64,000 nt of DNA from an uncultured Halobacteriovorax sp. (GTDB lineage: Bacteria; Bdellovibrionota; Bacteriovoracia; Bacteriovoracales; Bacteriovoracaceae). The DNA is taken from the NCBI GenBank assembly GCA_913061265.1, contig CAJXVS010000006.1, positions 1 to 64,000 on the forward strand, given 5' to 3'. The first letter of the stretch is position 1; each line of letters begins with the position of its first letter. The notes beneath the pieces are model-generated. The model did not search any database, had not been told where the DNA came from, and was given only the letters and a program-made list of their open reading frames with translations. This document shows, in pieces, positions 1 through 64,000 of this stretch. A program made the translations under genes and the position numbers.

Positions 1-3000
1 TGCTTAAAGTAAACTCAGGGTTTCCTGTAACAGTGATGACTTCATTATGAACCATAACGATATCAATCACGTCAGGGTTATTATGCGGGCCATCTCCAGA
101 AGTTGAAGAGATATTAGTGATGCTAGGCTCGCTCGTATCGATCACAATATTATTTTGATCTGATAATGAATCAGTTGATCCGTTATCAGGAGTGTTTAAA
201 TCTAAAAGGTTTCCAGCAGGGTCAACCATAGTGGCGCCGCCAACTAAGCTGATAAGTTCTGCATTAGCATAACCTAGATCAGTTGAGTTATGACCATCAG
301 CCACTGTGTATTCAAAAGTAAGAGAAGTTGATCCTGATCCTGAAGTAAAAACGGCCTTGCCAACATCGAGAGTAAACTCAGGATTTCCCGTTACCGTAAT
401 ATCTTCAGTCGCAGTCATCACAATAGTGACAACATCAGGATTATTATGAGGTCCATCCCCTGTCGTCGTTGTTACGTTTGAAATGGTAGGCTCTAAAGTA
501 TCAATCGTAATATTATTTTGATCTGAAAGTGAATCAGTTGATCCATTATCAGGAGTATTAAGATCTAATAAGTTATCAGCAATATCGCGCATAGTGGCGC
601 CGCCAACAAGAGTAATAAGTTCTGCGTTAGCATAACCTAAGTTAGTGGCGTTATGACCATCAAGAACAGTGTACTGAAAAGTTAGGCTCGTCGAAGCTGA
701 TCCAGAAGTATAAACCGCCTTACCAACATCAAGAGTAAATTCAGGGTTCCCTGTAATTGAAACTGCTTCAGAGAGAGTAAAAACAATATCTAAAACATCA
801 GGGTTATTATGAGGCCCGTCTCCAGAGATTGTTGTAACATTTGTTACTGTCGGCTCTACCGTATCAATAACAATCGCCTTCTGATCTGAAAGAGAGTTTG
901 TCGAGCCATTATCTGGCGTATCAAGAACAAGAGGATTTGCCCCACTATCAACAATCGTTGAACCACCAGCGTGAGTGACAAGTTCGGCGTTAGAATAACC
1001 TAGATCACCCGTATTTTCTCCGTCACTAATCGTGTACTGAAAAGTTAAAACTGAAGAGGTTGATCCACTTGTATAAATAGCTTTACCACCAGTGTTTAAA
1101 GTAAACTCTGGGTTTCCTGTTACTGAGACCGCTTCACTCATAGTGAAAACAATATCGATAATATCAGGATTATTATAAGCGCCATCATTAGTGCTTGAAC
1201 TTATATTAGTCACTTCTGGTGGCGCGGTATCAATAATAATCTGTTGATCAAAAGAAATTGAATCTCCGCCAGTAAGCGGAGTATCTAAAGTTAAAGCAGC
1301 ATCATTGGTGGCCACATCTTTAATAGTCGCCCCTGCTAAGCTAAGGGCCGTAGTACTTGTATAATCAAGATCCGTTGTTGTATGCCCGGCCCCCACTGTA
1401 TAATCAAAAGTAAGAGTGCTTGTTCCTGACCCACTTGTAAAACTAACGATAGCATCCGTCGTTCCTGTCTCAAGAGTGATCACAGGATTTCCGCCCGCTA
1501 CAACAACTCTTTCAGAGAAGACAACTCTAACAGGAATAACTTCAAGGTTTGTATAAGTGCCGTTGTTCTTATCAACATTAACTTCAGCAACCGTTGGATC
1601 CGTTGTATCAATATCAATAGTTAAATCATCTGAGATAGAGTTAGCTAGGCCTGGATTGACAAGAGCAAGGTTAGCGGCGTTTCCGGCCGGATCCCCAATT
1701 GAGCCTGTTCCCACACTTAAAGGGCTTACAAGAATATAATCAAGAACATCTTGGTTCTCGTTTGCTGCCACTGTGTATCTAAAAGTTAAAGTATCAGTTC
1801 CTGTTCCGCTTGAATAACTAACAGCAAGTCCAGCTCCGATATTCAAAGTAATAACCGGAGTAAAGGTCACATCAACTGGCTCCGTAAAATCAACTAAGAT
1901 ATCAATCACTGTTCCTTCTGGGTACTCACCAGTTCCCGTGGTTGATTTAACTTCAGAGACCGTTGGATGAACTGTATCAATAACAATGGCCTTCTGCTCG
2001 CTTAGTGAGTTACCAGAAGTATTATCAGGTGTATTAAGGTCTAAAAGATTATCCCCAGCGTCTCTCATCGTGGCGCCGCCAACAAGAGTGACGAGTTCTG
2101 CATCAAGATAACCAAGGTCTGTATCATTATGACCATCAACAACCGTGTACTGAAAAGTAAGTAGAGTTGAAGGAGAGCCAGAAGTATAAACGGCCTTTCC
2201 AACATCTAATGTAAACTCAGGAGTTCCCGTTACTGAAACAGGCTCTGAGATGGTAAAGACAATATCGATAATAGAGGTATCATTATAAGCGCCATCATCT
2301 GTGCTTGAAGAAACATTAGTTATTGTAGGTTCAGTAGTATCAATAACAAGGGCCCTTCTATCTGAAAGAGAGTTACCACTTAGATTATCAGGGGTATCAA
2401 GAACAGCATCATTTGTTCCTGGGTCTTTTAAAGATCCGCCAGCTAGGTTGATCACAGCGGCGTTTGAGTAACTAAGATCAGTCGTGTTCTCTCCATCACT
2501 AATTGTGTATTGAAAGGTAAGGGCCGCTGATCCAGATCCACTTGTATAAACAGCTTTTCCAGTAGTGTTTAAAGTAAGCTCTGGGTTTCCTGTTACGGTT
2601 ATTAATTCATTAAAAGTAATAACAACATCAATAATGTCTGGATTATTATAAGTTCCATCATCAGTAGAAGAATCAATATTTGAGACAGTAGGTTCAGTCG
2701 TATCAACAATGATGGCGTTTTGATCACTAAGGGAATTACCACTTAGATTATCAGGAGTATTAAGATCAAGTAGGTTTCCAGCAGGGTCAACTAGAGTTGA
2801 TCCACCAGCAAGAACCACAAGTTCAGCGTTAGCATAACTTAGATCCGTTGAATCTTCCCCATCACTAACAGTGTATTGATAAGTAAGAATGGTTGAACCA
2901 GATCCAGAAGTATAGACGGCCTTTCCTCCCGTATCTAAAGTAAACTCTGGGTTTCCAGTAACAGTGATCACTTCATCATGAGTCATAACAACGTCGATGA

Positions 3001-6000
3001 CTTCAGGGTTCGTAAAAGGCCCGTCCCCTGTTGAAGAAGAAATATTTGTAATAGCAGGCTCGTCTGTATCGATCACAATATTATGTTGATCTGATAGAGA
3101 ATTAGTTGATCCATTATCTGGCGTATCTAATAAAAGAGAGTTTCCAGCAGGGTCAACAAGAGTTGATCCGCCTGCAAGAACGACTAGCTCCGCGTTTGCA
3201 TAACTTAGGTCAGTTGAATCTTCCCCGTCAGCAATCGTGTATTGATAGCCAAGAGTATTCGTTCCTGATCCACTTACATAAACAGCTTTTCCACCCGTGC
3301 TTAAAGTAAACTCAGGGTTTCCTGTAACAGTGATGACTTCATTATGAACCATGACGATATCAATCACGTCAGGGTTGTTATGCGGGCCATCTCCAGAGGT
3401 TGAAGAGATATTAGTGATGCTTGGCTCGCTCGTATCGATCACAATATTATTTTGATCTGATAAGGAATCAGTTGATCCGTTATCAGGAGTGTTTAAATCT
3501 AAAAGGTTTCCAGCAGGATCAACCATAGTGGCGCCGCCAACTAAGGTGATAAGTTCTGCATTAGCATAACCTAGATCCGTTGAGTTATGACCATCAGCTA
3601 CAGTGTACTCAAAAGTTAAACTTGTACTTCCTGATCCACTTGCGTAGATGGCCTTACCAACACTTAGGGTAAACTCAGGATTTCCCGTTACCGTAATATC
3701 TTCAGTCGCTGTCATAACAACTGTTACAACATCAGGATTATTATGAGGTCCATCCCCTGTCGTCGTTGTTACGTTAGAAATGGTAGGCTCTAAAGTATCA
3801 ATCGTAATATTGTTTTGATCTGAAAGTGAATCAGTAGATCCATTATCAGGAGTATTAAGATCAAGAAGGTTCTCTCCAGCGTCAATAATAGTAGCGCCGC
3901 CAACAAGAGTGATTAACTCTGCATTTGCATAACCTAAGTTCGTAGCGTTTTGCCCATCAAGAACAGTGTACTGAAAAGTTAGGCTAGTCGATGTAGATCC
4001 AGAAGTATAAACCGCTTTTCCAACATCAAGAGTAAACTCTGGGTTACCCGTAACTGAGACTGCTTCAGAGATAGTGAAAACAATATCTAAAACATCCGGA
4101 TTATTATGAGGACCATTTCCTGAAGTCGTCGTTACATTTGTTACTGTAGGTTCTACCGTATCAATAACAATCGCTTTTTGATCAGAGAGTGAGTTTCCAC
4201 TTAGATTATCTGGTGTCGCTGTATCAAGGTTATTTAAACTCACATCTTGAATAGACCCGCCGGCCATAACAACCACTTCAGCATCAGAGTAACCTAGATC
4301 AGTTGTATTCTCTCCATCACTAACCGTGTATTGAAAGGTTAAGAGAGTCGAGGCCGAACCACTAGTATAGACCGCTTTCCCGCCAGTATTTAAAGTAAAC
4401 TCAGGATTTCCAGTGACTGAGACCGCTTCGTTAATAGTGAAGACAATGTCAATGATATCAGGATTATTATAAGTATTATCTGATGAGCTTGAACTAATAT
4501 TTGTCACTTCTGGAGGAAGAGTATCAATCTCAATTTGTTGATCAAAAGAAATTGAATTCGTCCCTGTAAGTGGAGTGTCTAAGGTTAAAGTAGCGTCGTT
4601 AGTGGCGATATCTTTAATAGTCGCCCCTACTATGCTTAAGGCCGTAGTATTAATATAATCAAGATCACTAGTTCCCTGCCCAGCTCCAACTGTATAATTA
4701 AAAGTTAAGGTGCTCGTTCCTGATCCAGACGTAAAGCTCACGTTTACATCAGTCGCTCCCGTCTCTAGAGTGATCACTGGATTTGCAGCCGCTACTACAA
4801 CAGGTTCAGAGAAGACAACTCTAATAGGAATCAATTCAGCAAGAGTATAAGCGCCATCATTCTTATCAGCATTAACTTCAGAAACTGTTGGCGCCGTTGT
4901 ATCAATATCAATAGTTAGATCATCTGAAATTGAATTAAGCGCACCAGGAGCAGCAAGTGTTAAGCTTGAAGCGTTCCCAGCCGGATCATCAATTGATCCT
5001 AGATTTAAAGTAAGGCCTGCTGCCGTATAATCTAGAACATCTTGATTATGCCCGGCCTGAACTGTGTATCTAAAAGTTAAAGTATCTGTTCCTGATCCAC
5101 TTGAATAACTAACAGCGTATCCAGCACCTAGGTTAAGCGTAATAGCTGGAGTTCCAGAGACAACAACAGGCTCATTGAAATCAACTAAGACATCAATCTC
5201 CGTTCCCTGTGGATACTCCCCTGTTCCTGTTGTTGACTTAACTTCAGAGATAAAAGGATGGGCGGTATCAATGACGATATCTTTTTGATCTGATAGAGAA
5301 TTAGTCGATCCATTATCAGGAGTGTTGAGATCTAAAAGGTTATCTCCGGGGTCACGCATAGTAGCGCCGCCAACGAGAGTGATTAATTCAGCATTTAAAT
5401 AACCAAGTTCAGTATCATTATCTCCATCAGAGATGGTGTAGTTAAAAGTTAATAAAGTCGTTCCTGATCCTGAAGTGAAGACTGCCTTACCAACATCAAG
5501 AGTAAATTCAGGGTTACCCGTAACAGTAATATTCTCTGAGGCCGTCATGATAATTTCAATAACAGAAGTATCATTAAAGGCGATATCATTATTAGATGAA
5601 GTTACGTTAGTGATCGTAGGCTCTAGAGTATCAATAACGATATCTCTATTATCCCCTAGTGAGTTTGTCGAAGCGTCATCAGGAGTATCAAGAAGAGCAT
5701 CATTTGTTCCAGGATCTTTTAAGCTCCCACCAGCAAGGTTGATAACAGCAGCGTTTGCATAACTTAGGTCTGTATCATTATGACCATCAAGAACCGTGTA
5801 TTGAAAGGTAAGAGCGTTTGATCCAGATCCACTTGTATAAACTGCTTTACCAACATCAAGAGTTAACTCTGGGTTATTAACAACGGTGATGACTTCATTA
5901 AAGTTAATCACAACATCGATGATATCTGGATTATTATAAGTTCCATCATCTGTAGAAGAATCAACACTTGTTACAAAAGGCTCTGCTGTATCGATCACAA

Positions 6001-9000
6001 TCTGTCTATTATCTGAAAGAGAGTTTCCGCTTAGGTTATCTGGCGTATCAAGAACCAGTGAGTTATCACCTGGGTCTCTTAGAGTCCCTCCAGCAAGAGC
6101 AACCACGGCAGCATTAGAATAACCAAGATCAGTTGAATTCTCACCGTCTGCGATTGTGTATTGAAAGGTCAAAAGAGTTGAACCAGATCCACTTGTAAAG
6201 ATGGCCTTCCCGCCAGTATCTAAAGTAAGTTCAGGGTTACCAGTCACTGTAATCACTTCATCAGCTGTTATAACAACGTCGATAATAGAAGGATTCGTAA
6301 AGGTTCCATCCCCTGTACTTGAATCAACATCAGTAATTAAAGGCTCTCTTGTATCAACAACAACTGAAGCTTGATCACTAAGAGAGTTACCACTTAAATT
6401 ATCTGGCGTATTAAGATTAAGAAGGTTTCCAGCCGGGTCAACAAGAGTTGATCCACCAGCAAGAACGACAAGTTCAGCGTTCCCATAACCTAGATCAGTT
6501 GTATTCTCTCCATCAGAGATCGTGTATTGATAAGTAAGAAGAGTTGATCCAGATCCACTTGTATAAATAGCTTTTCCGCCTGTATCTAAAGTAAATTCAG
6601 GGTTCCCAGTAACTGTGATCACTTCATCATGAGTCATGACTACTTCAATCACATCAGGGTTATTATAAGTTCCCGTTAACGGATTAGAGGTAACGTTTGT
6701 AATAGTAGGCTCTACTGTATCGATAACAATTTGATTTTGATCTGATAATGAGTTGCCACTTAAGTTATCAGGAGTGTCTAATAAAAGATTATTTCCAGCA
6801 GGATCTTGTAATGTAGCACCACCAGCGAGAACAACAAGCTCAGCATCAGAATAACTTAGATCTAATGAGTTCTCTCCATCAGCAACTGTGTACTGATACC
6901 CAAGAGTATTGCTTCCAGACCCACTGACATAAACGGCTTTTCCACCCGTGCTTAAAGTAAACTCAGGAGTTCCAGAGACGAAGATGGATTCATTATGAAC
7001 CATGACGATATCAATAACGTCAGGGTTATTATGTGGTCCATTTCCAGAAGTTGAAGAAATATTCGTAATGCTAGGCTCAGCCGTATCAATCACAATCTGG
7101 TTTTGATCAGATAATGAATTAGTCGATCCATTATCTGGAGTCGCTAAGACAGTTACGTTAGTAGCGTCGTCTAGAATAGTCCCGCCAGCTAAGTTAACCA
7201 CTTCAGCGTTAGAATAACCTAGATCCGTACTATTTTCTCCATCAGTAACTGTGTACTGAAAAGTAAGAAGAGTGCTTGTCGTTCCACTTGTGTAAATAGC
7301 TTTTCCGCCAGTACTAAGAGTAAATTCAGGGTTACCCGTAACTGAAACGGCTTCAGAGAGAGTGAAGACAATGTCTAAGACATCCGGGTTATTAAAAGGC
7401 CCATCTCCAGTGCTTGAAGAGACGTTCGTAATAGTAGGTTCAGTTGTATCAATGACAATTTGCTGATTATCAGAGATTGAATTCGTTGCAAGAGGTGCTG
7501 CTAGAGTTCTATCAGCATTATTCGTCGCAACGTCTCTTATAAGACCAGTAGTATTAAGGCCAAGAGAGCTCATGTTCACATAATCAAGGTCAGTATTATT
7601 ATCCCCATCAACGACGGTGTATCTAAAGGTAAGCGTATCAGTAGTTGTTCCAGAGAAATAAGCAACCGCTCTATCACTCGATCCATTTTCTAAAGTAAGC
7701 TCTGGCGAGTTCGTCACAGAGACGCTCTCAGAGAACTCAACCAAGATATCAATAACAACCCCGTCTTTATAGTTGCCATCAGGCTTGGTTGATCTTACTT
7801 GGTTAACAGTAGGGTCCGTTGTATCAATATTGATTCTTTGATTATCAGAGATTGAATTCGCCGCCGTAGGCGCTGCAATCGTCGTAAGATCTAAAGAGTT
7901 AGTAGAAGCATCTTGAATACTTCCCCCATTAAAATTAAGAGGCGATGCCGCTATATAATCAAGATCCGCATTATCTTGCCCTGCTGCCACTGTGTATCTA
8001 AAGGTTAGAGTATCAGTGCTTGTTCCAGAGAAATAATTAACATTGATGTCTGTTCCAGATAAATTATCAAGGGTAAGAACAGGGGTTCCACTTACAAAAA
8101 CAGATTCAGTGATAAGAACATGAATGTCGATGACTTCACCAATAGTATAATCCCCATCAGCTTTATCGGCCCTAATCTCAGTCACTTCAGGTGGCGCTGT
8201 ATCAATTACGATCTGCTTATCATCAGAGATAGAATTAAAGAGACCAGGCCCGACTAAAGTGAGAGTTGAAGGATTATCGGCAATATCATTAATAGTTCCT
8301 GTTCCAAGAACAAGAGAGCCTGTGTTTTGATAATCAAGATCGGTACTAGCGTCACCAAAGGTAACCGTGTATCTAAAGGTTAAAGTGTCAGTTCCAGAAC
8401 CACTAGTATAACTAACCGCCCTTCCACCAATTGAATTCTCTAAAGTGATAATAGGATTATTAGTAACAGAGACTGCTTCACTCCATACCACTAAGATATC
8501 GATCTCTTCCCCAGTAGTATAAGCGCCGTTATCTTTATTAGTTTTAACTTCGCTTACTGTGGCAGGAATTGTATCAATATCAATGGCCTTATCATCACTG
8601 ATTGAATTAGGTGCATTGGGGGCCACTAAGGTTAGGATTCCATCTCGAGTCGCTAAATCTTTAATCGTAGAGCCACCAGCTTGAACTAATGAATTAGTCG
8701 CCGCGTAGTCTAAGTCATCATTATTTTCAGAAACAACTGTATATCTAAAGGTAAGAGTGTCTGAGTTAGATCCACTTGTGTAGTTAACAGCAACATCAGC
8801 TCCCGTAGTATTTGTTAGAGTTAACTGAGGCGTTCCAGAGACGACAACAACTTCATCCCAAACAACTTGAATGTCGATGACCTCTCCAGCTCTATAAGAG
8901 CCATCATCTTTTAAGGTAGCAACTTCCGTAACTTCAGGATCTTTTGTATCAACCACAATAGCGGCGTCATTTGATATAGACCCGGCCGCTCCAGGAACCG

Positions 9001-12000
9001 CTAAGGCACCAGCGAAGACAAGTCCGTTCGTCGCCCTATCATCAATCCCGCCCGTATTAGCAACGAGTGAATTCGTATCAACATAATCAAGATCAGGTGA
9101 GTTCTGAGTTAAAGCAATTGTATAATTAAAGGTTAGAGTCGCTGTTCCTGATCCACTTGTATAATTAACAGCAAAGTCAGCAGCGCCAATATTATCTAAG
9201 CTTAAAAGAGGAGTGTTCGTTACGTTTACGATCTCATCAAACTTAACTAAGATCTCCATCATCTCAGGGTTGGTATAATACCCATCAGTTGGAGTCGGCT
9301 CTATAACATCAACGCCCGTTACTGTAGGAGCCGTTGTATCAACAAAGATTTCTTGATTATCAGAGATTGAATTTAAGGCCCCAGGAGCCACAAGAGTTAG
9401 ATCAGCATCATTAGTAGCAAGATCTTCAATATCTCCGCCGCTTAAAGCAAGAGAAGTCGTCGCCGCATAATCAAGGTCAGGGTTATTTTCATTAGCACCA
9501 ATAGTGTATCTAAAAGTAAGAGTGCTGGTTCCTGTTCCTGAGAAGTAATCAACGCTAAAGTCAGGGTTACCAATATTATTAAGAGTGATCACAGGAGTGT
9601 TTGTTATATTAACGGCCTCAGACATCTTAACTCTAATATCCATGACCTCCCCTGCTTTATAGAATCCATCTATTGGTGTCGGCTCAACTACGTCGACTTC
9701 AGTCACTGTAGGAGTGATCGTATCAACCACAATCTCTTGATTATCAGAGATTGAATTTAATGTATTATGAGCAGCAAGGGCGCCTGCGAAGACAAGGTCA
9801 TTACTCGCTCTATCAGCAATACTTCCCGCATTAGCTGTTAATGAATTGGTATCAACATAATCAAGATCAGTTGTATTTTGTCCCGCTGCAACTGTGTAGT
9901 TAAAATCTAAGGTCGTACTGCCAGAACCAGAAGTATAATTAACAGTGAAGTCAGCCCCTAAGTCATCATCTAAAAGAATCTGAGGAAAGCCAGTTACATT
10001 AACAATCTCAGAGAAGACAATCCTAATGGGGATTAACTTCGCTTCATTATAGTAACCATCATTAACAGGAGATCTCACTTCAACAACAGTAGGCGGAACT
10101 GAATCGATCACAATATCTAGATCATCACTGATTGAGTTAGCAGCATTAGGAACCGCTAAGGCCCCAGCAACCACAGCATCATTAGAAGCGCGATCTTCAA
10201 TATCTCCGCCATTTAAGACAAGAGCATTAGTATCTTCATAATCAAGATCATTTGTATTATCACCTATTGAAATCGTATATCTAAAAGTTAAGGTATTCGT
10301 TCCTGATCCGCTTGAATAATTAACAGCGAGATCAGCATTAGGTCCTGCCATATTAAGAGTAATCTGCGGCGTTCCTGAAACATTAACAATCTCATCCCAA
10401 ACAACGGTAATATCAACATCATCCCCAGCTTTATAAAAGCCAGTCCCCGTTGGTGAAGTTACCTCAGTAACAAGAGGCTCTTTTGTATCAACAGCTATCG
10501 TTTGATTATCTGAGATTGAATTAAGAGCACCAGGAGCGGCGAGAGTTCTCGTGGCGTCATTAGTTGCAAAATCTTCAACGTCACCAACACTAAAAGCTGT
10601 CGTGTTCTCATAATCAAGATCTGGATTATTATCACCATCACTAATTGTGTAATTAAAAGTTAAGGTTTGATTATCCACAGAGATGCTTGAATAAGTAACT
10701 GCTGTATCAGCATTAGGACCATCCATATTAAGAGTGATCTCTGGAGTTCCAGCATTAACAACAACCGCCTCACTCATCTTAACTCTAATCGCGATGACTT
10801 CAGGGTTTGTATAAAAGCCATCCGTCGGCGCAGGCTCTACGGCGTCAACACTTGATACTGTTGGTGCAACTGTATCGATAATAAAGGTCGCGTTATCAGA
10901 GATTGAATTAAACCCAGATCCACCAGCTCCAATCACAGGAAGAGTTGGTATCCCATCATTCGCAGCTTGGTCACGAATATTAGCGCCATTAAGATTTAAT
11001 GAAGTCGTGCTTACATACTCTAAAGCTGTTGAGTTCTCTCCAGCACTAACAGTGTATCTAAAAGTTAAAGTCGCAGATCCTGATCCACTTGTATAATTAA
11101 CAACCGGATTAGTTCCACTTTGATTTTCTAAAGTAATATTTGGAATGCCACTAGTAACATAAACCTTCTCATCCCATTCAACGTAGATATCAAGGATTTT
11201 TCCAGCATTATACTGATCAACCCCATGAGGGTTCGTTGAAACGGCAACCGCCCTTACATTATTAACACTAGGAATCCCAACATCTTTACGAAGTTGAAAA
11301 CCATTAGCCCCGCCAATTGGATTCTCAACAGGAGCATTTCCTAACTCATCAACATGAGTGACGATGATATTAAAATCCCAAAAAGCGTCAAAGGCACCAT
11401 CAAGGGCCGAGTCTTGTAGACAACCAGCAGGAAGACCAGGACCTACTGAACAATTTGGAGAGAGGTCAATACTTCTTGAATAAGTTCCATCAGAACAATT
11501 GGCGCTAAAAGATTTTGTGGTTCCAAGACGATCCCTAACAAAGATCTGAACATCATCAGTACCAGCGCCAACAACAGTATCAGGCCAGCACGTTCCACTA
11601 ATGGGATAGGCAGCAAAATTATCTTGATTGATCCATTCATCTCTAGTGTCTGGAGCATCGTTAGAAAGATCAACAGGATTTACGACAGCAAGTTCAGGTT
11701 GCCTAACTCTTGTTGTGATATCAACTTGAGCAAGACTTGTTTGAACTGAAACATTTCCCGTTCCATTATCGTAATCAAAGTTAAGTGTTTCTTGAATAGA
11801 TGAAGAAACATAAGCAGTCGGTGAGTATTGAACAGTAAGTGTACAACTCCCTCCGCCAGCAATTGACCCTAAGGCCGCGCACGATCCATCAGCATCAACA
11901 ATTGAATCAATAGGACTTGAGTTTGTTCCCGTTCCACCAGCGTCACGCCCATCCCCGTCTCCAGGAAATCCACCAGCGTAAATAAAAGGAGCTGCAATGG

Positions 12001-13747
12001 CGGCCGTATCAGTAAAAGTTAAGGCCTGATACTCACCGGAGTTCGTTACTGTAAAAGTTTGATAGTAAGTTCCGTTATTTAAAAGATCAGTTCCATAAGC
12101 AACTGTTGAGTGGGTCCAAGTTAAAGGCGAAGGAGCAATAGCAAGATTCGCCGGAGTCACGGCCGTCCCTTGAACATCATGGGCCGGATAATTAGGCATG
12201 ATCAAGGGAGTCGAATTATTAGTCGCTGTATTAGTATAAGGCGGCGGAGTAGCAGGCCCAGTCAGAGTAGAGATCAACGATCCCCCTCCATCAAATTCAT
12301 AATCAAGTTGAATAGAATCAGTGAGCGGGTTACCAACAGTTTGCGGAGTGAACTGAATATTAAGATCACAACTAGTAGGAGTTCCATGAACGATCGATCC
12401 ATTCACTGTAGGAGTTACCCCGCCAGCACATGAGCCCGTTCCTAAAAGAGTAAAGTTTGCATTTAATCCAATGTCATTAACATTGATGGCCGAGACAGCT
12501 CCATAGTTCTCAAGAGTAAAACCATTTAATCCCCTTGTTGAACCATTAGCAAAGGTTCCATAGTCATAAGGGCTTGTTGCTTCGTTGATCACTAAGAAGG
12601 CCCAGTTCATCCCGGTCCCAGCAAGATCATAAAGATTTGGTTCATCAAAAAGGGGTGTCAGTAATCTATCGCCCACCGGTAAGCTTGGGTCCCCTACAAT
12701 TCTAAAGCCGTTATAAAAAGAAAAGCCAATCGTATCAGCGTTTCCAGTAGAGTCACCTTGAGCAAGGGCCGGGTTATAACGAACCTTGATGCTACAAGAT
12801 TCCATCTCACCCATGTCGTTCATATTAATAACGCCAGTTCCAAAAGCGGCCGGCGGTGCAAGTGGCATAGCGTAGAGATCATCACAGGTAGTATCAGCGT
12901 CGTTGATAATACTAAAACCAGTTCCCGCGCCTAAACCAAAGACCTGAACTTGCTCAGCGACTTTGTCTCCGTAGTTTCTAATTTCATAAATATAATCTTT
13001 CCAACCACCGTTAGCCGTCTGACCATAGTCAATAGTTTGTCTATGCGTTCCAGAAGTGACACCAGGAAAATAAGGGTCACTTAAAGTAGGATCAATCTTA
13101 ATCGGCATGATCGGAGTCGTTGCACTCAGAGGAAGAAGCTCGCCAGGAAAATCTTCATGAGGAGTAACAATCATATCCGGAGAATTATTTGGCGAGGCCA
13201 ATTGATAAAGCTTTCTAATTAAAATATTGGCAGGTCTCTTCCCTTCACCAGTCAGTCCAACATTTCCCGTGTAAGAGTGAATGCCCCCAGTAAAACTAAC
13301 AGCAACATTTTCAGACTTAAGGCCAGAGACTAAAGGCCTAAAAGTAATTTCAACAGTACAACTAGATCCTGCAGGAATTGCGCTTCCACAAGTTCCGCCA
13401 ACACCAGGATAAACTCCAACACCGTTATCAACACCAGCTGTTCCTTGAAAAAAATATTCAGGAATCGCGAGGCCCGTTGCATCAGAGATTGTTGCCGTAA
13501 TTCCTGAAGCGGTTTCATCACCAAAGTTTGTAATCGTAAAAGTTCTAGTGTCGCTAAAGCCAATGATCACTTCGCCCCATGGCTCAAAGATCTTGTCCGC
13601 GCCAGAAGCTGTTGAGAATTTTATGCGAGGAGTTTTTTCTTCAACAAAACCTTGAGAGCCAACACCACTTGCACCACAACCGTGAAGCACTAGTGAAGCT
13701 AGCGCAATCATGATCATGAGAATGTGATTGTTCAAAGTTTGTTTCAT
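1..13747 (-). CDS. giant repeat lipoprotein, C-terminus beyond window
   Basis: Single reading frame from ATG at 13747 to the left edge, at least 4,582 codons. Frame was checked at 13747, 10873, 7084 and 136: all lie in the same phase, and every stretch I translated is open. The N-terminus has a hydrophobic signal peptide and lipobox LHGC, with the lipid-modified Cys at residue 24, so the product should be a lipoprotein exposed at the cell envelope. Residues about 25-830 form several modules resembling choice-of-anchor D / ASPM-SPD-2-Hydin domains: they recur with patterns such as TFTITNFG and SSCTVEITFRP. From about residue 830 on come about 30 Ig-like repeats that resemble the SWM-type repeat of very large bacterial surface proteins (family match from memory). 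A role in adhesion or surface coating is inferred. No enzymatic domain was seen in the visible part; the C-terminus is outside the window. Confidence 0.9.
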   Translation of the reverse strand, partial: MKQTLNNHILMIMIALASLVLHGCGASGVGSQGFVEEKTPRIKFSTASGADKIFEPWGEVIIGFSDTRTFTITNFGDETASGITATISDATGLAIPEYFFQGTAGVDNGVGVYPGVGGTCGSAIPAGSSCTVEITFRPLVSGLKSENVAVSFTGGIHSYTGNVGLTGEGKRPANILIRKLYQLASPNNSPDMIVTPHEDFPGELLPLSATTPIMPIKIDPTLSDPYFPGVTSGTHRQTIDYGQTANGGWKDYIYEIRNYGDKVAEQVQVFGLGAGTGFSIINDADTTCDDLYAMPLAPPAAFGTGVINMNDMGEMESCSIKVRYNPALAQGDSTGNADTIGFSFYNGFRIVGDPSLPVGDRLLTPLFDEPNLYDLAGTGMNWAFLVINEATSPYDYGTFANGSTRGLNGFTLENYGAVSAINVNDIGLNANFTLLGTGSCAGGVTPTVNGSIVHGTPTSCDLNIQFTPQTVGNPLTDSIQLDYEFDGGGSLISTLTGPATPPPYTNTATNNSTPLIMPNYPAHDVQGTAVTPANLAIAPSPLTWTHSTVAYGTDLLNNGTYYQTFTVTNSGEYQALTFTDTAAIAAPFIYAGGFPGDGDGRDAGGTGTNSSPIDSIVDADGSCAALGSIAGGGSCTLTVQYSPTAYVSSSIQETLNFDYDNGTGNVSVQTSLAQVDITTRVRQPELAVVNPVDLSNDAPDTRDEWINQDNFAAYPISGTCWPDTVVGAGTDDVQIFVRDRLGTTKSFSANCSDGTYSRSIDLSPNCSVGPGLPAGCLQDSALDGAFDAFWDFNIIVTHVDELGNAPVENPIGGANGFQLRKDVGIPSVNNVRAVAVSTNPHGVDQYNAGKILDIYVEWDEKVYVTSGIPNITLENQSGTNPVVNYTSGSGSATLTFRYTVSAGENSTALEYVSTTSLNLNGANIRDQAANDGIPTLPVIGAGGSGFNSISDNATFIIDTVAPTVSSVDAVEPAPTDGFYTNPEVIAIRVKMSEAVVVNAGTPEITLNMDGPNADTAVTYSSISVDNQTLTFNYTISDGDNNPDLDYENTTAFSVGDVEDFATNDATRTLAAPGALNSISDNQTIAVDTKEPLVTEVTSPTGTGFYKAGDDVDITVVWDEIVNVSGTPQITLNMAGPNADLAVNYSSGSGTNTLTFRYTISIGDNTNDLDYEDTNALVLNGGDIEDRASNDAVVAGALAVPNAANSISDDLDIVIDSVPPTVVEVRSPVNDGYYNEAKLIPIRIVFSEIVNVTGFPQILLDDDLGADFTVNYTSGSGSTTLDFNYTVAAGQNTTDLDYVDTNSLTANAGSIADRASNDLVFAGALAAHNTLNSISDNQEIVVDTITPTVTEVDVVEPTPIDGFYKAGEVMDIRVKMSEAVNITNTPVITLNNIGNPDFSVDYFSGTGTSTLTFRYTIGANENNPDLDYAATTSLALSGGDIEDLATNDADLTLVAPGALNSISDNQEIFVDTTAPTVTGVDVIEPTPTDGYYTNPEMMEILVKFDEIVNVTNTPLLSLDNIGAADFAVNYTSGSGTATLTFNYTIALTQNSPDLDYVDTNSLVANTGGIDDRATNGLVFAGALAVPGAAGSISNDAAIVVDTKDPEVTEVATLKDDGSYRAGEVIDIQVVWDEVVVVSGTPQLTLTNTTGADVAVNYTSGSNSDTLTFRYTVVSENNDDLDYAATNSLVQAGGSTIKDLATRDGILTLVAPNAPNSISDDKAIDIDTIPATVSEVKTNKDNGAYTTGEEIDILVVWSEAVSVTNNPIITLENSIGGRAVSYTSGSGTDTLTFRYTVTFGDASTDLDYQNTGSLVLGTGTINDIADNPSTLTLVGPGLFNSISDDKQIVIDTAPPEVTEIRADKADGDYTIGEVIDIHVLITESVFVSGTPVLTLDNLSGTDINVNYFSGTSTDTLTFRYTVAAGQDNADLDYIAASPLNFNGGSIQDASTNSLDLTTIAAPTAANSISDNQRINIDTTDPTVNQVRSTKPDGNYKDGVVIDILVEFSESVSVTNSPELTLENGSSDRAVAYFSGTTTDTLTFRYTVVDGDNNTDLDYVNMSSLGLNTTGLIRDVATNNADRTLAAPLATNSISDNQQIVIDTTEPTITNVSSSTGDGPFNNPDVLDIVFTLSEAVSVTGNPEFTLSTGGKAIYTSGTTSTLLTFQYTVTDGENSTDLGYSNAEVVNLAGGTILDDATNVTVLATPDNGSTNSLSDQNQIVIDTAEPSITNISSTSGNGPHNNPDVIDIVMVHNESIFVSGTPEFTLSTGGKAVYVSGSGSNTLGYQYTVADGENSLDLSYSDAELVVLAGGATLQDPAGNNLLLDTPDNLSGNSLSDQNQIVIDTVEPTITNVTSNPLTGTYNNPDVIEVVMTHDEVITVTGNPEFTLDTGGKAIYTSGSGSTLLTYQYTISDGENTTDLGYGNAELVVLAGGSTLVDPAGNLLNLNTPDNLSGNSLSDQASVVVDTREPLITDVDSSTGDGTFTNPSIIDVVITADEVITVTGNPELTLDTGGKAIFTSGSGSTLLTFQYTIADGENSTDLGYSNAAVVALAGGTLRDPGDNSLVLDTPDNLSGNSLSDNRQIVIDTAEPFVTSVDSSTDDGTYNNPDIIDVVINFNEVITVVNNPELTLDVGKAVYTSGSGSNALTFQYTVLDGHNDTDLSYANAAVINLAGGSLKDPGTNDALLDTPDDASTNSLGDNRDIVIDTLEPTITNVTSSNNDIAFNDTSVIEIIMTASENITVTGNPEFTLDVGKAVFTSGSGTTLLTFNYTISDGDNDTELGYLNAELITLVGGATMRDPGDNLLDLNTPDNGSTNSLSDQKDIVIDTAHPFISEVKSTTGTGEYPQGTEIDVLVDFNEPVVVSGTPAITLNLGAGYAVSYSSGSGTDTLTFRYTVQAGHNQDVLDYTAAGLTLNLGSIDDPAGNASSLTLAAPGALNSISDDLTIDIDTTAPTVSEVNADKNDGAYTLAELIPIRVVFSEPVVVAAANPVITLETGATDVNVSFTSGSGTSTLTFNYTVGAGQGTSDLDYINTTALSIVGATIKDIATNDATLTLDTPLTGTNSISFDQQIEIDTLPPEVTNISSSSSDNTYNNPDIIDIVFTINEAVSVTGNPEFTLNTGGKAVYTSGSASTLLTFQYTVSDGENTTDLGYSDAEVVVMAGGSIQDVSLNNLDTATPDNLSGNSLSDQKAIVIDTVEPTVTNVTTTSGNGPHNNPDVLDIVFTISEAVSVTGNPEFTLDVGKAVYTSGSTSTSLTFQYTVLDGQNATNLGYANAELITLVGGATIIDAGENLLDLNTPDNGSTDSLSDQNNITIDTLEPTISNVTTTTGDGPHNNPDVVTVVMTATEDITVTGNPEFTLSVGKAIYASGSGSTSLTFEYTVADGHNSTDLGYANAELITLVGGATMVDPAGNLLDLNTPDNGSTDSLSDQNNIVIDTSEPSITNISSTSGDGPHNNPDVIDIVMVHNEVITVTGNPEFTLSTGGKAVYVSGSGTNTLGYQYTIADGEDSTDLSYANAELVVLAGGSTLVDPAGNSLLLDTPDNGSTNSLSDQHNIVIDTDEPAITNISSSTGDGPFTNPEVIDVVMTHDEVITVTGNPEFTLDTGGKAVYTSGSGSTILTYQYTVSDGEDSTDLSYANAELVVLAGGSTLVDPAGNLLDLNTPDNLSGNSLSDQNAIIVDTTEPTVSNIDSSTDDGTYNNPDIIDVVITFNELITVTGNPELTLNTTGKAVYTSGSGSAALTFQYTISDGENTTDLSYSNAAVINLAGGSLKDPGTNDAVLDTPDNLSGNSLSDRRALVIDTTEPTITNVSSSTDDGAYNDTSIIDIVFTISEPVSVTGTPEFTLDVGKAVYTSGSPSTLLTFQYTVVDGHNDTDLGYLDAELVTLVGGATMRDAGDNLLDLNTPDNTSGNSLSEQKAIVIDTVHPTVSEVKSTTGTGEYPEGTVIDILVDFTEPVDVTFTPVITLNIGAGLAVSYSSGTGTDTLTFRYTVAANENQDVLDYILVSPLSVGTGSIGDPAGNAANLALVNPGLANSISDDLTIDIDTTDPTVAEVNVDKNNGTYTNLEVIPVRVVFSERVVVAGGNPVITLETGTTDAIVSFTSGSGTSTLTFDYTVGAGHTTTDLDYTSTTALSLAGATIKDVATNDAALTLDTPLTGGDSISFDQQIIIDTAPPEVTNISSSTNDGAYNNPDIIDIVFTMSEAVSVTGNPEFTLNTGGKAIYTSGSTSSVLTFQYTISDGENTGDLGYSNAELVTHAGGSTIVDSGANPLVLDTPDNGSTNSLSDQKAIVIDTVEPTVTNVTTISGDGPHNNPDVLDIVFTLSEAVSITGNPEFTLDVGKAVYTSGSASTSLTFQYTVLDGHNATNLGYANAELITLVGGATMRDIADNLLDLNTPDNGSTDSLSDQNNITIDTLEPTISNVTTTTGDGPHNNPDVVTIVMTATEDITVTGNPEFTLDVGKAVFTSGSGSTSLTFEYTVADGHNSTDLGYANAELISLVGGATMVDPAGNLLDLNTPDNGSTDSLSDQNNIVIDTSEPSITNISSTSGDGPHNNPDVIDIVMVHNEVITVTGNPEFTLS
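2..3299 (-). repeat. higher-order repeat block, copy A (nine units)
   Basis: The sequence at 2 onward is almost the same as that at 3300 onward (a few substitutions over the first 290 bases). Unit-by-unit matching continues through the block at an offset of about 3,290-3,300 bp up to about 2,640, then at about 3,650 bp. Confidence 0.8.
3300..6945 (-). repeat. higher-order repeat block, copy B (ten units)
   Basis: Matches copy A unit by unit but holds one extra unit, around 5990-6352. The match resumes afterwards at a larger offset: the unit with its core at 2700 pairs with the one at 6352. A further partial echo of the block start (the same TTTCATTATGAACC-type segment) begins at about 6946. 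Confidence 0.75.
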
Positions 13748-14150
13748 CTCTTTATAGCGATCCTTAAGTTCTTATCGGCAGTTCTATAGATTTCGATTAC
13801 TTACTATTCTAAGTTAGGGACGCTACGCACAATGATTCGGGGCACTTACCTCCAGTTGAGATATCAGAAATTGTGTCTTATTAGAGGCTTAGATAAGTGC
13901 CTGAATTTTAAGCCTTTATTAAGGGAAATCATTGCCTGTAAATAAAGAGCATGTATTAAAACTGTCGGTGATTTGACACGCGATGCATAAATCGTTGATT
14001 TCACATAGAGAATATTTGGAGAAAACTAGTTATGAAGAAATTGAGACATCTTTTCAGCTGAGCTCTATAAGTCATCGGATATATTAGTTTCTTTAGAATA
14101 GTTCTGAATAATTTTAAGAAAGGCGGCCTTGGATAAGACCGCCTTATTAA
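13748..14150. other. 403-bp intergenic region, no gene seen
   Basis: Upstream region of the giant lipoprotein gene and downstream region of the gene ending at 14151. It holds a terminator near its right end. A TTGACA hexamer on the plus strand at about 13974 has no convincing -10 box at the right distance. No convincing protein-coding frame was seen on either strand. The promoter of the giant gene must lie here, but I cannot place it. Confidence 0.6.
14120..14145 (-). terminator. hairpin terminator after the 14151 gene
   Basis: Stem AAGGCGG (14120-14126) pairs with CCGCCTT (14139-14145). Read on the minus strand the hairpin follows the stop codon at 14151 and is followed by a weakly T-rich stretch. 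Confidence 0.7.
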
Positions 14151-15365
14151 TTAATTAAGAGTTAATTTATCAAATGGATTTAGGTACTGATCACGTAAGA
14201 TGGCCATGTCTTCTTTGGCCCCGTTTGATTCAAAGTATCCATAAAGCGCGCCTTCAGAAATCTTTTGTGTCTCGTAAAAAGACTTAAAATAACCTGAAGC
14301 AATATTCTTAACAAAGCTTGGAAGTGGAATAAAACTTACACCAAGACCTGCAAGCTGAAGAATAATTCTCGTTCTTTTAATCTTAGTTGGCTTATGAACA
14401 TAGTAAGCGATGGCCGGTTTCTTATTAAACTGATTTTGAGAATCAACCATATTTACGATAATGTCATCGCCTTTATAAGTAGCTCCTCTAAAAGCAAAAT
14501 TAAATCTTCTTCCTACTCTAGAATAATTACTTTGATTGTTTCTAAACCTTGTATTGGCCGTTCTTACACCTTGAAAGAATTTACCAACACCATATTTATT
14601 CCAATTATTTTTAGCCGCTGTAGATTCCCAAAAAGCATACCAAGGAATACGTGATTCATAGATTGATGACCAAGTTAGATTAACCTCTTCATGAGTCATC
14701 CCAAGATCTGTTTCATTAAAGTTTTCAAAGTAATGCATCATCATATTCTGATGAAAAAGTCTTCTTTCTCTAATGAGTTTCTCAACTTTAACAATTATAT
14801 AAGTGGCCGTATTAAGCACAGGGATGGTCGATAGACGATTCTTAGCAAAATTTAAAGCCCATTTAACGGCTTGGTAACCAACTGCTCTTTTATAGAAAAA
14901 AGTTGGGTTATCAAGTCTTGCCACTACACGAGGGTCAAGCTTTAACATGGCATCGCCTAGCTTTGATTCAAATTTTTCAACAACTTCTTTAAACCCTGGA
15001 TCATTAAAGACTTTTTCGACATCAATCTTTTTTAGCTCTTCCATAGAGCGAACAAGGTACTGAATATTTTGATTGTTCGTATCGCCCTTGTCGTGAAATT
15101 CTTCAGCGAATAATTCTTCTAACTCGGAATTATAATCGGCCTTAGAATTCATTAACCTCTGCTCTTCTAAAAGAGTTTCCTTAATAAACTTTAGATATGG
15201 CTTAATACTAAACTTAAAACTGAGACTCCTGTCTCTAATAGCAATAAGTTTTCCCTCTTCTTTAATTAACTCAAATCTTTTTGAAAAGGCATCTACATCA
15301 CCTGCATTTGCAAAGCTTGTTGATACTAATAAGATTGCGAGTATTGAACTCTTTAGTGCGCCCAT
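14151..15365 (-). CDS. secreted protein of unknown function
   Basis: 404 residues if started at ATG 15365. I chose this start over an ATG 45 bases upstream (15410) because GGAGG lies just ahead of it and because translation then begins directly with a signal peptide (hydrophobic core ILAILLVSTSFANA, likely cleavage after ANA). The mature part is mostly helical, with charged stretches, and then a Trp/Tyr/Phe-rich middle (WYAFWESTAAKNNW). No family was recognised and no catalytic motif stands out. It is followed by a strong terminator and is probably its own transcription unit. The export signal suggests a periplasmic or secreted role. Confidence 0.8.
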   Translation of the reverse strand: MGALKSSILAILLVSTSFANAGDVDAFSKRFELIKEEGKLIAIRDRSLSFKFSIKPYLKFIKETLLEEQRLMNSKADYNSELEELFAEEFHDKGDTNNQNIQYLVRSMEELKKIDVEKVFNDPGFKEVVEKFESKLGDAMLKLDPRVVARLDNPTFFYKRAVGYQAVKWALNFAKNRLSTIPVLNTATYIIVKVEKLIRERRLFHQNMMMHYFENFNETDLGMTHEEVNLTWSSIYESRIPWYAFWESTAAKNNWNKYGVGKFFQGVRTANTRFRNNQSNYSRVGRRFNFAFRGATYKGDDIIVNMVDSQNQFNKKPAIAYYVHKPTKIKRTRIILQLAGLGVSFIPLPSFVKNIASGYFKSFYETQKISEGALYGYFESNGAKEDMAILRDQYLNPFDKLTLN

Positions 15366-15500
15366 CCTGGTTCCTCCTTGAATCCATGATTTAAAATTGG
15401 AATAACTCATTGTAGGGATATCAAGACAGACAATCTACTTGTGTAAGAAAAGAAAAGAATAACCGAAAGCCGTGGTCGGTGAGCCTGACCACGCCTTACA

Positions 15501-16226
15501 TTAACGGCGTTTCTTATTAAGAAAAGAACCCATTGAAACTGCTGCAATTAGGCCAACGGCAAAGATACCAAAGAAACCGACCCCGCCACTTGGTTTATTT
15601 TCATCAGTTATAAAACTAACTGAACTACAAGAACCAGGAGAATCATGAGGGTATAAGAAGGTACAGCCATCAAAGTCATCTAAGGTTAACTTCTCTCTAA
15701 TGGTTCCGCCAACAGCGTAGTACATCAAGGAAACCGGATCACTAGAGTGGCCTAGTCCGAAGGCATGCCCTAATTCATGAGCTATTGTAGCTACTTTTTC
15801 TGATTCATTGAGGTTGGCGAAACTAGACGCAAAGTCGTGAATAAGAACAATTCCTCGATCTGCTCCATCATTATAGCCAAGACCTAAGGTCGATCCTGTC
15901 ACTTCATCAGAACAGCCAACTAATATTGTCCCTAAGGGAACTTTAGGCAAGGCCTCTTCAATTGTATCTGAAGTCACATCTTGAGTAACAACAGCTCCTC
16001 TCGTTAATCCTAATGCACAAGTTGATACCCTATTCCACATCTGATCAGCTGCTTTTTCAACTAAGTTAAGGAGCTCTCCAGAGGTAACTGACTGAGCACA
16101 ATTATTTGCTGCGACATTAATGACGATCTCATTCTTAGAAAACTTAGAAGGTGGCTGAGACGTTAGCGTAAAGGCTAAAACACTCGTAGAGAAGAATATA
16201 GTAATGCAGGTTAATAAAAACTTCAT
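15501..16226 (-). CDS. matrixin-like zinc metalloprotease
   Basis: 241 residues. It begins with a signal peptide (cleavage near VLA at about residue 18) after a good ribosome site, AAGGATGATCTT. The zinc-binding signature HELGHAFGLGH is present, followed by a Met-turn-like SLMYY, which places it among metzincins close to matrixins (M10). Catalytic Glu is the E of HELGH. The C-terminus carries a glycine-rich linker, one hydrophobic helix and the basic tail NKKRR, which looks like a membrane anchor or a sorting-type tail rather than a soluble enzyme. It has no obvious propeptide cysteine switch. Likely an envelope or secreted protease; substrate unknown. Confidence 0.88.
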   Translation of the reverse strand: MKFLLTCITIFFSTSVLAFTLTSQPPSKFSKNEIVINVAANNCAQSVTSGELLNLVEKAADQMWNRVSTCALGLTRGAVVTQDVTSDTIEEALPKVPLGTILVGCSDEVTGSTLGLGYNDGADRGIVLIHDFASSFANLNESEKVATIAHELGHAFGLGHSSDPVSLMYYAVGGTIREKLTLDDFDGCTFLYPHDSPGSCSSVSFITDENKPSGGVGFFGIFAVGLIAAVSMGSFLNKKRR

Positions 16227-16236
16227 AAGATCATCC

Positions 16237-16794
16237 TTAAAGATAATAAGTATAAGATAGTGAGTAACTTAATTTTCGCGCTGATTTCAACCAAGAAAAA
16301 AGATAAGTTTCAAAGCGAATGGCATTATTGGCGTCAAAAGCAAATTCAATTCCAAGGTCAAGAGTCGTGTTCCAAGAAGTTTCACCTTCGTTAGGTCTAT
16401 AAAACCCTCTGGTTGTTGTACCATTGGGTAAAGTCACAATCGCTCCATCACCACTGATCTTAGTTAAGAAAGTCCCTAGTCCATAACGAAGAAGCAATTT
16501 CTCTGTCAGTAAGTAACCAACATCTAAGAGAAAAAACATTGTGGTTTTCTTATACTCATCGGTTTGTGTTCCATGAGCCACAATTCCAAACTCAGGTAAG
16601 AAGACATGGTTGATTGCAGGAATCGGCATAACTGTGTTTATGGCAATCATAGGCTTAAAACTAAAAGTATTCTTACCACCAGCTTCATCTTTTTGTGTTG
16701 ATAGTCCAAAAGGAACATAACCTCCAACAGTCACCATACTATGGGAGTTTAAAGAGATCATAAGACAACAAAGAATACTAAATATCCGCAGCAT
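16237..16794 (-). CDS. putative outer-membrane beta-barrel protein
   Basis: 185 residues from ATG 16794. This start has AAGG seven bases upstream and leads straight into a signal peptide (MLRIFSILCCLMISLNSHS); an upstream ATG at 16824 would add ten residues ahead of it. The mature chain alternates polar and aromatic residues in short strands (FETYLFSWLKSARKLSYSLSYTYYL at the end, quoted only as SLSYTYYL for the last eight). The terminal aromatic residue region is typical of outer-membrane barrels. It lies directly behind the metalloprotease gene, 10 bp from its start, so the two are probably co-transcribed. Function not recognised. Confidence 0.65.
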   Translation of the reverse strand: MLRIFSILCCLMISLNSHSMVTVGGYVPFGLSTQKDEAGGKNTFSFKPMIAINTVMPIPAINHVFLPEFGIVAHGTQTDEYKKTTMFFLLDVGYLLTEKLLLRYGLGTFLTKISGDGAIVTLPNGTTTRGFYRPNEGETSWNTTLDLGIEFAFDANNAIRFETYLFSWLKSARKLSYSLSYTYYL

Positions 16795-16882
16795 ATATTT
16801 ACCTTGTAATGAAGAACAATACATTTTATGGATAAATTTTAGGAACTGTAAACAGGAGAATACTGGAGTAAAGCACTAACTC

Positions 16883-18877
16883 TTACGAAGCGTCTTTTTT
16901 ATCATCATTGTCATTGTCTTTACTTTCATCATCATCAAAATCAATCACAGCGTTAGGTGTTGACTCTTCTTCTGGGACAAACTGCTCTTCTTTTGCTGCT
17001 GCTTCCTCAGCAAGTTTCTCTTCGGCTGCTGCTTTCTTCTCTGCTTCTACTTCAGCCTTCTTCGTCTCTATCTCTGTATGGACTTTTTGATTTAAGTCTT
17101 TGAAAGCCTCTTTTTCTTTAAGTCTTTCTTCAGAGAGAGGTTTAAAGAATATTTCATTTACATATTTTCTAATCGTTTTCTTTTCCTCTTCTCCCACAGT
17201 ATGAATAAGCCCTCGGTACTGACTCTTTCCTCCTACATCATTTTTCATTTTCCCATCTGGGTGAGGAACAATTGAGACTGAGTATGGGCAAGGAGTTCTA
17301 AGCCTATAAGTTTTTTGTTCTAGTTCGAGATCTGAAAGTATCGTTACCTCAGATTCAGATATAGACTCTAATTCTATTGGATAATTAGTTGAGACAAAGC
17401 TTAAGGGATTCTTCTTACTCACATAATATCTTTTTTCTTTAAAGTCTGACTCAGTCAGCTTTCTATATTTATTAGGGTCACTCTTTTTCAACCCCTCAAC
17501 CTTTTCTTTTATTTTTGCTTCGTAGGCCTTTCTCTGTTTTGATTCATAAAGTTGAGACATATGAAGCACTATAGACATCTCCATAGAGCCTTTGTGGGCC
17601 ATAACAAGAGGATATTGATAGCCATCTTGAAGAGACTTAGAGGTGTGTTTGTAAGAGTTAAAAACAATAACAAAGGGCTGATAGTCATCCATGTCTTTAA
17701 TCTTCTCTATCACCCTTGAGATCTGGGCCATATGAAGTTCTTCAGCTTTCTTTAACTCTACTAGGTCTGCCGTCCTCTGTTCTTCTTCTGAAAGTACAAT
17801 ATCCGGCGCTACTTCTTCTTTATCTATGAAGCTCTCCCCCATAAATTGAATGGCAATAATATTTGGCCTGATCTGATCAATTTCATTCATTGTGGGTTTA
17901 AGTTCAGTTTGGAACCTAAAGGTATAAGGCTGCTTATCAACTGGCTGAGGCTCATTTCTTAGTATAGAAAGGGATTTATCGACAACTAAGATCTTCGTTA
18001 TCTTAGGGCTCGATCTATCAGAGTTTTCGATAATCCATTCTTTAACTTCTTTCTTTGCTTTCTTTAATCTATTTTTATAGATATCTCGGCTTTCATTGAT
18101 ACCAGCTTTTGCTTTTTCTAAGATCTTTCTTTGTTCGTCTTCGTCTTCGACCCCAAGGAGTTCTGCTTCAGCATCAGCCTCAAAGTCAGGCTCATCTACA
18201 TAGACATACTCTAAGTCATAACTATATTTAAAATCATAATAAAGATCTTCTGAATCAATATGTTTAATTATATAAAATTTTGAAGGAACTATTTTTTCAG
18301 GAATCTCAGATTCAATTTCAATAATGTCCCCTTTGTTTAAACGAAGATTACCTTCGCAGTGGACATAAGTGGGAGAAAAATAACCGATTCTAAAATCATC
18401 AGAGAGTTGAGTTTCTGCTAATGTTTTTGCAATAGCAAAGTCGGGTGTTCCTGATTCAGTTGGGAATACTAAGTCTACTGCTTGCCAAACAACATCATGA
18501 AACTCTCCACATTTAATATGAAGGATATCAACTCCTGATGACTGAACAGAGTTGATCATTCCTTTCTCTGGAACCAAACCCACAAGGGAGACTCCTTCCA
18601 TAGTATTTTCTCTAGAGATAAAATTAGCGATGGTTAAATGTTCATCAAGACGAGTAGAGAAGTCGATATAAACAATAGCAGGTTCATGTTCGAGAATTTC
18701 AATAAAGCTGGCCTGATACTCTGTTGGATCTTTGCCATAAACTCTCACAAACTCCCAAGAGATCTTACTGAACTGACTTAGAAAGCGCTTCTGTACATTA
18801 AACCAATAACTTTGGTCATCACCGACATAGAGAATTTTCCGCGGTTTTACTTTCGCCGCCCCGGGAATTTCTGCCAT
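16883..18877 (-). CDS. receiver-like signalling protein with acidic tail
   Basis: 664 residues, start supported by AGAGGA ahead of ATG. Residues about 13-135 look like a response-regulator receiver: KILYVGDD gives the acidic pair D20/D21, VYIDF gives a possible phosphoacceptor D72, and HIKCG a lysine near 122. A beta-rich middle (about 160-235) may be a PilZ-like or similar module (weak). A second receiver-like strand-helix pattern starts near residue 295 (KILVVDKSLS). The last 70 residues are rich in Glu, Ala, Lys and Asp, ending in a run of Asp and Asn. No DNA-binding or enzymatic output domain is visible. Cytoplasmic by composition. A role in signal transduction is inferred only from the receiver-like part. 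Confidence 0.7.
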   Translation of the reverse strand: MAEIPGAAKVKPRKILYVGDDQSYWFNVQKRFLSQFSKISWEFVRVYGKDPTEYQASFIEILEHEPAIVYIDFSTRLDEHLTIANFISRENTMEGVSLVGLVPEKGMINSVQSSGVDILHIKCGEFHDVVWQAVDLVFPTESGTPDFAIAKTLAETQLSDDFRIGYFSPTYVHCEGNLRLNKGDIIEIESEIPEKIVPSKFYIIKHIDSEDLYYDFKYSYDLEYVYVDEPDFEADAEAELLGVEDEDEQRKILEKAKAGINESRDIYKNRLKKAKKEVKEWIIENSDRSSPKITKILVVDKSLSILRNEPQPVDKQPYTFRFQTELKPTMNEIDQIRPNIIAIQFMGESFIDKEEVAPDIVLSEEEQRTADLVELKKAEELHMAQISRVIEKIKDMDDYQPFVIVFNSYKHTSKSLQDGYQYPLVMAHKGSMEMSIVLHMSQLYESKQRKAYEAKIKEKVEGLKKSDPNKYRKLTESDFKEKRYYVSKKNPLSFVSTNYPIELESISESEVTILSDLELEQKTYRLRTPCPYSVSIVPHPDGKMKNDVGGKSQYRGLIHTVGEEEKKTIRKYVNEIFFKPLSEERLKEKEAFKDLNQKVHTEIETKKAEVEAEKKAAAEEKLAEEAAAKEEQFVPEEESTPNAVIDFDDDESKDNDNDDKKDAS

Positions 18878-19002
18878 ACAACTTTCCTCTGCCCCTAAAA
18901 ATTAGGCGCACCCATATAACCTAAATTATACCACGAGTTATAAAACTCACTCTAAAGGCAAATACTACCTAAAACTATGAATTTAAGGGGGATTATGACA
19001 AT

Positions 19003-19428
19003 TTAGACTTCAAAATCATCATAGGTTTGAGCATATGATTCATCAGCTTCTTTAGTAAAATACTTACGGACAAAATACTGACCTGAACGAATAGTCGAGA
19101 TAAAACCATAATCCTCTACTTTACGTAGGGCCTGATAGATATTTTCCATCGGAAGGCTTAGATTCTTGGCCATTTCAGTATGAGAGAGTAATTGACTGAT
19201 TCCATATACTTTATAAAGGTTAGGTCTACACCAAACTCTTCTGTAGAGGTACATAAGAACCATAACTTCAACTCTTGTTAATTTAAAATCAATTAACACT
19301 TGGTCAAAGAAGATATCGGGGATTTCACTTACTGTAGGAGTGGCGCTTGTTTCAGCTTCGATAACGACTTCAGACTTATCGCTAAGACGACTTCGGTGGT
19401 TATCTAGAATGGTCCTTAAATCTACCAT
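19003..19428 (-). CDS. winged-helix DNA-binding protein
   Basis: 141 residues; GAGG precedes the ATG. Residues about 40-130 have the layout of a winged helix-turn-helix: LTRVEVMVLMYLYRR, then TEMAKNLSLPMENIYQALRKVEDYG as the recognition part, then a wing with GQYFVRKYF. The pattern resembles replication-initiator or DnaD-type helix domains as well as ordinary regulators, so the call is kept general. The N-terminal 35 residues are polar and probably disordered. It is divergent from the deacetylase gene at 19625 and could regulate it, which is inference from position only. Confidence 0.7.
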   Translation of the reverse strand: MVDLRTILDNHRSRLSDKSEVVIEAETSATPTVSEIPDIFFDQVLIDFKLTRVEVMVLMYLYRRVWCRPNLYKVYGISQLLSHTEMAKNLSLPMENIYQALRKVEDYGFISTIRSGQYFVRKYFTKEADESYAQTYDDFEV

Positions 19429-19547
19429 ATAAACCTCATTGTGCTCTCACACATCTCCTTATTTAAGTATGCCATAAACAAACTGACTAACCAAATTCCC
19501 CCTATTGGAAAAACTTTCCCATTGTCACGTCTTAATACCCTCTTCAA

Positions 19548-19577
19548 TTGACGAATTTCATTGTCAAAGGATATTCT
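19548..19577 (+). promoter_or_regulatory. candidate promoter of the deacetylase gene
   Basis: TTGACG at 19548-19553 and TATTCT at 19572-19577 are separated by 18 bp, about 48 bp ahead of the start codon. The -35 box is good, the -10 box moderate. Confidence 0.4.
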
Positions 19578-19624
19578 AATAATTAATTGCGCTATTAACC
19601 GAGCAAAAAAGACAAGGATGTCCT

Positions 19625-20518
19625 ATGCGAAAAGCACTCTATTTGGCGATTGGCCTCATCATAACTTTCGAAGGTTTTGCATGTTCCGCTCATTACAATA
19701 ATCTTTTAGACCTTGAGAAACAATTTCCTGATATCAATATTGATTATAATTCGAGCCACAGAGGCTGGAGTAAATACCTATCAAAATCTCTCCACGGAAC
19801 CAGAAAGCTTGCTCTTACCTTTGATGATGGACCTCATCCTACCAACACTCCTAGACTTCTAAATATTCTTAAAAGATATAATGTAAAAGCCACCTTCTTT
19901 ACAATGGGGGCCCTTGTAAAAGAATACCCCGCAATTGCAAAAAGAATTGTTAGTGAAGGACATATTCTCGCAGGACACGATTGGGTTCACACAAACTCTA
20001 ATGGCGAATCAGAAAGTGTTTATAGTAGCGGGCTTAAAAGGACAGTGCTCGAAATTAAAGATCATAACCCTAACAATGAGTTTTATTACCGTTTTCCCTA
20101 TGGAGCTTATGGAAATGGACGAGGTGGTTATCATCATCTAAATGCTATGAAGAAAGTCAGCCAAGATCTTTTCGGGGAAAACTGTATCAACTTTGCCTTT
20201 TGGGATATTGATACCTCCGACTGGGTTTCTAATATGACTTCTGACAATATTGTTCAAACCCTTATGGCCAATCTCAATGGCGGAGTGGCCTATAAGTTTA
20301 AAAAGATTAGTAATGGTTATACTAAAGAAAGTTACACCATAAGACGCCCCTTAGCCGGAGGAGTCGTTCTTATGCATGATATTCATAAGAGAACCGTTGA
20401 CGCAACAGAGAAGTTCCTTGAAAAAATCAAGGGAAGTAATATTGAAATTGTTCCACTGAATGAAGTGAGAGAATTTGAATTTGGAAACGCTGTTTGTGAA
20501 TTGTTAAGAGTCATCTAA
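19625..20518 (+). CDS. polysaccharide deacetylase (NodB/CE4 domain)
   Basis: 297 residues. AAGGA sits six bases before ATG. After a hydrophobic leader (Cys at residue 20, lipobox poor, so plain secretion is as likely as lipidation) the NodB domain shows all five motifs: TFDDGPH with the catalytic base and metal Asp, a HDWVH metal-binding motif, RFPYGAYG, DIDTSDW and LMHDIH. The family removes N-acetyl groups from chitin or peptidoglycan. In Bdellovibrio, deacetylases of this family modify the prey wall so that lysozyme can later open it. Whether this one acts on prey or self cannot be told from sequence. It is a single-gene unit ending in a strong hairpin. Confidence 0.9.
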   Translation: MRKALYLAIGLIITFEGFACSAHYNNLLDLEKQFPDINIDYNSSHRGWSKYLSKSLHGTRKLALTFDDGPHPTNTPRLLNILKRYNVKATFFTMGALVKEYPAIAKRIVSEGHILAGHDWVHTNSNGESESVYSSGLKRTVLEIKDHNPNNEFYYRFPYGAYGNGRGGYHHLNAMKKVSQDLFGENCINFAFWDIDTSDWVSNMTSDNIVQTLMANLNGGVAYKFKKISNGYTKESYTIRRPLAGGVVLMHDIHKRTVDATEKFLEKIKGSNIEIVPLNEVREFEFGNAVCELLRVI

Positions 20519-20520
20519 AA

Positions 20521-20547
20521 AATGGGCATCTCAATAAGATGCCCATT
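20521..20547. terminator. bidirectional hairpin between convergent genes
   Basis: Stem AATGGGCATCT (20521-20531) pairs exactly with AGATGCCCATT (20537-20547). It lies between the plus-strand deacetylase and the minus-strand mltA stop codon and can serve both. Confidence 0.8.
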
Positions 20548-20552
20548 CAAAT

Positions 20553-21713
20553 CTACTTTGTTATTAAAAAGAAAATCTCGCCTTTTTCATTCATTGTATT
20601 GGCGCTTAACTCTGCCTCAGCCCCGTAGCCAAAGTAAAGATCGGCCCTAGCCTCGCCTTTAATAGCAGAGCCAGTATCTTGATCGAAGTAAAACCGAGAA
20701 TAACTCTTCATCTTAGGTTTGCCTTGTCCATCTCTCTTAGGCCTTAGAGTCCTAACAAAGGCTAAGATGCCTTTTCTTTTATAGATACTTCTGTCCTGAG
20801 CTAAGGATCGGTTTTGAGTTAGAGGAATATCTTCTAAGCCTAAAGGCTCTGTCTTTGTAATAGTAAAATAGATATAACCAGGACAAAAGGTAAAGATCTC
20901 GCGCCATCTTTCAGGATGCGCTTCTATATACTTTCTTTGTGAATCAATTGAATAATCATCAATCATCCCTTTTTTAACCATGTACTTTGATATGAAAGTG
21001 AACTTATTAGAGTTATGCGCTTCATAACTTAAGTAAAAGGTCTTAGGACCTTGATCGGTCTCAATAACAACCCTGCCGCCCCCTTCAAGGTGAAGGAGGT
21101 ATAAAGCAAAGAGGTCTTTAATATAAAAAAGATTAAGCCCCCTACCTTCAAGTTTATTTTCAAAGATGATTTGCTCTCTTGTATACCTACGCTCTCGGTC
21201 TGATTTTGGTTTAGTATAGATAGCAAATGGATATTCAGAAGTTTTAGTTAAGGAGCCTTTAATAGTTGGGGAGTAATACCCGGTAAAATGAGCGAAGTCT
21301 TTTTGCCCAGGAGCAAGAGAGGGAGTTCTCCCATTTTTTTGTTTTACTAGGGGCCTATAAAATTCGAAGCGCTCTTTTAGCCTTGTATTAAATTCTTCCC
21401 AACAGGCTTCTTTAGGTCCGTTATTAAAGCACTTTTTAATTCTTTTTACTTCTTTTTCAAAAGCTTTCAAGGTTTTTTCAATAATTGAAAGCTTATACTT
21501 ATTACCGCCGATGGTTAAGTTCCCAGACATCCTCCGCCTTTTAAAGGCCTGCTTCTGTCTCTCTAATGATAATTCTATTCCTTCTAGTTCTAAGTCATCC
21601 GCTAGAACAGGAATATTCTCTCCTTGCAGCTTAAAGGCCGGAACAACCATGTCCACAGCAAAGGCATTGAAGTGAAATAAGATGAGAATAAAACCGATTG
21701 AGAATTTATACAC
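20553..21713 (-). CDS. mltA: lytic murein transglycosylase A (MltA family)
   Basis: 386 residues from GTG 21713, which has AAGGA upstream; no better ATG leads into the signal peptide. Cleavage is likely after AFA near residue 19; there is no lipobox, unlike E. coli MltA. The MltA domain starts near residue 140 with HFTGYYSPTIKGS, and the C-terminal 3D domain has DTGSAIKGEARADLYFG, with the conserved aspartates of the family. The segment that in most homologues reads like AVDRRYIPLG is shortened and basic here (YKRKGILAF), which may alter activity. The family cleaves peptidoglycan glycan strands to 1,6-anhydro ends in the periplasm. It is converged upon by a deacetylase gene. Confidence 0.88.
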   Translation of the reverse strand: MYKFSIGFILILFHFNAFAVDMVVPAFKLQGENIPVLADDLELEGIELSLERQKQAFKRRRMSGNLTIGGNKYKLSIIEKTLKAFEKEVKRIKKCFNNGPKEACWEEFNTRLKERFEFYRPLVKQKNGRTPSLAPGQKDFAHFTGYYSPTIKGSLTKTSEYPFAIYTKPKSDRERRYTREQIIFENKLEGRGLNLFYIKDLFALYLLHLEGGGRVVIETDQGPKTFYLSYEAHNSNKFTFISKYMVKKGMIDDYSIDSQRKYIEAHPERWREIFTFCPGYIYFTITKTEPLGLEDIPLTQNRSLAQDRSIYKRKGILAFVRTLRPKRDGQGKPKMKSYSRFYFDQDTGSAIKGEARADLYFGYGAEAELSANTMNEKGEIFFLITK

Positions 21714-21781
21714 GGGAGCTTCCTTGTTCAGATATATCTTTAAACTTATTGTATAGAGGTGACGCTGTTCGCGTCAAACGG

Positions 21782-22294
21782 TTAGGCTCTTCTGCCCATG
21801 AAGAGCAAGCTATGTCCTTTAAAGTTCGATTCAACTTCAAAGGAAAACCCTAGGGCCTGATAAAAACCATAATTGTCGGCTTTACGATCAGTAATTATAT
21901 GAATACCCTTTTTAAAAATTTGGGCCTGTGATTCAATCAGTATCCTGCCAATTCCCATTCCCCTACTATTTTCATGACAATTAATATGAAGATGAACGGG
22001 GAATTCTTTAAAGTATTCTTTAAAGTTAGATTGTCCTGGAACCTTAAATTCTTCTAAGGCCATTTGACTTTGAGGATGGGCGCAGCAATATCCTAAGAGA
22101 TCACCGTCTTTTTTGGCGAATAAGAAATACTCTGGATAATTAACAAGATATTGCCCACACCAAGTATTAAAGAACTTATCTTTTGCCTCATCAGAAGAAA
22201 ATTCTTTCTTACTGCTAGCTGCAAAGAAGATTTCTTTTATAGACTCACGCTCAACTTCAGTGATTTCTTCTGCAGTAATAACCTTAATTTCCAA
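21782..22294 (-). CDS. GNAT-family N-acetyltransferase
   Basis: 170 residues. Starts at TTG 22294, supported by GGAG seven bases upstream within the end of cca, so the two genes overlap by 11 bp and are probably translationally coupled. The GNAT fold is seen from a central beta strand (LLGYCCAHPQ), then HLHINCHENSRGMGIGRILIE, where RGMGIG is the acetyl-CoA pyrophosphate loop, then the C-terminal NYGFYQALGF. The substrate cannot be told. A protein or small-molecule acetylation role is possible. Third gene of the lysR-cca-GNAT cluster. Confidence 0.85.
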   Translation of the reverse strand: MEIKVITAEEITEVERESIKEIFFAASSKKEFSSDEAKDKFFNTWCGQYLVNYPEYFLFAKKDGDLLGYCCAHPQSQMALEEFKVPGQSNFKEYFKEFPVHLHINCHENSRGMGIGRILIESQAQIFKKGIHIITDRKADNYGFYQALGFSFEVESNFKGHSLLFMGRRA

Positions 22295-23594
22295 AGCGTG
22301 ACTCCGGAAGAACTGGTCTTAGGTTAAAGTGAACAAGAAGATGACAATACATAGTGATCACAGCGCGCTTTTCATTCTGTGGAACAAGCTTCATTAACTT
22401 TGCAGCAACTGTCTTGCCCTTGGTTTCGTCTCCAAACAAATTATTAAAATATGAATAGAGAGTAAAGGCTTCCATATCTACCTTTGAAAGGATTTCAATC
22501 TGTTTGAACCTTTGTTTATTATAAATACTATGAAGAGCTTTTAGGTGAATAAGGTCTTCATCATCAAGAAGTTCTATAAAATTCTTTGTTCTAAGTCTTC
22601 TCACAATACGTTGATCGTTGAGGTGCTTTAATTTAAAAAGCAGTTCTTTGAATCTATCGTAATCTCCAGCTTGGCTAGATTTTAAACCTGAGAACTTAAC
22701 AAAAACCTCTCGGTCTTTGAGAGGAATATTCTTTTTATTAAAAGTTAATAAGATAAGAACTTCTGTTCTTGTTAACTCTCCAAGTTTTTCAAAGTCTATA
22801 TCTCTTAAGAAGACTAGTTCATGAAGGTCAGTATTTAAACTGATCTTTTCCTTGCTGACTAAATGAAAAAAAGATCTTACCAATGGAAAGAAGTTATGAA
22901 GGCATTCTTGAAAGAAATAATGCTTCGTGAGAAAAGTTAAATTAAACTTAGAGAGGTCTCCGTCAAAGTCAAAACCAAAACGATCTTGAAACCTAAGGGT
23001 CCTTAGAAAACGGACGGGATCTAAATAGAAGTCTTCAGAGCAAGGTTTTAGAACCTTTGCTTTTAAGTCCTTCATCCCATTAAATGGATCAACTAAAGTG
23101 AACTCGTCACTAGCCCCAGGGGCGCCGAAGATGATTCCCATGGCATTTAAAGTAAAGTCACGACGAAGAAAAGACTCGGGATAATCTAAGGAAGGATTGA
23201 TATCAACTTCAAAATCGCTATGCCCATAAGGGGCTTTCCCAGAATAAACTTCTTTTCTTGGCGTTGAGATTTCAAGTTCATAATTCCCTTGTTTGATCTT
23301 TAATATATTAAAAGGCAGAAATTCTACTGAATAAGAATGCTTATTTGAAAGAGTGTTTCCGAGCCTTTTTACTAACTGCGCCCATTCAGATTCATCATAT
23401 TCAAATGAATGTCTTAATTCAAAATCTAAGTCTTTTGATAAAGTAGCGTTTAGGAAATAGTCCCTAACAGCTCCCCCAACGAGAGTAAGTCCAAAACCCT
23501 GACGGCTTATTTGAATGATAAGTTCGTAGACATCTTCAGGAAAAAGACTTCTAAAATCTTTTGAGGAAATTTTATCCAACTTAAGGTCTTCCAT
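22284..23594 (-). CDS. cca: CCA-adding tRNA nucleotidyltransferase / poly(A) polymerase family
   Basis: 436 residues. The class II nucleotidyltransferase head shows LVGGAVRDYFL with the DLDF metal motif (residues about 38-58), then LRRDFTLNAMG, DPFNGMKDLKAKVL and DPVRFLRTLRFQDRFGF, the standard order of motifs A to E. The C-terminal half is helical and diverged. The family adds or repairs the 3' CCA of tRNA, or adds poly(A); the sequence alone cannot separate the two. ATG lacks a strong ribosome site, and the gene follows lysR after 13 bp, so translation may depend on the upstream gene. Confidence 0.88.
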   Translation of the reverse strand: MEDLKLDKISSKDFRSLFPEDVYELIIQISRQGFGLTLVGGAVRDYFLNATLSKDLDFELRHSFEYDESEWAQLVKRLGNTLSNKHSYSVEFLPFNILKIKQGNYELEISTPRKEVYSGKAPYGHSDFEVDINPSLDYPESFLRRDFTLNAMGIIFGAPGASDEFTLVDPFNGMKDLKAKVLKPCSEDFYLDPVRFLRTLRFQDRFGFDFDGDLSKFNLTFLTKHYFFQECLHNFFPLVRSFFHLVSKEKISLNTDLHELVFLRDIDFEKLGELTRTEVLILLTFNKKNIPLKDREVFVKFSGLKSSQAGDYDRFKELLFKLKHLNDQRIVRRLRTKNFIELLDDEDLIHLKALHSIYNKQRFKQIEILSKVDMEAFTLYSYFNNLFGDETKGKTVAAKLMKLVPQNEKRAVITMYCHLLVHFNLRPVLPESRFGN

Positions 23595-23607
23595 AAAACT
23601 AATAAAC

Positions 23608-24528
23608 CTAAGGCATAGTTAAAGGACTCTCCGAAGAAGTGAGGACATCTAAAGTATTCTTGACCCTTAGAAGCTCATCTGAGCCCTTGTGATAAACAAG
23701 GTATATCTTACCATTAGATACCTCAACTTTATCATCTAATAGATCATCAAATGTAACAACCTTGTCTTTATAATAACTTCTTCCAATGACATGCTTAGGA
23801 ACAACTGCCACCCCTAGCCCACGCTGAACCGCCTGTAACATATTTCCATGGCTATTGATGATATAACGACCATTGACTTGTTTAGGAATTCGACCAAATC
23901 TCTGACGGCACCATCTCATATAAAGACCATCCCCTTCATCTTCAAACAAAATAGTAGGGTAACTAGAGAGCTCTTCTAGAGTTGTCTCTTTTGTTAAAGC
24001 AAAGTCTCCAGTATCTGGAAAAACAAGAACAGTCTTCTCCACCCCTAAAAGGATCTTCTCCCCAACATTAGGAAGTGCTTCCTCAGGGAGGATCAAGAAA
24101 TCGAGTCTATAGTTTTCAAATTCTCTAACGAGTTCTTCTTGGAACCCTAGGTTGATTCCGACTTTTATCTCTGGATATTTTTCAGCATATTCGAGCATGA
24201 TGGGAGCTAACCAAGACTTACCAAAGCCAGCTAAGGTACCAATTCGAACCTTTCCACTCATAGTATCTTTATCGGCCTGAATCTCAGTTAAAGTATCATC
24301 AAGTTTGGCCAAAAAATTATTCGCCAAAGCATAGAGTTTTTCACCTTCAGGGGTGAGGACAACCCTCTTCCCAGACCTTTTAAAGAGCTTAACTTCTAGC
24401 TTCTTCTCGAGGTTCTTTATACTTTGTGAGATAGCAGATTGGGTCACATGGAGGTCTTCCGCGGCTTTTGAGAAGGATTTTGCCTTCGTTACCGCTACAA
24501 GTGTCTGTAATTGTGATGTTTCAATCAT
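23608..24528 (-). CDS. LysR-family transcriptional regulator
   Basis: 306 residues, AGGA before ATG. Residues 1-60 hold the LysR winged helix (FSKAAEDLHVTQSAISQSIKNLE is typical; shown here only as VTQSAISQSIKNLE). Residues about 90-300 form the LysR substrate-binding fold (VRIGTLAGFG, then a second lobe with GLGVAVVPKHVIG). The inducer is unknown. It is first in a minus-strand cluster with cca and an acetyltransferase, and divergent from the gene at 24642. Whether it regulates that gene is untested. Confidence 0.9.
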   Translation of the reverse strand: MIETSQLQTLVAVTKAKSFSKAAEDLHVTQSAISQSIKNLEKKLEVKLFKRSGKRVVLTPEGEKLYALANNFLAKLDDTLTEIQADKDTMSGKVRIGTLAGFGKSWLAPIMLEYAEKYPEIKVGINLGFQEELVREFENYRLDFLILPEEALPNVGEKILLGVEKTVLVFPDTGDFALTKETTLEELSSYPTILFEDEGDGLYMRWCRQRFGRIPKQVNGRYIINSHGNMLQAVQRGLGVAVVPKHVIGRSYYKDKVVTFDDLLDDKVEVSNGKIYLVYHKGSDELLRVKNTLDVLTSSESPLTMP

Positions 24529-24641
24529 ATCTTATCCTAAAGGTTCTAAGTATTAGAGTCACCTTATATATAAGCTCAAACTAATAGTCAAGAGAAGTAG
24601 ATATGCCTAACGTAAACCCTTGGAGATTACGATAAGTCTTC

Positions 24642-26204
24642 ATGAATAAAAGCTTTAAATTCAAAAGCCTATGCTTTTTGATCTGCCTTCTTTTCTCAAC
24701 TTCTTCTTGGTCTATCGATTGCCATAAATCTATTAAGATCTTGCTAGATAAAAATAGAAACCTTCCTCAAGATGAAGTTCAGTTTAAGCTCATTAAACAA
24801 ATCCAAAAGCTTGAAAAGAAAACAAATAAATTACGCTTAAAGAAGTCCAACTCTGAGCCGGCCATTAATTTAATGATCTGGAAAAAGATTGCAAAGTACG
24901 ATGCCCTCTTGGCGAATAATAGTTTCTCTCAAATAACGAGAGAGCTCCGCCCCCTTTTTCGAGAAGTGGAAACAGCTGTTATCATCATTAAAAAATATGA
25001 ATCGATACTAGAAGTCGTCAACCGAGTCGGTACCGAAGATATTAGCCTCTTAAAACAAGAGTTAGGCCACCACTCAATAAGTAATGAGCTTATCGATGCG
25101 GTTATAGATCGAGTTTCTCTTGCCGGAATGGATTTAAAAAAACTAAATGCCTATTACGAGTCTGTCATTGATGAGAATTCCATTCACTTGGGACATTTTT
25201 ACCATGAGTACAAACTTGTACGCCTTCATTTTGAAAATATGATGGAACAAAGCTCATGTAGTGAATCTTGTAAGCTTAATATCAACAAGCTTCTTGATAG
25301 TATAGGTGTCGCTTCTAATACTGATCAACAGCGCTACAGTATTTTCTTAAAAGACGCAGCAAGACCCTCGTGGCTCGAGTTAAGCGAAAGCCTAAATTCC
25401 CATCCTCTAGCTTATACGACGAGGTTAAAGCGAGAGCGCGACGAAGAGTTCAAGCTATTTCTAAAAGGCTTAGTAGCAGAAGTGCTTCCTATAGATGAAC
25501 TGGCGCAAGTTATCTTAAATGCTCCTGGTATTTCTAAGAGTAAGGCCATTCGAGTCATAAAAATTTTCTATGACAGGATTGCAAGGCTCGTTCATTTTCC
25601 TAAAGTAAATCAAATCATGCGCTCTCCTCAGGAAGTTGCAGATAAGTTTGACCTCTTTATCCAATTAAACACAACAGTAGTTCCTCAAGACGAGCTTATG
25701 GTTACCTTTGCTAGAAGAATTGATTCTCAAACCAAGAAAGCTTGGTCTGAGATGATCAAGTTTGCCAAAGAGAATCAAGAGTCTTACCCGGATATCTTAA
25801 AAAGAATGGAGCAGGCCAAAGAAAAGGCCATGGCGCGAGGAGAGATCTCCTTAGTTCATGAAAAAAGCTTTACCACAAGACTTGCCATCATCCTCTCGGC
25901 AGGAGGAAGCTTTGCTTATTATTACTTTAATAAAAAAGAAGTTGAAGAATTGATTGATGATGTCGGTCACTCCTCAACTGAAGTAGACCCTGAGCTAGAA
26001 GTAACTGAAGAAGAAAAAGTTGAGCTTGAATTAGGAAACTCAACAACTCTGCTCATCAAACACGGATCAGAAGAGGATATCGAGCTTGATCAATTAATTG
26101 ACGAGCTAAACGAGATATCTAAAGACCTTACTCTACCTGTAAGAGAACCAAACTCAGTTAAACAATCAATCAATCCAATCCGCTTTATCAAGGAAATTTT
26201 ATGA
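24642..26204 (+). CDS. secreted or membrane-anchored helical protein, unknown
   Basis: 520 residues. Signal peptide at residues 1-25 (cleavage near SWS). The body is almost wholly helical, with many Leu/Lys/Glu heptad-like stretches and one CSESC cysteine pair near residue 205. A hydrophobic segment (LAIILSAGGSFAYYYF, about 422-437) could span the membrane, followed by a strongly acidic region and a short tail. No family recognised. The stop overlaps the start of the next gene in ATGA, so the two are translationally coupled and probably work together. Confidence 0.75.
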   Translation: MNKSFKFKSLCFLICLLFSTSSWSIDCHKSIKILLDKNRNLPQDEVQFKLIKQIQKLEKKTNKLRLKKSNSEPAINLMIWKKIAKYDALLANNSFSQITRELRPLFREVETAVIIIKKYESILEVVNRVGTEDISLLKQELGHHSISNELIDAVIDRVSLAGMDLKKLNAYYESVIDENSIHLGHFYHEYKLVRLHFENMMEQSSCSESCKLNINKLLDSIGVASNTDQQRYSIFLKDAARPSWLELSESLNSHPLAYTTRLKRERDEEFKLFLKGLVAEVLPIDELAQVILNAPGISKSKAIRVIKIFYDRIARLVHFPKVNQIMRSPQEVADKFDLFIQLNTTVVPQDELMVTFARRIDSQTKKAWSEMIKFAKENQESYPDILKRMEQAKEKAMARGEISLVHEKSFTTRLAIILSAGGSFAYYYFNKKEVEELIDDVGHSSTEVDPELEVTEEEKVELELGNSTTLLIKHGSEEDIELDQLIDELNEISKDLTLPVREPNSVKQSINPIRFIKEIL

Positions 26205-27337
26205 AAACAATTCTATTTTTGTTAGTACTTTTTATGAATTCTTCATTTGCACAAGATAAAACGCGATATATCTTTAAATCCTGGTGCAGTGGTTTAAAAG
26301 ATAATGAAGTCTATTCTCATATAAAAGAAGCTGCTGACTTTGTGGATATAGACCCTCTTCATTTAGCTATTGGTATGTCTGGAGAAGGATTCTCTCAAAA
26401 GCATGATACTCCCATGAGCTGCAGAAAATGGCCGAAGTTAAATCAAGATAAAACAATGGTGCTTAGTACTTGCGATGATAATAACAAATTAGTTGAATCA
26501 ATTATTCAATCAAATTCAGATTGGATTGAAAATAAGAAGACCGGAAAATGGGGAGAAACTGATCCTGACTATGATAACTACGCTATTGTAGAAGCTACAT
26601 ACTATGGAAATGGTTTTAATGATGATGGCACCGATACTTTCTGCCTTGAGCAGGCCAGGTTAAAAAAGGAAAACCTCTTTCCTATAGAATTTAAAGTTGA
26701 TGATCAAAAAAATGTTTCAAAATACGAAAGCTTAGAAGATGCTCCAGAAGTTGTCTGTGACGATACAGGCAGGACTAACGAAGCAGCCACAATGAGGTTT
26801 AGGAAGTCTACAATGAGTGCCCCCTACTCAGAGCGACTTATGGTTAAGTCCAGTGAGACTAATGGGGACGAAGGACAAGCATATTATAAAAATGGAGAAG
26901 TTCAGACCTATGTGAACGCGGCAATGTGGAAAGACGCTGAGAATAAGTTCGATAAAGCATTTAAAGAAGTTCTAGTTGATTACCCTGCTTTAAAAAATAA
27001 AGTTTTCTCGAAGTATGAGAAAGTCTTTTGGAGTAAAGTTTTTTATAATGGTGGTCAGGGAACTCAAGCAGGAGCATGGTTTATGCTCAAGAAGTACGCC
27101 AAGCAAGGGTTTCTTAAAGACGATAAATATTTAAAAACAAGACCTACAAATACTTATAAACAACTCTATATTAATGGAAGACGAGATGTTGACTCTTATA
27201 GGTACGCTGAGAAAATAGACTGTCCAGGGACATGGCCTAAATCGACTAAGCCTGCTCGAACTAAAAAATCAAATTTTAAAATTGATTCGGATGATCTTAA
27301 TGAGACAGCACCAAGTCAGACGGGCAAAAATAAATAA
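26201..27337 (+). CDS. secreted protein, possible lysozyme-like fold
   Basis: 378 residues; AAGGA precedes ATG and the first 17 residues are a signal peptide ending SSFA. Residues about 44-65 read AADFVDIDPLHLAIGMSGEG, which resembles the helix and catalytic-glutamate turn of soluble lytic transglycosylases (DPxLLxAIxxxESG). Glu62 would be the acid. A later segment, KVFYNGGQGTQAGAWFML, could be the second half of such a fold. This is a weak, motif-level inference; it may be an unrelated helical protein. It is the second gene of a two-gene unit and its stop directly abuts the convergent gene at 27338. Confidence 0.7.
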   Translation: MKTILFLLVLFMNSSFAQDKTRYIFKSWCSGLKDNEVYSHIKEAADFVDIDPLHLAIGMSGEGFSQKHDTPMSCRKWPKLNQDKTMVLSTCDDNNKLVESIIQSNSDWIENKKTGKWGETDPDYDNYAIVEATYYGNGFNDDGTDTFCLEQARLKKENLFPIEFKVDDQKNVSKYESLEDAPEVVCDDTGRTNEAATMRFRKSTMSAPYSERLMVKSSETNGDEGQAYYKNGEVQTYVNAAMWKDAENKFDKAFKEVLVDYPALKNKVFSKYEKVFWSKVFYNGGQGTQAGAWFMLKKYAKQGFLKDDKYLKTRPTNTYKQLYINGRRDVDSYRYAEKIDCPGTWPKSTKPARTKKSNFKIDSDDLNETAPSQTGKNK

Positions 27338-27787
27338 TTACTTTAGCCATTCAAACATATGATAATGATCTCTATTCATTCCTATCTTTTGATAGACAGA
27401 GATAGCATTTTTATTTGTTTTATCAACGTAGAGCCTTAAACCAGCGAGAAGATCGTCCGCCTCCACTTTGGTTTTTAAGAATTCATACATGGATTTGAAA
27501 ACCCCTGTACCCCGTTGATCCTTCTCAACAAATACAGAATGGATCCATTGGACATTTCCATTTCTCCAATCAGACCATTCATTGATCACGATCAAGACTC
27601 CGCAAACCTTCTCTTCTTCGAGACAAAGGAGGTACCTCCCCTTACTTGGATCATCAAAGACAGCTTGAACGCCTTTTCTAACAACAGTTGGTGAAAGCTC
27701 TAAGTCTTCCGTCTCTAAAGCCATTTTTAACTGGGAGGCAACTATATACTCTAGGTTCTCGGGACTGGCCCATTCGATTTTTCTCAT
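27338..27787 (-). CDS. GNAT-family N-acetyltransferase
   Basis: 149 residues from ATG 27787. A TTG at 27826 would add 13 residues but has no ribosome site, and the GNAT fold begins right at MRKIEWASPEN. The core shows HSVFVEKDQRGTGVFKSMYEF, where DQRGTGVF is the acetyl-CoA loop, then LRLYVDKTNKNAISVYQKIGM, the typical C-terminal strand and helix. Substrate unknown. No ribosome site stands out ahead of the ATG. It is convergent with the secreted-protein pair, with the two stop codons directly adjacent. Confidence 0.85.
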   Translation of the reverse strand: MRKIEWASPENLEYIVASQLKMALETEDLELSPTVVRKGVQAVFDDPSKGRYLLCLEEEKVCGVLIVINEWSDWRNGNVQWIHSVFVEKDQRGTGVFKSMYEFLKTKVEADDLLAGLRLYVDKTNKNAISVYQKIGMNRDHYHMFEWLK

Positions 27788-27927
27788 ATCTAAGCTTAGA
27801 CAAATCTTTTCTATAATAAAACCCAAAACTGGCCCATGGGTTGCAATAACAATCCTATACAGATCTTAATACCTAAAAAGTGGAAAAAAACTGTCCATTT
27901 TTTAGTCACTTTATAAAAGGATGATCA

Positions 27928-29451
27928 ATGAGCTTATTCAAGAACCTTTTGATGGCCCTCTCAATACTTCTAAGTTTAGGAGTGAATGCAGGCTTCGAAG
28001 ATAATGAAGACCTCTATCCTTATAGACAAAACCTCCATATCAATCACCCCATGCAGATTCTAAACAGTGGAATCGGCGCACTTTGGGCAAGGGTCGACAT
28101 GATAAGAAGGGCCAATGAAACACTTGAACTTGAATACTTTATCTTTAACACGGACAAGGCGAGTAGAATCATCCTTCGTGAACTTGTAAGCGCAGCTAAC
28201 CGCGGAGTAAAAGTTAGGCTACTCGTAGATAAGAGTGCTGCCGTTTTCGTTCTAGATGAGTTCTTTGCTGAGGCCTTGAAGAAAAAGAATGTTGAAGTAC
28301 GCTATTATAATGCCGCTTCAATCATTCAAATTAGTACCGTTCAATTTAGAAACCACCGTAAGATGATCTCACGTGATGGAATTGAGGCCATAACTGGTGG
28401 TAGGAATATTGCCGATGAGTACTTTGACCTAAGTGAAACCTTTAACTTCCTAGACCGAGATGTATGGGTTGAAGGGCCAGTTGTTGCCACTATGGTAGAG
28501 ACCTTTGATCGCTTCTGGAAGTCTGACATCGTAGAGACACCATCAAAGCCCGAAGCGCCTATTAAATTTGCAGGTGATAGAGTTGTCAGTAGAAAAGAGA
28601 AACGAAAGAGAGCTGTTCAACATAAAGAAAGAGTTAAAAGATTTAAATCAAAAAGAAGATTTGCTCATAGATTCTTAAGAGATCATCAAAAAGATGACTT
28701 TTCTGCCTTAAGGTATGCAGAAACTTATGGAAAAAAGGCCCTCGCCCTAACAAATAAACATACTTGCCCTCATGTAGGATTTGCTACGGATAAAGAAGGT
28801 GGAGATTTTGCGAAACGAGTCTCATCAGCTGATTATCATTTAAACTATAGGCTCCTCAGAAAAGAAATCGCTAAATGGTTAGGCTATATCGAAACTGAAG
28901 TAACTCTCGACTCTCCTTACTTTTTAAACAATTCAAGAAGTAGAGAGGCCCTAGAGAAAATGCTTGATGCTGGTCAAAAGGTAAACATCCTGACTAACAG
29001 TTTAGGTTCAACGGACGCCATTTATGTATCCACTGTCTTTGCTGAAGAAGTAAGAGGCTATACTCCCCTCGATAATTTTAGCGCTCATATCTATATTGGA
29101 AAGTTCTCAAATGAATCAGAACTTATGAATGATGAAATAAGAAATGCTGTTTGGGGAACACACTCCAAGACAATTGTCTTTAATGATAAAGCGGTAATGG
29201 TAGGAACATTTAACATCGATAACCGATCAAGTTATTACAACACTGAAATGGCGATCTTCTGTAATGAGAGTAAAGAAATTAGAGATGATGTCATGGATAA
29301 TATTAAACTTAGGATGAAATATTCTAAAAAGCTTGGAAAGAATGGAAGGCCTGAGGATGGATCGAAACTCTTAGCAAACTCAAGTTTTACTAAGAAGCTT
29401 CTCTATTTCTTTTTGAAAGTTCCAGCTTCTCTCCTTAAGTTTCTACTTTAA
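27928..29451 (+). CDS. secreted phospholipase D / cardiolipin-synthase-like protein
   Basis: 507 residues, AAAGGA before ATG, signal peptide cleaved near residue 21. Two PLD-superfamily lobes are present. The first has a full HKD motif: H143, K145, D150, followed by GGRN. The second has H412 and K414, but the position of the aspartate is N419 (aat at 29182-29184), with GTFN following at the proper distance. A basic stretch lies between the lobes (about 225-250). The family moves phosphatidyl groups, making or breaking phospholipids. An exported form could act on its own envelope or on prey membranes; which one is inference. The Asn in the second motif may lower activity. Confidence 0.88.
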   Translation: MSLFKNLLMALSILLSLGVNAGFEDNEDLYPYRQNLHINHPMQILNSGIGALWARVDMIRRANETLELEYFIFNTDKASRIILRELVSAANRGVKVRLLVDKSAAVFVLDEFFAEALKKKNVEVRYYNAASIIQISTVQFRNHRKMISRDGIEAITGGRNIADEYFDLSETFNFLDRDVWVEGPVVATMVETFDRFWKSDIVETPSKPEAPIKFAGDRVVSRKEKRKRAVQHKERVKRFKSKRRFAHRFLRDHQKDDFSALRYAETYGKKALALTNKHTCPHVGFATDKEGGDFAKRVSSADYHLNYRLLRKEIAKWLGYIETEVTLDSPYFLNNSRSREALEKMLDAGQKVNILTNSLGSTDAIYVSTVFAEEVRGYTPLDNFSAHIYIGKFSNESELMNDEIRNAVWGTHSKTIVFNDKAVMVGTFNIDNRSSYYNTEMAIFCNESKEIRDDVMDNIKLRMKYSKKLGKNGRPEDGSKLLANSSFTKKLLYFFLKVPASLLKFLL

Positions 29452-29464
29452 GAAAGAAAAAAAA

Positions 29465-29484
29465 GGCCTCTTAAATAAGAGGCC
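29465..29484 (+). terminator. hairpin terminator after the PLD gene
   Basis: GGCCTCTTA (29465-29473) pairs with TAAGAGGCC (29476-29484), flanked by an A-run on the left and a T-run at 29503-29512. It also lies between convergent genes, so it could serve fusA as well. Confidence 0.8.
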
Positions 29485-29512
29485 CTTTGCACTATAGAAT
29501 TATTTTTTTTTA

Positions 29513-31666
29513 CTAATCATTAGCGAGTTTCTCAGCACGCTCAGCCATCACTTTTTCTTGGATGTTTGAAGGGCAATCTACATAACGGCTAAATTCCATT
29601 GTGTAAGTTGCTTTACCAGCAGACATTGAACGAAGGTCTGAAGAGTAACCAAACATTTCTGAAAGTGGAACTTCAGCGTTAACAATAACTTCACCAGTTG
29701 GGTCAGTTTCAGATCCTTGGATCATCCCTCTTCTAGAAGAAAGGTCACCAATAACAGAACCTTGATACTCATCAGGTGTTGTTACTTCAACTTTCATTAC
29801 CGGCTCAAGTAGAACTGGATCAGCTGCTCTAACGGCTTGTCTCATTGCTTGTCTTGCAGCAATACGGAAGGCCATATCAGATGAATCAACATCATGTGAA
29901 CGACCGTCTTTTAAGAAGATCTCACAGTTAATAAGTGGGAAAGCAGCAAGAGGACCTTTATCCATAACATCTTGAAAACCTTTCTCACAGGCACCAAGAA
30001 ATTCTGTAGGAATAGATCCACCCTTAATTTGGTTATGGAATCTAAAAACCTGATCTTCTTTTTCTTTTTCTTCTTCAACTAATGGACGAAGAATACCGAC
30101 AACCTGACCAAATTGACCAGAACCACCAGTTTGCTTCTTATGAGTATAATCAAAAACAGTTTCCATACGGATTGTTTCTCTGTAGTTCACCTGAGGAGCA
30201 CCAACGATAACTTCGGCACCGTACTCACGCTTAATTCTTTCTACATAAATCTCAAGGTGAAGCTCACCCATACCAGCGATACGTGTCTCACCTGATTCTT
30301 CATCAGTAAAAACATGGAAAGTTGGATCTTCTTTTAGGAATCTTGAAAGAGCTTTTGAAAGCTTCGCTTGATCACCTTTATCTTTACAAGAAATTGAAAG
30401 TTCAATTACTGGAATCGGAACATGAATACCTTCACAAGAAAGGTTAGTTAGATCATCAGTACCTACAAATGTATCACCCGAAGCACAATCAACACCAACG
30501 AGGGCGATAATATCACCTGCGTGAGCTTCGTCGATATTAGCTCTATCGTTAGACATCATTCGAACCATTCTACCAATACGAGTTTTCTTACCAGTTCTTG
30601 TATTCCAAACAGTCTCACCTTTATTCAAAGTACCTTGGTAGATACGAGTATAAGTTAACTGTCCAAATTGCTCATCAGTAATCTTGAAGGCCATACAAAC
30701 AAGATCTTTTGCTTTGTCTGGTTGAAGAGTTACATGATCACCAGTGTCTGCATCAATTGCCGTTGGCTTGGCACACTCAAGAGGTGAAGGAAGGTAACGA
30801 GCAACTGCTTCAAGAAGAAGTTGAACACCTTTATTTTTGAAAGCAGAACCACAGTATACTGGAGTTAGCTTATGAGTGTTAACACCCTCTTTAATACACT
30901 TATGAAGGTCAGCTTCTGATGGCTCATTTCCTTCTAGATATGCTTCCATGACTTCGTCATCAAATTCAGCAACCTTATCAATCATCTCACCACGAAGTTC
31001 AGTAGCAGCGTCAAGGATGTCAGCTGGACATTCTTCAACACGAACCTTCTCTCCATTATCTCCGTCGAAGTAATAGGCCTTCATAGTAACAAGGTCTACC
31101 ATTCCACAGAAGTCTTCTTCAGATCCAATAGGATGTTGCATAAGAACTGCGTTGTGATTAAGTTTTTCAATCAGTGCATCTCTTCCTTTAAAAGCATTGG
31201 CGCCCATACGGTCCATCTTGTTAAGGAAAGCTAATCTTGGAACCTTATATCTTCTCATCTGACGATCAACAGTAATTGACTGTGACTGAACACCAGAGAC
31301 AGAACAAAGAACAAGAATCGCACCATCAAGAACTCTTAGTGAACGTTCAACTTCAACAGTGAAGTCAACGTGACCAGGAGTATCGATAATATTGACTCTC
31401 GTATCTTTCTCAATACCTTCAGCAAAAGTAGTTCCTTTTTCTTCAAGACCACGCCAGTAAACTGTCGTTGCAGCAGAAGTAATAGTAATACCTTTTTCTT
31501 TTTCTAATTCCATATGGTCCATTTTTGCACCATCACCACCACCACGAACGTCTTCGATTTTGTGAATTTCTCCACAGTAAAAAAGGACGCGTTCAGTTAG
31601 TGTTGTTTTACCCGAGTCGATGTGGGCCGAGATACCAATGTTTCTCGTCTTAGCCATTAATTTCAT
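29513..31666 (-). CDS. fusA: elongation factor G, spd/mitochondrial type
   Basis: 717 residues, full length. ATG 31666 has GGAG seven bases upstream. The GTPase domain has AHIDSGKTT (P-loop), the switch region ending EKGITITSAAT, DTPGHVDF and NKMD. Later domains II to V are complete, ending with the usual MSAGKATYTMEFSRY. Serine in AHIDSGKTT and the extended DVRGGGDGAKMD insertion match mitochondrial EF-G1 and the spdEFG1 group rather than standard bacterial EF-G (AHIDAGKTT). The enzyme moves tRNA and mRNA through the ribosome. It stands alone, not in a str operon with rpsL/rpsG/tuf. Confidence 0.97.
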   Translation of the reverse strand: MKLMAKTRNIGISAHIDSGKTTLTERVLFYCGEIHKIEDVRGGGDGAKMDHMELEKEKGITITSAATTVYWRGLEEKGTTFAEGIEKDTRVNIIDTPGHVDFTVEVERSLRVLDGAILVLCSVSGVQSQSITVDRQMRRYKVPRLAFLNKMDRMGANAFKGRDALIEKLNHNAVLMQHPIGSEEDFCGMVDLVTMKAYYFDGDNGEKVRVEECPADILDAATELRGEMIDKVAEFDDEVMEAYLEGNEPSEADLHKCIKEGVNTHKLTPVYCGSAFKNKGVQLLLEAVARYLPSPLECAKPTAIDADTGDHVTLQPDKAKDLVCMAFKITDEQFGQLTYTRIYQGTLNKGETVWNTRTGKKTRIGRMVRMMSNDRANIDEAHAGDIIALVGVDCASGDTFVGTDDLTNLSCEGIHVPIPVIELSISCKDKGDQAKLSKALSRFLKEDPTFHVFTDEESGETRIAGMGELHLEIYVERIKREYGAEVIVGAPQVNYRETIRMETVFDYTHKKQTGGSGQFGQVVGILRPLVEEEKEKEDQVFRFHNQIKGGSIPTEFLGACEKGFQDVMDKGPLAAFPLINCEIFLKDGRSHDVDSSDMAFRIAARQAMRQAVRAADPVLLEPVMKVEVTTPDEYQGSVIGDLSSRRGMIQGSETDPTGEVIVNAEVPLSEMFGYSSDLRSMSAGKATYTMEFSRYVDCPSNIQEKVMAERAEKLAND

Positions 31667-31715
31667 GGAAAGTCTCCGTTTTATCTATATAGTTTATCTA
31701 TGTTTAATCTGGTGC

Positions 31716-31744
31716 ATCTTAGTGAAATGACGGGAATGAGTCAA
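31716..31744 (-). promoter_or_regulatory. promoter of fusA
   Basis: On the minus strand TTGACT (31744-31739) and TAAGAT (31721-31716) are separated by exactly 17 bp. The expected start of transcription is near 31709, giving a leader of about 43 nt that holds the GGAG ribosome site. Confidence 0.65.
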
Positions 31745-31833
31745 CGGGGAAAGTTGGTCTTAAACTATAATGCTTTACAATAATTTTTTATTGCCAAACC
31801 CCTTAACCATTTTATACAAGAGCCCACCGAATT

Positions 31834-32472
31834 ATGAAAAAAGACTTAGGAAAACAAGAGCTATATGACGGCGTTAAGGCCATTGTAGAGGCGGAATCAG
31901 ACCATATCCACCTCACACAGCATAAACTGTTCACGCTCTTCTCAATTGCCTTTCAATACATGCTTTTTCGCTCCACGAAAAAACCGGGGGCTTATATTAT
32001 CCGCGTTGAAGACAGCCTTCTCGCCGAAAAGCTCGCCCGTAAATCAAAAGACCCAAGTACAAGACGTTTTGTGCAGTCAGTCCTACTTCCGCGAAAATTG
32101 AAATTTCAGAAGTCGACCTTTTATATCGACTTCTTTCATATGGGTTCTTGGAACCTAACTAGCGAGATCCCTAAAGATAAAGTCCAAGGGGCTATCATTG
32201 TAAAAAATACTTCTTCTAAGCCAATGATGGAGATCGCAGAACCTCTCGAAGGAGAAGAAGAGGCTGAGCAAGATATTATGGCGAGCCTTCCGGCAGACTA
32301 TTACTTCACTTCTCTTCGCGACTTCGTTCCTGCTTCGATCACAATTGCTTATGAAACAGAGCTCGAAGGTGTTGAGCCTCTTACTTTTGATTTTATTCAG
32401 AAGGAGAAAGAGCGTACTGCATCAGGTGTCACAGTTAACAGCAATATCGATTTAGATAATATCAAGGATTAG
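31834..32472 (+). CDS. cytoplasmic protein of unknown function
   Basis: 212 residues with no signal peptide or membrane segment. The N-terminal 110 residues mix helices with basic stretches (LARKSKDPSTRRFVQSVLLPRK is typical of the region; no known motif). An acidic run around residue 135 (EGEEEAEQD) separates it from the C-terminal part. No ribosome site is obvious ahead of the ATG. It is divergent from fusA with 167 bp between the starts, and a TATAAT lies at 31766-31771. No family was recognised. Confidence 0.65.
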   Translation: MKKDLGKQELYDGVKAIVEAESDHIHLTQHKLFTLFSIAFQYMLFRSTKKPGAYIIRVEDSLLAEKLARKSKDPSTRRFVQSVLLPRKLKFQKSTFYIDFFHMGSWNLTSEIPKDKVQGAIIVKNTSSKPMMEIAEPLEGEEEAEQDIMASLPADYYFTSLRDFVPASITIAYETELEGVEPLTFDFIQKEKERTASGVTVNSNIDLDNIKD

Positions 32473-32473
32473 C

Positions 32474-32580
32474 GACCTGCAGTCAAATTGCTTCGCAACT
32501 TGATGCTGAGTCGTCGTAAAGGCTCAAGGAAGCGTAAGCGCCCGCAGAGGCACGCGGAGTATTTCTCTAAAATAATTCAA
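32474..32580 (+). repeat. dispersed two-hairpin repeat, copy 1
   Basis: Copy 1 of an element also found inverted at 34643-34742. The shared core (32515-32563) runs from CGTAAAGG through GGAAGCGTAAGCGCCCG to CACGCGGAGTAT. Ahead of it a first hairpin, TCAAATTGC-TTC-GCAACTTGA (32483-32503), takes the place of a different hairpin in copy 2; after it both share ATAATTCAA. It sits in the gap between the 31834 gene and the convergent methyltransferase gene. Confidence 0.75.
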
Positions 32581-32613
32581 CGTCATGCAAATATGTTATT
32601 TACCAACCCCAAA

Positions 32614-33153
32614 TCAAAAGTCCGCATTCCTCGTATATTCATAAAGAGAAACAGTCGCAGCAATAGCAACATTAAGGGACTCAGTTACCCCAAATTGTTT
32701 AATCTTCAATCTTTTAATATGCGGATAATCATTAAGGTCAAATGAAAGTCCAAACTCTTCATGTCCTAGAATAAAAGCCGTCTTTACTGGCAGCTCAGTA
32801 TCTTGAAGATACTCTTCTGTATTAGAATCAAGCCCAAAAAGAGTATAGCCATCTTCCCGAAGCATCTTATAACAATCCTCAAAAGTATCATGAAAGTGGG
32901 CTTTCACTTTCCTAAAACAGCCCTTTGAGGGAATAGGATCAAAGAAGTTAATCCCTACTAAATGAATGGAGCGCGCTCCGAAGGCCTCGGCGCTTCTGAA
33001 GATTTTCCCGATATTAAAGCTTGGTTTTAAATGATCAAGAACGATGACAACCTGATGCGCTCCTTCCTTGGCCAATCCCCTATTCCTAAGGAGTTCCTTC
33101 TCAAAGAGTCTTTCCGTGTATTTACGTCTGTCTAAAAATTTCTTTTTTCCCAT
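32614..33153 (-). CDS. SpoU/TrmH-family RNA 2'-O-methyltransferase
   Basis: 179 residues from ATG 33153, which has AGG seven bases upstream; a TTG at 33201 would add 16 residues and lacks support. The SPOUT knot is seen as VIVLDHLKPSFNIGKIFRSA (motif 1 with N-IG--R), AFILGHEEFGLS (motif 2) and LKIKQFGVTESLNVAIAATV (motif 3, SLNV being the cofactor-binding signature). The family methylates a ribose of tRNA or rRNA using S-adenosylmethionine; the target base cannot be told. Divergent from the HD-GYP-like gene, 86 bp apart. Its 3' side borders the dispersed repeat. Confidence 0.9.
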   Translation of the reverse strand: MGKKKFLDRRKYTERLFEKELLRNRGLAKEGAHQVVIVLDHLKPSFNIGKIFRSAEAFGARSIHLVGINFFDPIPSKGCFRKVKAHFHDTFEDCYKMLREDGYTLFGLDSNTEEYLQDTELPVKTAFILGHEEFGLSFDLNDYPHIKRLKIKQFGVTESLNVAIAATVSLYEYTRNADF

Positions 33154-33239
33154 ATTGCAACCTAGCTTTTTGAAGCTAATCTGCAAAAACACTCCGCGCA
33201 ATAAGTCCCAATTATTAAAAATTATGTTAAAATTCTTTG

Positions 33240-34583
33240 ATGCAGATAATCCTTATCGAACCTGATTCAAGAACTAGAGACATGTTTTGTGTCAACCTAA
33301 CCGATATTTTAGGAACGGATATAGTTACCCTTGATAGTGCAGAGGAAGCTTGGGGAATGATTGAGATCTTAGAGGTAGGTCTTATTATTTCTAAAGACAT
33401 TGTTGATGATAAGCCCTGCGTGGACTACTTAGTTGAGAAACTCTCAGGGTCTCAAAAAGAAGTTCCCCTAATAAGTATCGGCACCGACAATAAAAGCAGC
33501 TCTCCACTAGTCACTATTCTCCCTGAAGAGACCTCTCCAGAGATGTTAGCAACAACGGCTCTGGCGGTTATTAAAAGAGAGCAGAAAAAAATTAATAAAA
33601 AGCTACAAGAAGATAGTGATAAAGATCAGGATAAGCTCTATTCACCTGTCCCCATTAGCATCTTCCGCTATTTTCATTCTATTCCTTTTGATATCTTTAT
33701 CCGCTTAAAAAGGGGAGATGATTTTCAATTTCTCAAAAGGATCATCGCAGATGAGGGCTATGATCTCACCATGATTGATAGCTATGAGAAGAAGAATGTG
33801 ACTTCACTCTTTATAGAAAAACAAAACTTTAAGAAGTTCACAGAGATCACAAATGCCCGTTTTAAAGAATTACTCGACGATGTTCATACCAACTCAAAGT
33901 CTAAAGAGGAAATTCAAGAATTTGTTTTAAACCAATTAACGGCCAGTGGATTTAGTGAATCAAGCCTACAACTAGCTCAAGATTCAATTTCTAAGATCAA
34001 TACAAAGATTCAATCCACGCAATCTAAATTAGGACTTCTTACGGAGATCTTTAATTCTCAGTTAGGTTATCGCTATAGACGCTCTTATATGATTGGTGTC
34101 ATAGGCTCACTGATGTTGAAGAACCTTGTCTGGGCTGATTCTAAGCACGCTGAGTACATAACCTCAGCAGCCTACCTCCATGATATGTTCTTAGAAACAG
34201 ACGAAGAAATGGATATTTCTTCTGATGCCGAATTAGAGCAGGCCTTTCTTGTTGATGAACATGAGCGTGTGGAGAACCACGCTAAACTAGCTTCAGATAA
34301 GATCTCCTTGAATGATAGAATTCCTTCAGAAGTTCAAAGTATTGTTTGTCAGCATCATGGCACACATTCTGGTGTTGGCTTTCCGGCAACTATATCTCCT
34401 CAAGTTAAAAAAATCAGTATTGCTTTTTTAGTTGCAGAGGAATTCTCTATAGCTATTCTCCGTAGCACTCGAAATAAGATTAATGTTAAAGGGGTTATGA
34501 AGCAGGTTACTGAGAAGTACCCTGAGTCTGATGTTGTTGTTGATTGTTTGGCTGCTTTGAAGTTGGCTTTGTCTGGGAAGTAG
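33240..34583 (+). CDS. HD-GYP-like signalling protein with receiver-like N-terminus
   Basis: 447 residues from ATG 33240. A TTG directly ahead of it is not preferred, because the chain begins MQIILIEPDSRTRD in receiver style. Residues about 1-115 form a receiver-like fold, but no clear phosphoacceptor aspartate sits at the end of the third strand. The C-terminal 160 residues are an HD-GYP relative: LHDMF near 314 for the HD pair, ENHAK near 345, and QHHGTHSGVGFP near 371-382, where the GYP tripeptide is GFP. HD-GYP proteins break down c-di-GMP. The usual HDIGK and HHE are altered (HDMFL, QHHG), so activity may be reduced or lost. Confidence 0.75.
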   Translation: MQIILIEPDSRTRDMFCVNLTDILGTDIVTLDSAEEAWGMIEILEVGLIISKDIVDDKPCVDYLVEKLSGSQKEVPLISIGTDNKSSSPLVTILPEETSPEMLATTALAVIKREQKKINKKLQEDSDKDQDKLYSPVPISIFRYFHSIPFDIFIRLKRGDDFQFLKRIIADEGYDLTMIDSYEKKNVTSLFIEKQNFKKFTEITNARFKELLDDVHTNSKSKEEIQEFVLNQLTASGFSESSLQLAQDSISKINTKIQSTQSKLGLLTEIFNSQLGYRYRRSYMIGVIGSLMLKNLVWADSKHAEYITSAAYLHDMFLETDEEMDISSDAELEQAFLVDEHERVENHAKLASDKISLNDRIPSEVQSIVCQHHGTHSGVGFPATISPQVKKISIAFLVAEEFSIAILRSTRNKINVKGVMKQVTEKYPESDVVVDCLAALKLALSGK

Positions 34584-34620
34584 GTTTTTCTTTTTAATAA
34601 TTTTGTTTTTGGGTAAAAAA

Positions 34621-34643
34621 AAGGTCCTTATAAAAAGGACCTT
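34621..34643 (+). terminator. hairpin terminator after the HD-GYP-like gene
   Basis: AAGGTCCTT (34621-34629) pairs with AAGGACCTT (34635-34643), preceded by a run of A. It starts about 37 bp after the stop codon. The T-rich segment typical of a terminator lies before it on the plus strand, so it may serve better for transcripts on the minus strand. Confidence 0.65.
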
Positions 34644-34742
34644 GAATTATATAACAGAGATACTCCGCGTGAGGCTACGGGCGCTAACGCTTCCGAGCCT
34701 CTTTACGATAGTCTGTATTAAAAACCTTTGGTTTTTAATGCT
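34643..34742 (-). repeat. dispersed two-hairpin repeat, copy 2
   Basis: Inverted relative to copy 1 (32474-32580). Its core occupies 34660-34707. Read on the minus strand it gives CGTAAAGAGGCTCGGAAGCG, then TTAGCGCCCG, and ends CACGCGGAGTAT. The core can fold through GAGGCT/AGCCTC, CGG/CCG and GCG/CGC into one long hairpin. It lies directly after the histone gene on that gene's own strand. Confidence 0.75.
34717..34739 (-). terminator. perfect hairpin after the histone gene
   Basis: ATTAAAAACC (34717-34726) and GGTTTTTAAT (34730-34739) pair over ten bases with a three-base loop, six bases beyond the histone stop codon. It is also the first hairpin of repeat copy 2. There is no clear T-tract behind it, so it may stabilise the mRNA end instead of stopping transcription. 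Confidence 0.55.
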
Positions 34743-34744
34743 GA

Positions 34745-34945
34745 CTATTCAGCCAAGATATCATAAGGACGAATAGTCTTACGTCCGTTAGCTGCACATT
34801 TCTTTTGTGCTTGATCTACTAACCAGTAAACATACTCATTCATAGCTTCTAATGTATCAGAAGAAACATTAAAACCTTTCCCCTTAAGAGCTTCTTTTGT
34901 TTTTGATCCAACTAGTAACATGTCTTTTGCTTTTTTCTTAGCCAT
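34745..34945 (-). CDS. bacterial histone-fold protein
   Basis: 66 residues, GAGG ahead of ATG. After a basic start (MAKKKAKDMLL), the chain fits a single histone fold: short helix (SKTKEALKGKG), long central helix (SSDTLEAMNEYVYWLVDQAQKKC), and the loop and last helix ANGRKTIRPYDILAE. RKTIRPYDI matches the RKT-x-x-x-D signature of archaeal histones and of the Bdellovibrio bacteriovorus histone Bd0055, which has a very similar C-terminal RKTVQAHD. Histones of this group dimerise and bind DNA. It has a near-consensus promoter and is probably abundant. Not HU or IHF: no beta-arm is present. Confidence 0.88.
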   Translation of the reverse strand: MAKKKAKDMLLVGSKTKEALKGKGFNVSSDTLEAMNEYVYWLVDQAQKKCAANGRKTIRPYDILAE

Positions 34946-34990
34946 AAGTTCCTCACTTAAATGTTTGTATTGTTTTCAATTAGGTTTCAA

Positions 34991-35019
34991 ATAATAATCG
35001 CGAGCCTTGCGAGAGTCAA
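34991..35019 (-). promoter_or_regulatory. near-consensus promoter of the histone gene
   Basis: On the minus strand TTGACT (35019-35014) and TATTAT (34996-34991) are 17 bp apart, five of six matches in each box. Transcription would start near 34984, giving a leader of about 39 nt. The spacer holds the direct repeat CTCGC-AAGG-CTCGC. Confidence 0.75.
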
Positions 35020-35177
35020 TATGAGGTACGTCGGGATGCACTTGACTCAAACAATCAGCTTTCTTCAGATAGGCTCTAAATAGCCTCTAAACCCCTAGAT
35101 TTTCAATAGAAACCCCATAAGGTTTTACTAAAAAACTCCGATAAGAAAGGAGGTAGTTTTATTATCGACAGGATAAT

Positions 35178-38048
35178 ATGAGAGCAAAATATTCTTTAAA
35201 AATTTTATTGACCGCTTGGTTATTTTTAGTTCAGTCGTGCTCCTTTAAAGCTGAGTCACCTTCTCGTATTCCCGCCAACGACCCACTTGATTTAATTTAC
35301 CGTGAAAGACAATTTAAAAACTCAAAGATTTACAACTACTCAGGCTTCTTGGCCATTCCTCCCGCGAGATGGGTTGCTAAGATTGTTATTGAAAAAAAAC
35401 TAAAAGCTTTCCTAGACGAACTTCCCCTAAAAAAAGAAGTCCGCCAAAGAATAGATGGAAAAGTTAAGCATAAGAACTTCATGGCGCAAATGGTTCCCTT
35501 TCTCTTAGGTGCCAAAGATCTCTACATGGCGACCGAAGAAGATAAGGCCATCAATTTTGAAAAATACATTCTTCCTTTGTTTCCTGACCCAAAGGCCATC
35601 CCAGGTTTAAAACATAGTAAGTTTACTTATGGAGACCCAGACTTTGAAGGAGATCATGCTGTTAAAGAAAAAGCGGCTATGTCCAAGGCCTTCCTTGCTC
35701 AGGTCATAGAAGTTTTTGATGCTCTTTTATTAAATGATGATCAGTATGTCTTAGGACAGAAACCAGAAGTTAGCGTCGAGCTCGGTGAGATAGCGATGCC
35801 TCATGTAAAAAAACTACTACAGATGGCCATTAAAGAGTTTGAACTCGGGCCAAAGGTCATAGAGCAGATACTACCTATTCTCAAAGATGACCTCATGATA
35901 GAGGCCCTCTCAATCTCAGCTGCTGAGGCCATCCTCATGTATGCTTATAAACATTATCAAATGTTTGCTAAGAAATATCACAAACAAAGAGTTTTAAAGC
36001 AGTGGATGAAAGATGAGCTTGCAAAGAAAGATTCCAAGCTTTGGGAATATTTAGAAAAGAATATCAACGAGCGCCGCTATGGTATTCATATTGTCGTTGA
36101 TGGCCTTCAAGGAAACTTGATGGAGTCTCTCTCGCAATCATCCCCTAACAATAAATTTCTGAAGACAATTCAAAGGGAACATAAGAACTTCAAGGATTTT
36201 AAACCTAAAGATGTTCCTTCTAAAAAGATGGATAAGGTTCAGCAAGTTGATTTTCTCAACTACCTAGTGGGACGTAAGACACCACTAAAAGAGAAAAACT
36301 TTCTTCCCTTTTTTAAAGAGCTTTACAAGAAAAGTAATAACTCAATTGCAAAGAATGGACTCTCAACTACTCCGACTATTTCTGCTAGAAACCTACCCAT
36401 CGCTTTTACAGGAGCTCCTGTTACTGGTGAGCACTCTACAGGAATAACAAACTTCAATTTTCTAGATAGAGAGAACAACCGCTCTTACTATTTTTGGGGT
36501 AACGATGCTCTTCAGTTTGATGCCATCGCAGAAAAAAATGGACAATTAACAAATTTTTTACGCCTTCCCCATTTAAATAGTCTCAATTGTAGCGGCTCCT
36601 ATTTTGAAGGAGCTGATTGGTCCTTTGACCCTATGATTAATCTCATCGCAGGTGAACTACAGCGAGACTTTGGAGATATCCTTTGTTTAAAAGAGCTTGA
36701 GAGAAGGGCCTTAAATGAAATAAAAGCTTCTAAGCTTAGAGCAAGGCTCTTAAGCTATAGAGAGAAAATTAAGAAGTACAACCGCTTTAGAAGGCGGTAT
36801 CAAAACCGTGGTGGCTTTAACCGAAAAGATCCAACCCTTGCTGCCCACGCCATCATCCAAAATTTAAGCGAACTAGAAAACGATACTCTACCTACTCACC
36901 TCGTTTATTATAATCCATGGCCAGATCACTTTGCTCATTTCACAGGCCCTTTTGCTGATGAAATTATCTCTCCCACCGGAGAGCTTAACCGCTTAGATTA
37001 TTGGTTAGGTAGAATTAAAAGTGTTTATAAAAAAGCAGGCGTATTAAGTAAGACCCTCTTTGGTATGACAGGAGATCACGGTCTTGATCCTGTTTATTAT
37101 GTTATCAACCCTGAAGTGGCAGTATTTGAAAAGATGACCAGCGATGGTATCGAAGTAAAAGTACATAAAGTAAGTGTAGATGAAGGCGGAGGCCCTAAAC
37201 TTAAGCACCCTTTAAAGCCACAAAGTATGAAAGGCTTTGATGTTATTGTTGGATCCACCGCTGGTGGTAATCATAATATGGACCTTTTTATCGACCAAGG
37301 TAGCAACTGGAAAAAGCAGCCTCTTATTTCTCATTTAAGAAACTATCAATTAATTTCAGGACAAAAAGTAGATATCTTAGATGAGATTCTTACTAATCTT
37401 GGAGATACATTAGACTACCTTGTTGTTAGAAACGAAGAAGGCACTCCAAGAAGCACTGATACTCAAATATTAAGAAAGTGGAAAGGCGTCCTTCACCAAG
37501 GAAGGGTTATCAGAATTGAAGATCGTATCTTCTATTCATCAAAAACTGATATCCTTCAAGTAAGATCTCCAAGTAGATATAGAGATATTTCTTCAAGTAA
37601 AGATACAGCAACTGCCCTTCAGGTAAAATGCTTAGATAAGGCAAAGATCAGTGACCCAAGTTCATGGTGTGATGAATCTACCTGGAGGGAGCTGACTAGC
37701 TATAGCGCGAGACCAGGCTCTGTCGGGCAAACAGCTCACCTCTACGATACAGATCTTGCGGGAACCATTAACCTCTTTCCAGCTCAGGGAGTGGCCTTTA
37801 ACTCAACAGTACCTGGCCGTCATGCTGGTGAACTCTTTCACGAGAAGGATGCTTTTGTAGGTGTCTTTGGTGAGCCCGTAGGCGCTAAAGTTAAGCTTCA
37901 GAGTGAAGTAAATGGTTCAATCCCAAGAGTTATGTATGAATGGCTCTCTGGCACTAAGACCTCTGATGAGGCCGATATTAAGTATCATCAAAAAGGCTGG
38001 GGCTTCGATTCTTTTTATGAAAAAATAGATATTCGCGAAAAGAAATAG
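35178..38048 (+). CDS. lipoprotein of the alkaline phosphatase superfamily
   Basis: 956 residues with lipobox VQSC (lipidated Cys at about residue 21). After a helical region of about 280 residues comes an alkaline-phosphatase/phosphodiesterase-like domain. HIVVDGLQGN (near 307) is like the first metal-site strand. YYNPWPDHFAH (about 575-585) has the DxxxH pattern of the second metal site, and MTGDHGLDP (about 634-642) matches the D-H of this superfamily. A late PGRHAGELFH could give the last histidine. The nucleophile Ser/Thr is not certain. Members hydrolyse phosphate or sulfate esters, or transfer phospholipid head groups. Substrate unknown; envelope location is expected. Confidence 0.75.
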   Translation: MRAKYSLKILLTAWLFLVQSCSFKAESPSRIPANDPLDLIYRERQFKNSKIYNYSGFLAIPPARWVAKIVIEKKLKAFLDELPLKKEVRQRIDGKVKHKNFMAQMVPFLLGAKDLYMATEEDKAINFEKYILPLFPDPKAIPGLKHSKFTYGDPDFEGDHAVKEKAAMSKAFLAQVIEVFDALLLNDDQYVLGQKPEVSVELGEIAMPHVKKLLQMAIKEFELGPKVIEQILPILKDDLMIEALSISAAEAILMYAYKHYQMFAKKYHKQRVLKQWMKDELAKKDSKLWEYLEKNINERRYGIHIVVDGLQGNLMESLSQSSPNNKFLKTIQREHKNFKDFKPKDVPSKKMDKVQQVDFLNYLVGRKTPLKEKNFLPFFKELYKKSNNSIAKNGLSTTPTISARNLPIAFTGAPVTGEHSTGITNFNFLDRENNRSYYFWGNDALQFDAIAEKNGQLTNFLRLPHLNSLNCSGSYFEGADWSFDPMINLIAGELQRDFGDILCLKELERRALNEIKASKLRARLLSYREKIKKYNRFRRRYQNRGGFNRKDPTLAAHAIIQNLSELENDTLPTHLVYYNPWPDHFAHFTGPFADEIISPTGELNRLDYWLGRIKSVYKKAGVLSKTLFGMTGDHGLDPVYYVINPEVAVFEKMTSDGIEVKVHKVSVDEGGGPKLKHPLKPQSMKGFDVIVGSTAGGNHNMDLFIDQGSNWKKQPLISHLRNYQLISGQKVDILDEILTNLGDTLDYLVVRNEEGTPRSTDTQILRKWKGVLHQGRVIRIEDRIFYSSKTDILQVRSPSRYRDISSSKDTATALQVKCLDKAKISDPSSWCDESTWRELTSYSARPGSVGQTAHLYDTDLAGTINLFPAQGVAFNSTVPGRHAGELFHEKDAFVGVFGEPVGAKVKLQSEVNGSIPRVMYEWLSGTKTSDEADIKYHQKGWGFDSFYEKIDIREKK

Positions 38049-38055
38049 TTTATTC

Positions 38056-39315
38056 TTATAAGCTACCACCGGTGTTACCTCCAGTGCTTTGCCCAGAGCT
38101 TGGAGCTTTTGGCCGTTGCTTCTTTATTAGCCTTCTTCTTTTCTTGGCCCGTCTTAATTTTTTCCTTTGCTTATCCATTGTATTTTTCAGGCTCTTCTTT
38201 TTAGACCTTACTCTCTTAAACTTTTTGATTAAGGACTTCTTCTCAATAATTAATTTAGTCCTTTCATCTTTAAGAGCCTTCCTCTTTGCCTTAAAAACAA
38301 TTTTTTCTTTCTTTAGTTCATGGGTCTTCTTTGATATTTGAAGTTTTAGACGAGGGTCTTTTCTTCCTGTCTTAAATTGACGAACTTGTTGCCTTAAGCT
38401 TTTCTCTTTTCTTTTTAATTGAGATCCTTCATTTACTAAAGCCTTAGATTTTAAACTTATAGATCTTGATTTATCAGAGAGGTTCTTTTTCCTTAGATTA
38501 AACTCTTTTCGCTTTTTATTGAATAACTCACGTTTCTTTTTTAACTTCTCGCTATTAGATTTATGCTTACTCTCTTGGAGGGCCCATTTCTTATTATGAA
38601 GATTCCACTTATTTTCATCTCTAACCCATTCCTTTCTTTTTTTAGAAAACTCAGCCCTCTTCTTTAGGTGAAGAGATTTATTCTTCTCTACATCAATTGT
38701 TTTCTTTTCAGTATTATAATCTAGGCTTCTTACCCAATCGTACTTTTGAGGATGAGTAAACTTTCCTTCTTCTACATGAATACCATGTCCGGCTTCAATG
38801 GCTTCTTTATGGTCTTTATTTGAAGGGTTGCTAATTTCGACAACACCTTTATCTACAGCAAGTTCGGTATGTCCTGTTGATTCATCTATTCCAGCAAAGA
38901 AGCGAGTCCCTCGAACACCCATCGCGACACTTGTCGTTTTAACATGAAAAATGGGAGCGGCCTCTTCGTTAATTACATTAATAAATAACTGACCTATTTT
39001 CAAAAAGATATTAGTCGAACCGAGGACGCTATCTTCAACAGGCTCTGCTAACTTTTCGATAGTAATTTCTGTGTTTGGAAGTATACGAAGAGTCGAGTTA
39101 TCGGGAAAACGAATAATGGCTAAGGCATTAGGGCCAGTCTTTATAATATCCCCATCAGTGAAGAACTCCCCTTTTTCTACATCAACAAAGACTGTGCTTA
39201 AAGCTTTGACTTGGACACTACCCTTTGAGTGAAAAAGCTCTGCTCCATGAGGATGAGTACCTGCCTCTGAGAGGCCCATTGTTAGAGTGAGAGCAAGGAG
39301 GATTATAAACTTCAT
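38056..39315 (-). CDS. FecR-domain protein with long basic coiled coil
   Basis: 419 residues from ATG 39315, preceded by GGGG; a TTG at 39327 would add four residues and break the signal peptide less cleanly. Signal peptide ends near SEA at residue 18. Residues about 25-185 form a FecR-type beta domain (GDIIKTGPNALAIIRFPDNS, then TSVAMGVRGTRF, hallmark of secreted FecR domains). From about 195 to 405 the chain is almost entirely Lys/Arg-rich helix, with very few acidic runs, ending in a Ser/Gly-rich tail. FecR-only exported proteins often bind the cell wall. The basic helix would suit anionic partners such as LPS, teichoic polymers or nucleic acid, which is inference. Confidence 0.8.
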   Translation of the reverse strand: MKFIILLALTLTMGLSEAGTHPHGAELFHSKGSVQVKALSTVFVDVEKGEFFTDGDIIKTGPNALAIIRFPDNSTLRILPNTEITIEKLAEPVEDSVLGSTNIFLKIGQLFINVINEEAAPIFHVKTTSVAMGVRGTRFFAGIDESTGHTELAVDKGVVEISNPSNKDHKEAIEAGHGIHVEEGKFTHPQKYDWVRSLDYNTEKKTIDVEKNKSLHLKKRAEFSKKRKEWVRDENKWNLHNKKWALQESKHKSNSEKLKKKRELFNKKRKEFNLRKKNLSDKSRSISLKSKALVNEGSQLKRKEKSLRQQVRQFKTGRKDPRLKLQISKKTHELKKEKIVFKAKRKALKDERTKLIIEKKSLIKKFKRVRSKKKSLKNTMDKQRKKLRRAKKRRRLIKKQRPKAPSSGQSTGGNTGGSL

Positions 39316-39436
39316 GATTTGCCCCAATAAGTGTTAAAAAAGATGAGAAAGAATTAACTAGGCTCTTATTTTATATCAGTATTCAATTTTATTCCATCAA
39401 ACTGTGTTCAAATGCTAAATCAATATAAGAGATCCC

Positions 39437-41206
39437 TTAAGAAAGTTCAGAGCTCCCTGTCTGAACATTCCATAGGCCGTGATAAAGACCTTTCTTTGCG
39501 ATTAATTCAGAGTGATTACCAACTTCAACGACTTCACCTTGATCTAAGACATAAATCCTATCAGCATGAACAATGGTCGATAGCCTATGGGCCACAATGA
39601 TAGTGGTCTTCTCACTTGTAATCTTTAACAAAGATCTTTGGATCGCGGCTTCAGTTTCATTATCAACAGCAGAAGTGGCTTCATCAAAAAGATAAATAGG
39701 GGCATTTTTAACGATAGCTCTTGCGATGGCCATTCTTTGTCTTTGACCGCCAGAGAGTTTCTGTCCTCGTTCTCCTACAACTGTTTCATAAGAGTTTTCT
39801 AAAGAGTTCTCAATAAAGTTATGCGCTTCTGCTTTCTTAGAAGCCTCAATCACTTCTTCTTTAGTCGCATCAAAGCTTCCAAACTTTATATTCTCATGGG
39901 CGCTTCCATGAAAAAGATAATTATCTTGTCCAACATAACTAAAAGCGCCTCGTAAGCTTTGAAAGTCATACTGATCGATGCCATCGCCATCAAGAGAGAT
40001 ATCACCTTTTTGCGCTTCGTAGAATCTTAAAAGTAACTTAATAAAAGTAGATTTCCCAGAACCTGTTGGCCCTACAAGACCAATAGTCTCCCCTGGTTTT
40101 ACTTCAACCGAAACATTCTTCAAAACTAATGGTCCCGTATCATAAGAAAAACTGACATCTTTAAAATTGATATGACCCTTGACCTCATTAGTCTTTTTAG
40201 ACAATGTCCCTGGTTTTATATTGATAGGCGTATCGATAAGATTGAAGATCCTATGACAAGAGGCCATGGCCCTTTGATAAAGATCAAAGGTTGCCCCAAG
40301 TCTTGTCAGAGGCCAAAGAAGTCTTTGGGTCATAAAGATAAGAACTGAATAAGACCCAACGGCCAAGACCTTATCTTGAACTAGCTTTCCCCCTAATAAG
40401 AGCGTGGCTAAGAACCCGAGAAGGACGGCCATCCTAATCAAAGGACTAAAGCTAGAGCTTAATTTAATCGCATGCTCATTTGCTTTAATATAGGACTTAC
40501 TTTGCTTTGATAACCTCTCTAACTCGTAGTCTTCAGCTCCATAACTTTTAACAGTGGCCGCGCCTGTTAAGTTATTAGAGAGAATTGCTCCAAGCAGGCT
40601 TACTTCCTCTCTCATATCGGCATAGCGAGGCTCAATCTTTTTTTGAAAGAGAAAGCTACCCCAAAGAATAATAGGCACAGGTAAAAAGGCAAAGGCTGCG
40701 ACTAAGGGAGAGAGATAGAAAAATACTCCTCCTACTATGATAACTGTTGTCGTCACTTGAATAATATCGTTGGCCCCTACGTCTAAAAAGCGCTCCAATT
40801 GATTTACATCATCATTTAAAACAGAAATAAGTGAGCCTGTACTTTTATCTTCAAAGTAGGCCACTTCTAAATCCTGCACATGCCTATAAGCATCCATTCT
40901 TAAGCGGTGCTGAATTTCCTGGGCTAAGTTACGCCAGTCAAGCTGTAAGAGGTACTCAAACAGAGACTCAGCTCCCCAGATCAGTAAGGTGAGAAAAGCC
41001 ACGACCCACAATTGATTCATCGTCGATTCAATGCCCCAGCTCCCTAGCAAGGAGTCCTCTCCTTTTACAACAATATCAACGGCCATCCCAATTAAGATTG
41101 GCGGGGCAAGATCAAAGAGTTTATTTAAAAAGGAATAAGAAATGGCGCGCTTTATTTGAGTGCTTTCGCCATGCGAGTAACTAAGGAGTCTTTTAAAAGG
41201 AGTCAT
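39437..41206 (-). CDS. ABC transporter, fused membrane and ATPase domains (MsbA type)
   Basis: 589 residues. Six membrane segments fill residues about 20-320. The ATPase half has Walker A GPTGSGKST, the Q-loop region SYVGQDNYLF, signature LSGGQRQRM, Walker B IYLFDEATS and the H-loop AHRLS. This is the half-transporter layout of homodimeric lipid or drug exporters such as MsbA and LmrA. The substrate cannot be told. It may be read from a sigma-54 type promoter about 225 bp upstream. Single-gene unit; the next gene downstream is FecR-like on the same strand, 121 bp away. Confidence 0.93.
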   Translation of the reverse strand: MTPFKRLLSYSHGESTQIKRAISYSFLNKLFDLAPPILIGMAVDIVVKGEDSLLGSWGIESTMNQLWVVAFLTLLIWGAESLFEYLLQLDWRNLAQEIQHRLRMDAYRHVQDLEVAYFEDKSTGSLISVLNDDVNQLERFLDVGANDIIQVTTTVIIVGGVFFYLSPLVAAFAFLPVPIILWGSFLFQKKIEPRYADMREEVSLLGAILSNNLTGAATVKSYGAEDYELERLSKQSKSYIKANEHAIKLSSSFSPLIRMAVLLGFLATLLLGGKLVQDKVLAVGSYSVLIFMTQRLLWPLTRLGATFDLYQRAMASCHRIFNLIDTPINIKPGTLSKKTNEVKGHINFKDVSFSYDTGPLVLKNVSVEVKPGETIGLVGPTGSGKSTFIKLLLRFYEAQKGDISLDGDGIDQYDFQSLRGAFSYVGQDNYLFHGSAHENIKFGSFDATKEEVIEASKKAEAHNFIENSLENSYETVVGERGQKLSGGQRQRMAIARAIVKNAPIYLFDEATSAVDNETEAAIQRSLLKITSEKTTIIVAHRLSTIVHADRIYVLDQGEVVEVGNHSELIAKKGLYHGLWNVQTGSSELS

Positions 41207-41614
41207 GCCCGGAGCTTAGCACCGTTGGTGCGCTTAGGCCTCTGAGAACTGGACGCCTCTAAAAAAGAGGAGAGGGCCCTGGTCGTAGTTTATGCATTTT
41301 GAGAAATTTTGAAGTGTGTGTGAAAGGGATCAATTCTGCCCCTTTGGAGAGATTGGCTAAGATAGGGTGGGAAAAACACATATGTTTTGACCAGGGCTCT
41401 TTCATTGGTGCCAACCAGTTAACTATGTATAAAGCAGGCCCCGTGCCAAAAGTCAGACGCCTTTAGTCACCCATATATTGGGGACTTACGAGATTTTGAG
41501 CGGGCCAAAGTGAAACCGAGGTTCAAAAGGTCACTGGCAAAATTTCCTACTGGAACTAAATGGCACTAGGGGTGAGAATAAGAGTTAGGAATAATCCTTT
41601 AAGGTACTGTAATT
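41207..41614. other. 408-bp intergenic region with structured stretches
   Basis: Upstream region of the ABC transporter and of a possible small plus-strand gene. It contains a short hairpin GCACC-AAC-GGTGC (minus strand, about 41220-41233), CCTCT-AAAAA-AGAGG (about 41260-41275), AAAACA-CATA-TGTTTT (about 41381-41396), and a sigma-54 type promoter on the minus strand. I looked for RNase P, tmRNA and SRP RNA signatures and found none. Confidence 0.5.
41431..41449 (-). promoter_or_regulatory. candidate sigma-54 promoter for the ABC transporter
   Basis: The minus strand reads TTGGCACGGGGCCTGCTTT. The invariant GG (-24) and GC (-12) are exactly 10 bases apart, and only one base of the TTGGCACG-N4-TTGCT consensus differs. 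The transcription start would be near 41422, about 215 bp before the ABC gene start. Confidence 0.5.
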
Positions 41615-41878
41615 ATGACTCAATGCATTGAATATTTTCAGAGATTTGTTAAAACAAAGAAGAAACAAACTGAGTCAGCTGGATTTATAAAAAGGAAAGA
41701 GATGCTTAACCAATTAGTAAAAATAAATATGATACTTCTCTTCATCCTTCTCTTAAATGGCATCTCTAATTCTTACCAACAAAAATCACAAAGACCCATT
41801 ACTGAAGATACCCTACAGGCCCTAGCGAAGTTACAAGCTAAGATGCCTACTTCAAAACTTTTTAAACAAAGCCTCTAA
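41615..41878 (+). CDS. possible small single-pass membrane protein
   Basis: 87 residues, ATG with AAGG ten bases upstream. One hydrophobic stretch (INMILLFILLLNGIS, about 38-52) lies between a basic N-terminus and a polar C-terminus, which would place the C-terminus outside. It overlaps the 3' end of thrC by 27 bp on the opposite strand. No homology recognised; codon use is plausible, but the length is short and chance cannot be excluded. Confidence 0.4.
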   Translation: MTQCIEYFQRFVKTKKKQTESAGFIKRKEMLNQLVKINMILLFILLLNGISNSYQQKSQRPITEDTLQALAKLQAKMPTSKLFKQSL

Positions 41879-43114
41879 GCTAGCGTCGATATCAAAATAG
41901 AAAGATTCTTTTTCAAGTAAGCCTGAGAGTTTAGGCGGAAGCATGATCTTGCTTCCGATAGCTGGTTCTACAATTTCTTTAAATTTAGAAGCGTGCGCAG
42001 TCGCAGAGATAATATAAGGTTCATCATTGAGAAGTTTTTTAGCCGCTCTCATACCCACTGCTGTGTGGGGACAAATTGGAGTTCCATACTTTTGATATGC
42101 TTCTTTAATTTCTTCTAAGATCTCACTATCCGATACGCTCTGGCTTAAGCTATCTTTCTTTAACTCATTTAAGTCTTTGTAAAGATCATTAAGCCTTTCC
42201 ATATTACTCGGGGCCCCTACATCCATGGCATTAGCTAGTGTTTCAACTGATGATAAAGCTTTAAACTCTCCTGTCTCAAAAAAATTTGTAACTGATCTAT
42301 TTTCATTAGTGGCCAAGAGAACCTTATCAATTGGTGCTCCCATCTTTTTTGCCCATAAAGCTCCGAAACCATTTCCAAGATTTCCTGTTGGGATAACAAG
42401 GTTAGGTTTCGATCCTGTTTTTTCAAAAAATAATTGCGAACTATAACCATGGTAGGCCATTTGGGGTAAGAGCCTACCAATATTAATACTATTGGCCGAA
42501 GTTAGATTGAATTTTTGACGAAGGGACTTATCAGAAAAAGCATCCTTAACCATCTTTTGGCAATCATCAAAACTTCCCTCTACACGGAAGCTCATGACAT
42601 TATCACCCCAGCAAGTCAGCTGTTTCTCTTGAAGTGGTGAGACCTTCCCCTTAGGAAAGAGGATCGCTACGTTTATGCCTGGCTTATTATGAAAAGCGCT
42701 CGCTACCGCGCCTCCCGTATCTCCACTTGTGGCCACGAGAATGGTCAGTTTTCCTGTTCCAGACTTCTTAGAAAGAACTTCAGCTAAGAAGCGCGCTCCA
42801 AAGTCCTTAAAGGCACAAGTTGGTCCATGATAGAGCTCTAATAGAGCGTGATTCTGTTCATAAAAATTCAAGCTCACAGGAAAGTTAAGGGCCCTATCAA
42901 TAATTCCTGAGAGATCATTTTCTAGCTCATCCCCTTTAAAAAAAGGACTAAGGGCCTGAAGGCAATAATCTTGAAAGGAAGTTGCTGTTATCGACTCGAG
43001 CCCAGATCCCCAATTAGTCGGAAGAAAGAGACCGCCATCGCTAGCTAACCCTTCTACAATCGCATCAGAGAGTTCCATTTGAAGTGAGCTATCTCGCGTT
43101 GACCTAACTTTCAT
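41852..43114 (-). CDS. thrC: threonine synthase
   Basis: 420 residues. PLP-dependent fold: the PLP lysine lies in TCAFKDFGARF (about residue 106-116), and TSGDTGGA is the phosphate-binding turn. GNLGNGFGALWAKKM closes the second domain motif. It makes threonine from O-phosphohomoserine, the last step. The start codon overlaps the thrB stop (ATATGA), with GAGG from the end of thrB as ribosome site. Third gene of thrA-thrB-thrC. Confidence 0.95.
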   Translation of the reverse strand: MKVRSTRDSSLQMELSDAIVEGLASDGGLFLPTNWGSGLESITATSFQDYCLQALSPFFKGDELENDLSGIIDRALNFPVSLNFYEQNHALLELYHGPTCAFKDFGARFLAEVLSKKSGTGKLTILVATSGDTGGAVASAFHNKPGINVAILFPKGKVSPLQEKQLTCWGDNVMSFRVEGSFDDCQKMVKDAFSDKSLRQKFNLTSANSINIGRLLPQMAYHGYSSQLFFEKTGSKPNLVIPTGNLGNGFGALWAKKMGAPIDKVLLATNENRSVTNFFETGEFKALSSVETLANAMDVGAPSNMERLNDLYKDLNELKKDSLSQSVSDSEILEEIKEAYQKYGTPICPHTAVGMRAAKKLLNDEPYIISATAHASKFKEIVEPAIGSKIMLPPKLSGLLEKESFYFDIDASLEALFKKF

Positions 43115-44025
43115 ATGATCCTCGCTCCTTCATTATTGATCTTCCCTATATAAGAGTCGAGGGCAATATTCTTAGTTGAATAAATTGATTCGAATTCTTT
43201 TAAGATATTCTGAGCCTGCTCTTCACTTCGGCAAAGAGTTAATTGCGAAGGGCCAGAGCCACTTAAGCAATGCCCTAAAGTGTCCATCGTAATAGCGATT
43301 TGCTTACATTCTTTAAAGCCTTCAGTCAGTGGAGCACGGCTGGGCTCTACTAAAACATCAAAGAAAGACTTCTTCATTAACTCAAGATCATTTTTAAAGC
43401 AACTTACAATAAAGCCTGAGAGATTCTGACTTTGAGTTATATATTCTCCAAGAAAGTAGTGCGGCTTTAAAGCTTTTCTCGCATCCTCAGTTTTAACAAT
43501 GAGATGAGGGTGAATAAGCAGGAGAAACACCTCTTTAGGAAAAGGAAGAGAGATCACTTCATTATTACTTAAAAGAACAGCTCCTCCATAAAGGCAGGGA
43601 GCTGCATTATCCGCGTGTGCGGAACCTGAAGCTAACTTCTCTCCTACAAGTGAATACTCTAAAAGTTTTTCATGAGAAAGAGGTTTTTCTAAAAATGAAT
43701 TGGCCCCAACTAAGGCGCCGACAGCTGAAGCGGCACTACCACCCATGCCTGAACCTATAGCAATTCCTTTTTCTATCTTTAAGGAAAAACCAAAACTTAA
43801 TTTCTCGATTTTTATTAGTTCTAAAAGAACGATACCGGCGGTATTCTTTTGTGGATCTAGAGGGATTCCCTCCCCGCCTATTATGGATTCTATTTTGACA
43901 ACAGCTTCGTCTATCTTAGTAACAGTAACTTTATCGCCTACTTTTTCATAACAAAGGCCCATGATATCAAAGCCAACACAAAGGTTTCCACAAGTAGCTG
44001 GAGCAAAGACCGTTACTGAATTCAT
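43111..44025 (-). CDS. thrB: homoserine kinase
   Basis: 304 residues. GHMP kinase family: the ATP-binding loop is GIAIGSGMGGSAASAVGA (about 86-103), the N-terminal strand is TVFAPATCGNLCVGFD, and the C-terminal motif is HCLSGSGPSQL. It phosphorylates homoserine. Its start overlaps the thrA stop by 4 bp and its stop overlaps the thrC start, so all three genes are translationally coupled. Confidence 0.95.
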   Translation of the reverse strand: MNSVTVFAPATCGNLCVGFDIMGLCYEKVGDKVTVTKIDEAVVKIESIIGGEGIPLDPQKNTAGIVLLELIKIEKLSFGFSLKIEKGIAIGSGMGGSAASAVGALVGANSFLEKPLSHEKLLEYSLVGEKLASGSAHADNAAPCLYGGAVLLSNNEVISLPFPKEVFLLLIHPHLIVKTEDARKALKPHYFLGEYITQSQNLSGFIVSCFKNDLELMKKSFFDVLVEPSRAPLTEGFKECKQIAITMDTLGHCLSGSGPSQLTLCRSEEQAQNILKEFESIYSTKNIALDSYIGKINNEGARII

Positions 44026-46493
44026 AGATGAGTCCCAGTATACCTAGCGAGTCTTAAAAGATCAGCAAAGACTCCACCCGCGGTCACTTCAGGACCAGCT
44101 CCAGGGCCTTGAATGATCAAAGGCTGATCATCATAACGTTTGGTTCTAAAGGCCACGATATTATCAGTTGCCTTAATTCTAGAAAAAGGATGACTCTGAT
44201 CATATTCACGAAGTTCCACCGAACATTTTCCTTTTGGATTGATCACGCCTACGTAGCGTAAGACCTGACCATTCTCAGTGGCCTTAGCCACCTTTGATTC
44301 ATATTCTTTATCAAACTCACTTAAGCCTTCTAAGAATTCATCGATTGAAACCTTCTCTAACTTCTCAGGAACTAAACCAGAGACCTCAACATCTTCGATC
44401 TCTAAGTCTAATCCAATCTCTCGCCCAAGAATGACGACCTTTCTAACAATATCCATTCCCGATAGATCATCTCTTGGGTCAGGCTCAGTAAACCCAAGCT
44501 TCTTCGCTTCTTTTACAATTTCACTAAAGGGCTTAGAGCCGTCGTAGTGATAAAAAAGATAAGCCAGTGTCCCTGATAAGACCCCTTCGATTTCAAGAAT
44601 CTCATCCCCTGTGTGAATCAACTCCTGAAGAGTTCCTATAATAGGCAGCCCTGCTCCCACCGTTGTTTCATAGAGAAAATGACTATTCAGCTTCTGACCT
44701 GCACTTTTAAGATTCCTATATGTATCTATGGGAAAGGTAGCAGCTTTTTTATTAGGAGTGATGATATGAATGCCACGTTTTAACCACTCTTCGTACTTAG
44801 AAGCTATGACTTCACTCGTCGTGCAATCGATTAAAACAGAATGAGGAATAGAATCTGTTTGAATATGATCAACAAACTTATCTAAATCAGCACTGGCCTC
44901 ACTTGAGTCCAAACTTTCATTCCAAGAATTAAGTTCAAGGTTCTTTTTCCCTAAGAGCATCTTTCTAGAGTTCGTAATTCCTCGAAGGCGGATGTCTAGA
45001 TTTTGCTTTTCATTAAGAGCTTCAAGTTCATTTGAAAATTGTTTTAAGAGAGTTGATCCAACGACTCCCGGACCAATCAGTCCTACGCTAAAGGTTTGAT
45101 TAGATAAATAAAAAGCTGAATGGGCAGCGTTAAGCGCTTTAACTGAATCAACTTCTTTTACAACTACTGAGATATTCCTCTCACTTGATCCCTGTGCGAT
45201 GGCCCTGATATTGATCCCAGCCTTTCCAAGAGCTGAGAAAAGCCTGGCCGAAACCCCAATGGTCCCAGCCATCTCATCACCTACGGCCGCAAGAATACTA
45301 CAGCCTTTTTCAATCTCAATCCTTTCGATCTTACGCTGAGAGATCTCAGAGAAGAAGGCCTCTTCAGCAAACTTCTTAGCCTGATTTACTTGATCTTCAG
45401 GAATGGCGAAACAAATTGAATACTCACTTGATGCTTGGGAGATAAGAACCACAGAAATATTATTTTCATTCATGGCCCCAAAGAGCCTTGCAGCAATCCC
45501 CGGAACGCCAATCATGCCTGTCCCTTCAACATTTAAAAGGGCAATCTTATCAATAGTTGTAAATCCTTTTACCCTTGATTCACTATTGCCTTCAATCTTT
45601 CCGCCGATTCTTGTTCCAACGGCCTTAGGGTTAAAACTGTTCTTTATCCAAATAGGAATATTCTTCTCTAAGGCCGGAAGCATGGTTTTTAGATGAACCA
45701 CCTTCGCCCCAAAGTAAGCGAGCTCAGTGGCCTCATGATAGGTTAATTCTTTTATGATCTGAGCTTCTGGAACCTTGCGAGGATCCCCACTCATGACTCC
45801 ATCAACATCTGTCCAAATAACGATCTTTGAAGCGTCTAGAATATTTCCAAACAACGAAGCGCTATAGTCTGAACCATTTCGCCCCAAGGTCGTAATAGAG
45901 CCTTCACTGGTTTGAGCGACAAAGCCCGTTATGATGAGGAACTCTTGTTCTTTATCTTTTAAATAGCGACTAAGGCGCTCACGACTGGTCTTAAAGTCAG
46001 CCCTCTTACCTATTTCAGTATCTTCAACAATAAGCACTTCACGAGCATCGACCCATGAACACTTATGCCCCTCATCGATAAACTTTAAGCTCATAAGTTG
46101 AGTGGTCCACACTTCACCAAGGCCCACGATAAAGTCCTGATTTTGGTCACTACATTCTTTGACGATAGAGATACTTTTAATGACATCCTTAAGATCACTT
46201 GAACTTTTCTTTAAATCTAAAAGAAACTGATCTTTAGAGTTCTTCTTAAGAAAGCCCTCAGCAGACCTTTCAAAGTGCTCCTCAAGTTCCTGAATCTTTT
46301 TGAGGCAAGCCTCTTGGTCATTGACGCTTAGGCTGCAAACCTCGACTAAACGGTCAGTTACCCCGCCCATGGCCGAGAGAACAACGGCACTTTGCCCTGT
46401 ATGTTCACCTAGGATTACTTTAAAGACATTCTCGAGTCGCTCTGTGTCAGCTAAGGAGCTGCCACCAAACTTATGGACGTTATAGTTATTCAT
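44022..46493 (-). CDS. thrA: bifunctional aspartokinase / homoserine dehydrogenase
   Basis: 823 residues, the usual length of the fused enzyme. The kinase domain starts at once with VHKFGGSSLAD and has TLGRNGSDYSA near residue 205. Two ACT domains follow (about 315-460; regulatory, bind threonine in relatives). The dehydrogenase begins with GLIGPGVVGSTLL (NAD(P) binding, about 473) and has IDCTTSE and TPNKKA. It performs the first and third steps of threonine synthesis. ATG 46493 has no ribosome site, and a possible promoter places the transcription start on the ATG itself. Confidence 0.95.
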   Translation of the reverse strand: MNNYNVHKFGGSSLADTERLENVFKVILGEHTGQSAVVLSAMGGVTDRLVEVCSLSVNDQEACLKKIQELEEHFERSAEGFLKKNSKDQFLLDLKKSSSDLKDVIKSISIVKECSDQNQDFIVGLGEVWTTQLMSLKFIDEGHKCSWVDAREVLIVEDTEIGKRADFKTSRERLSRYLKDKEQEFLIITGFVAQTSEGSITTLGRNGSDYSASLFGNILDASKIVIWTDVDGVMSGDPRKVPEAQIIKELTYHEATELAYFGAKVVHLKTMLPALEKNIPIWIKNSFNPKAVGTRIGGKIEGNSESRVKGFTTIDKIALLNVEGTGMIGVPGIAARLFGAMNENNISVVLISQASSEYSICFAIPEDQVNQAKKFAEEAFFSEISQRKIERIEIEKGCSILAAVGDEMAGTIGVSARLFSALGKAGINIRAIAQGSSERNISVVVKEVDSVKALNAAHSAFYLSNQTFSVGLIGPGVVGSTLLKQFSNELEALNEKQNLDIRLRGITNSRKMLLGKKNLELNSWNESLDSSEASADLDKFVDHIQTDSIPHSVLIDCTTSEVIASKYEEWLKRGIHIITPNKKAATFPIDTYRNLKSAGQKLNSHFLYETTVGAGLPIIGTLQELIHTGDEILEIEGVLSGTLAYLFYHYDGSKPFSEIVKEAKKLGFTEPDPRDDLSGMDIVRKVVILGREIGLDLEIEDVEVSGLVPEKLEKVSIDEFLEGLSEFDKEYESKVAKATENGQVLRYVGVINPKGKCSVELREYDQSHPFSRIKATDNIVAFRTKRYDDQPLIIQGPGAGPEVTAGGVFADLLRLARYTGTHL

Positions 46494-46499
46494 GAAATT

Positions 46500-46528
46500 A
46501 TTGTAATGATTTAAGGACCTAGCGTCTA
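46500..46528 (-). promoter_or_regulatory. candidate promoter giving a leaderless thrA mRNA
   Basis: On the minus strand TAGACG (46528-46523) and TACAAT (46505-46500) are 17 bp apart. The A of the thrA ATG (46493) lies seven bases past the -10 box, the normal start site. No ribosome site precedes the ATG. Confidence 0.45.
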
Positions 46529-46587
46529 TTGACTGACTTTGACGGAGTTTATATTCTCAGGTTTATAAACTCTTTTCAGGACATAAT

Positions 46588-46779
46588 ATGCGTTCACAAG
46601 TTCATAACGACGGAGAGCTAAAAGAGCTCACAGTAAAAATAGATAAACAAGTTGTTGAAGATTACTTCACCATGGCAGAGAATTCTGACTATGATTTAAA
46701 TGAGCTCGTGGTCATCGCCCTTAAGCGTTTTCGTGCTAGCCATTGTGACTACCTCAAGAGCAATATTCCCACGGACTAA
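46588..46779 (+). CDS. small ribbon-helix-helix-like protein
   Basis: 63 residues; AGGA lies six bases before ATG. The layout fits a ribbon-helix-helix fold: ELKELTVKIDKQVVEDY as strand and first helix, then SDYDLNELVVIALKRFR as second helix. Such proteins bind DNA as dimers and often regulate their own or nearby genes. It is divergent from thrA, with starts 94 bp apart, so it could control the thr operon; that is position-based inference. An alternative is a non-DNA-binding antitoxin-like protein, but no toxin gene is beside it. Confidence 0.65.
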   Translation: MRSQVHNDGELKELTVKIDKQVVEDYFTMAENSDYDLNELVVIALKRFRASHCDYLKSNIPTD

Positions 46780-46790
46780 TCCAATAATTT

Positions 46791-46831
46791 CAGGCACTAA
46801 AGTGATTTTAGTGAGTTAATTTAAGTGCCTG
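46791..46831 (+). other. inverted repeat able to form alternative hairpins
   Basis: CAGGCACT (46791-46798) pairs with AGTGCCTG (46824-46831). Inside it, ACTAAA (46796-46801) pairs with TTTTAGT (46806-46812), sharing bases with the outer arm, so the two structures exclude each other in part. It lies between the RHH-like gene and the secreted-protein gene; no T-tract follows, so it is not a classical terminator. Confidence 0.5.
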
Positions 46832-46914
46832 AAAACAGCGTAAATCTTCAGATAAATTTAACATTCCTAGGGAATAACCGAGGAGAATCGTACAATACTT
46901 ATACTGGAGTTAAC

Positions 46915-48078
46915 GTGAAAGTATTTTTGATCTTGTTAAGCATTCTTTCTCTAAGCAATACCTCAATGGCCGATATCGGTGAGACAACTCACGATTTTAA
47001 GCCAGATGAATTCCTTATGAAATCCTATATAAAGGCCCATGAAACAACAGTTTCTAACCGCATCGATACCTTTAATAGGTCCGGTAATAAGTGGGTGCTA
47101 GAGAATCTTGATAAAGAATCTACTCAAACAATGAAGGCCCTCTTTAATAAGGTTGGGGTTAAAAAGTTTAATAAAGTAACGAAACATGATCACTACTTTA
47201 GCTTAAAGATTGATTCAGTAAAGATCAGCTTTTCAACAGCAGATCTAATCCTTGATAGAATCTTTATCAACGGAAAATCATTTGATATCAATTCAAAAGA
47301 AAGCCTTCCAGATTTTCAACTTAGGCTTAGAAGATTTTTGAAAGTTAATCAAGCTGAGAAGAAGACCAGTTTTTTAGATTATCTAATCCCGAAGGCCCAT
47401 GCTCAAAACTATAATGTGGATCGACTAGAAGATATGGTTGTTCTCAATGCTTCAGGCGTTATTAGTATTACCTATCAAGTAAAATGGCCTTGGAAAAAAT
47501 CTGAATACGCCGTGGATCTCGCTAATGCTCTTACTGAAAGATTAAACAAGGCCTACGATGAGTGTAAAGGTAAGTCTCAACAACTCTCTAATTTTGAATT
47601 TATAAGAATGGATGACGATATGAAAAAGATCGTCGGCTCAATGAAGACCGAAGGGAAATTTGATAGAACAAAATTGATCAGCTCACTAATGAAGAAATTT
47701 GCAGTCGCAAGACCTGTAGACGCTCAAAGTGAAACTGATCAAGGGAAGTATAAGCCTATTAGCGGTAGCTGTAGCAGCTTTGATACAAAGAACCCAGGAG
47801 TCATCCAACAGATGTTTCCTACAATGACACTAAACCCTACTAATACAGATATGGAATATAATGACTGGCTAACTGGATCTTCAGGAGTTGGAAACGAACT
47901 CGATGCCAAGAAAGGTGTATGTGATGCCATTGACCGAACTGTGGTTTGCATGGAAGAGCTTGAAAAAATTGAAAATAATAAAGTCGCCAATCAATCGACT
48001 GGCGTAGTTCAAAAGATTAATTTCTCAAGAAGAAGTGTCTTCGAAGAAGTTAATGGAACAAAGGGTAGCTCTAAGTAA
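46915..48078 (+). CDS. secreted protein of unknown function
   Basis: 387 residues from GTG 46915. I chose it over a GTG at 46825 because GGAG lies five bases ahead and the chain then begins with a clear signal peptide (VKVFLILLSILSLSNTSMA). The mature part has alternating strand and helix stretches (about 80-130 and 200-240), a proline/alanine-rich linker ending AHAQ near residue 162, and a C-terminal half with several Cys (about 290-370) that may form disulfides. No family recognised. It converges on the cysteine-rich protein gene at 48082, the two stop codons being three bases apart. Confidence 0.75.
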   Translation: MKVFLILLSILSLSNTSMADIGETTHDFKPDEFLMKSYIKAHETTVSNRIDTFNRSGNKWVLENLDKESTQTMKALFNKVGVKKFNKVTKHDHYFSLKIDSVKISFSTADLILDRIFINGKSFDINSKESLPDFQLRLRRFLKVNQAEKKTSFLDYLIPKAHAQNYNVDRLEDMVVLNASGVISITYQVKWPWKKSEYAVDLANALTERLNKAYDECKGKSQQLSNFEFIRMDDDMKKIVGSMKTEGKFDRTKLISSLMKKFAVARPVDAQSETDQGKYKPISGSCSSFDTKNPGVIQQMFPTMTLNPTNTDMEYNDWLTGSSGVGNELDAKKGVCDAIDRTVVCMEELEKIENNKVANQSTGVVQKINFSRRSVFEEVNGTKGSSK

Positions 48079-48081
48079 TCC

Positions 48082-48636
48082 CTAAGGCTGCCCAGCACAC
48101 TCTCTATTGATCTCGATAACTTCTTCGAGGTCATCACACTTGAAAGATCCAAGGTTCTGACAAATATAGCGAGTGCAGGCGCCATCATAATTCCCACGAC
48201 AAGAACCAATCAACTGAACCAATTCACTTCTATCATTATATTCATTTCTCGAAAGAAGTTGCGTTGAAGCTTGAATACAGCCATTGCCATAAACCCCAGA
48301 ACAAGCTCTTGCTAGCTCTTCAACTTCCGAAGGATCATTTCTATGGATTGAACTCAGGTGCCTTTTAGTTTCTTCTAAGCAAGCTCCTGAGAAATTGCCT
48401 CGACAAGCTAAACTTATCCTAGAGATTTCAGATCTATCATCACAACCAAAAGGACGGAGCATATCACAGGCTACTTTTAAACACTGACCTCTATTAGGAT
48501 AGCAATGCTCATTTCCTGGATGCTTTTCATAGCTCTTCATTAAATAAAAATCAGCAACTGCCTCTTTAATTTCCGTACTCGCTGAATAAATATTTAATGA
48601 AAATCCTAGACTAAGGATTAGTAAAACAGCTCTCAT
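48082..48636 (-). CDS. secreted cysteine-rich tandem-repeat protein
   Basis: 184 residues from ATG 48636, with GGAG six bases upstream; an ATG 15 bases earlier (48651) lacks this spacing. Signal peptide ends near residue 19 (IYSAS). The mature chain is built of about four copies of a 35-45-residue unit with pattern D-sEv--l--aC-G-y-gaC (cysteine pairs seven residues apart: ACRGNFSGAC, ACSGVYGNGC, SCRGNYDGAC). Each pair probably forms a disulfide in the periplasm or outside. Such repeats recall Sel1-like scaffolds only loosely. Function unknown. It lies 15 bp downstream of iscS on the same strand. Confidence 0.75.
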   Translation of the reverse strand: MRAVLLILSLGFSLNIYSASTEIKEAVADFYLMKSYEKHPGNEHCYPNRGQCLKVACDMLRPFGCDDRSEISRISLACRGNFSGACLEETKRHLSSIHRNDPSEVEELARACSGVYGNGCIQASTQLLSRNEYNDRSELVQLIGSCRGNYDGACTRYICQNLGSFKCDDLEEVIEINRECAGQP

Positions 48637-48651
48637 AATTCTCTCCATCAT

Positions 48652-49818
48652 TTATAAGATTTTATTTAATACTTTCTTAAACTTTTCAATAATGTCATCA
48701 ACTTGATCAACTTTAAATTCAGGACCAAAGCTTACCCTAACGGCCGACATAGCGTCCTCATCAGAGTATCCCATTCCTTGTAAGACTTTACTTGGAATCA
48801 CAGCTCCTGAACTACAAGCGCTTCCTGTGCTAATATCAACTCCGGCCATATCTAATTGAATAGCCGTATTTTGGCTGATCTTCCCTGGTGTTATAAAACT
48901 GGTGGTATTAACCGCGCGAAACTTAGCTTTCTCGCCGACAATATGACCCTTATCACCAAGAAGTGCTTTTAATTTTTCTTCAAAGAGATCTTTTGCTTCT
49001 TGAATCAAAGCTAGGTCTTCGTTTTCTAAGTCTTCAAGGGCCAACTTAATAGAATAGATTCCCATCGTATTCTCAGTTCCACTTCGAAGACCGCCCTGCT
49101 GCCCACCTCCACTAATAAAAGGCCTAAATTTAAAGCCTTTCTTAATAAAGCTAAAACCTACGCCCTTTAAGGCACCAAACTTATGAGCTGAATAGGTAAA
49201 GAGATCCATCTCACTATCTAAATTATTCCAGCCAGGAACCTTCCCGACTGTTTGAACTGTGTCCATATGAACAAGACAGCCCGTTTCTTTTTTTATCTTA
49301 GAGGCCAGAGACCAATCCCAGCAAACGCCGGTTTCATTATTCATTGGGGTAAAATTAAGGAGAACCTCTCCTTTTGCTTTTTTAATCATTTTAATTAATG
49401 CATCAACATCAATCTCTCCTGTTTCTAAGACAGGAAAGATTGTCATCGTATGCCCAAGGAGTTCAAGATCACTTTCCATATTCCTTACAGAGCTATGATC
49501 ACTTGCACTTCTAAAGAAGTTCAACTTCTTCGAATCCTCCATAAGAGTTAGGGCGCGACCTTTAACAAGAGCATTAACGCCTTCTGAAGCGCCAGAGTGA
49601 AAGATCAAATGAAAGTCTTTAGGGTCTAATTGAAAAGTCTTGTAGATATAGGACCTAGCTTCGTTTAGAAACTTTCGCCCTCTTTTCCCTGTGGCGTGAA
49701 CCGAGGAAGGGTTTGCAAAAAGCAAATCGCCTTTTGCCAACCATTCGGAAACCGAAGGGGCAAAAGGCGAAGTAGCATTGAAATCTAGGTAATGTCTTTT
49801 ACTGGTTAACTTCTCCAA
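48652..49818 (-). CDS. iscS: cysteine desulfurase (IscS/NifS family)
   Basis: 388 residues from TTG 49818, with AGGA six bases upstream. No ATG lies between this point and the conserved YLDFNATSPF, and starting further upstream would only read through iscR in another frame. PLP fold type I: HMDTVQTVGK and SAHKFGALKGVG (PLP lysine), HSGASEGVNALVKG, and the sulfur-carrying cysteine in STGSACSSG. It gives sulfur for iron-sulfur clusters and thiolated tRNA. Its start lies 20 bp inside iscR, so the two are coupled. No iscU or iscA follows: the next gene is a secreted protein. Confidence 0.9.
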   Translation of the reverse strand: MEKLTSKRHYLDFNATSPFAPSVSEWLAKGDLLFANPSSVHATGKRGRKFLNEARSYIYKTFQLDPKDFHLIFHSGASEGVNALVKGRALTLMEDSKKLNFFRSASDHSSVRNMESDLELLGHTMTIFPVLETGEIDVDALIKMIKKAKGEVLLNFTPMNNETGVCWDWSLASKIKKETGCLVHMDTVQTVGKVPGWNNLDSEMDLFTYSAHKFGALKGVGFSFIKKGFKFRPFISGGGQQGGLRSGTENTMGIYSIKLALEDLENEDLALIQEAKDLFEEKLKALLGDKGHIVGEKAKFRAVNTTSFITPGKISQNTAIQLDMAGVDISTGSACSSGAVIPSKVLQGMGYSDEDAMSAVRVSFGPEFKVDQVDDIIEKFKKVLNKIL

Positions 49819-50332
49819 TTGGATTCCTAATAGCTCCGCCAAAACCAGTATTTGTTTCAGTAGTCGGAGTTGTAGTTGCTGTCGCAACTGGAGTTTCTGT
49901 AGCCGCTGGAATTTCAATATCCTTAGCTTTACGAACTAGATCGCCAAGAGAAGTAGTAGATAAGTACTCTCTCATGATGATTCCAAGGTTCTGGAAATAG
50001 TTCTTAGAAAGATGAAACTCAACTGTGTTTGATGTTTCAGCTTCAGTTCCAATAATATCCTTCGCAGGATTAATATTTTCACCTACACAATCAAGGACAT
50101 CCTTAATCGTGATCTGGTCCATACTTCTAGCTAGTACGTAACCACCGCCCGGTCCTCTTACAGACTTGACTGAGTTACCATTACGAAGCTTTCTAAAAAG
50201 CTGCTCTAGGTAGTGTAGTGAAATGTTTTGTCTTGTTGAAATTTCCTGCAGACGAACTGGGTTACCACTTGAGTGAGTGGTAAGGTCCAACATTGCTCTA
50301 ACTGCGTAACGTCCTTTTGATGTAAGTCTCAT
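49799..50332 (-). CDS. iscR: Rrf2-family regulator, IscR-like
   Basis: 177 residues, GGAGG ahead of ATG. The Rrf2 winged helix is clear: MRLTSKGRYAVRAMLDL, then VRLQEISTRQNISLHYLEQL, then SVRGPGGGYVLAR. The three cysteines that hold the cluster in E. coli IscR are missing: the region has only one Cys (DCVGEN) and then TEAETSNTVEFHL. A Thr/Pro/Ala-rich tail of about 35 residues follows. So if it senses clusters it must do so differently, or it works without one. It probably regulates iscS and itself. Second of two coupled genes on the minus strand. Confidence 0.88.
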   Translation of the reverse strand: MRLTSKGRYAVRAMLDLTTHSSGNPVRLQEISTRQNISLHYLEQLFRKLRNGNSVKSVRGPGGGYVLARSMDQITIKDVLDCVGENINPAKDIIGTEAETSNTVEFHLSKNYFQNLGIIMREYLSTTSLGDLVRKAKDIEIPAATETPVATATTTPTTETNTGFGGAIRNPIGEVNQ

Positions 50333-50700
50333 TGGTCTTCCTCCATAAAAAATCCAAATAAGTTAAGCTAAAAAGCCTGATTCATTCATTTTGCGTTTCT
50401 GGTGTGCCGTCTCAGAAAAAATTCGCATCCTGCTTGCTTGAAGCTGAAGTTCTCATCAGTGATCACCTCAAATTCAACTTAATTATCGCCCGTAATTTCC
50501 GAGCACGTCAATGGGTTTAAAAATTAAAAGGGTCTGTTTTTTCTCACACTTACTTACCGGGGCCTAAGATTGGTTAAAAAGTCCATGATTATGGAGACTT
50601 ACGCCCATGCCAATTCTTCTTAGAATTGTTTTTTTATCTATTACTCGAGTAAAACAATCGGCAGAAACTACCTACTAATTCATTCAAGTAATCAATAAAT
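50333..50700. other. 368-bp intergenic region with orphan plus-strand terminator
   Basis: It serves as upstream region of iscR and as the downstream end of the cda operon. A good terminator on the plus strand (50611-50635) has no gene ahead of it. Short ORFs are present on the plus strand (ATG at 50585, 12 codons; ATG at 50607 with GGAG ten bases upstream, 23 codons), but neither is convincing. Confidence 0.6.
50611..50635 (+). terminator. intrinsic terminator of an unannotated plus-strand transcript
   Basis: CAATTCT (50611-50617) pairs with AGAATTG (50622-50628), loop TCTT, followed at once by seven T (50629-50635). On the minus strand no T-run follows the stem, so it works on the plus strand, where no gene lies upstream before iscR (opposite strand). 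Confidence 0.75.
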
Positions 50701-51174
50701 TTAGCTTTCTTTTAATTCAAAGAGAGAATAGTTTCGTGAAACATTTAGGTTATTGTCTGAATTATCTTTATTTATATTTGCACTAATAATGATTTCATAA
50801 AAAAAGAAATCCTCATCAATATGTTTTTTAAGTTCTTCTAAGTGAGCTTTCCCCCACTCGACTAAAAAGAATTCTTTATCTTCTAAATACAAAGGGAGTT
50901 CTAAGTGAATAATCTCGGATGAATCGTTCAACCTATAAAAATCAGCGTGAACAATAGATCCTGTTTCATTGATGATTGAATAAGTAGGGCTTTGAACTGT
51001 GCTTGCATCGTCGACTTCTGATACTGCAAAGGCCTTAGTAAAGGTTGTCTTCCCTACGCCCATCTCTCCAGAGAGAATAATTACCGCAGGTACTTCAATA
51101 GAATCCTTAAGCTCTATAAGGATAGATTCTAAATCCGACTCAAAAACTTTTTTCCACTCTCTTATCAATTTCAT
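50701..51174 (-). CDS. tsaE: tRNA t6A synthesis ATPase TsaE
   Basis: 157 residues. Walker A is GEMGVGKTTF (about 36-45). SPTYSIINE follows near residue 64, then HADFYRL (about 76) and LVEWGKA (about 103), the usual TsaE order. TsaE works with TsaB and TsaD to put threonylcarbamoyl on A37 of ANN-reading tRNAs. Last gene of the operon starting at cdaA; no ribosome site stands out ahead of its ATG, 7 bp after nnr. The C-terminal 15 residues are polar and diverged. Confidence 0.93.
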   Translation of the reverse strand: MKLIREWKKVFESDLESILIELKDSIEVPAVIILSGEMGVGKTTFTKAFAVSEVDDASTVQSPTYSIINETGSIVHADFYRLNDSSEIIHLELPLYLEDKEFFLVEWGKAHLEELKKHIDEDFFFYEIIISANINKDNSDNNLNVSRNYSLFELKES

Positions 51175-51181
51175 GACTTAA

Positions 51182-52777
51182 CTATAACAGAGGATTGGAA
51201 ATTTCTCTAAAAGCTTCGTTTAAATTCTTAATTATATCTTTTGCGCTCATGGCCTCTGGAGTATTCTTCAGGGCCGCATGTTTTCCTGCCAACGTATGAA
51301 GGGCCACACCTAAGCACATAGCTTCGTTATAATTTGAATCATTAGTGAAGAGCCCGCTTAACTTTTTATCAGCTTTATCTGGAGCTGCCTGAGCAAGAAG
51401 ACCTCCTAACATGCCAGAGAGAACATCCCCCGAACCGCCAGTGGCCATTCCATCATTAGGAAAATTATTAATAAGGATCTCACCTGTAGGAAAAGCTAAG
51501 AAGGTACAGGCTCCTTTTAAGATAATACATGAGTTCGTTTTTTCAACAGCTTCTTTGAGAAGCCCTAAAGGGTTCGAAAGAACTTCAGCATTACTAACAC
51601 CCATAAAGCTTGCGAACTCTCCGATATGGGGAGTTAAGATAGTTGCTGCCTTTCTTGATTTTAGGAGGTCAGCATCTTCACTTAAAGATAAAGCATTTAT
51701 AGCATCCGCATCAACGGACACAGGTCCAGCAAAACTAGAGAGAAGCTTAAGCACTGAAGACCTCGTCTTCTCATCTCTTCCAAGGCCTGGGCCTATAACT
51801 ATTGAATCATATCTTTCTAAGAGCCTAATAATATCTTCAACGTCATCGCGTTCGGTTGGTATAAGACCAGTCATCACTTCAGGAGTCATGCGGCTTGTGG
51901 CCTCTTCATAGGATTCTTTCCAAGTAGCAGCAGTAACAAGACCAGTTCCTACTCTTAGAGCAGCTTCTGAAGCCATTATTAAGGCACCTGTAAGCCCCAC
52001 AGAGCCACCAATAATAAGGGCATGACCTAGAGAGTTCTTATGAGCAAACTTAGATCTGCCAGAATAGATATGAGTAAGGTTCTCCATTAAAAGAAGTGCC
52101 TTATCCCCACCATCGATAGTAGCAAGAGGAAAACCGCAATCTAAAACAGCAACCTCTCCAGTATGCTTAGCCCCCTCTCCAATATAAAGTCCGGTTTTTG
52201 GCAGACCAACGGCCATGGTGTAATCAGCGAAGATAGCTTCTCCATCAATTGAACCAGAATTAGCTTCAATACCTGTCGCTAGGTCTACTGAAACTGTGAT
52301 GTTAGAGAATTCATTTACTAATTTAACAATATCAAAAAGGTAGTTTGAAAGTGGTCCTCTAAAACCAATACCTAAAATGGCATCTATGACTAAGTATTCA
52401 TCTTGGGTTTGTGTAAAGTAGGCGCTTAATTGATCTGCTCCATTTAAATCCGTAAACTTAACACCAAACGCTTTGGCCAGTTCACGTTGCTTTTTTAGAG
52501 TTTCACTTGATTCCGCTTCGTCAAAAAGCATAAAGGCACGGCAGGGATAACCTCTATTGCATAAGTGTCTTGCTACAGCGAGGCCATCGGCACCATTATT
52601 CTTGGCTCCAATTAAAAAGACTATTTCTTCAAATCCTCTTTGAGTAAGAATCTCTTCTTGAATAAAGTCAGCGCCTCTAAGCCCAATATTTTCGAGAACT
52701 AAATCTTCAGTAAAACCAAAAGATTCCATGGCATCAGATTCAATACTTTTCATTTCATCAATATCTACAACTCTCAT
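51182..52777 (-). CDS. nnr: bifunctional NAD(P)HX epimerase / dehydratase
   Basis: 531 residues, the usual length of the fused enzyme. The N-terminal YjeF_N half (about 1-215) has GAKNNGADGLAVARHL and VIDAILGIGFRG. The C-terminal ADP/ATP-dependent dehydratase half (about 230-531) has GHALIIGGS, VIGPGLGRD and the nucleotide loop GMATGGSGDVLSGML. It repairs hydrated NADH and NADPH. GGAG of its ribosome site lies in the last codons of pdxJ, which ends directly before its ATG, so the two are coupled. Confidence 0.95.
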   Translation of the reverse strand: MRVVDIDEMKSIESDAMESFGFTEDLVLENIGLRGADFIQEEILTQRGFEEIVFLIGAKNNGADGLAVARHLCNRGYPCRAFMLFDEAESSETLKKQRELAKAFGVKFTDLNGADQLSAYFTQTQDEYLVIDAILGIGFRGPLSNYLFDIVKLVNEFSNITVSVDLATGIEANSGSIDGEAIFADYTMAVGLPKTGLYIGEGAKHTGEVAVLDCGFPLATIDGGDKALLLMENLTHIYSGRSKFAHKNSLGHALIIGGSVGLTGALIMASEAALRVGTGLVTAATWKESYEEATSRMTPEVMTGLIPTERDDVEDIIRLLERYDSIVIGPGLGRDEKTRSSVLKLLSSFAGPVSVDADAINALSLSEDADLLKSRKAATILTPHIGEFASFMGVSNAEVLSNPLGLLKEAVEKTNSCIILKGACTFLAFPTGEILINNFPNDGMATGGSGDVLSGMLGGLLAQAAPDKADKKLSGLFTNDSNYNEAMCLGVALHTLAGKHAALKNTPEAMSAKDIIKNLNEAFREISNPLL

Positions 52778-53533
52778 TTATAACTCCAAAGGGTGTAATT
52801 CAAATAGGTTTGCCAAGTTTTTAGTGACTGGCCCCACTCCATCAAAGACCGCTTCAGCGATGATCCAATGGCCTATATTATATTCTACGAAGAGTTTATT
52901 CTTAAGCAGAACTTCTGTACTAAGATCAGTTAGCCCATGGCCTGCGTGACAACCAATTTCATATTTATCTAAGTATTCTTTTGCCAGGTAAAAGGATTCT
53001 AAGTGTTTTGAATAGTCATTTCCTAAGAGAAAGTCTTTAGCGTAGTCCCCTGTGTGAATTTCAACGGCCTCAACACCTAAATCATTTGCTCTCTCAAGAC
53101 TCTCTTTATCGGACTCTATAAAAAGGCTTACCATTATTTCATCAGAGCGAAGCCGTCCCACAGCTTCCTTCACTCGAGCAAAGTTCTCAGGGCTTTTTAG
53201 GTCAAGCCCTCCTTCAGTTGTTCTTTCTTCTCGTTTCTCAGGAACAAGACAAACCCAGGCTGGATTTATCTCAAGTGCCTTCTCTATCATTTCGGGATGA
53301 CAACCCATTTCAAAGTTAAGAGGTTTTTTAAACTGATCCGTTATCTTTTTAACAAGAGGAACATCGGCGTCTTGGATATGACGCCGGTCTTCTCTTAAAT
53401 GAATTGTTATTTGATCGGCACCATTTTCTAAAACAATGGATGCTGCTTTTTCGATACTTGGGTAGATCTCCCCTCGTTGCTGCCGAAGAGTGGCAACATG
53501 ATCGATATTTACGCCTAATCTAGGGATACTCAT
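52778..53533 (-). CDS. pdxJ: pyridoxine 5'-phosphate synthase
   Basis: 251 residues, AAGGA before ATG. The TIM-barrel enzyme is recognised by LGVNIDHVATLRQQRG at the start, ITIHLREDRRHIQD, FEMGCHPEM, CLVPEKREERTTEGGLD (phosphate and substrate loop) and GCHAGHGLT. It makes pyridoxine phosphate from 1-deoxyxylulose phosphate and aminoacetone phosphate, the last step of DXP-dependent vitamin B6 synthesis. Fourth gene of the cdaA operon, 21 bp after glmM. Confidence 0.96.
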   Translation of the reverse strand: MSIPRLGVNIDHVATLRQQRGEIYPSIEKAASIVLENGADQITIHLREDRRHIQDADVPLVKKITDQFKKPLNFEMGCHPEMIEKALEINPAWVCLVPEKREERTTEGGLDLKSPENFARVKEAVGRLRSDEIMVSLFIESDKESLERANDLGVEAVEIHTGDYAKDFLLGNDYSKHLESFYLAKEYLDKYEIGCHAGHGLTDLSTEVLLKNKLFVEYNIGHWIIAEAVFDGVGPVTKNLANLFELHPLEL

Positions 53534-53554
53534 TCCACTTCCTTAAAGGGAGGC

Positions 53555-54919
53555 TTAGCTGAGCTCCTTAGATACAACGGCCACCAATGTGTCACAGATT
53601 TCATTAACTAGTGACTCATCTTCCCCTTCAACCATGACTCTGACTAAAGGTTCTGTACCGGAGTAGCGAAGAACAACTCTTCCCTTATCTCCCATTCTTT
53701 TTTCTGCTTCTTCTAAAGCCTTTTTAATTGAGGCAACTGTCTCAAACTTAGGCTTAGACTTAACAACGGCATTCTTTAATACCTGTGGGAAAAGAGCAAC
53801 TTCTTTTACTAATTCTTTAAGAGGTTTTTGATAAGTTTTCATGCATTCGATAGTTTTAAGCGCCGCTAATGCACCGTCTCCTGTGGTGGCGTGTTCACCA
53901 AAGATGATATGACCACTTGGCTCGCCGCCCAAGAGGCTGCCATTCTTACGCATATACTCAAGGATATATCGATCCCCAACTTTCGTTCTATGAAACTTTA
54001 AACCTAAGCTTTTGATATAAACTTCAAGCCCGAGGTTACTCATAATAGTGCCTACAACAGTATCACCTGGCTTTAATTTACCATGTTCTAATAGAGTCTT
54101 TGCATGAAGCGCAATAAGTTGATCTCCATCGACGGCCTCACCCTCATCATCAATGATAACAATTCTATCAGCGTCTCCATCTAAACAAATCCCAAGGTCA
54201 GCGCGAAACTTTAAGACTTCCTCGCTAGCGGCCTCAGGATGCATTGATCCACATTTATTATTAATATTCTGCCCATTAGGATGAACACCAATGGGAAAGA
54301 CCTCTGCTCCTAGTTCTTTAAAGATCATAGGAGCAACTTTATAACCAGCGCCATTGGCACAATCCACCACTAGGCGCATTCCTTCTAAGTTAAACTTTGA
54401 TTCAAGTGCTGCCTTGGTGTGAACAAGGTAGCGTCCAAAGACTTCTTTTAAACGGTCGGCCCGGCCTAGGTTCCCTCCAGTCTTAACAGTCATCTTCTCA
54501 GGGTTTAAGATCATATCCTCAAGTTCTAGCTCCACCTCATCTGGAAGCTTAAAGCCATCAGCGTCAAAGAGCTTTATCCCATTGTCATCAAAGTTATTAT
54601 GCGAGGCCGAGATCATAATCCCCGCATCTGCTCTCATGGACTTTGTGACAAAGGCAATCCCTGGAGTAGGAAGAGGTCCTGTTAAAATGACCCTTCCCCC
54701 TTGAGCGCAAATTCCAGAACAAATGGCCTGTTCAAGCATATAACAACTTAGTCTTGTATCTTTTCCCACGATGATAAGGGGTTGTTTATTTTTTCCTGAT
54801 ATCTTTTGGAAGTATTGAGTCACTGCACGGCCTAGCCTCATAGCAATCTCTCCAGTCATGGGATAGACATTTGCCTTTCCCCTGATACCGTCTGTTCCAA
54901 AAAGTTTTCTCTCGCTCAT
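53555..54919 (-). CDS. glmM: phosphoglucosamine mutase
   Basis: 454 residues, AAGGA before ATG. It begins LFGTDGIRGKAN; the catalytic phosphoserine loop is MISASHNNFDDNGIKLF; the metal site is CLDGDADR; the sugar loop is LGGEPSGH, and the C-terminal phosphate loop is RYSGTEPLVRVM. It turns glucosamine 6-phosphate into glucosamine 1-phosphate for UDP-GlcNAc, peptidoglycan and LPS. It follows cdaR by 17 bp, as in many Gram-positive genomes, where GlmM and CdaR both modulate CdaA. Confidence 0.97.
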   Translation of the reverse strand: MSERKLFGTDGIRGKANVYPMTGEIAMRLGRAVTQYFQKISGKNKQPLIIVGKDTRLSCYMLEQAICSGICAQGGRVILTGPLPTPGIAFVTKSMRADAGIMISASHNNFDDNGIKLFDADGFKLPDEVELELEDMILNPEKMTVKTGGNLGRADRLKEVFGRYLVHTKAALESKFNLEGMRLVVDCANGAGYKVAPMIFKELGAEVFPIGVHPNGQNINNKCGSMHPEAASEEVLKFRADLGICLDGDADRIVIIDDEGEAVDGDQLIALHAKTLLEHGKLKPGDTVVGTIMSNLGLEVYIKSLGLKFHRTKVGDRYILEYMRKNGSLLGGEPSGHIIFGEHATTGDGALAALKTIECMKTYQKPLKELVKEVALFPQVLKNAVVKSKPKFETVASIKKALEEAEKRMGDKGRVVLRYSGTEPLVRVMVEGEDESLVNEICDTLVAVVSKELS

Positions 54920-54936
54920 AATAATTCCTTCGTAGC

Positions 54937-55872
54937 TTAAAGCCCCACACTAATAGTCTCTGGGTATATTTGCAATAAGTGAACTCCCTCTGGAAGTTCG
55001 GCTTTTAATTTTATTCTTACTTCGCCTTTTGACCCTTCAGGAATTTCGGCGACAAGTTTTACATCTTTTGTTGTTAACTTTAAGTCCGCACCTTCTGGGA
55101 TTAGAACATCAATGCTTGCCGTTCTAACCTTGGCCATAAACTGAGACGAAGATGTTAGAAAAAGAATATTCACATTCTTTAAAGTAAAATTGGCCTTCTT
55201 TGGTTTAACTCTAAATAAAAACTCCGCTTCAGTAATTTCTTCCTCTGCTCTGAGCCTAGGATCTAATTCCTTGAGAAGAACTTTAATCCGTCCATCCCCT
55301 TCTAGTTTATGTAGGTCAATAGGACTAGTTTCAATACTTGTTAAACTATCTATCAAATTGCGAGGTCCACTTATCTTTAAAGAATTTGGGACTAATTCAT
55401 ATTTTAAGAGTTCTAGCTGACTAGGAACTTCTCCCACTAAAAAAGGCTTCAAACTAATCTTCTTAGTCTTTCTTTTCTCTATCTTGATATTTAACTCACC
55501 AGGAAGAATCTCTGTAACTTCAACCCCAAGAGGATGAGGGATATCACTTGGAAGAACCTTTACAAGCATGCCTTTCTTAGTTTTAGTTCCTCTTCTTTTT
55601 AAGTTGATAAAGACCTTCTCATTATCGTTGAAGAGATTTCTCACAAAGGCTCTTGACCCCTTCACTTTAATCAAAAGCTCTGTTGGAGGTAACTCAGAAA
55701 TCGCCATACCCACTGGTGGGATAAGGACGAGAGGTAGCTTAACTTGTAGCTCTAAGGATTCTGAATTTAAAACATAGAACCATAAGCAAAAAGAAAAAAG
55801 GACGGCTAAGAGCTTTAAAAGGTGACGCCTAAATCTTTCCGATTGAATCTTTTGTGATTTGATTCCACTCAT
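54937..55872 (-). CDS. cdaR: YbbR-domain protein, CdaR-like
   Basis: 311 residues. One membrane helix near the N-terminus (LLKLLAVLFSFCLWFYVL, about 18-35), then a periplasmic part made of YbbR-type beta repeats (about 38-120, 125-210 and 215-311), each with the pattern P-x-x-(V/I)x-(I/V)-x-G. In Firmicutes CdaR binds CdaA and tunes c-di-AMP production. It overlaps the cdaA stop by 4 bp. The role as CdaA regulator here is inferred from gene order. Confidence 0.88.
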   Translation of the reverse strand: MSGIKSQKIQSERFRRHLLKLLAVLFSFCLWFYVLNSESLELQVKLPLVLIPPVGMAISELPPTELLIKVKGSRAFVRNLFNDNEKVFINLKRRGTKTKKGMLVKVLPSDIPHPLGVEVTEILPGELNIKIEKRKTKKISLKPFLVGEVPSQLELLKYELVPNSLKISGPRNLIDSLTSIETSPIDLHKLEGDGRIKVLLKELDPRLRAEEEITEAEFLFRVKPKKANFTLKNVNILFLTSSSQFMAKVRTASIDVLIPEGADLKLTTKDVKLVAEIPEGSKGEVRIKLKAELPEGVHLLQIYPETISVGL

Positions 55873-56678
55873 GAGACCACCTCACTATTTCTAGAGAGGC
55901 TTTCACCGAGTTTTTCACCGATAAGAAGATGCCTAAGGTATTGCCTTAATTCTCCAGCCGAGTGACAGATATGAAATTTATTATCCAAACATAGACTGAT
56001 CTTGCCACTCTCTTCACTAATAGTGATGATCACTGCATCAGCTTGCTCTGCTAATCCTAGGGCGGCTCTATGCCTAGTCCCCATATCCCTAGCAATCTCT
56101 GAACTTTTAGAGAGCGGCAAGAAACAACCGGCAGCTGCAATCTTTCCTCCCGAGAAGATAACCGCTCCATCGTGAAGAGAAGATCTGCTTTGAAAGATCG
56201 AATAGAGAAGATCTGAATGAATCTCAGATTGAAGAATTGTTCCAGTCGAAATATAGTTGGCCAGTCCTTGTGTTCTCTCAATAACCATTAAGGCCCCAAT
56301 CTTTTCTCTTGAAAAAACGAGAGCTGCATTGATGATCTCTTCTAAAGGAAGGTCTTCATCTCCATTCTTTTTTAGAAACCATTTTTTTCTTCCAGTTCCG
56401 ACACTCGCGAGGGCTGCCCTGAATTGATCTTGGAAAATAACAATGGCGATAAGAAAAAATGAATCGAAGAAATGTGCCAGTAACCAATTGAGCGAATAGA
56501 GTTTATAGGAAACTGCTGTCCAATACAGAAAGACTAAGAGTCCAAGACCCATCAGCATTTGAACAGCTCTCGTACCATGGACAATCTTAAGTCCTTGGTA
56601 GATTAAAAAAGAGACTATGCCAATATCGGCTAAGTCCTTCAGATTGAACTGTTGAAAAAAGACATCGATGACTTCCAT
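55869..56678 (-). CDS. cdaA: diadenylate cyclase CdaA (DisA_N domain)
   Basis: 269 residues with three hydrophobic segments in the first 85 (about 15-32, 38-55 and 62-83), then the DisA_N cyclase domain. Its two signature motifs are there: DGAVIFSGGKI (DGA) and GTRHRAALG (RHR), the ATP- and metal-binding residues. It joins two ATP into c-di-AMP, a second messenger for osmotic and cell-wall control. First gene of the operon cdaA-cdaR-glmM-pdxJ-nnr-tsaE. Confidence 0.96.
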   Translation of the reverse strand: MEVIDVFFQQFNLKDLADIGIVSFLIYQGLKIVHGTRAVQMLMGLGLLVFLYWTAVSYKLYSLNWLLAHFFDSFFLIAIVIFQDQFRAALASVGTGRKKWFLKKNGDEDLPLEEIINAALVFSREKIGALMVIERTQGLANYISTGTILQSEIHSDLLYSIFQSRSSLHDGAVIFSGGKIAAAGCFLPLSKSSEIARDMGTRHRAALGLAEQADAVIITISEESGKISLCLDNKFHICHSAGELRQYLRHLLIGEKLGESLSRNSEVVS

Positions 56679-56769
56679 TGTCCTCGCTTCTCCATTAATA
56701 ATTAGTTACACTATTTATCGGTAGTTACGTGCGGTTCCTATAGATTTCATGGCCCTACGAGGTAAAAAG

Positions 56770-57186
56770 ATGAAAAGCTGGAAACTCCCCATCCAGACGA
56801 GCGGTGAGAGATTTTATGATATTTCTAAAGAGATTCGCTCAAGTTTAAAGTCTCAATTCCCCGACCACTCGGGTCTTCTAATCGTCTTTAATCCCCACAC
56901 AAGTTGCGGTCTTACTATTAGTGAATCTTTTGATTCAAGCGCTAGAGAAGATATGCAAAAATTTCTTAATCACTTAGCCCCTAGAAACTTAGGATTTATT
57001 GAACATACAGCAGAGGGCCCTGATGATAGTCCCTCTCATATGAAAAGTATTCTCCTAGAGACTTCTCTTCAACTTATTGTTGAAGAAGGAGAGATTCAAA
57101 TGGGACAATGGCAAGGAATCTATCTTTGTGAATTTAGAGATAGTAAAAAAACAAGAAACCTTCAATTGAAATTCATTGTTGGATAA
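56770..57186 (+). CDS. yjbQ: YjbQ/UPF0047-family protein
   Basis: 138 residues from ATG 56770, which has GAGG nine bases upstream; an ATG seven codons earlier (56749) has none and would exceed the family's length. The family's signature is present: FNPHTSCGLTISE, FIEHTAEGPDDSPSHMKS, and GQWQGIYLCEFRD. Members have thiamin-phosphate synthase side activity in E. coli, but the physiological role is unsettled. Divergent from cdaA; followed by a membrane-protein gene 18 bp on, so probably in one unit with it. Confidence 0.9.
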   Translation: MKSWKLPIQTSGERFYDISKEIRSSLKSQFPDHSGLLIVFNPHTSCGLTISESFDSSAREDMQKFLNHLAPRNLGFIEHTAEGPDDSPSHMKSILLETSLQLIVEEGEIQMGQWQGIYLCEFRDSKKTRNLQLKFIVG

Positions 57187-57204
57187 AATACCACGGAGTA
57201 TTGA

Positions 57205-57903
57205 ATGAAAAAACTTAGCGACTTCTCATCCTTTTTAAAATGGGGTCTAATCATTCAATTCATCTTCGCTCTCATCTTAGTCGTGGGCTTTGTTATTTTC
57301 TCTGGCCCCATTATGGTAGGAGCCGGAAAATTTAATAGCTTAGTAAATATTATTGAAACCACAGATTTTCGTTGGTGGATAGTGGCGCTTCTGACTATGT
57401 ACTTTGGCATGTCACTTTTCTTCATTATCCTATTTGCAATTTTTAATAAGGCTTTTGAAGAAGTCGATTCAATAAAAGATAATCTCTTCAGACTCGTTAA
57501 GGATAAGAAGATTCCTATCAGGGCCGATATCAATGAAAGAATCATGGTTAAACTCGACAAGCCAGTTGAAGCCAATTTCAAGGTTTCAACGAGCATTGAC
57601 TTTAATCAGAACGTCCATGTAAAGGCCATAATCCCGGTTAGGCTCGACTTTCCCCTCGACACCGTCTTTGAGACCAAGGTCCTAGGAATCGGCGTTGTAA
57701 AGATCCCTATCAAGACCACAATTCCCTTAAATATAGACTTTCCTTTTGAAGGAGATGTCGCCATGCATGTCGTTGATTTTAAATTAGACCTAGAAGAGAA
57801 GGCCTTAGTAGAGATTCCCCCAATGGAGGTTCCTATTAATTGCCAGGTTGAGGCAAAGCTCAACCTGGAGTCTAATTTATTAAAAATAACTGAAAGATTT
57901 TAG
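57205..57903 (+). CDS. two-helix membrane protein with beta-rich C-terminus
   Basis: 232 residues, CGGAG before ATG. Two membrane helices (about 12-35 and 55-82) lead to a C-terminal half of repeating hydrophobic/polar strands (KAIIPVRLDF, VKIPIKTTIPLNIDF, VEIPPMEVPINCQVE). The topology would leave N- and C-termini on the same side. No family was recognised. The stop overlaps the stop region of the convergent regulator gene by 4 bp. Confidence 0.7.
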   Translation: MKKLSDFSSFLKWGLIIQFIFALILVVGFVIFSGPIMVGAGKFNSLVNIIETTDFRWWIVALLTMYFGMSLFFIILFAIFNKAFEEVDSIKDNLFRLVKDKKIPIRADINERIMVKLDKPVEANFKVSTSIDFNQNVHVKAIIPVRLDFPLDTVFETKVLGIGVVKIPIKTTIPLNIDFPFEGDVAMHVVDFKLDLEEKALVEIPPMEVPINCQVEAKLNLESNLLKITERF

Positions 57904-59849
57904 GCGGCGATTTTCTCATCATCCTCAACAATACTAAGACCATGATGTTTCGTGAAAACGTCGTCACTAATAAGAAGTTTCTTTCTAAGAGCTTCCCTAG
58001 AAATACCCATCTCTTTAGCGGCTTTAGACTTATTGCCGTTATTTCTTTTAATTTCCGCTAGAATCATCTCTCGCTCTACAAGAGCTAAACGATCTTTCAG
58101 TGGAATATTGAAATCGCTTACGAAAGGAACATCACCAAACATTCTCTGCTTTGAGCCAATATCAACTAGAGGAGAAGCTGAATTTCCAAGGTCGATATCA
58201 GTGATGATATGTGCTTTTGGATTATAAAGAACTGACCTTTCTACTGACTTTTTAAGTTCAGCTACATTTCCTGGCCAATCATATTGCTTTAATTGATCTA
58301 AGGCCTTCGGAGCAAAGTTCTTTAAAAGAAGACCTTGTCCTTTGCATTCAATCTTTAAGAAGTAGTCTACAAGATACTCAACATCATCAGGTCTTCTTCT
58401 TAGAGGCTCAATATGAATATGCGCCTTATTGATAATATCATAAAGATTTCTATCAAATTTTCCTTCATCAACCATTTGACCGATGTCATCAGCTGAAGAA
58501 GTAATGATTCTATTATCAAAAGTAACCTTTCCTGCAGGAAGAGCACCTTCTGTTAAAATATTAGAGAGCTTAGTCTGAAACTCTAGAGGCATCTTTGTAA
58601 TATTCTTAAGAAAGACAGTTCCCCCTTGGCTCTTTGTAAAAACACAGTCCGTATCCTCTTGACCCCAAAGGGAAGTTTCAAGAGTTTTAAGGTCTTTATT
58701 ATTACAATCAATTTCAGAATAACTTTTAAGACCTCTTTGACCTTCATGATGAAGAATCTGTGCGTAAAGAGATTTCCCTACTCCACTCTCACCAGTGATA
58801 AGAACAGGAGCATCAATGTCTTTCATCTTAATGATTGAATTACGAAGGCTCGCCATATGAGGAGTTTTCCCAATAAGAGCATGCTTTCTATCAAAAGGCT
58901 GGGAGAATCTTCTGATTTGAGAAGATTCAGATATTGGATCGTACTTATGAAAAACTGAAGAGAAGATTAAGGTTAAGACCTTCATTGTTTTCTCGTCATC
59001 AACTGTGAAACGGTCTTGGTTTCTTTTATTGATAACTTCGATAACACCGATGATCTTATCTTCTCTATTATGAATCGGATGACAGATGATACATTTTGTT
59101 TCAAATTCTAGTTTCTTATCAAAATTCTCATTGAACCTTGTACTTTGATTAATTGTATCAATATTTAAAGCAACACCTGTTGTAAAAACAGATCCCGCAA
59201 TACCAAGACGGTAATCAAACTTTAGAACGGTCTTATCTACCCCTAAGGCACTGACAGCTTCAAGTTCATTTGTATCTGGGTTGATTAAAAAGATAGTCGC
59301 TCTTTGAGCGTTCATGATTCTCACAACTTCTTCGAGCATATTATCGATAAAGCCGTCTTTATCACCAAACTGATTAATATCTTTAAAAAGAGACAGAAGT
59401 AGTGAGAACATCTCAAAACCATCTGAGGCTTTTGTGTATCTTTCTTTTAGGGCTGATTCAATAAGACAATCTTTAAGCCTCTCTGATGAGAAGCTTAGAA
59501 TATAACTCTCTAAGAATTTCCCTAGCGCCTTCTCTTCGTCTATCTCAACACCATAGATGATTTCATTGTCTTCTAGGCTATTAGTAAAAGCCCTAACAAC
59601 TCTTCCTGTTAGGTCTAAGTGATGCTTCTTAAACTGCAAAGAGATCGAGAGCTCGTGCCCTACTGAAATTCTCTCTTTGGTTGAAAAACCAAGTCCTGTA
59701 ACAGAGATATCTTCTAAAGTTCCATCGTCGATATATTCGAGCTTCCCTATTTCATTTTCTTTTTGAATAAGAAAACGAAGGTTATCCGCTTTTTCAACAG
59801 GGATTCTAAAGGACTGATAAAATTTAAATTCAGAAAAACTTGTAAGCAT
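57900..59849 (-). CDS. PilZ-GAF-AAA+-Fis regulator with degenerate ATPase
   Basis: 649 residues. Residues about 8-110 look like a PilZ domain (LEDISVTGLGF and a YGVEI strand). A GAF domain follows (about 140-300), then an AAA+ domain of the sigma-54-activator type with Walker A GESGVGKS (353-360) intact, and a Fis-type helix-turn-helix at the C-terminus (NKSKAAKEMGISREALRKKL, about 606-625). Three key parts of active enhancer-binding proteins are lost: no GAFTGA loop (the region reads WGQEDTDCVFTKSQGG), Walker B is TVFLKN in place of the usual TLFLDE, and sensor II is PGNVAEL in place of PGNVREL. So it probably binds DNA and perhaps c-di-GMP, but does not drive sigma-54 opening. Confidence 0.85.
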   Translation of the reverse strand: MLTSFSEFKFYQSFRIPVEKADNLRFLIQKENEIGKLEYIDDGTLEDISVTGLGFSTKERISVGHELSISLQFKKHHLDLTGRVVRAFTNSLEDNEIIYGVEIDEEKALGKFLESYILSFSSERLKDCLIESALKERYTKASDGFEMFSLLLSLFKDINQFGDKDGFIDNMLEEVVRIMNAQRATIFLINPDTNELEAVSALGVDKTVLKFDYRLGIAGSVFTTGVALNIDTINQSTRFNENFDKKLEFETKCIICHPIHNREDKIIGVIEVINKRNQDRFTVDDEKTMKVLTLIFSSVFHKYDPISESSQIRRFSQPFDRKHALIGKTPHMASLRNSIIKMKDIDAPVLITGESGVGKSLYAQILHHEGQRGLKSYSEIDCNNKDLKTLETSLWGQEDTDCVFTKSQGGTVFLKNITKMPLEFQTKLSNILTEGALPAGKVTFDNRIITSSADDIGQMVDEGKFDRNLYDIINKAHIHIEPLRRRPDDVEYLVDYFLKIECKGQGLLLKNFAPKALDQLKQYDWPGNVAELKKSVERSVLYNPKAHIITDIDLGNSASPLVDIGSKQRMFGDVPFVSDFNIPLKDRLALVEREMILAEIKRNNGNKSKAAKEMGISREALRKKLLISDDVFTKHHGLSIVEDDEKIAA

Positions 59850-59973
59850 ACCGCTCTCCAGTGATTTAATTCAATTCTTCAATCTTATCGGATTAAATTT
59901 GTAAATTTTTAGGAAAACCGCCAAATAAAAGTGGCAAAAGCTTTTAATTTAAGGACTTAGATACTTGAGTTTT

Positions 59974-61095
59974 TTAATTCTGCTTAGAATTAGAGCCTGA
60001 TTTACTCTTATCATGAACAACATCGATCTCTTTTGTCATCTCATGCATGATCGCGGAGTGAATGGAATCTTTAAAGAGCTTCCAAAACTTCTTACTCTTT
60101 CTATTATCAGAACTTGGAAGTTCTAAAGTGTAGGTTGGAATATTTCTTTCATTCCCAGCATAGTTCCCAAGAGATCCTGGAAAGAAGGGATAGTTCTTTA
60201 TCTTATAACCTTTTGCTTGTTCACTCATTTGAATAAGGAGTTGGTTAGCACTAGAGCCTACTACTCCCCCTGAGTGCCTATCAGCTGGACCGTCGTAGTC
60301 GAGCATAGTTAGAGGAGCATGAACAGAGATGATCTTATCAGGGCTGTATCTTTTTAGAAGATTCACTTGAAACAAAGTTTCAGGCTCACTCATGGCCTTC
60401 TTACCGGGGTATCTTCTCTTATCTTTTTTATACCTATTGGTCCAAATTTTCATGGCCGTGGAATTAAAATCTCTGGTTGGGAAATTCCTATTAACATCAA
60501 TCCCATTAGCATTTGTTCTCGAAGGCCACTTCTTAAAGAAGCTATCCGGGTTAACAATTGGTGCGACGATCACAAGCCTGTTCTTTAATTCATCAGCATT
60601 ATGCTTTTTATTTTTATTCGAAGCGATTTCATTCAGATGATCTAAGATGTCAAAACAGAATTTAATAGGTGTGATCTCATCACCGTGAACGCCACAAAGA
60701 ATAATAGTCGTCTCTTTTCTCTTCGCGCTTTCATCTCCAAAGTTCATCCAAATAAGGGGGTCTGACTTAACTGAGGTTCTTACAAAGTTCCATGGGTAGT
60801 TCTCGCACTTAGACCTTCCCCAGCCATATTTGGTAAAACGCTTATCTATCTTTTTACAAAAGTCAGAGATCTTTTTCTTACGCTCTTCTCTAGCAACATA
60901 GGTAGTTCCCTGTGCCTTTGACTCTGCTTCAAGTTTCTCTTCAATGATCTTTTTTGATTCGGCACTGCTCTTAGCTTTAGACACACTTGTTTTCTTCTTA
61001 CTTGGTAAGACAGAAATATTGGCGCAACCGGCCCATACAAGAAGGGCGGCTATAAAGATGCTTAATGTGAATTTCCATTTCAAGGGCTTGAACAA
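59974..61095 (-). CDS. M14 zinc carboxypeptidase lipoprotein, MpaA-like
   Basis: 373 residues from TTG 61095, with GGAG five bases ahead; the next ATG in frame would lose the signal peptide. Lipobox VWAGC gives a lipidated cysteine at residue 23. A Lys/Ser/Glu-rich stretch (about 30-75) links to the M14 domain: zinc ligands in GVHGDE and ISVHAP, substrate arginine in NRNFPTRDF, and the catalytic Glu in YTLELPSS. Relatives such as MpaA cleave the gamma-D-Glu-meso-DAP bond of murein peptides. An envelope-anchored form could trim its own or prey peptidoglycan peptides; which one is inference. Confidence 0.88.
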   Translation of the reverse strand: MFKPLKWKFTLSIFIAALLVWAGCANISVLPSKKKTSVSKAKSSAESKKIIEEKLEAESKAQGTTYVAREERKKKISDFCKKIDKRFTKYGWGRSKCENYPWNFVRTSVKSDPLIWMNFGDESAKRKETTIILCGVHGDEITPIKFCFDILDHLNEIASNKNKKHNADELKNRLVIVAPIVNPDSFFKKWPSRTNANGIDVNRNFPTRDFNSTAMKIWTNRYKKDKRRYPGKKAMSEPETLFQVNLLKRYSPDKIISVHAPLTMLDYDGPADRHSGGVVGSSANQLLIQMSEQAKGYKIKNYPFFPGSLGNYAGNERNIPTYTLELPSSDNRKSKKFWKLFKDSIHSAIMHEMTKEIDVVHDKSKSGSNSKQN

Positions 61096-61170
61096 ACGTT
61101 CTCCGAATCTTAGTAAAACTTTGAATTATTATAGCTTTTTCCTTTGATTCGTGAAACATTTTCGTCCACT

Positions 61171-61992
61171 ATGAGCAAAGTACTTATCATTACCAAAAAC
61201 ACCTCCACTTACTCGCACCGTCAATTACTAGGTGCGGCAAAAGACCTTGGTCACTCTCTAGAAGTCTTGACCACCTCTAATTTCGCTCTTGAAGATGGCC
61301 ATAAGGAGTATGACCTAATCCTGCATAGGGACTCTGGGGTAAGCTTTGATGACGTGGACCTGCTTCTTTTAAAAAGCCTAACCCCTTTTTCTGATAAACA
61401 GGTCAACTCACATAAGGTTATCGAATCCCTCCGTGGAAAGGACAAGCAAGCTCTCTTCTTTCAAGAACATAAGCTTCCCCTTATCCCAACTTCCCTCTTT
61501 AGAGGGGCAGATCAGGGAGTAAAGTCATTTCCTAAGAGTGAAGAATTCGTTTTAAAAACCATTCGAGGCAATCAGGGCCTTGGAGTGATGCTGATAAGAG
61601 GAAGAGATTCATTGGCCTCTATCTTAGAGAGCCACGAAGCCTTGCGAGATGAGCGTTATATTCTTCAGCCTAAGATTGATTTAAAAAAAGAATATAGGGT
61701 CCTATGTTTAGACCAAGAAATCTGGGGCGCCATTCAAAAAGATTTTGAAAGCGGCTTTAGGGCCAATGCAAAAAGATGCCAACCTAAAGTAGTAGAGACT
61801 CTCCCTGAAGAGGTCACTAAATTAAGCCAAGCTATTTTAAAGTTATTACCAGGTCAATTTCTCGGGCTAGATATTGCCATGACTGAGAACGGACCATTAA
61901 TCATTGAGATTAATACTACTCCGGGGTTTGAAGTCTTTGATGAACTTCATGAAATAAACTCGGCCACCCGTCTTCTCCAGGAGCTTTTATGA
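61171..61992 (+). CDS. ATP-grasp ligase, RimK-like
   Basis: 273 residues from ATG 61171; a TTG at 61144 adds nine residues without support. Residues about 90-270 are an ATP-grasp fold: FVLKTIRGNQGLGVMLIRG (the ATP-binding beta-hairpin and loop), YILQPKIDLKKEYRVLCL, LGLDIAMTENGPLIIEINTTPGF, where DIA and EIN give the magnesium ligands. RimK relatives add glutamate to ribosomal protein S6 or to cofactors; others make dipeptides. The substrate cannot be told. Overlaps the next gene by 4 bp. Confidence 0.88.
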   Translation: MSKVLIITKNTSTYSHRQLLGAAKDLGHSLEVLTTSNFALEDGHKEYDLILHRDSGVSFDDVDLLLLKSLTPFSDKQVNSHKVIESLRGKDKQALFFQEHKLPLIPTSLFRGADQGVKSFPKSEEFVLKTIRGNQGLGVMLIRGRDSLASILESHEALRDERYILQPKIDLKKEYRVLCLDQEIWGAIQKDFESGFRANAKRCQPKVVETLPEEVTKLSQAILKLLPGQFLGLDIAMTENGPLIIEINTTPGFEVFDELHEINSATRLLQELL

Positions 61993-62651
61993 GAAAAAAA
62001 GATGACCTTGTTTTAGAGTCCTTTGCCGTTGGGTCTTTTAGATGTAACTGCTCTATCATCTATAGTGAGACGACCAAAGAGGCCATCGTTGTTGACCCAG
62101 GAAATGACCTAGAGCAAATCATGGGTCTTATTAAAGAGCGCTCATTAGATGTTAAAAAGCTTCTTCATACTCATGCGCACTTTGATCATATAGGTCAGAG
62201 CGCAGAGGTCTCAAGACTCACAGGGGCCACTAGTCATCTTCATCAAGAGGATATGTTTTTATATGAGGCCCTAGCTCAGCAAGGCAGCTACTTTAATCAA
62301 CCAGTGGCTAAAACCGGAGAGATCCATTCTCACTTACGTGATGATGAGAGCTTCTCCCTTGATTCGAGTGGCTTAAAAGAGTTCCTTCATACAGTTCACA
62401 CTCCCGGGCATACTCCTGGATCCTGTTGCTTTTATACTGACTTCTTTGATACGCCGGTCCTTTTAGCTGGGGATACTCTCTTTCAAGGAAGTATAGGAAG
62501 GACTGACCTCCCAGGGGGAGATAGTACACAAATCATTAAAAGTATAAAGACCAAACTGATCAGCCTGCCTAGTGAAACACAGGTCATTACAGGTCACGGG
62601 CCTGAAACCGTTATCCATAAAGAGAAGAGTCATAACCCCTTCTTAAGCTAA
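61989..62651 (+). CDS. metallo-beta-lactamase-fold hydrolase, glyoxalase II-like
   Basis: 220 residues; AGGAG before ATG. The metal-binding motif is THAHFDHIG (about 57-65), followed by HTPGHTPGS (second histidine), AGDTLFQGSIGRTDLPGG (bridging aspartate) and TGHGPET. This is the YcbL/glyoxalase II-like class of small MBL-fold thioesterases. The precise substrate cannot be told. The overlap with the ATP-grasp gene suggests a joint function. Confidence 0.9.
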   Translation: MRKKDDLVLESFAVGSFRCNCSIIYSETTKEAIVVDPGNDLEQIMGLIKERSLDVKKLLHTHAHFDHIGQSAEVSRLTGATSHLHQEDMFLYEALAQQGSYFNQPVAKTGEIHSHLRDDESFSLDSSGLKEFLHTVHTPGHTPGSCCFYTDFFDTPVLLAGDTLFQGSIGRTDLPGGDSTQIIKSIKTKLISLPSETQVITGHGPETVIHKEKSHNPFLS

Positions 62652-62688
62652 ACCTAAACTCTTTATAAAACCAACCGATAAGAAAGCT

Positions 62689-63237
62689 ATGAAACTAATA
62701 GTATTAGGTTTTCTTTTCATTTCAATGAACTGCTTTTCTATGGAAGATGATGAATCTACCCATAAGAATCATACTGTTGAGTACTTAAAGCCTGATGGCC
62801 CGGTCAAGCAAAGCCTGTGGGTTTTAAAGGTAAGCAAGAAAAAAGGTTACGAGCATTTTGATCTTTATAAGAAAGACTCTAAGACTGCTTTTCTTTCTAA
62901 TACAGCAGAGTTGGTCACTCATAGTTTTACTAAAGGCACTATTATAAAGTTTAAAAAGCTTAGGTACTTTGTTACTCAATGGGGCAGTGGAGCTCATGGA
63001 GAAGAAGTGCTTATCTTTGATCTTAACTTAAAAGTGCCAGGACCAATCTGGACCTATGTTTCAAGCTGGCCTGCCACCTTAGAGATGACTAAGACCGACC
63101 TTCTTATCCACGGCACCGGTGACATGGATTTTGAAATAAGTGAGCCAAAGAAAGACACTAAGAAGTGGAATCCTTCAATTAAGCAGATGGATTTTTCTCT
63201 GGAGTCGGAAGCTTCCCAATCATCAGAATCGGAATAA
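62689..63237 (+). CDS. secreted protein of unknown function
   Basis: 182 residues. Signal peptide about 1-17 (cleavage after CFS or near it). The mature part is beta-rich, with several aromatic strands and a segment TQWGSGAHGEEVLIFDL around residue 103-119; no family recognised. The final 60 bp overlap the MFS gene on the opposite strand. Weak ribosome site (AAGAAAG). Confidence 0.7.
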   Translation: MKLIVLGFLFISMNCFSMEDDESTHKNHTVEYLKPDGPVKQSLWVLKVSKKKGYEHFDLYKKDSKTAFLSNTAELVTHSFTKGTIIKFKKLRYFVTQWGSGAHGEEVLIFDLNLKVPGPIWTYVSSWPATLEMTKTDLLIHGTGDMDFEISEPKKDTKKWNPSIKQMDFSLESEASQSSESE

Positions 63238-64000
63238 TCAAGAAAGTCGCCCCAATATAATACGGCCAACTCGCCCCTAGTTTCCAATAAAGAATCGACG
63301 CTCCCACGGGACCAATCACTCGCGCTAAAGCGCCTAAGCTTCTAAAGACCCCTACTGCTCTTCCCTGCTCTTCAGCTGGAGTAAAGAGAGAGACCAAGCT
63401 TGTTAAACAAGGAATCGCCATAGCAGAACCTGTGGCCAAGAAGAAGAGTCCAAAATAAAGCATCCAAGAACTAGCTGAAGCTCCAATAATAAGAAGCCCA
63501 GGAATCAAGGTACAAAGGCCCATGATGGCCATCTTCTTCTCACCAATACTTCCCGCTCTTCTTCTAACAAAGCCACCTTGTACACCAGCTATTATAAAGC
63601 CGATAAAGATAAACATATAAGCATTGTCCATCGGACTATAACTTAGTTTTTCAACGGCGAAGAAAGTCAGAGTGAATTCCATCCCACTAAAGGCCATCAA
63701 GAAAAGAAAGTGACCAAAATTTGTTAGATTGATGCCTTTATAAGGAAGAGGCTTAAAGAGTTTAAAGATATTATTGGTTCTCTCACCAGTTGAGACTCCT
63801 CTTTTTTCAGGAGGAAGAGTTTCTTTAAACTTAAACCAAATATAAACATAGTTGATAGCTGAGAGAATAAAAGCCAAGGCCGCAGAGAGGCTAAAAGGGT
63901 TAATACCAAACTCGGCCCATTCAGGATTATTGATAAGAGGATTATAGAGAGCGCAGATCCCGCCCATTGCAGGACCTATAATAAAGCCAAGAGCAAAAGC
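63179..64000 (-). CDS. MFS transporter, N-terminal part beyond window
   Basis: At least 273 residues, open to the right edge; the true start lies outside. Seven or eight hydrophobic helices can be seen in the part inside the window. The first codons (FALGFIIGPAMGG) match the helix-5 region of drug-proton antiporters of the TetA/DHA1 type. The second half carries the loop FVRRRAGSIGEKKMAIMG, equivalent to the conserved loop between helices 8 and 9. Substrate unknown. The 3' end overlaps the 62689 gene. Confidence 0.88.
   Translation of the reverse strand, partial: AFALGFIIGPAMGGICALYNPLINNPEWAEFGINPFSLSAALAFILSAINYVYIWFKFKETLPPEKRGVSTGERTNNIFKLFKPLPYKGINLTNFGHFLFLMAFSGMEFTLTFFAVEKLSYSPMDNAYMFIFIGFIIAGVQGGFVRRRAGSIGEKKMAIMGLCTLIPGLLIIGASASSWMLYFGLFFLATGSAMAIPCLTSLVSLFTPAEEQGRAVGVFRSLGALARVIGPVGASILYWKLGASWPYYIGATFLIIPILMIGKLPTPEKNPSA

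Follow-up and report, generated by a model that had tools for sequence, protein, structure and literature searches.

Prokaryotic α3 histones are classified by their quaternary structure (PMC11390915). HLp from Leptospira perolatii is a DNA-wrapping face-to-face (FtF) tetramer that was crystallised free and with DNA (PDB 9QT0-9QT2, PMC12701072), and HTkC from Thermococcus kodakarensis is an archaeal FtF histone (PDB 9F2C, PMC11390915). In FtF histones, an Arg and an Asn (R49 and N53 in HLp) join two dimers into a ring, while bacterial dimers lack both; R49, N53 and R55 are named as the tetramer residues (PMC12701072, PMC11390915). The Arg (profile position 48) is salt-bridged to the terminal carboxyl group of the opposite dimer, i.e. 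to the carboxylate of the residue matching position 63 (PMC11390915), and the Asn (profile position 52) contacts an Arg of the opposite dimer (PMC11390915, PMC12701072). HBb (Bd0055) from Bdellovibrio bacteriovorus has D53 and S49 and bends DNA as a dimer (PMC10627809, PMC11317129). By the count of the HLp paper, two bacterial histones are characterised in structure and function, namely one bending dimer and one wrapping tetramer (PMC12701072). FtF histones are already reported in the class Bacteriovoracia (PMC11390915). A first-pass annotation of the DNA analysed here had described bacterial histones as little studied outside Bdellovibrio, which is outdated in view of the HLp crystals and the Bacteriovoracia report.

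The DNA analysed here is a stretch of 64,000 nucleotides (the window) from a marine, predatory-type member of Bacteriovoracia with a genome of about 4 Mb, the closest named relatives of which are Halobacteriovorax and Bacteriovoracaceae. It carries a histone gene of one of two paralogue groups, here called A and B. The gene, its signals, its 3' region and the paralogue elsewhere in the genome are the following:

35014-35019, minus strand: -35 hexamer TTGACT; TTGAC is conserved in same-genus relatives and many group A genes
34991-34996, minus strand: -10 hexamer TATTAT, after a 17-nt spacer and 45 nt before the ATG
34950-34954, minus strand: Shine-Dalgarno-like GAGGA; TTTAAGTGAGGAACTTATG is identical in two same-genus genomes (L003, L004)
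34745-34945, minus strand: group A histone gene, 66 amino acids, MAKKKAKD...NGRKTIRPYDILAE (open reading frame, homology, model and codon data)
34717-34739, minus strand: perfect 10-bp inverted repeat ATTAAAAACC-AAA-GGTTTTTAAT in the 3' untranslated stretch (sequence and fold)
34642-34709, minus strand: REP-like structured repeat, inserted between the histone stop codon and the terminator
34613-34643, minus strand: intrinsic terminator, 9-bp stem (34621-34643) and T run
G000:C3:150247-150423 (L002): group B paralogue, ending in F63, with R49 and a near-neutral tail

The 66-codon frame runs on the minus strand from the ATG at 34945 to the stop codon at 34747-34745. In L003 and L004, the encoded protein is 98% identical; each of these genes differs from the window gene by 18 silent codon differences and one amino acid change, and nearly all base changes are in third positions. 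The frame is a real gene under strong constraint. A chance open reading frame was ruled out by the 18 silent against one replacing change and by the presence of close homologues in 48 of the 129 genomes of the class. The gene is solitary, with a convergent downstream neighbour and its own terminator, and its neighbours are kept within the genus only. The Leptospira histone gene is linked to SMC; neither such a link nor a conserved operon was seen at the group A gene neighbourhoods. The genome of the window has three HU-family genes, and a search across it for a histone of the HBb/ZZ type (type C) found none.

The protein is a single histone fold, as predicted by the structural model and by homology. 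With phmmer against solved histones, the best match was HLp (9qt0, E=2.1e-12), colinear over residues 1-62, so that the HLp numbering equals that of the window protein across this range; HBb (E 1e-4) and HTkC (E 0.01) followed. The AlphaFold2 single-chain model, built from an alignment of 38 relatives, has helices at residues 13-21, 29-52 and 60-63 and a mean pLDDT of 86. Its top nine PDB matches are chains of HLp, HBb and HTkC, all of them bacterial or archaeal histones, with the best structural matches to HLp (rmsd 1.2 Å); the superposition on HBb gives 1.1 Å. The Pfam histone family PF00808 matched weakly, in the C-terminal half only and below its curated cut-off (E=0.0035), and the NCBIfam archaeal histone model stayed far under its cut-off. 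The single histone fold proposed in the first-pass annotation is thus borne out by the frame, the phmmer match, the model and the PDB matches. Since the model has a helix, a long helix and a short helix and its matches are histones, neither a different fold nor a lack of histone matches, which would have spoken against the proposal, was encountered.

The window protein carries K49, N53, R55, T57 and D62. Its modelled α3 is a single turn (residues 60-63), in agreement with the 3-4 residues of α3 in FtF histones and far from the α3 of about ten residues in nucleosomal archaeal histones. Bacterial dimers of the HBb type are defined by the absence of the FtF Arg and Asn, whereas here N53 is present and K49 is basic. 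ZZ histones (Bd3044 type), which are found in many class genomes, share the α3 histone domain but differ in D/E53 and in a zinc-finger N-terminal domain, the place of which is taken here by an 8-residue tail in a chain of 66 residues. N53, R55, T57 and D62 are present in 51/51 distinct group A and 23/23 distinct group B proteins, and the RxTxxxxD motif (R55-T57-D62) is accordingly invariant in all 74. In 18 of 19 longer or HBb-like (ZZ/dimer-type) relatives from the class, position 53 is occupied by D or E; one relative of this set that was inspected has a ZZ-type N-terminal zinc finger. A tree of 64 columns, with long branches to HLp and HBb, separates HLp and groups A and B from HBb and type C on a 99/90 branch and has group B as a clade (97/94). 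By sequence, the window protein would therefore be filed as FtF-type, a category formally defined by a ring-shaped tetramer, on the grounds of the HLp match, N53 and the tree grouping; it is one more histone of the kind already published for Bacteriovoracia. The same three observations rule out an HBb orthologue as the best reading. The earlier observation of a histone was correct and useful, but its comparison with Bd0055 placed the protein on the wrong branch, and the signature it gave as RKT-x-x-x-D is present with another spacing, RKTxxxxD, with four residues between T and D. A 140-aa open frame (L087, G109:C8) holds two tandem α3 histone folds, each with an RKT...RD motif, and is possibly an HBb-like double histone.

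By our reading of the matches, 48 of the 129 class genomes have group A, 23 have group B, 13 have both and 56 have HBb/ZZ-like histones; A occurs without B in 35 and B without A in 10. Isolates of Halobacteriovorax and Bacteriovorax are among the carriers of group A. The genome of the window has one gene of each group, the proteins being 63% identical and sharing N53, R55, T57 and D62, so that the paralogue is FtF-like as well. Group B has R49 in 23/23 proteins, and its chain ends exactly at residue 63 in 23/23 (F63 in 22). In group A, position 49 is R in 28/51 and K in 23/51, i.e. the charge is kept; nearly all of the 51 proteins have Y or H at 61 and I or V at 63, and 50/51 continue for 2-5 residues beyond position 63. 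The group A tails comprise 4 to 42 residues and are usually basic (up to +21), while group B has short tails with a charge near zero. Among bacterial FtF histones, charged tails have been described before. The N-terminal tail had been regarded as a distinctive part of the window protein; this did not hold, as it lies at the short end of the group A range and the HLp tail also has 8 residues. The aromatic central helix is present as described, but it is a shared group feature (W41 in 38/51 group A proteins). As judged from their sequences, the two FtF paralogue groups of Bacteriovoracia are apparently new as far as searched: no published description of the split was found in the literature, supplementary tables being outside the search, nor any relevant paper on histones in Halobacteriovorax or Bacteriovorax. 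Group A histones with 70-82% identity also occur in metagenome-assembled genomes labelled Candidatus Omnitrophota (L018, L023, L024, L034), either from misbinned or mislabelled contigs or by gene transfer.

The window protein shares the fold, N53, R55, D62, the short tail and most helix-1 DNA contacts with HLp. It differs in K49, A52, Y61, W41 and its end, I63 followed by three more residues (LAE), where HLp has R49 and ends in F63. HTkC shares the fold and the FtF residues, matches only weakly in sequence and, like HLp, stops at the residue matching 63 (by sequence alignment). Since the carboxylate of residue 63 is the partner of the FtF Arg, the group A extension bears on a known contact; at this site the window protein has K49 and a chain that runs three residues past 63. 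Three of six HLp tetramer-contact positions are changed (S52A, T61Y and F63I), and the changed DNA-contact positions include T27V, G29S, K54G and T56K. With K for R49, the changed contacts and the chain past 63, a dimer or an altered tetramer is possible. From the sequences, the C-terminal extension together with K/R49 is the feature most likely to alter the geometry; it had gone without mention in the first-pass annotation. The gene itself is ordinary, as it belongs to the already described FtF bacterial histones; what sets it modestly apart is the conserved C-terminal extension in a genome that also has a canonical copy. The A/B split pinpoints exact residues for testing. With group A present in isolates, and with both FtF paralogues and HU occurring together in some genomes, Bacteriovoracia lend themselves well to studying why a bacterium would keep several histones and whether bacterial histones assemble into mixed complexes.

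The reading that we prefer, with a probability of roughly 0.7, is that of an abundant FtF histone, the ring tetramer of which would wrap DNA beside the canonical group B paralogue and the three HU-family proteins. Two chains are predicted by model and homology to pair via the long α2 helix. Two dimers would then join face to face on both sides via the end of α2, loop 2 and α3, with N53 of one dimer contacting R55 of the other and with contacts of the basic residue 49. S14, K15, K17, K21, T57 and R59, which are common to the window protein and HLp, would hold the DNA backbone around the ring with no sequence preference, and about 60 bp would be wrapped per tetramer if HLp is a guide. The gene would be transcribed singly from its σ70-like promoter.

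An HBb-type dimer that bends DNA without wrapping it would have the same single fold and the same RKTxxxxD motif, fits the close superposition on HBb and the weakened FtF contacts in group A. It is nevertheless unlikely, as HLp is the far better match, N53 is found in all group A proteins against D or E in nearly all dimer/ZZ-like relatives, and the tree groups the window protein with HLp. Just as unlikely on our estimate is a joint action of both groups, in which B would provide the canonical back contact and A would modify or cap the ring, so that tetramers of mixed composition or two chromatin types would result. The N53-R55 pair in both groups, their differences at 49, 61, 63 and the chain end and the genomes that have both genes, including that of the window, speak for it; the 35 genomes with A only and the 10 with B only imply that neither group needs the other. 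Hardly to be expected is a histone-fold protein other than a general chromatin protein, such as a gene-specific regulator or one with a role away from DNA. There are histone-fold proteins that no longer bind DNA (PMC11390915), but here the basic contact residues are retained, the group has basic tails of up to +21, the codon use is typical of an abundant protein and the gene context is unconserved outside the genus, as expected for a general factor. We tentatively consider it possible, though less likely than not, that group A is a distinct FtF sub-kind in which the extension replaces the carboxylate contact, with altered ring stability or geometry or with mixed A and B rings. If so, a cell would have two diverged bacterial histones, loosely like the histone variants of archaea and eukaryotes.

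The promoter TTGACT-17-TATTAT (35019-34991) scores 10/12 and is unremarkable alone, as three such sites were found against 2.0 expected. Sites of at least 10/12 located 15-62 nt before the start were present in 24/49 group A genes (0.84 in shuffles) and 12/23 group B genes (0.35 in shuffles), although the upstream sequences are related and the comparison gives no strict probability. The predicted promoter is thus conserved and σ70-like. Its layout in group A is TTGACG/T-17/18-TANAAT, while group B has TTGAAA with a spacing of 16/17, as in TTGAAA-16-TAGAAT some 45 nt upstream of the start (L079, L101-L119); these differing promoters hint at separate regulation of the two groups. With the ribosomal protein cluster as codon reference, the window histone had the highest CAI among 36 window genes tested (0.756, on a par with fusA at 0.753), and random synonymous versions reached this value in 0.14% (P=0.0014 against background codon use). 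Codon use and promoter suggest that the gene is probably highly expressed. The strong promoter of its own, the isolated position and the high expression had all been proposed earlier, and they are backed by these data, the convergent neighbour and the terminator.

The terminator stem is preserved in L003 and L004 via a paired T-A to C-G change, while the 10-bp inverted repeat is absent from their aligned stretch. The REP-like repeat is no part of the histone gene. Its core is GGAAGCGNNAGCGCCCG...CGCGGAGTATCTCT, and the outer stem differs between copies. Both window copies (34642-34709, minus strand, and 32514-32580, plus strand) lie just past gene stops, and further copies are located at G000:C2:71924, C3:556093 and C4:360048 and 360131. 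The histone-side copy is missing in L003 and L004, the exact core pattern was found in no other genome among 125 of the class, and Rfam gave nothing credible for the 3' region or the repeat. The source genome has two genes for Y1 transposases of the REP-associated type. A giant open reading frame (2-13747, minus strand) that codes for 4582 aa or more runs off the window start.
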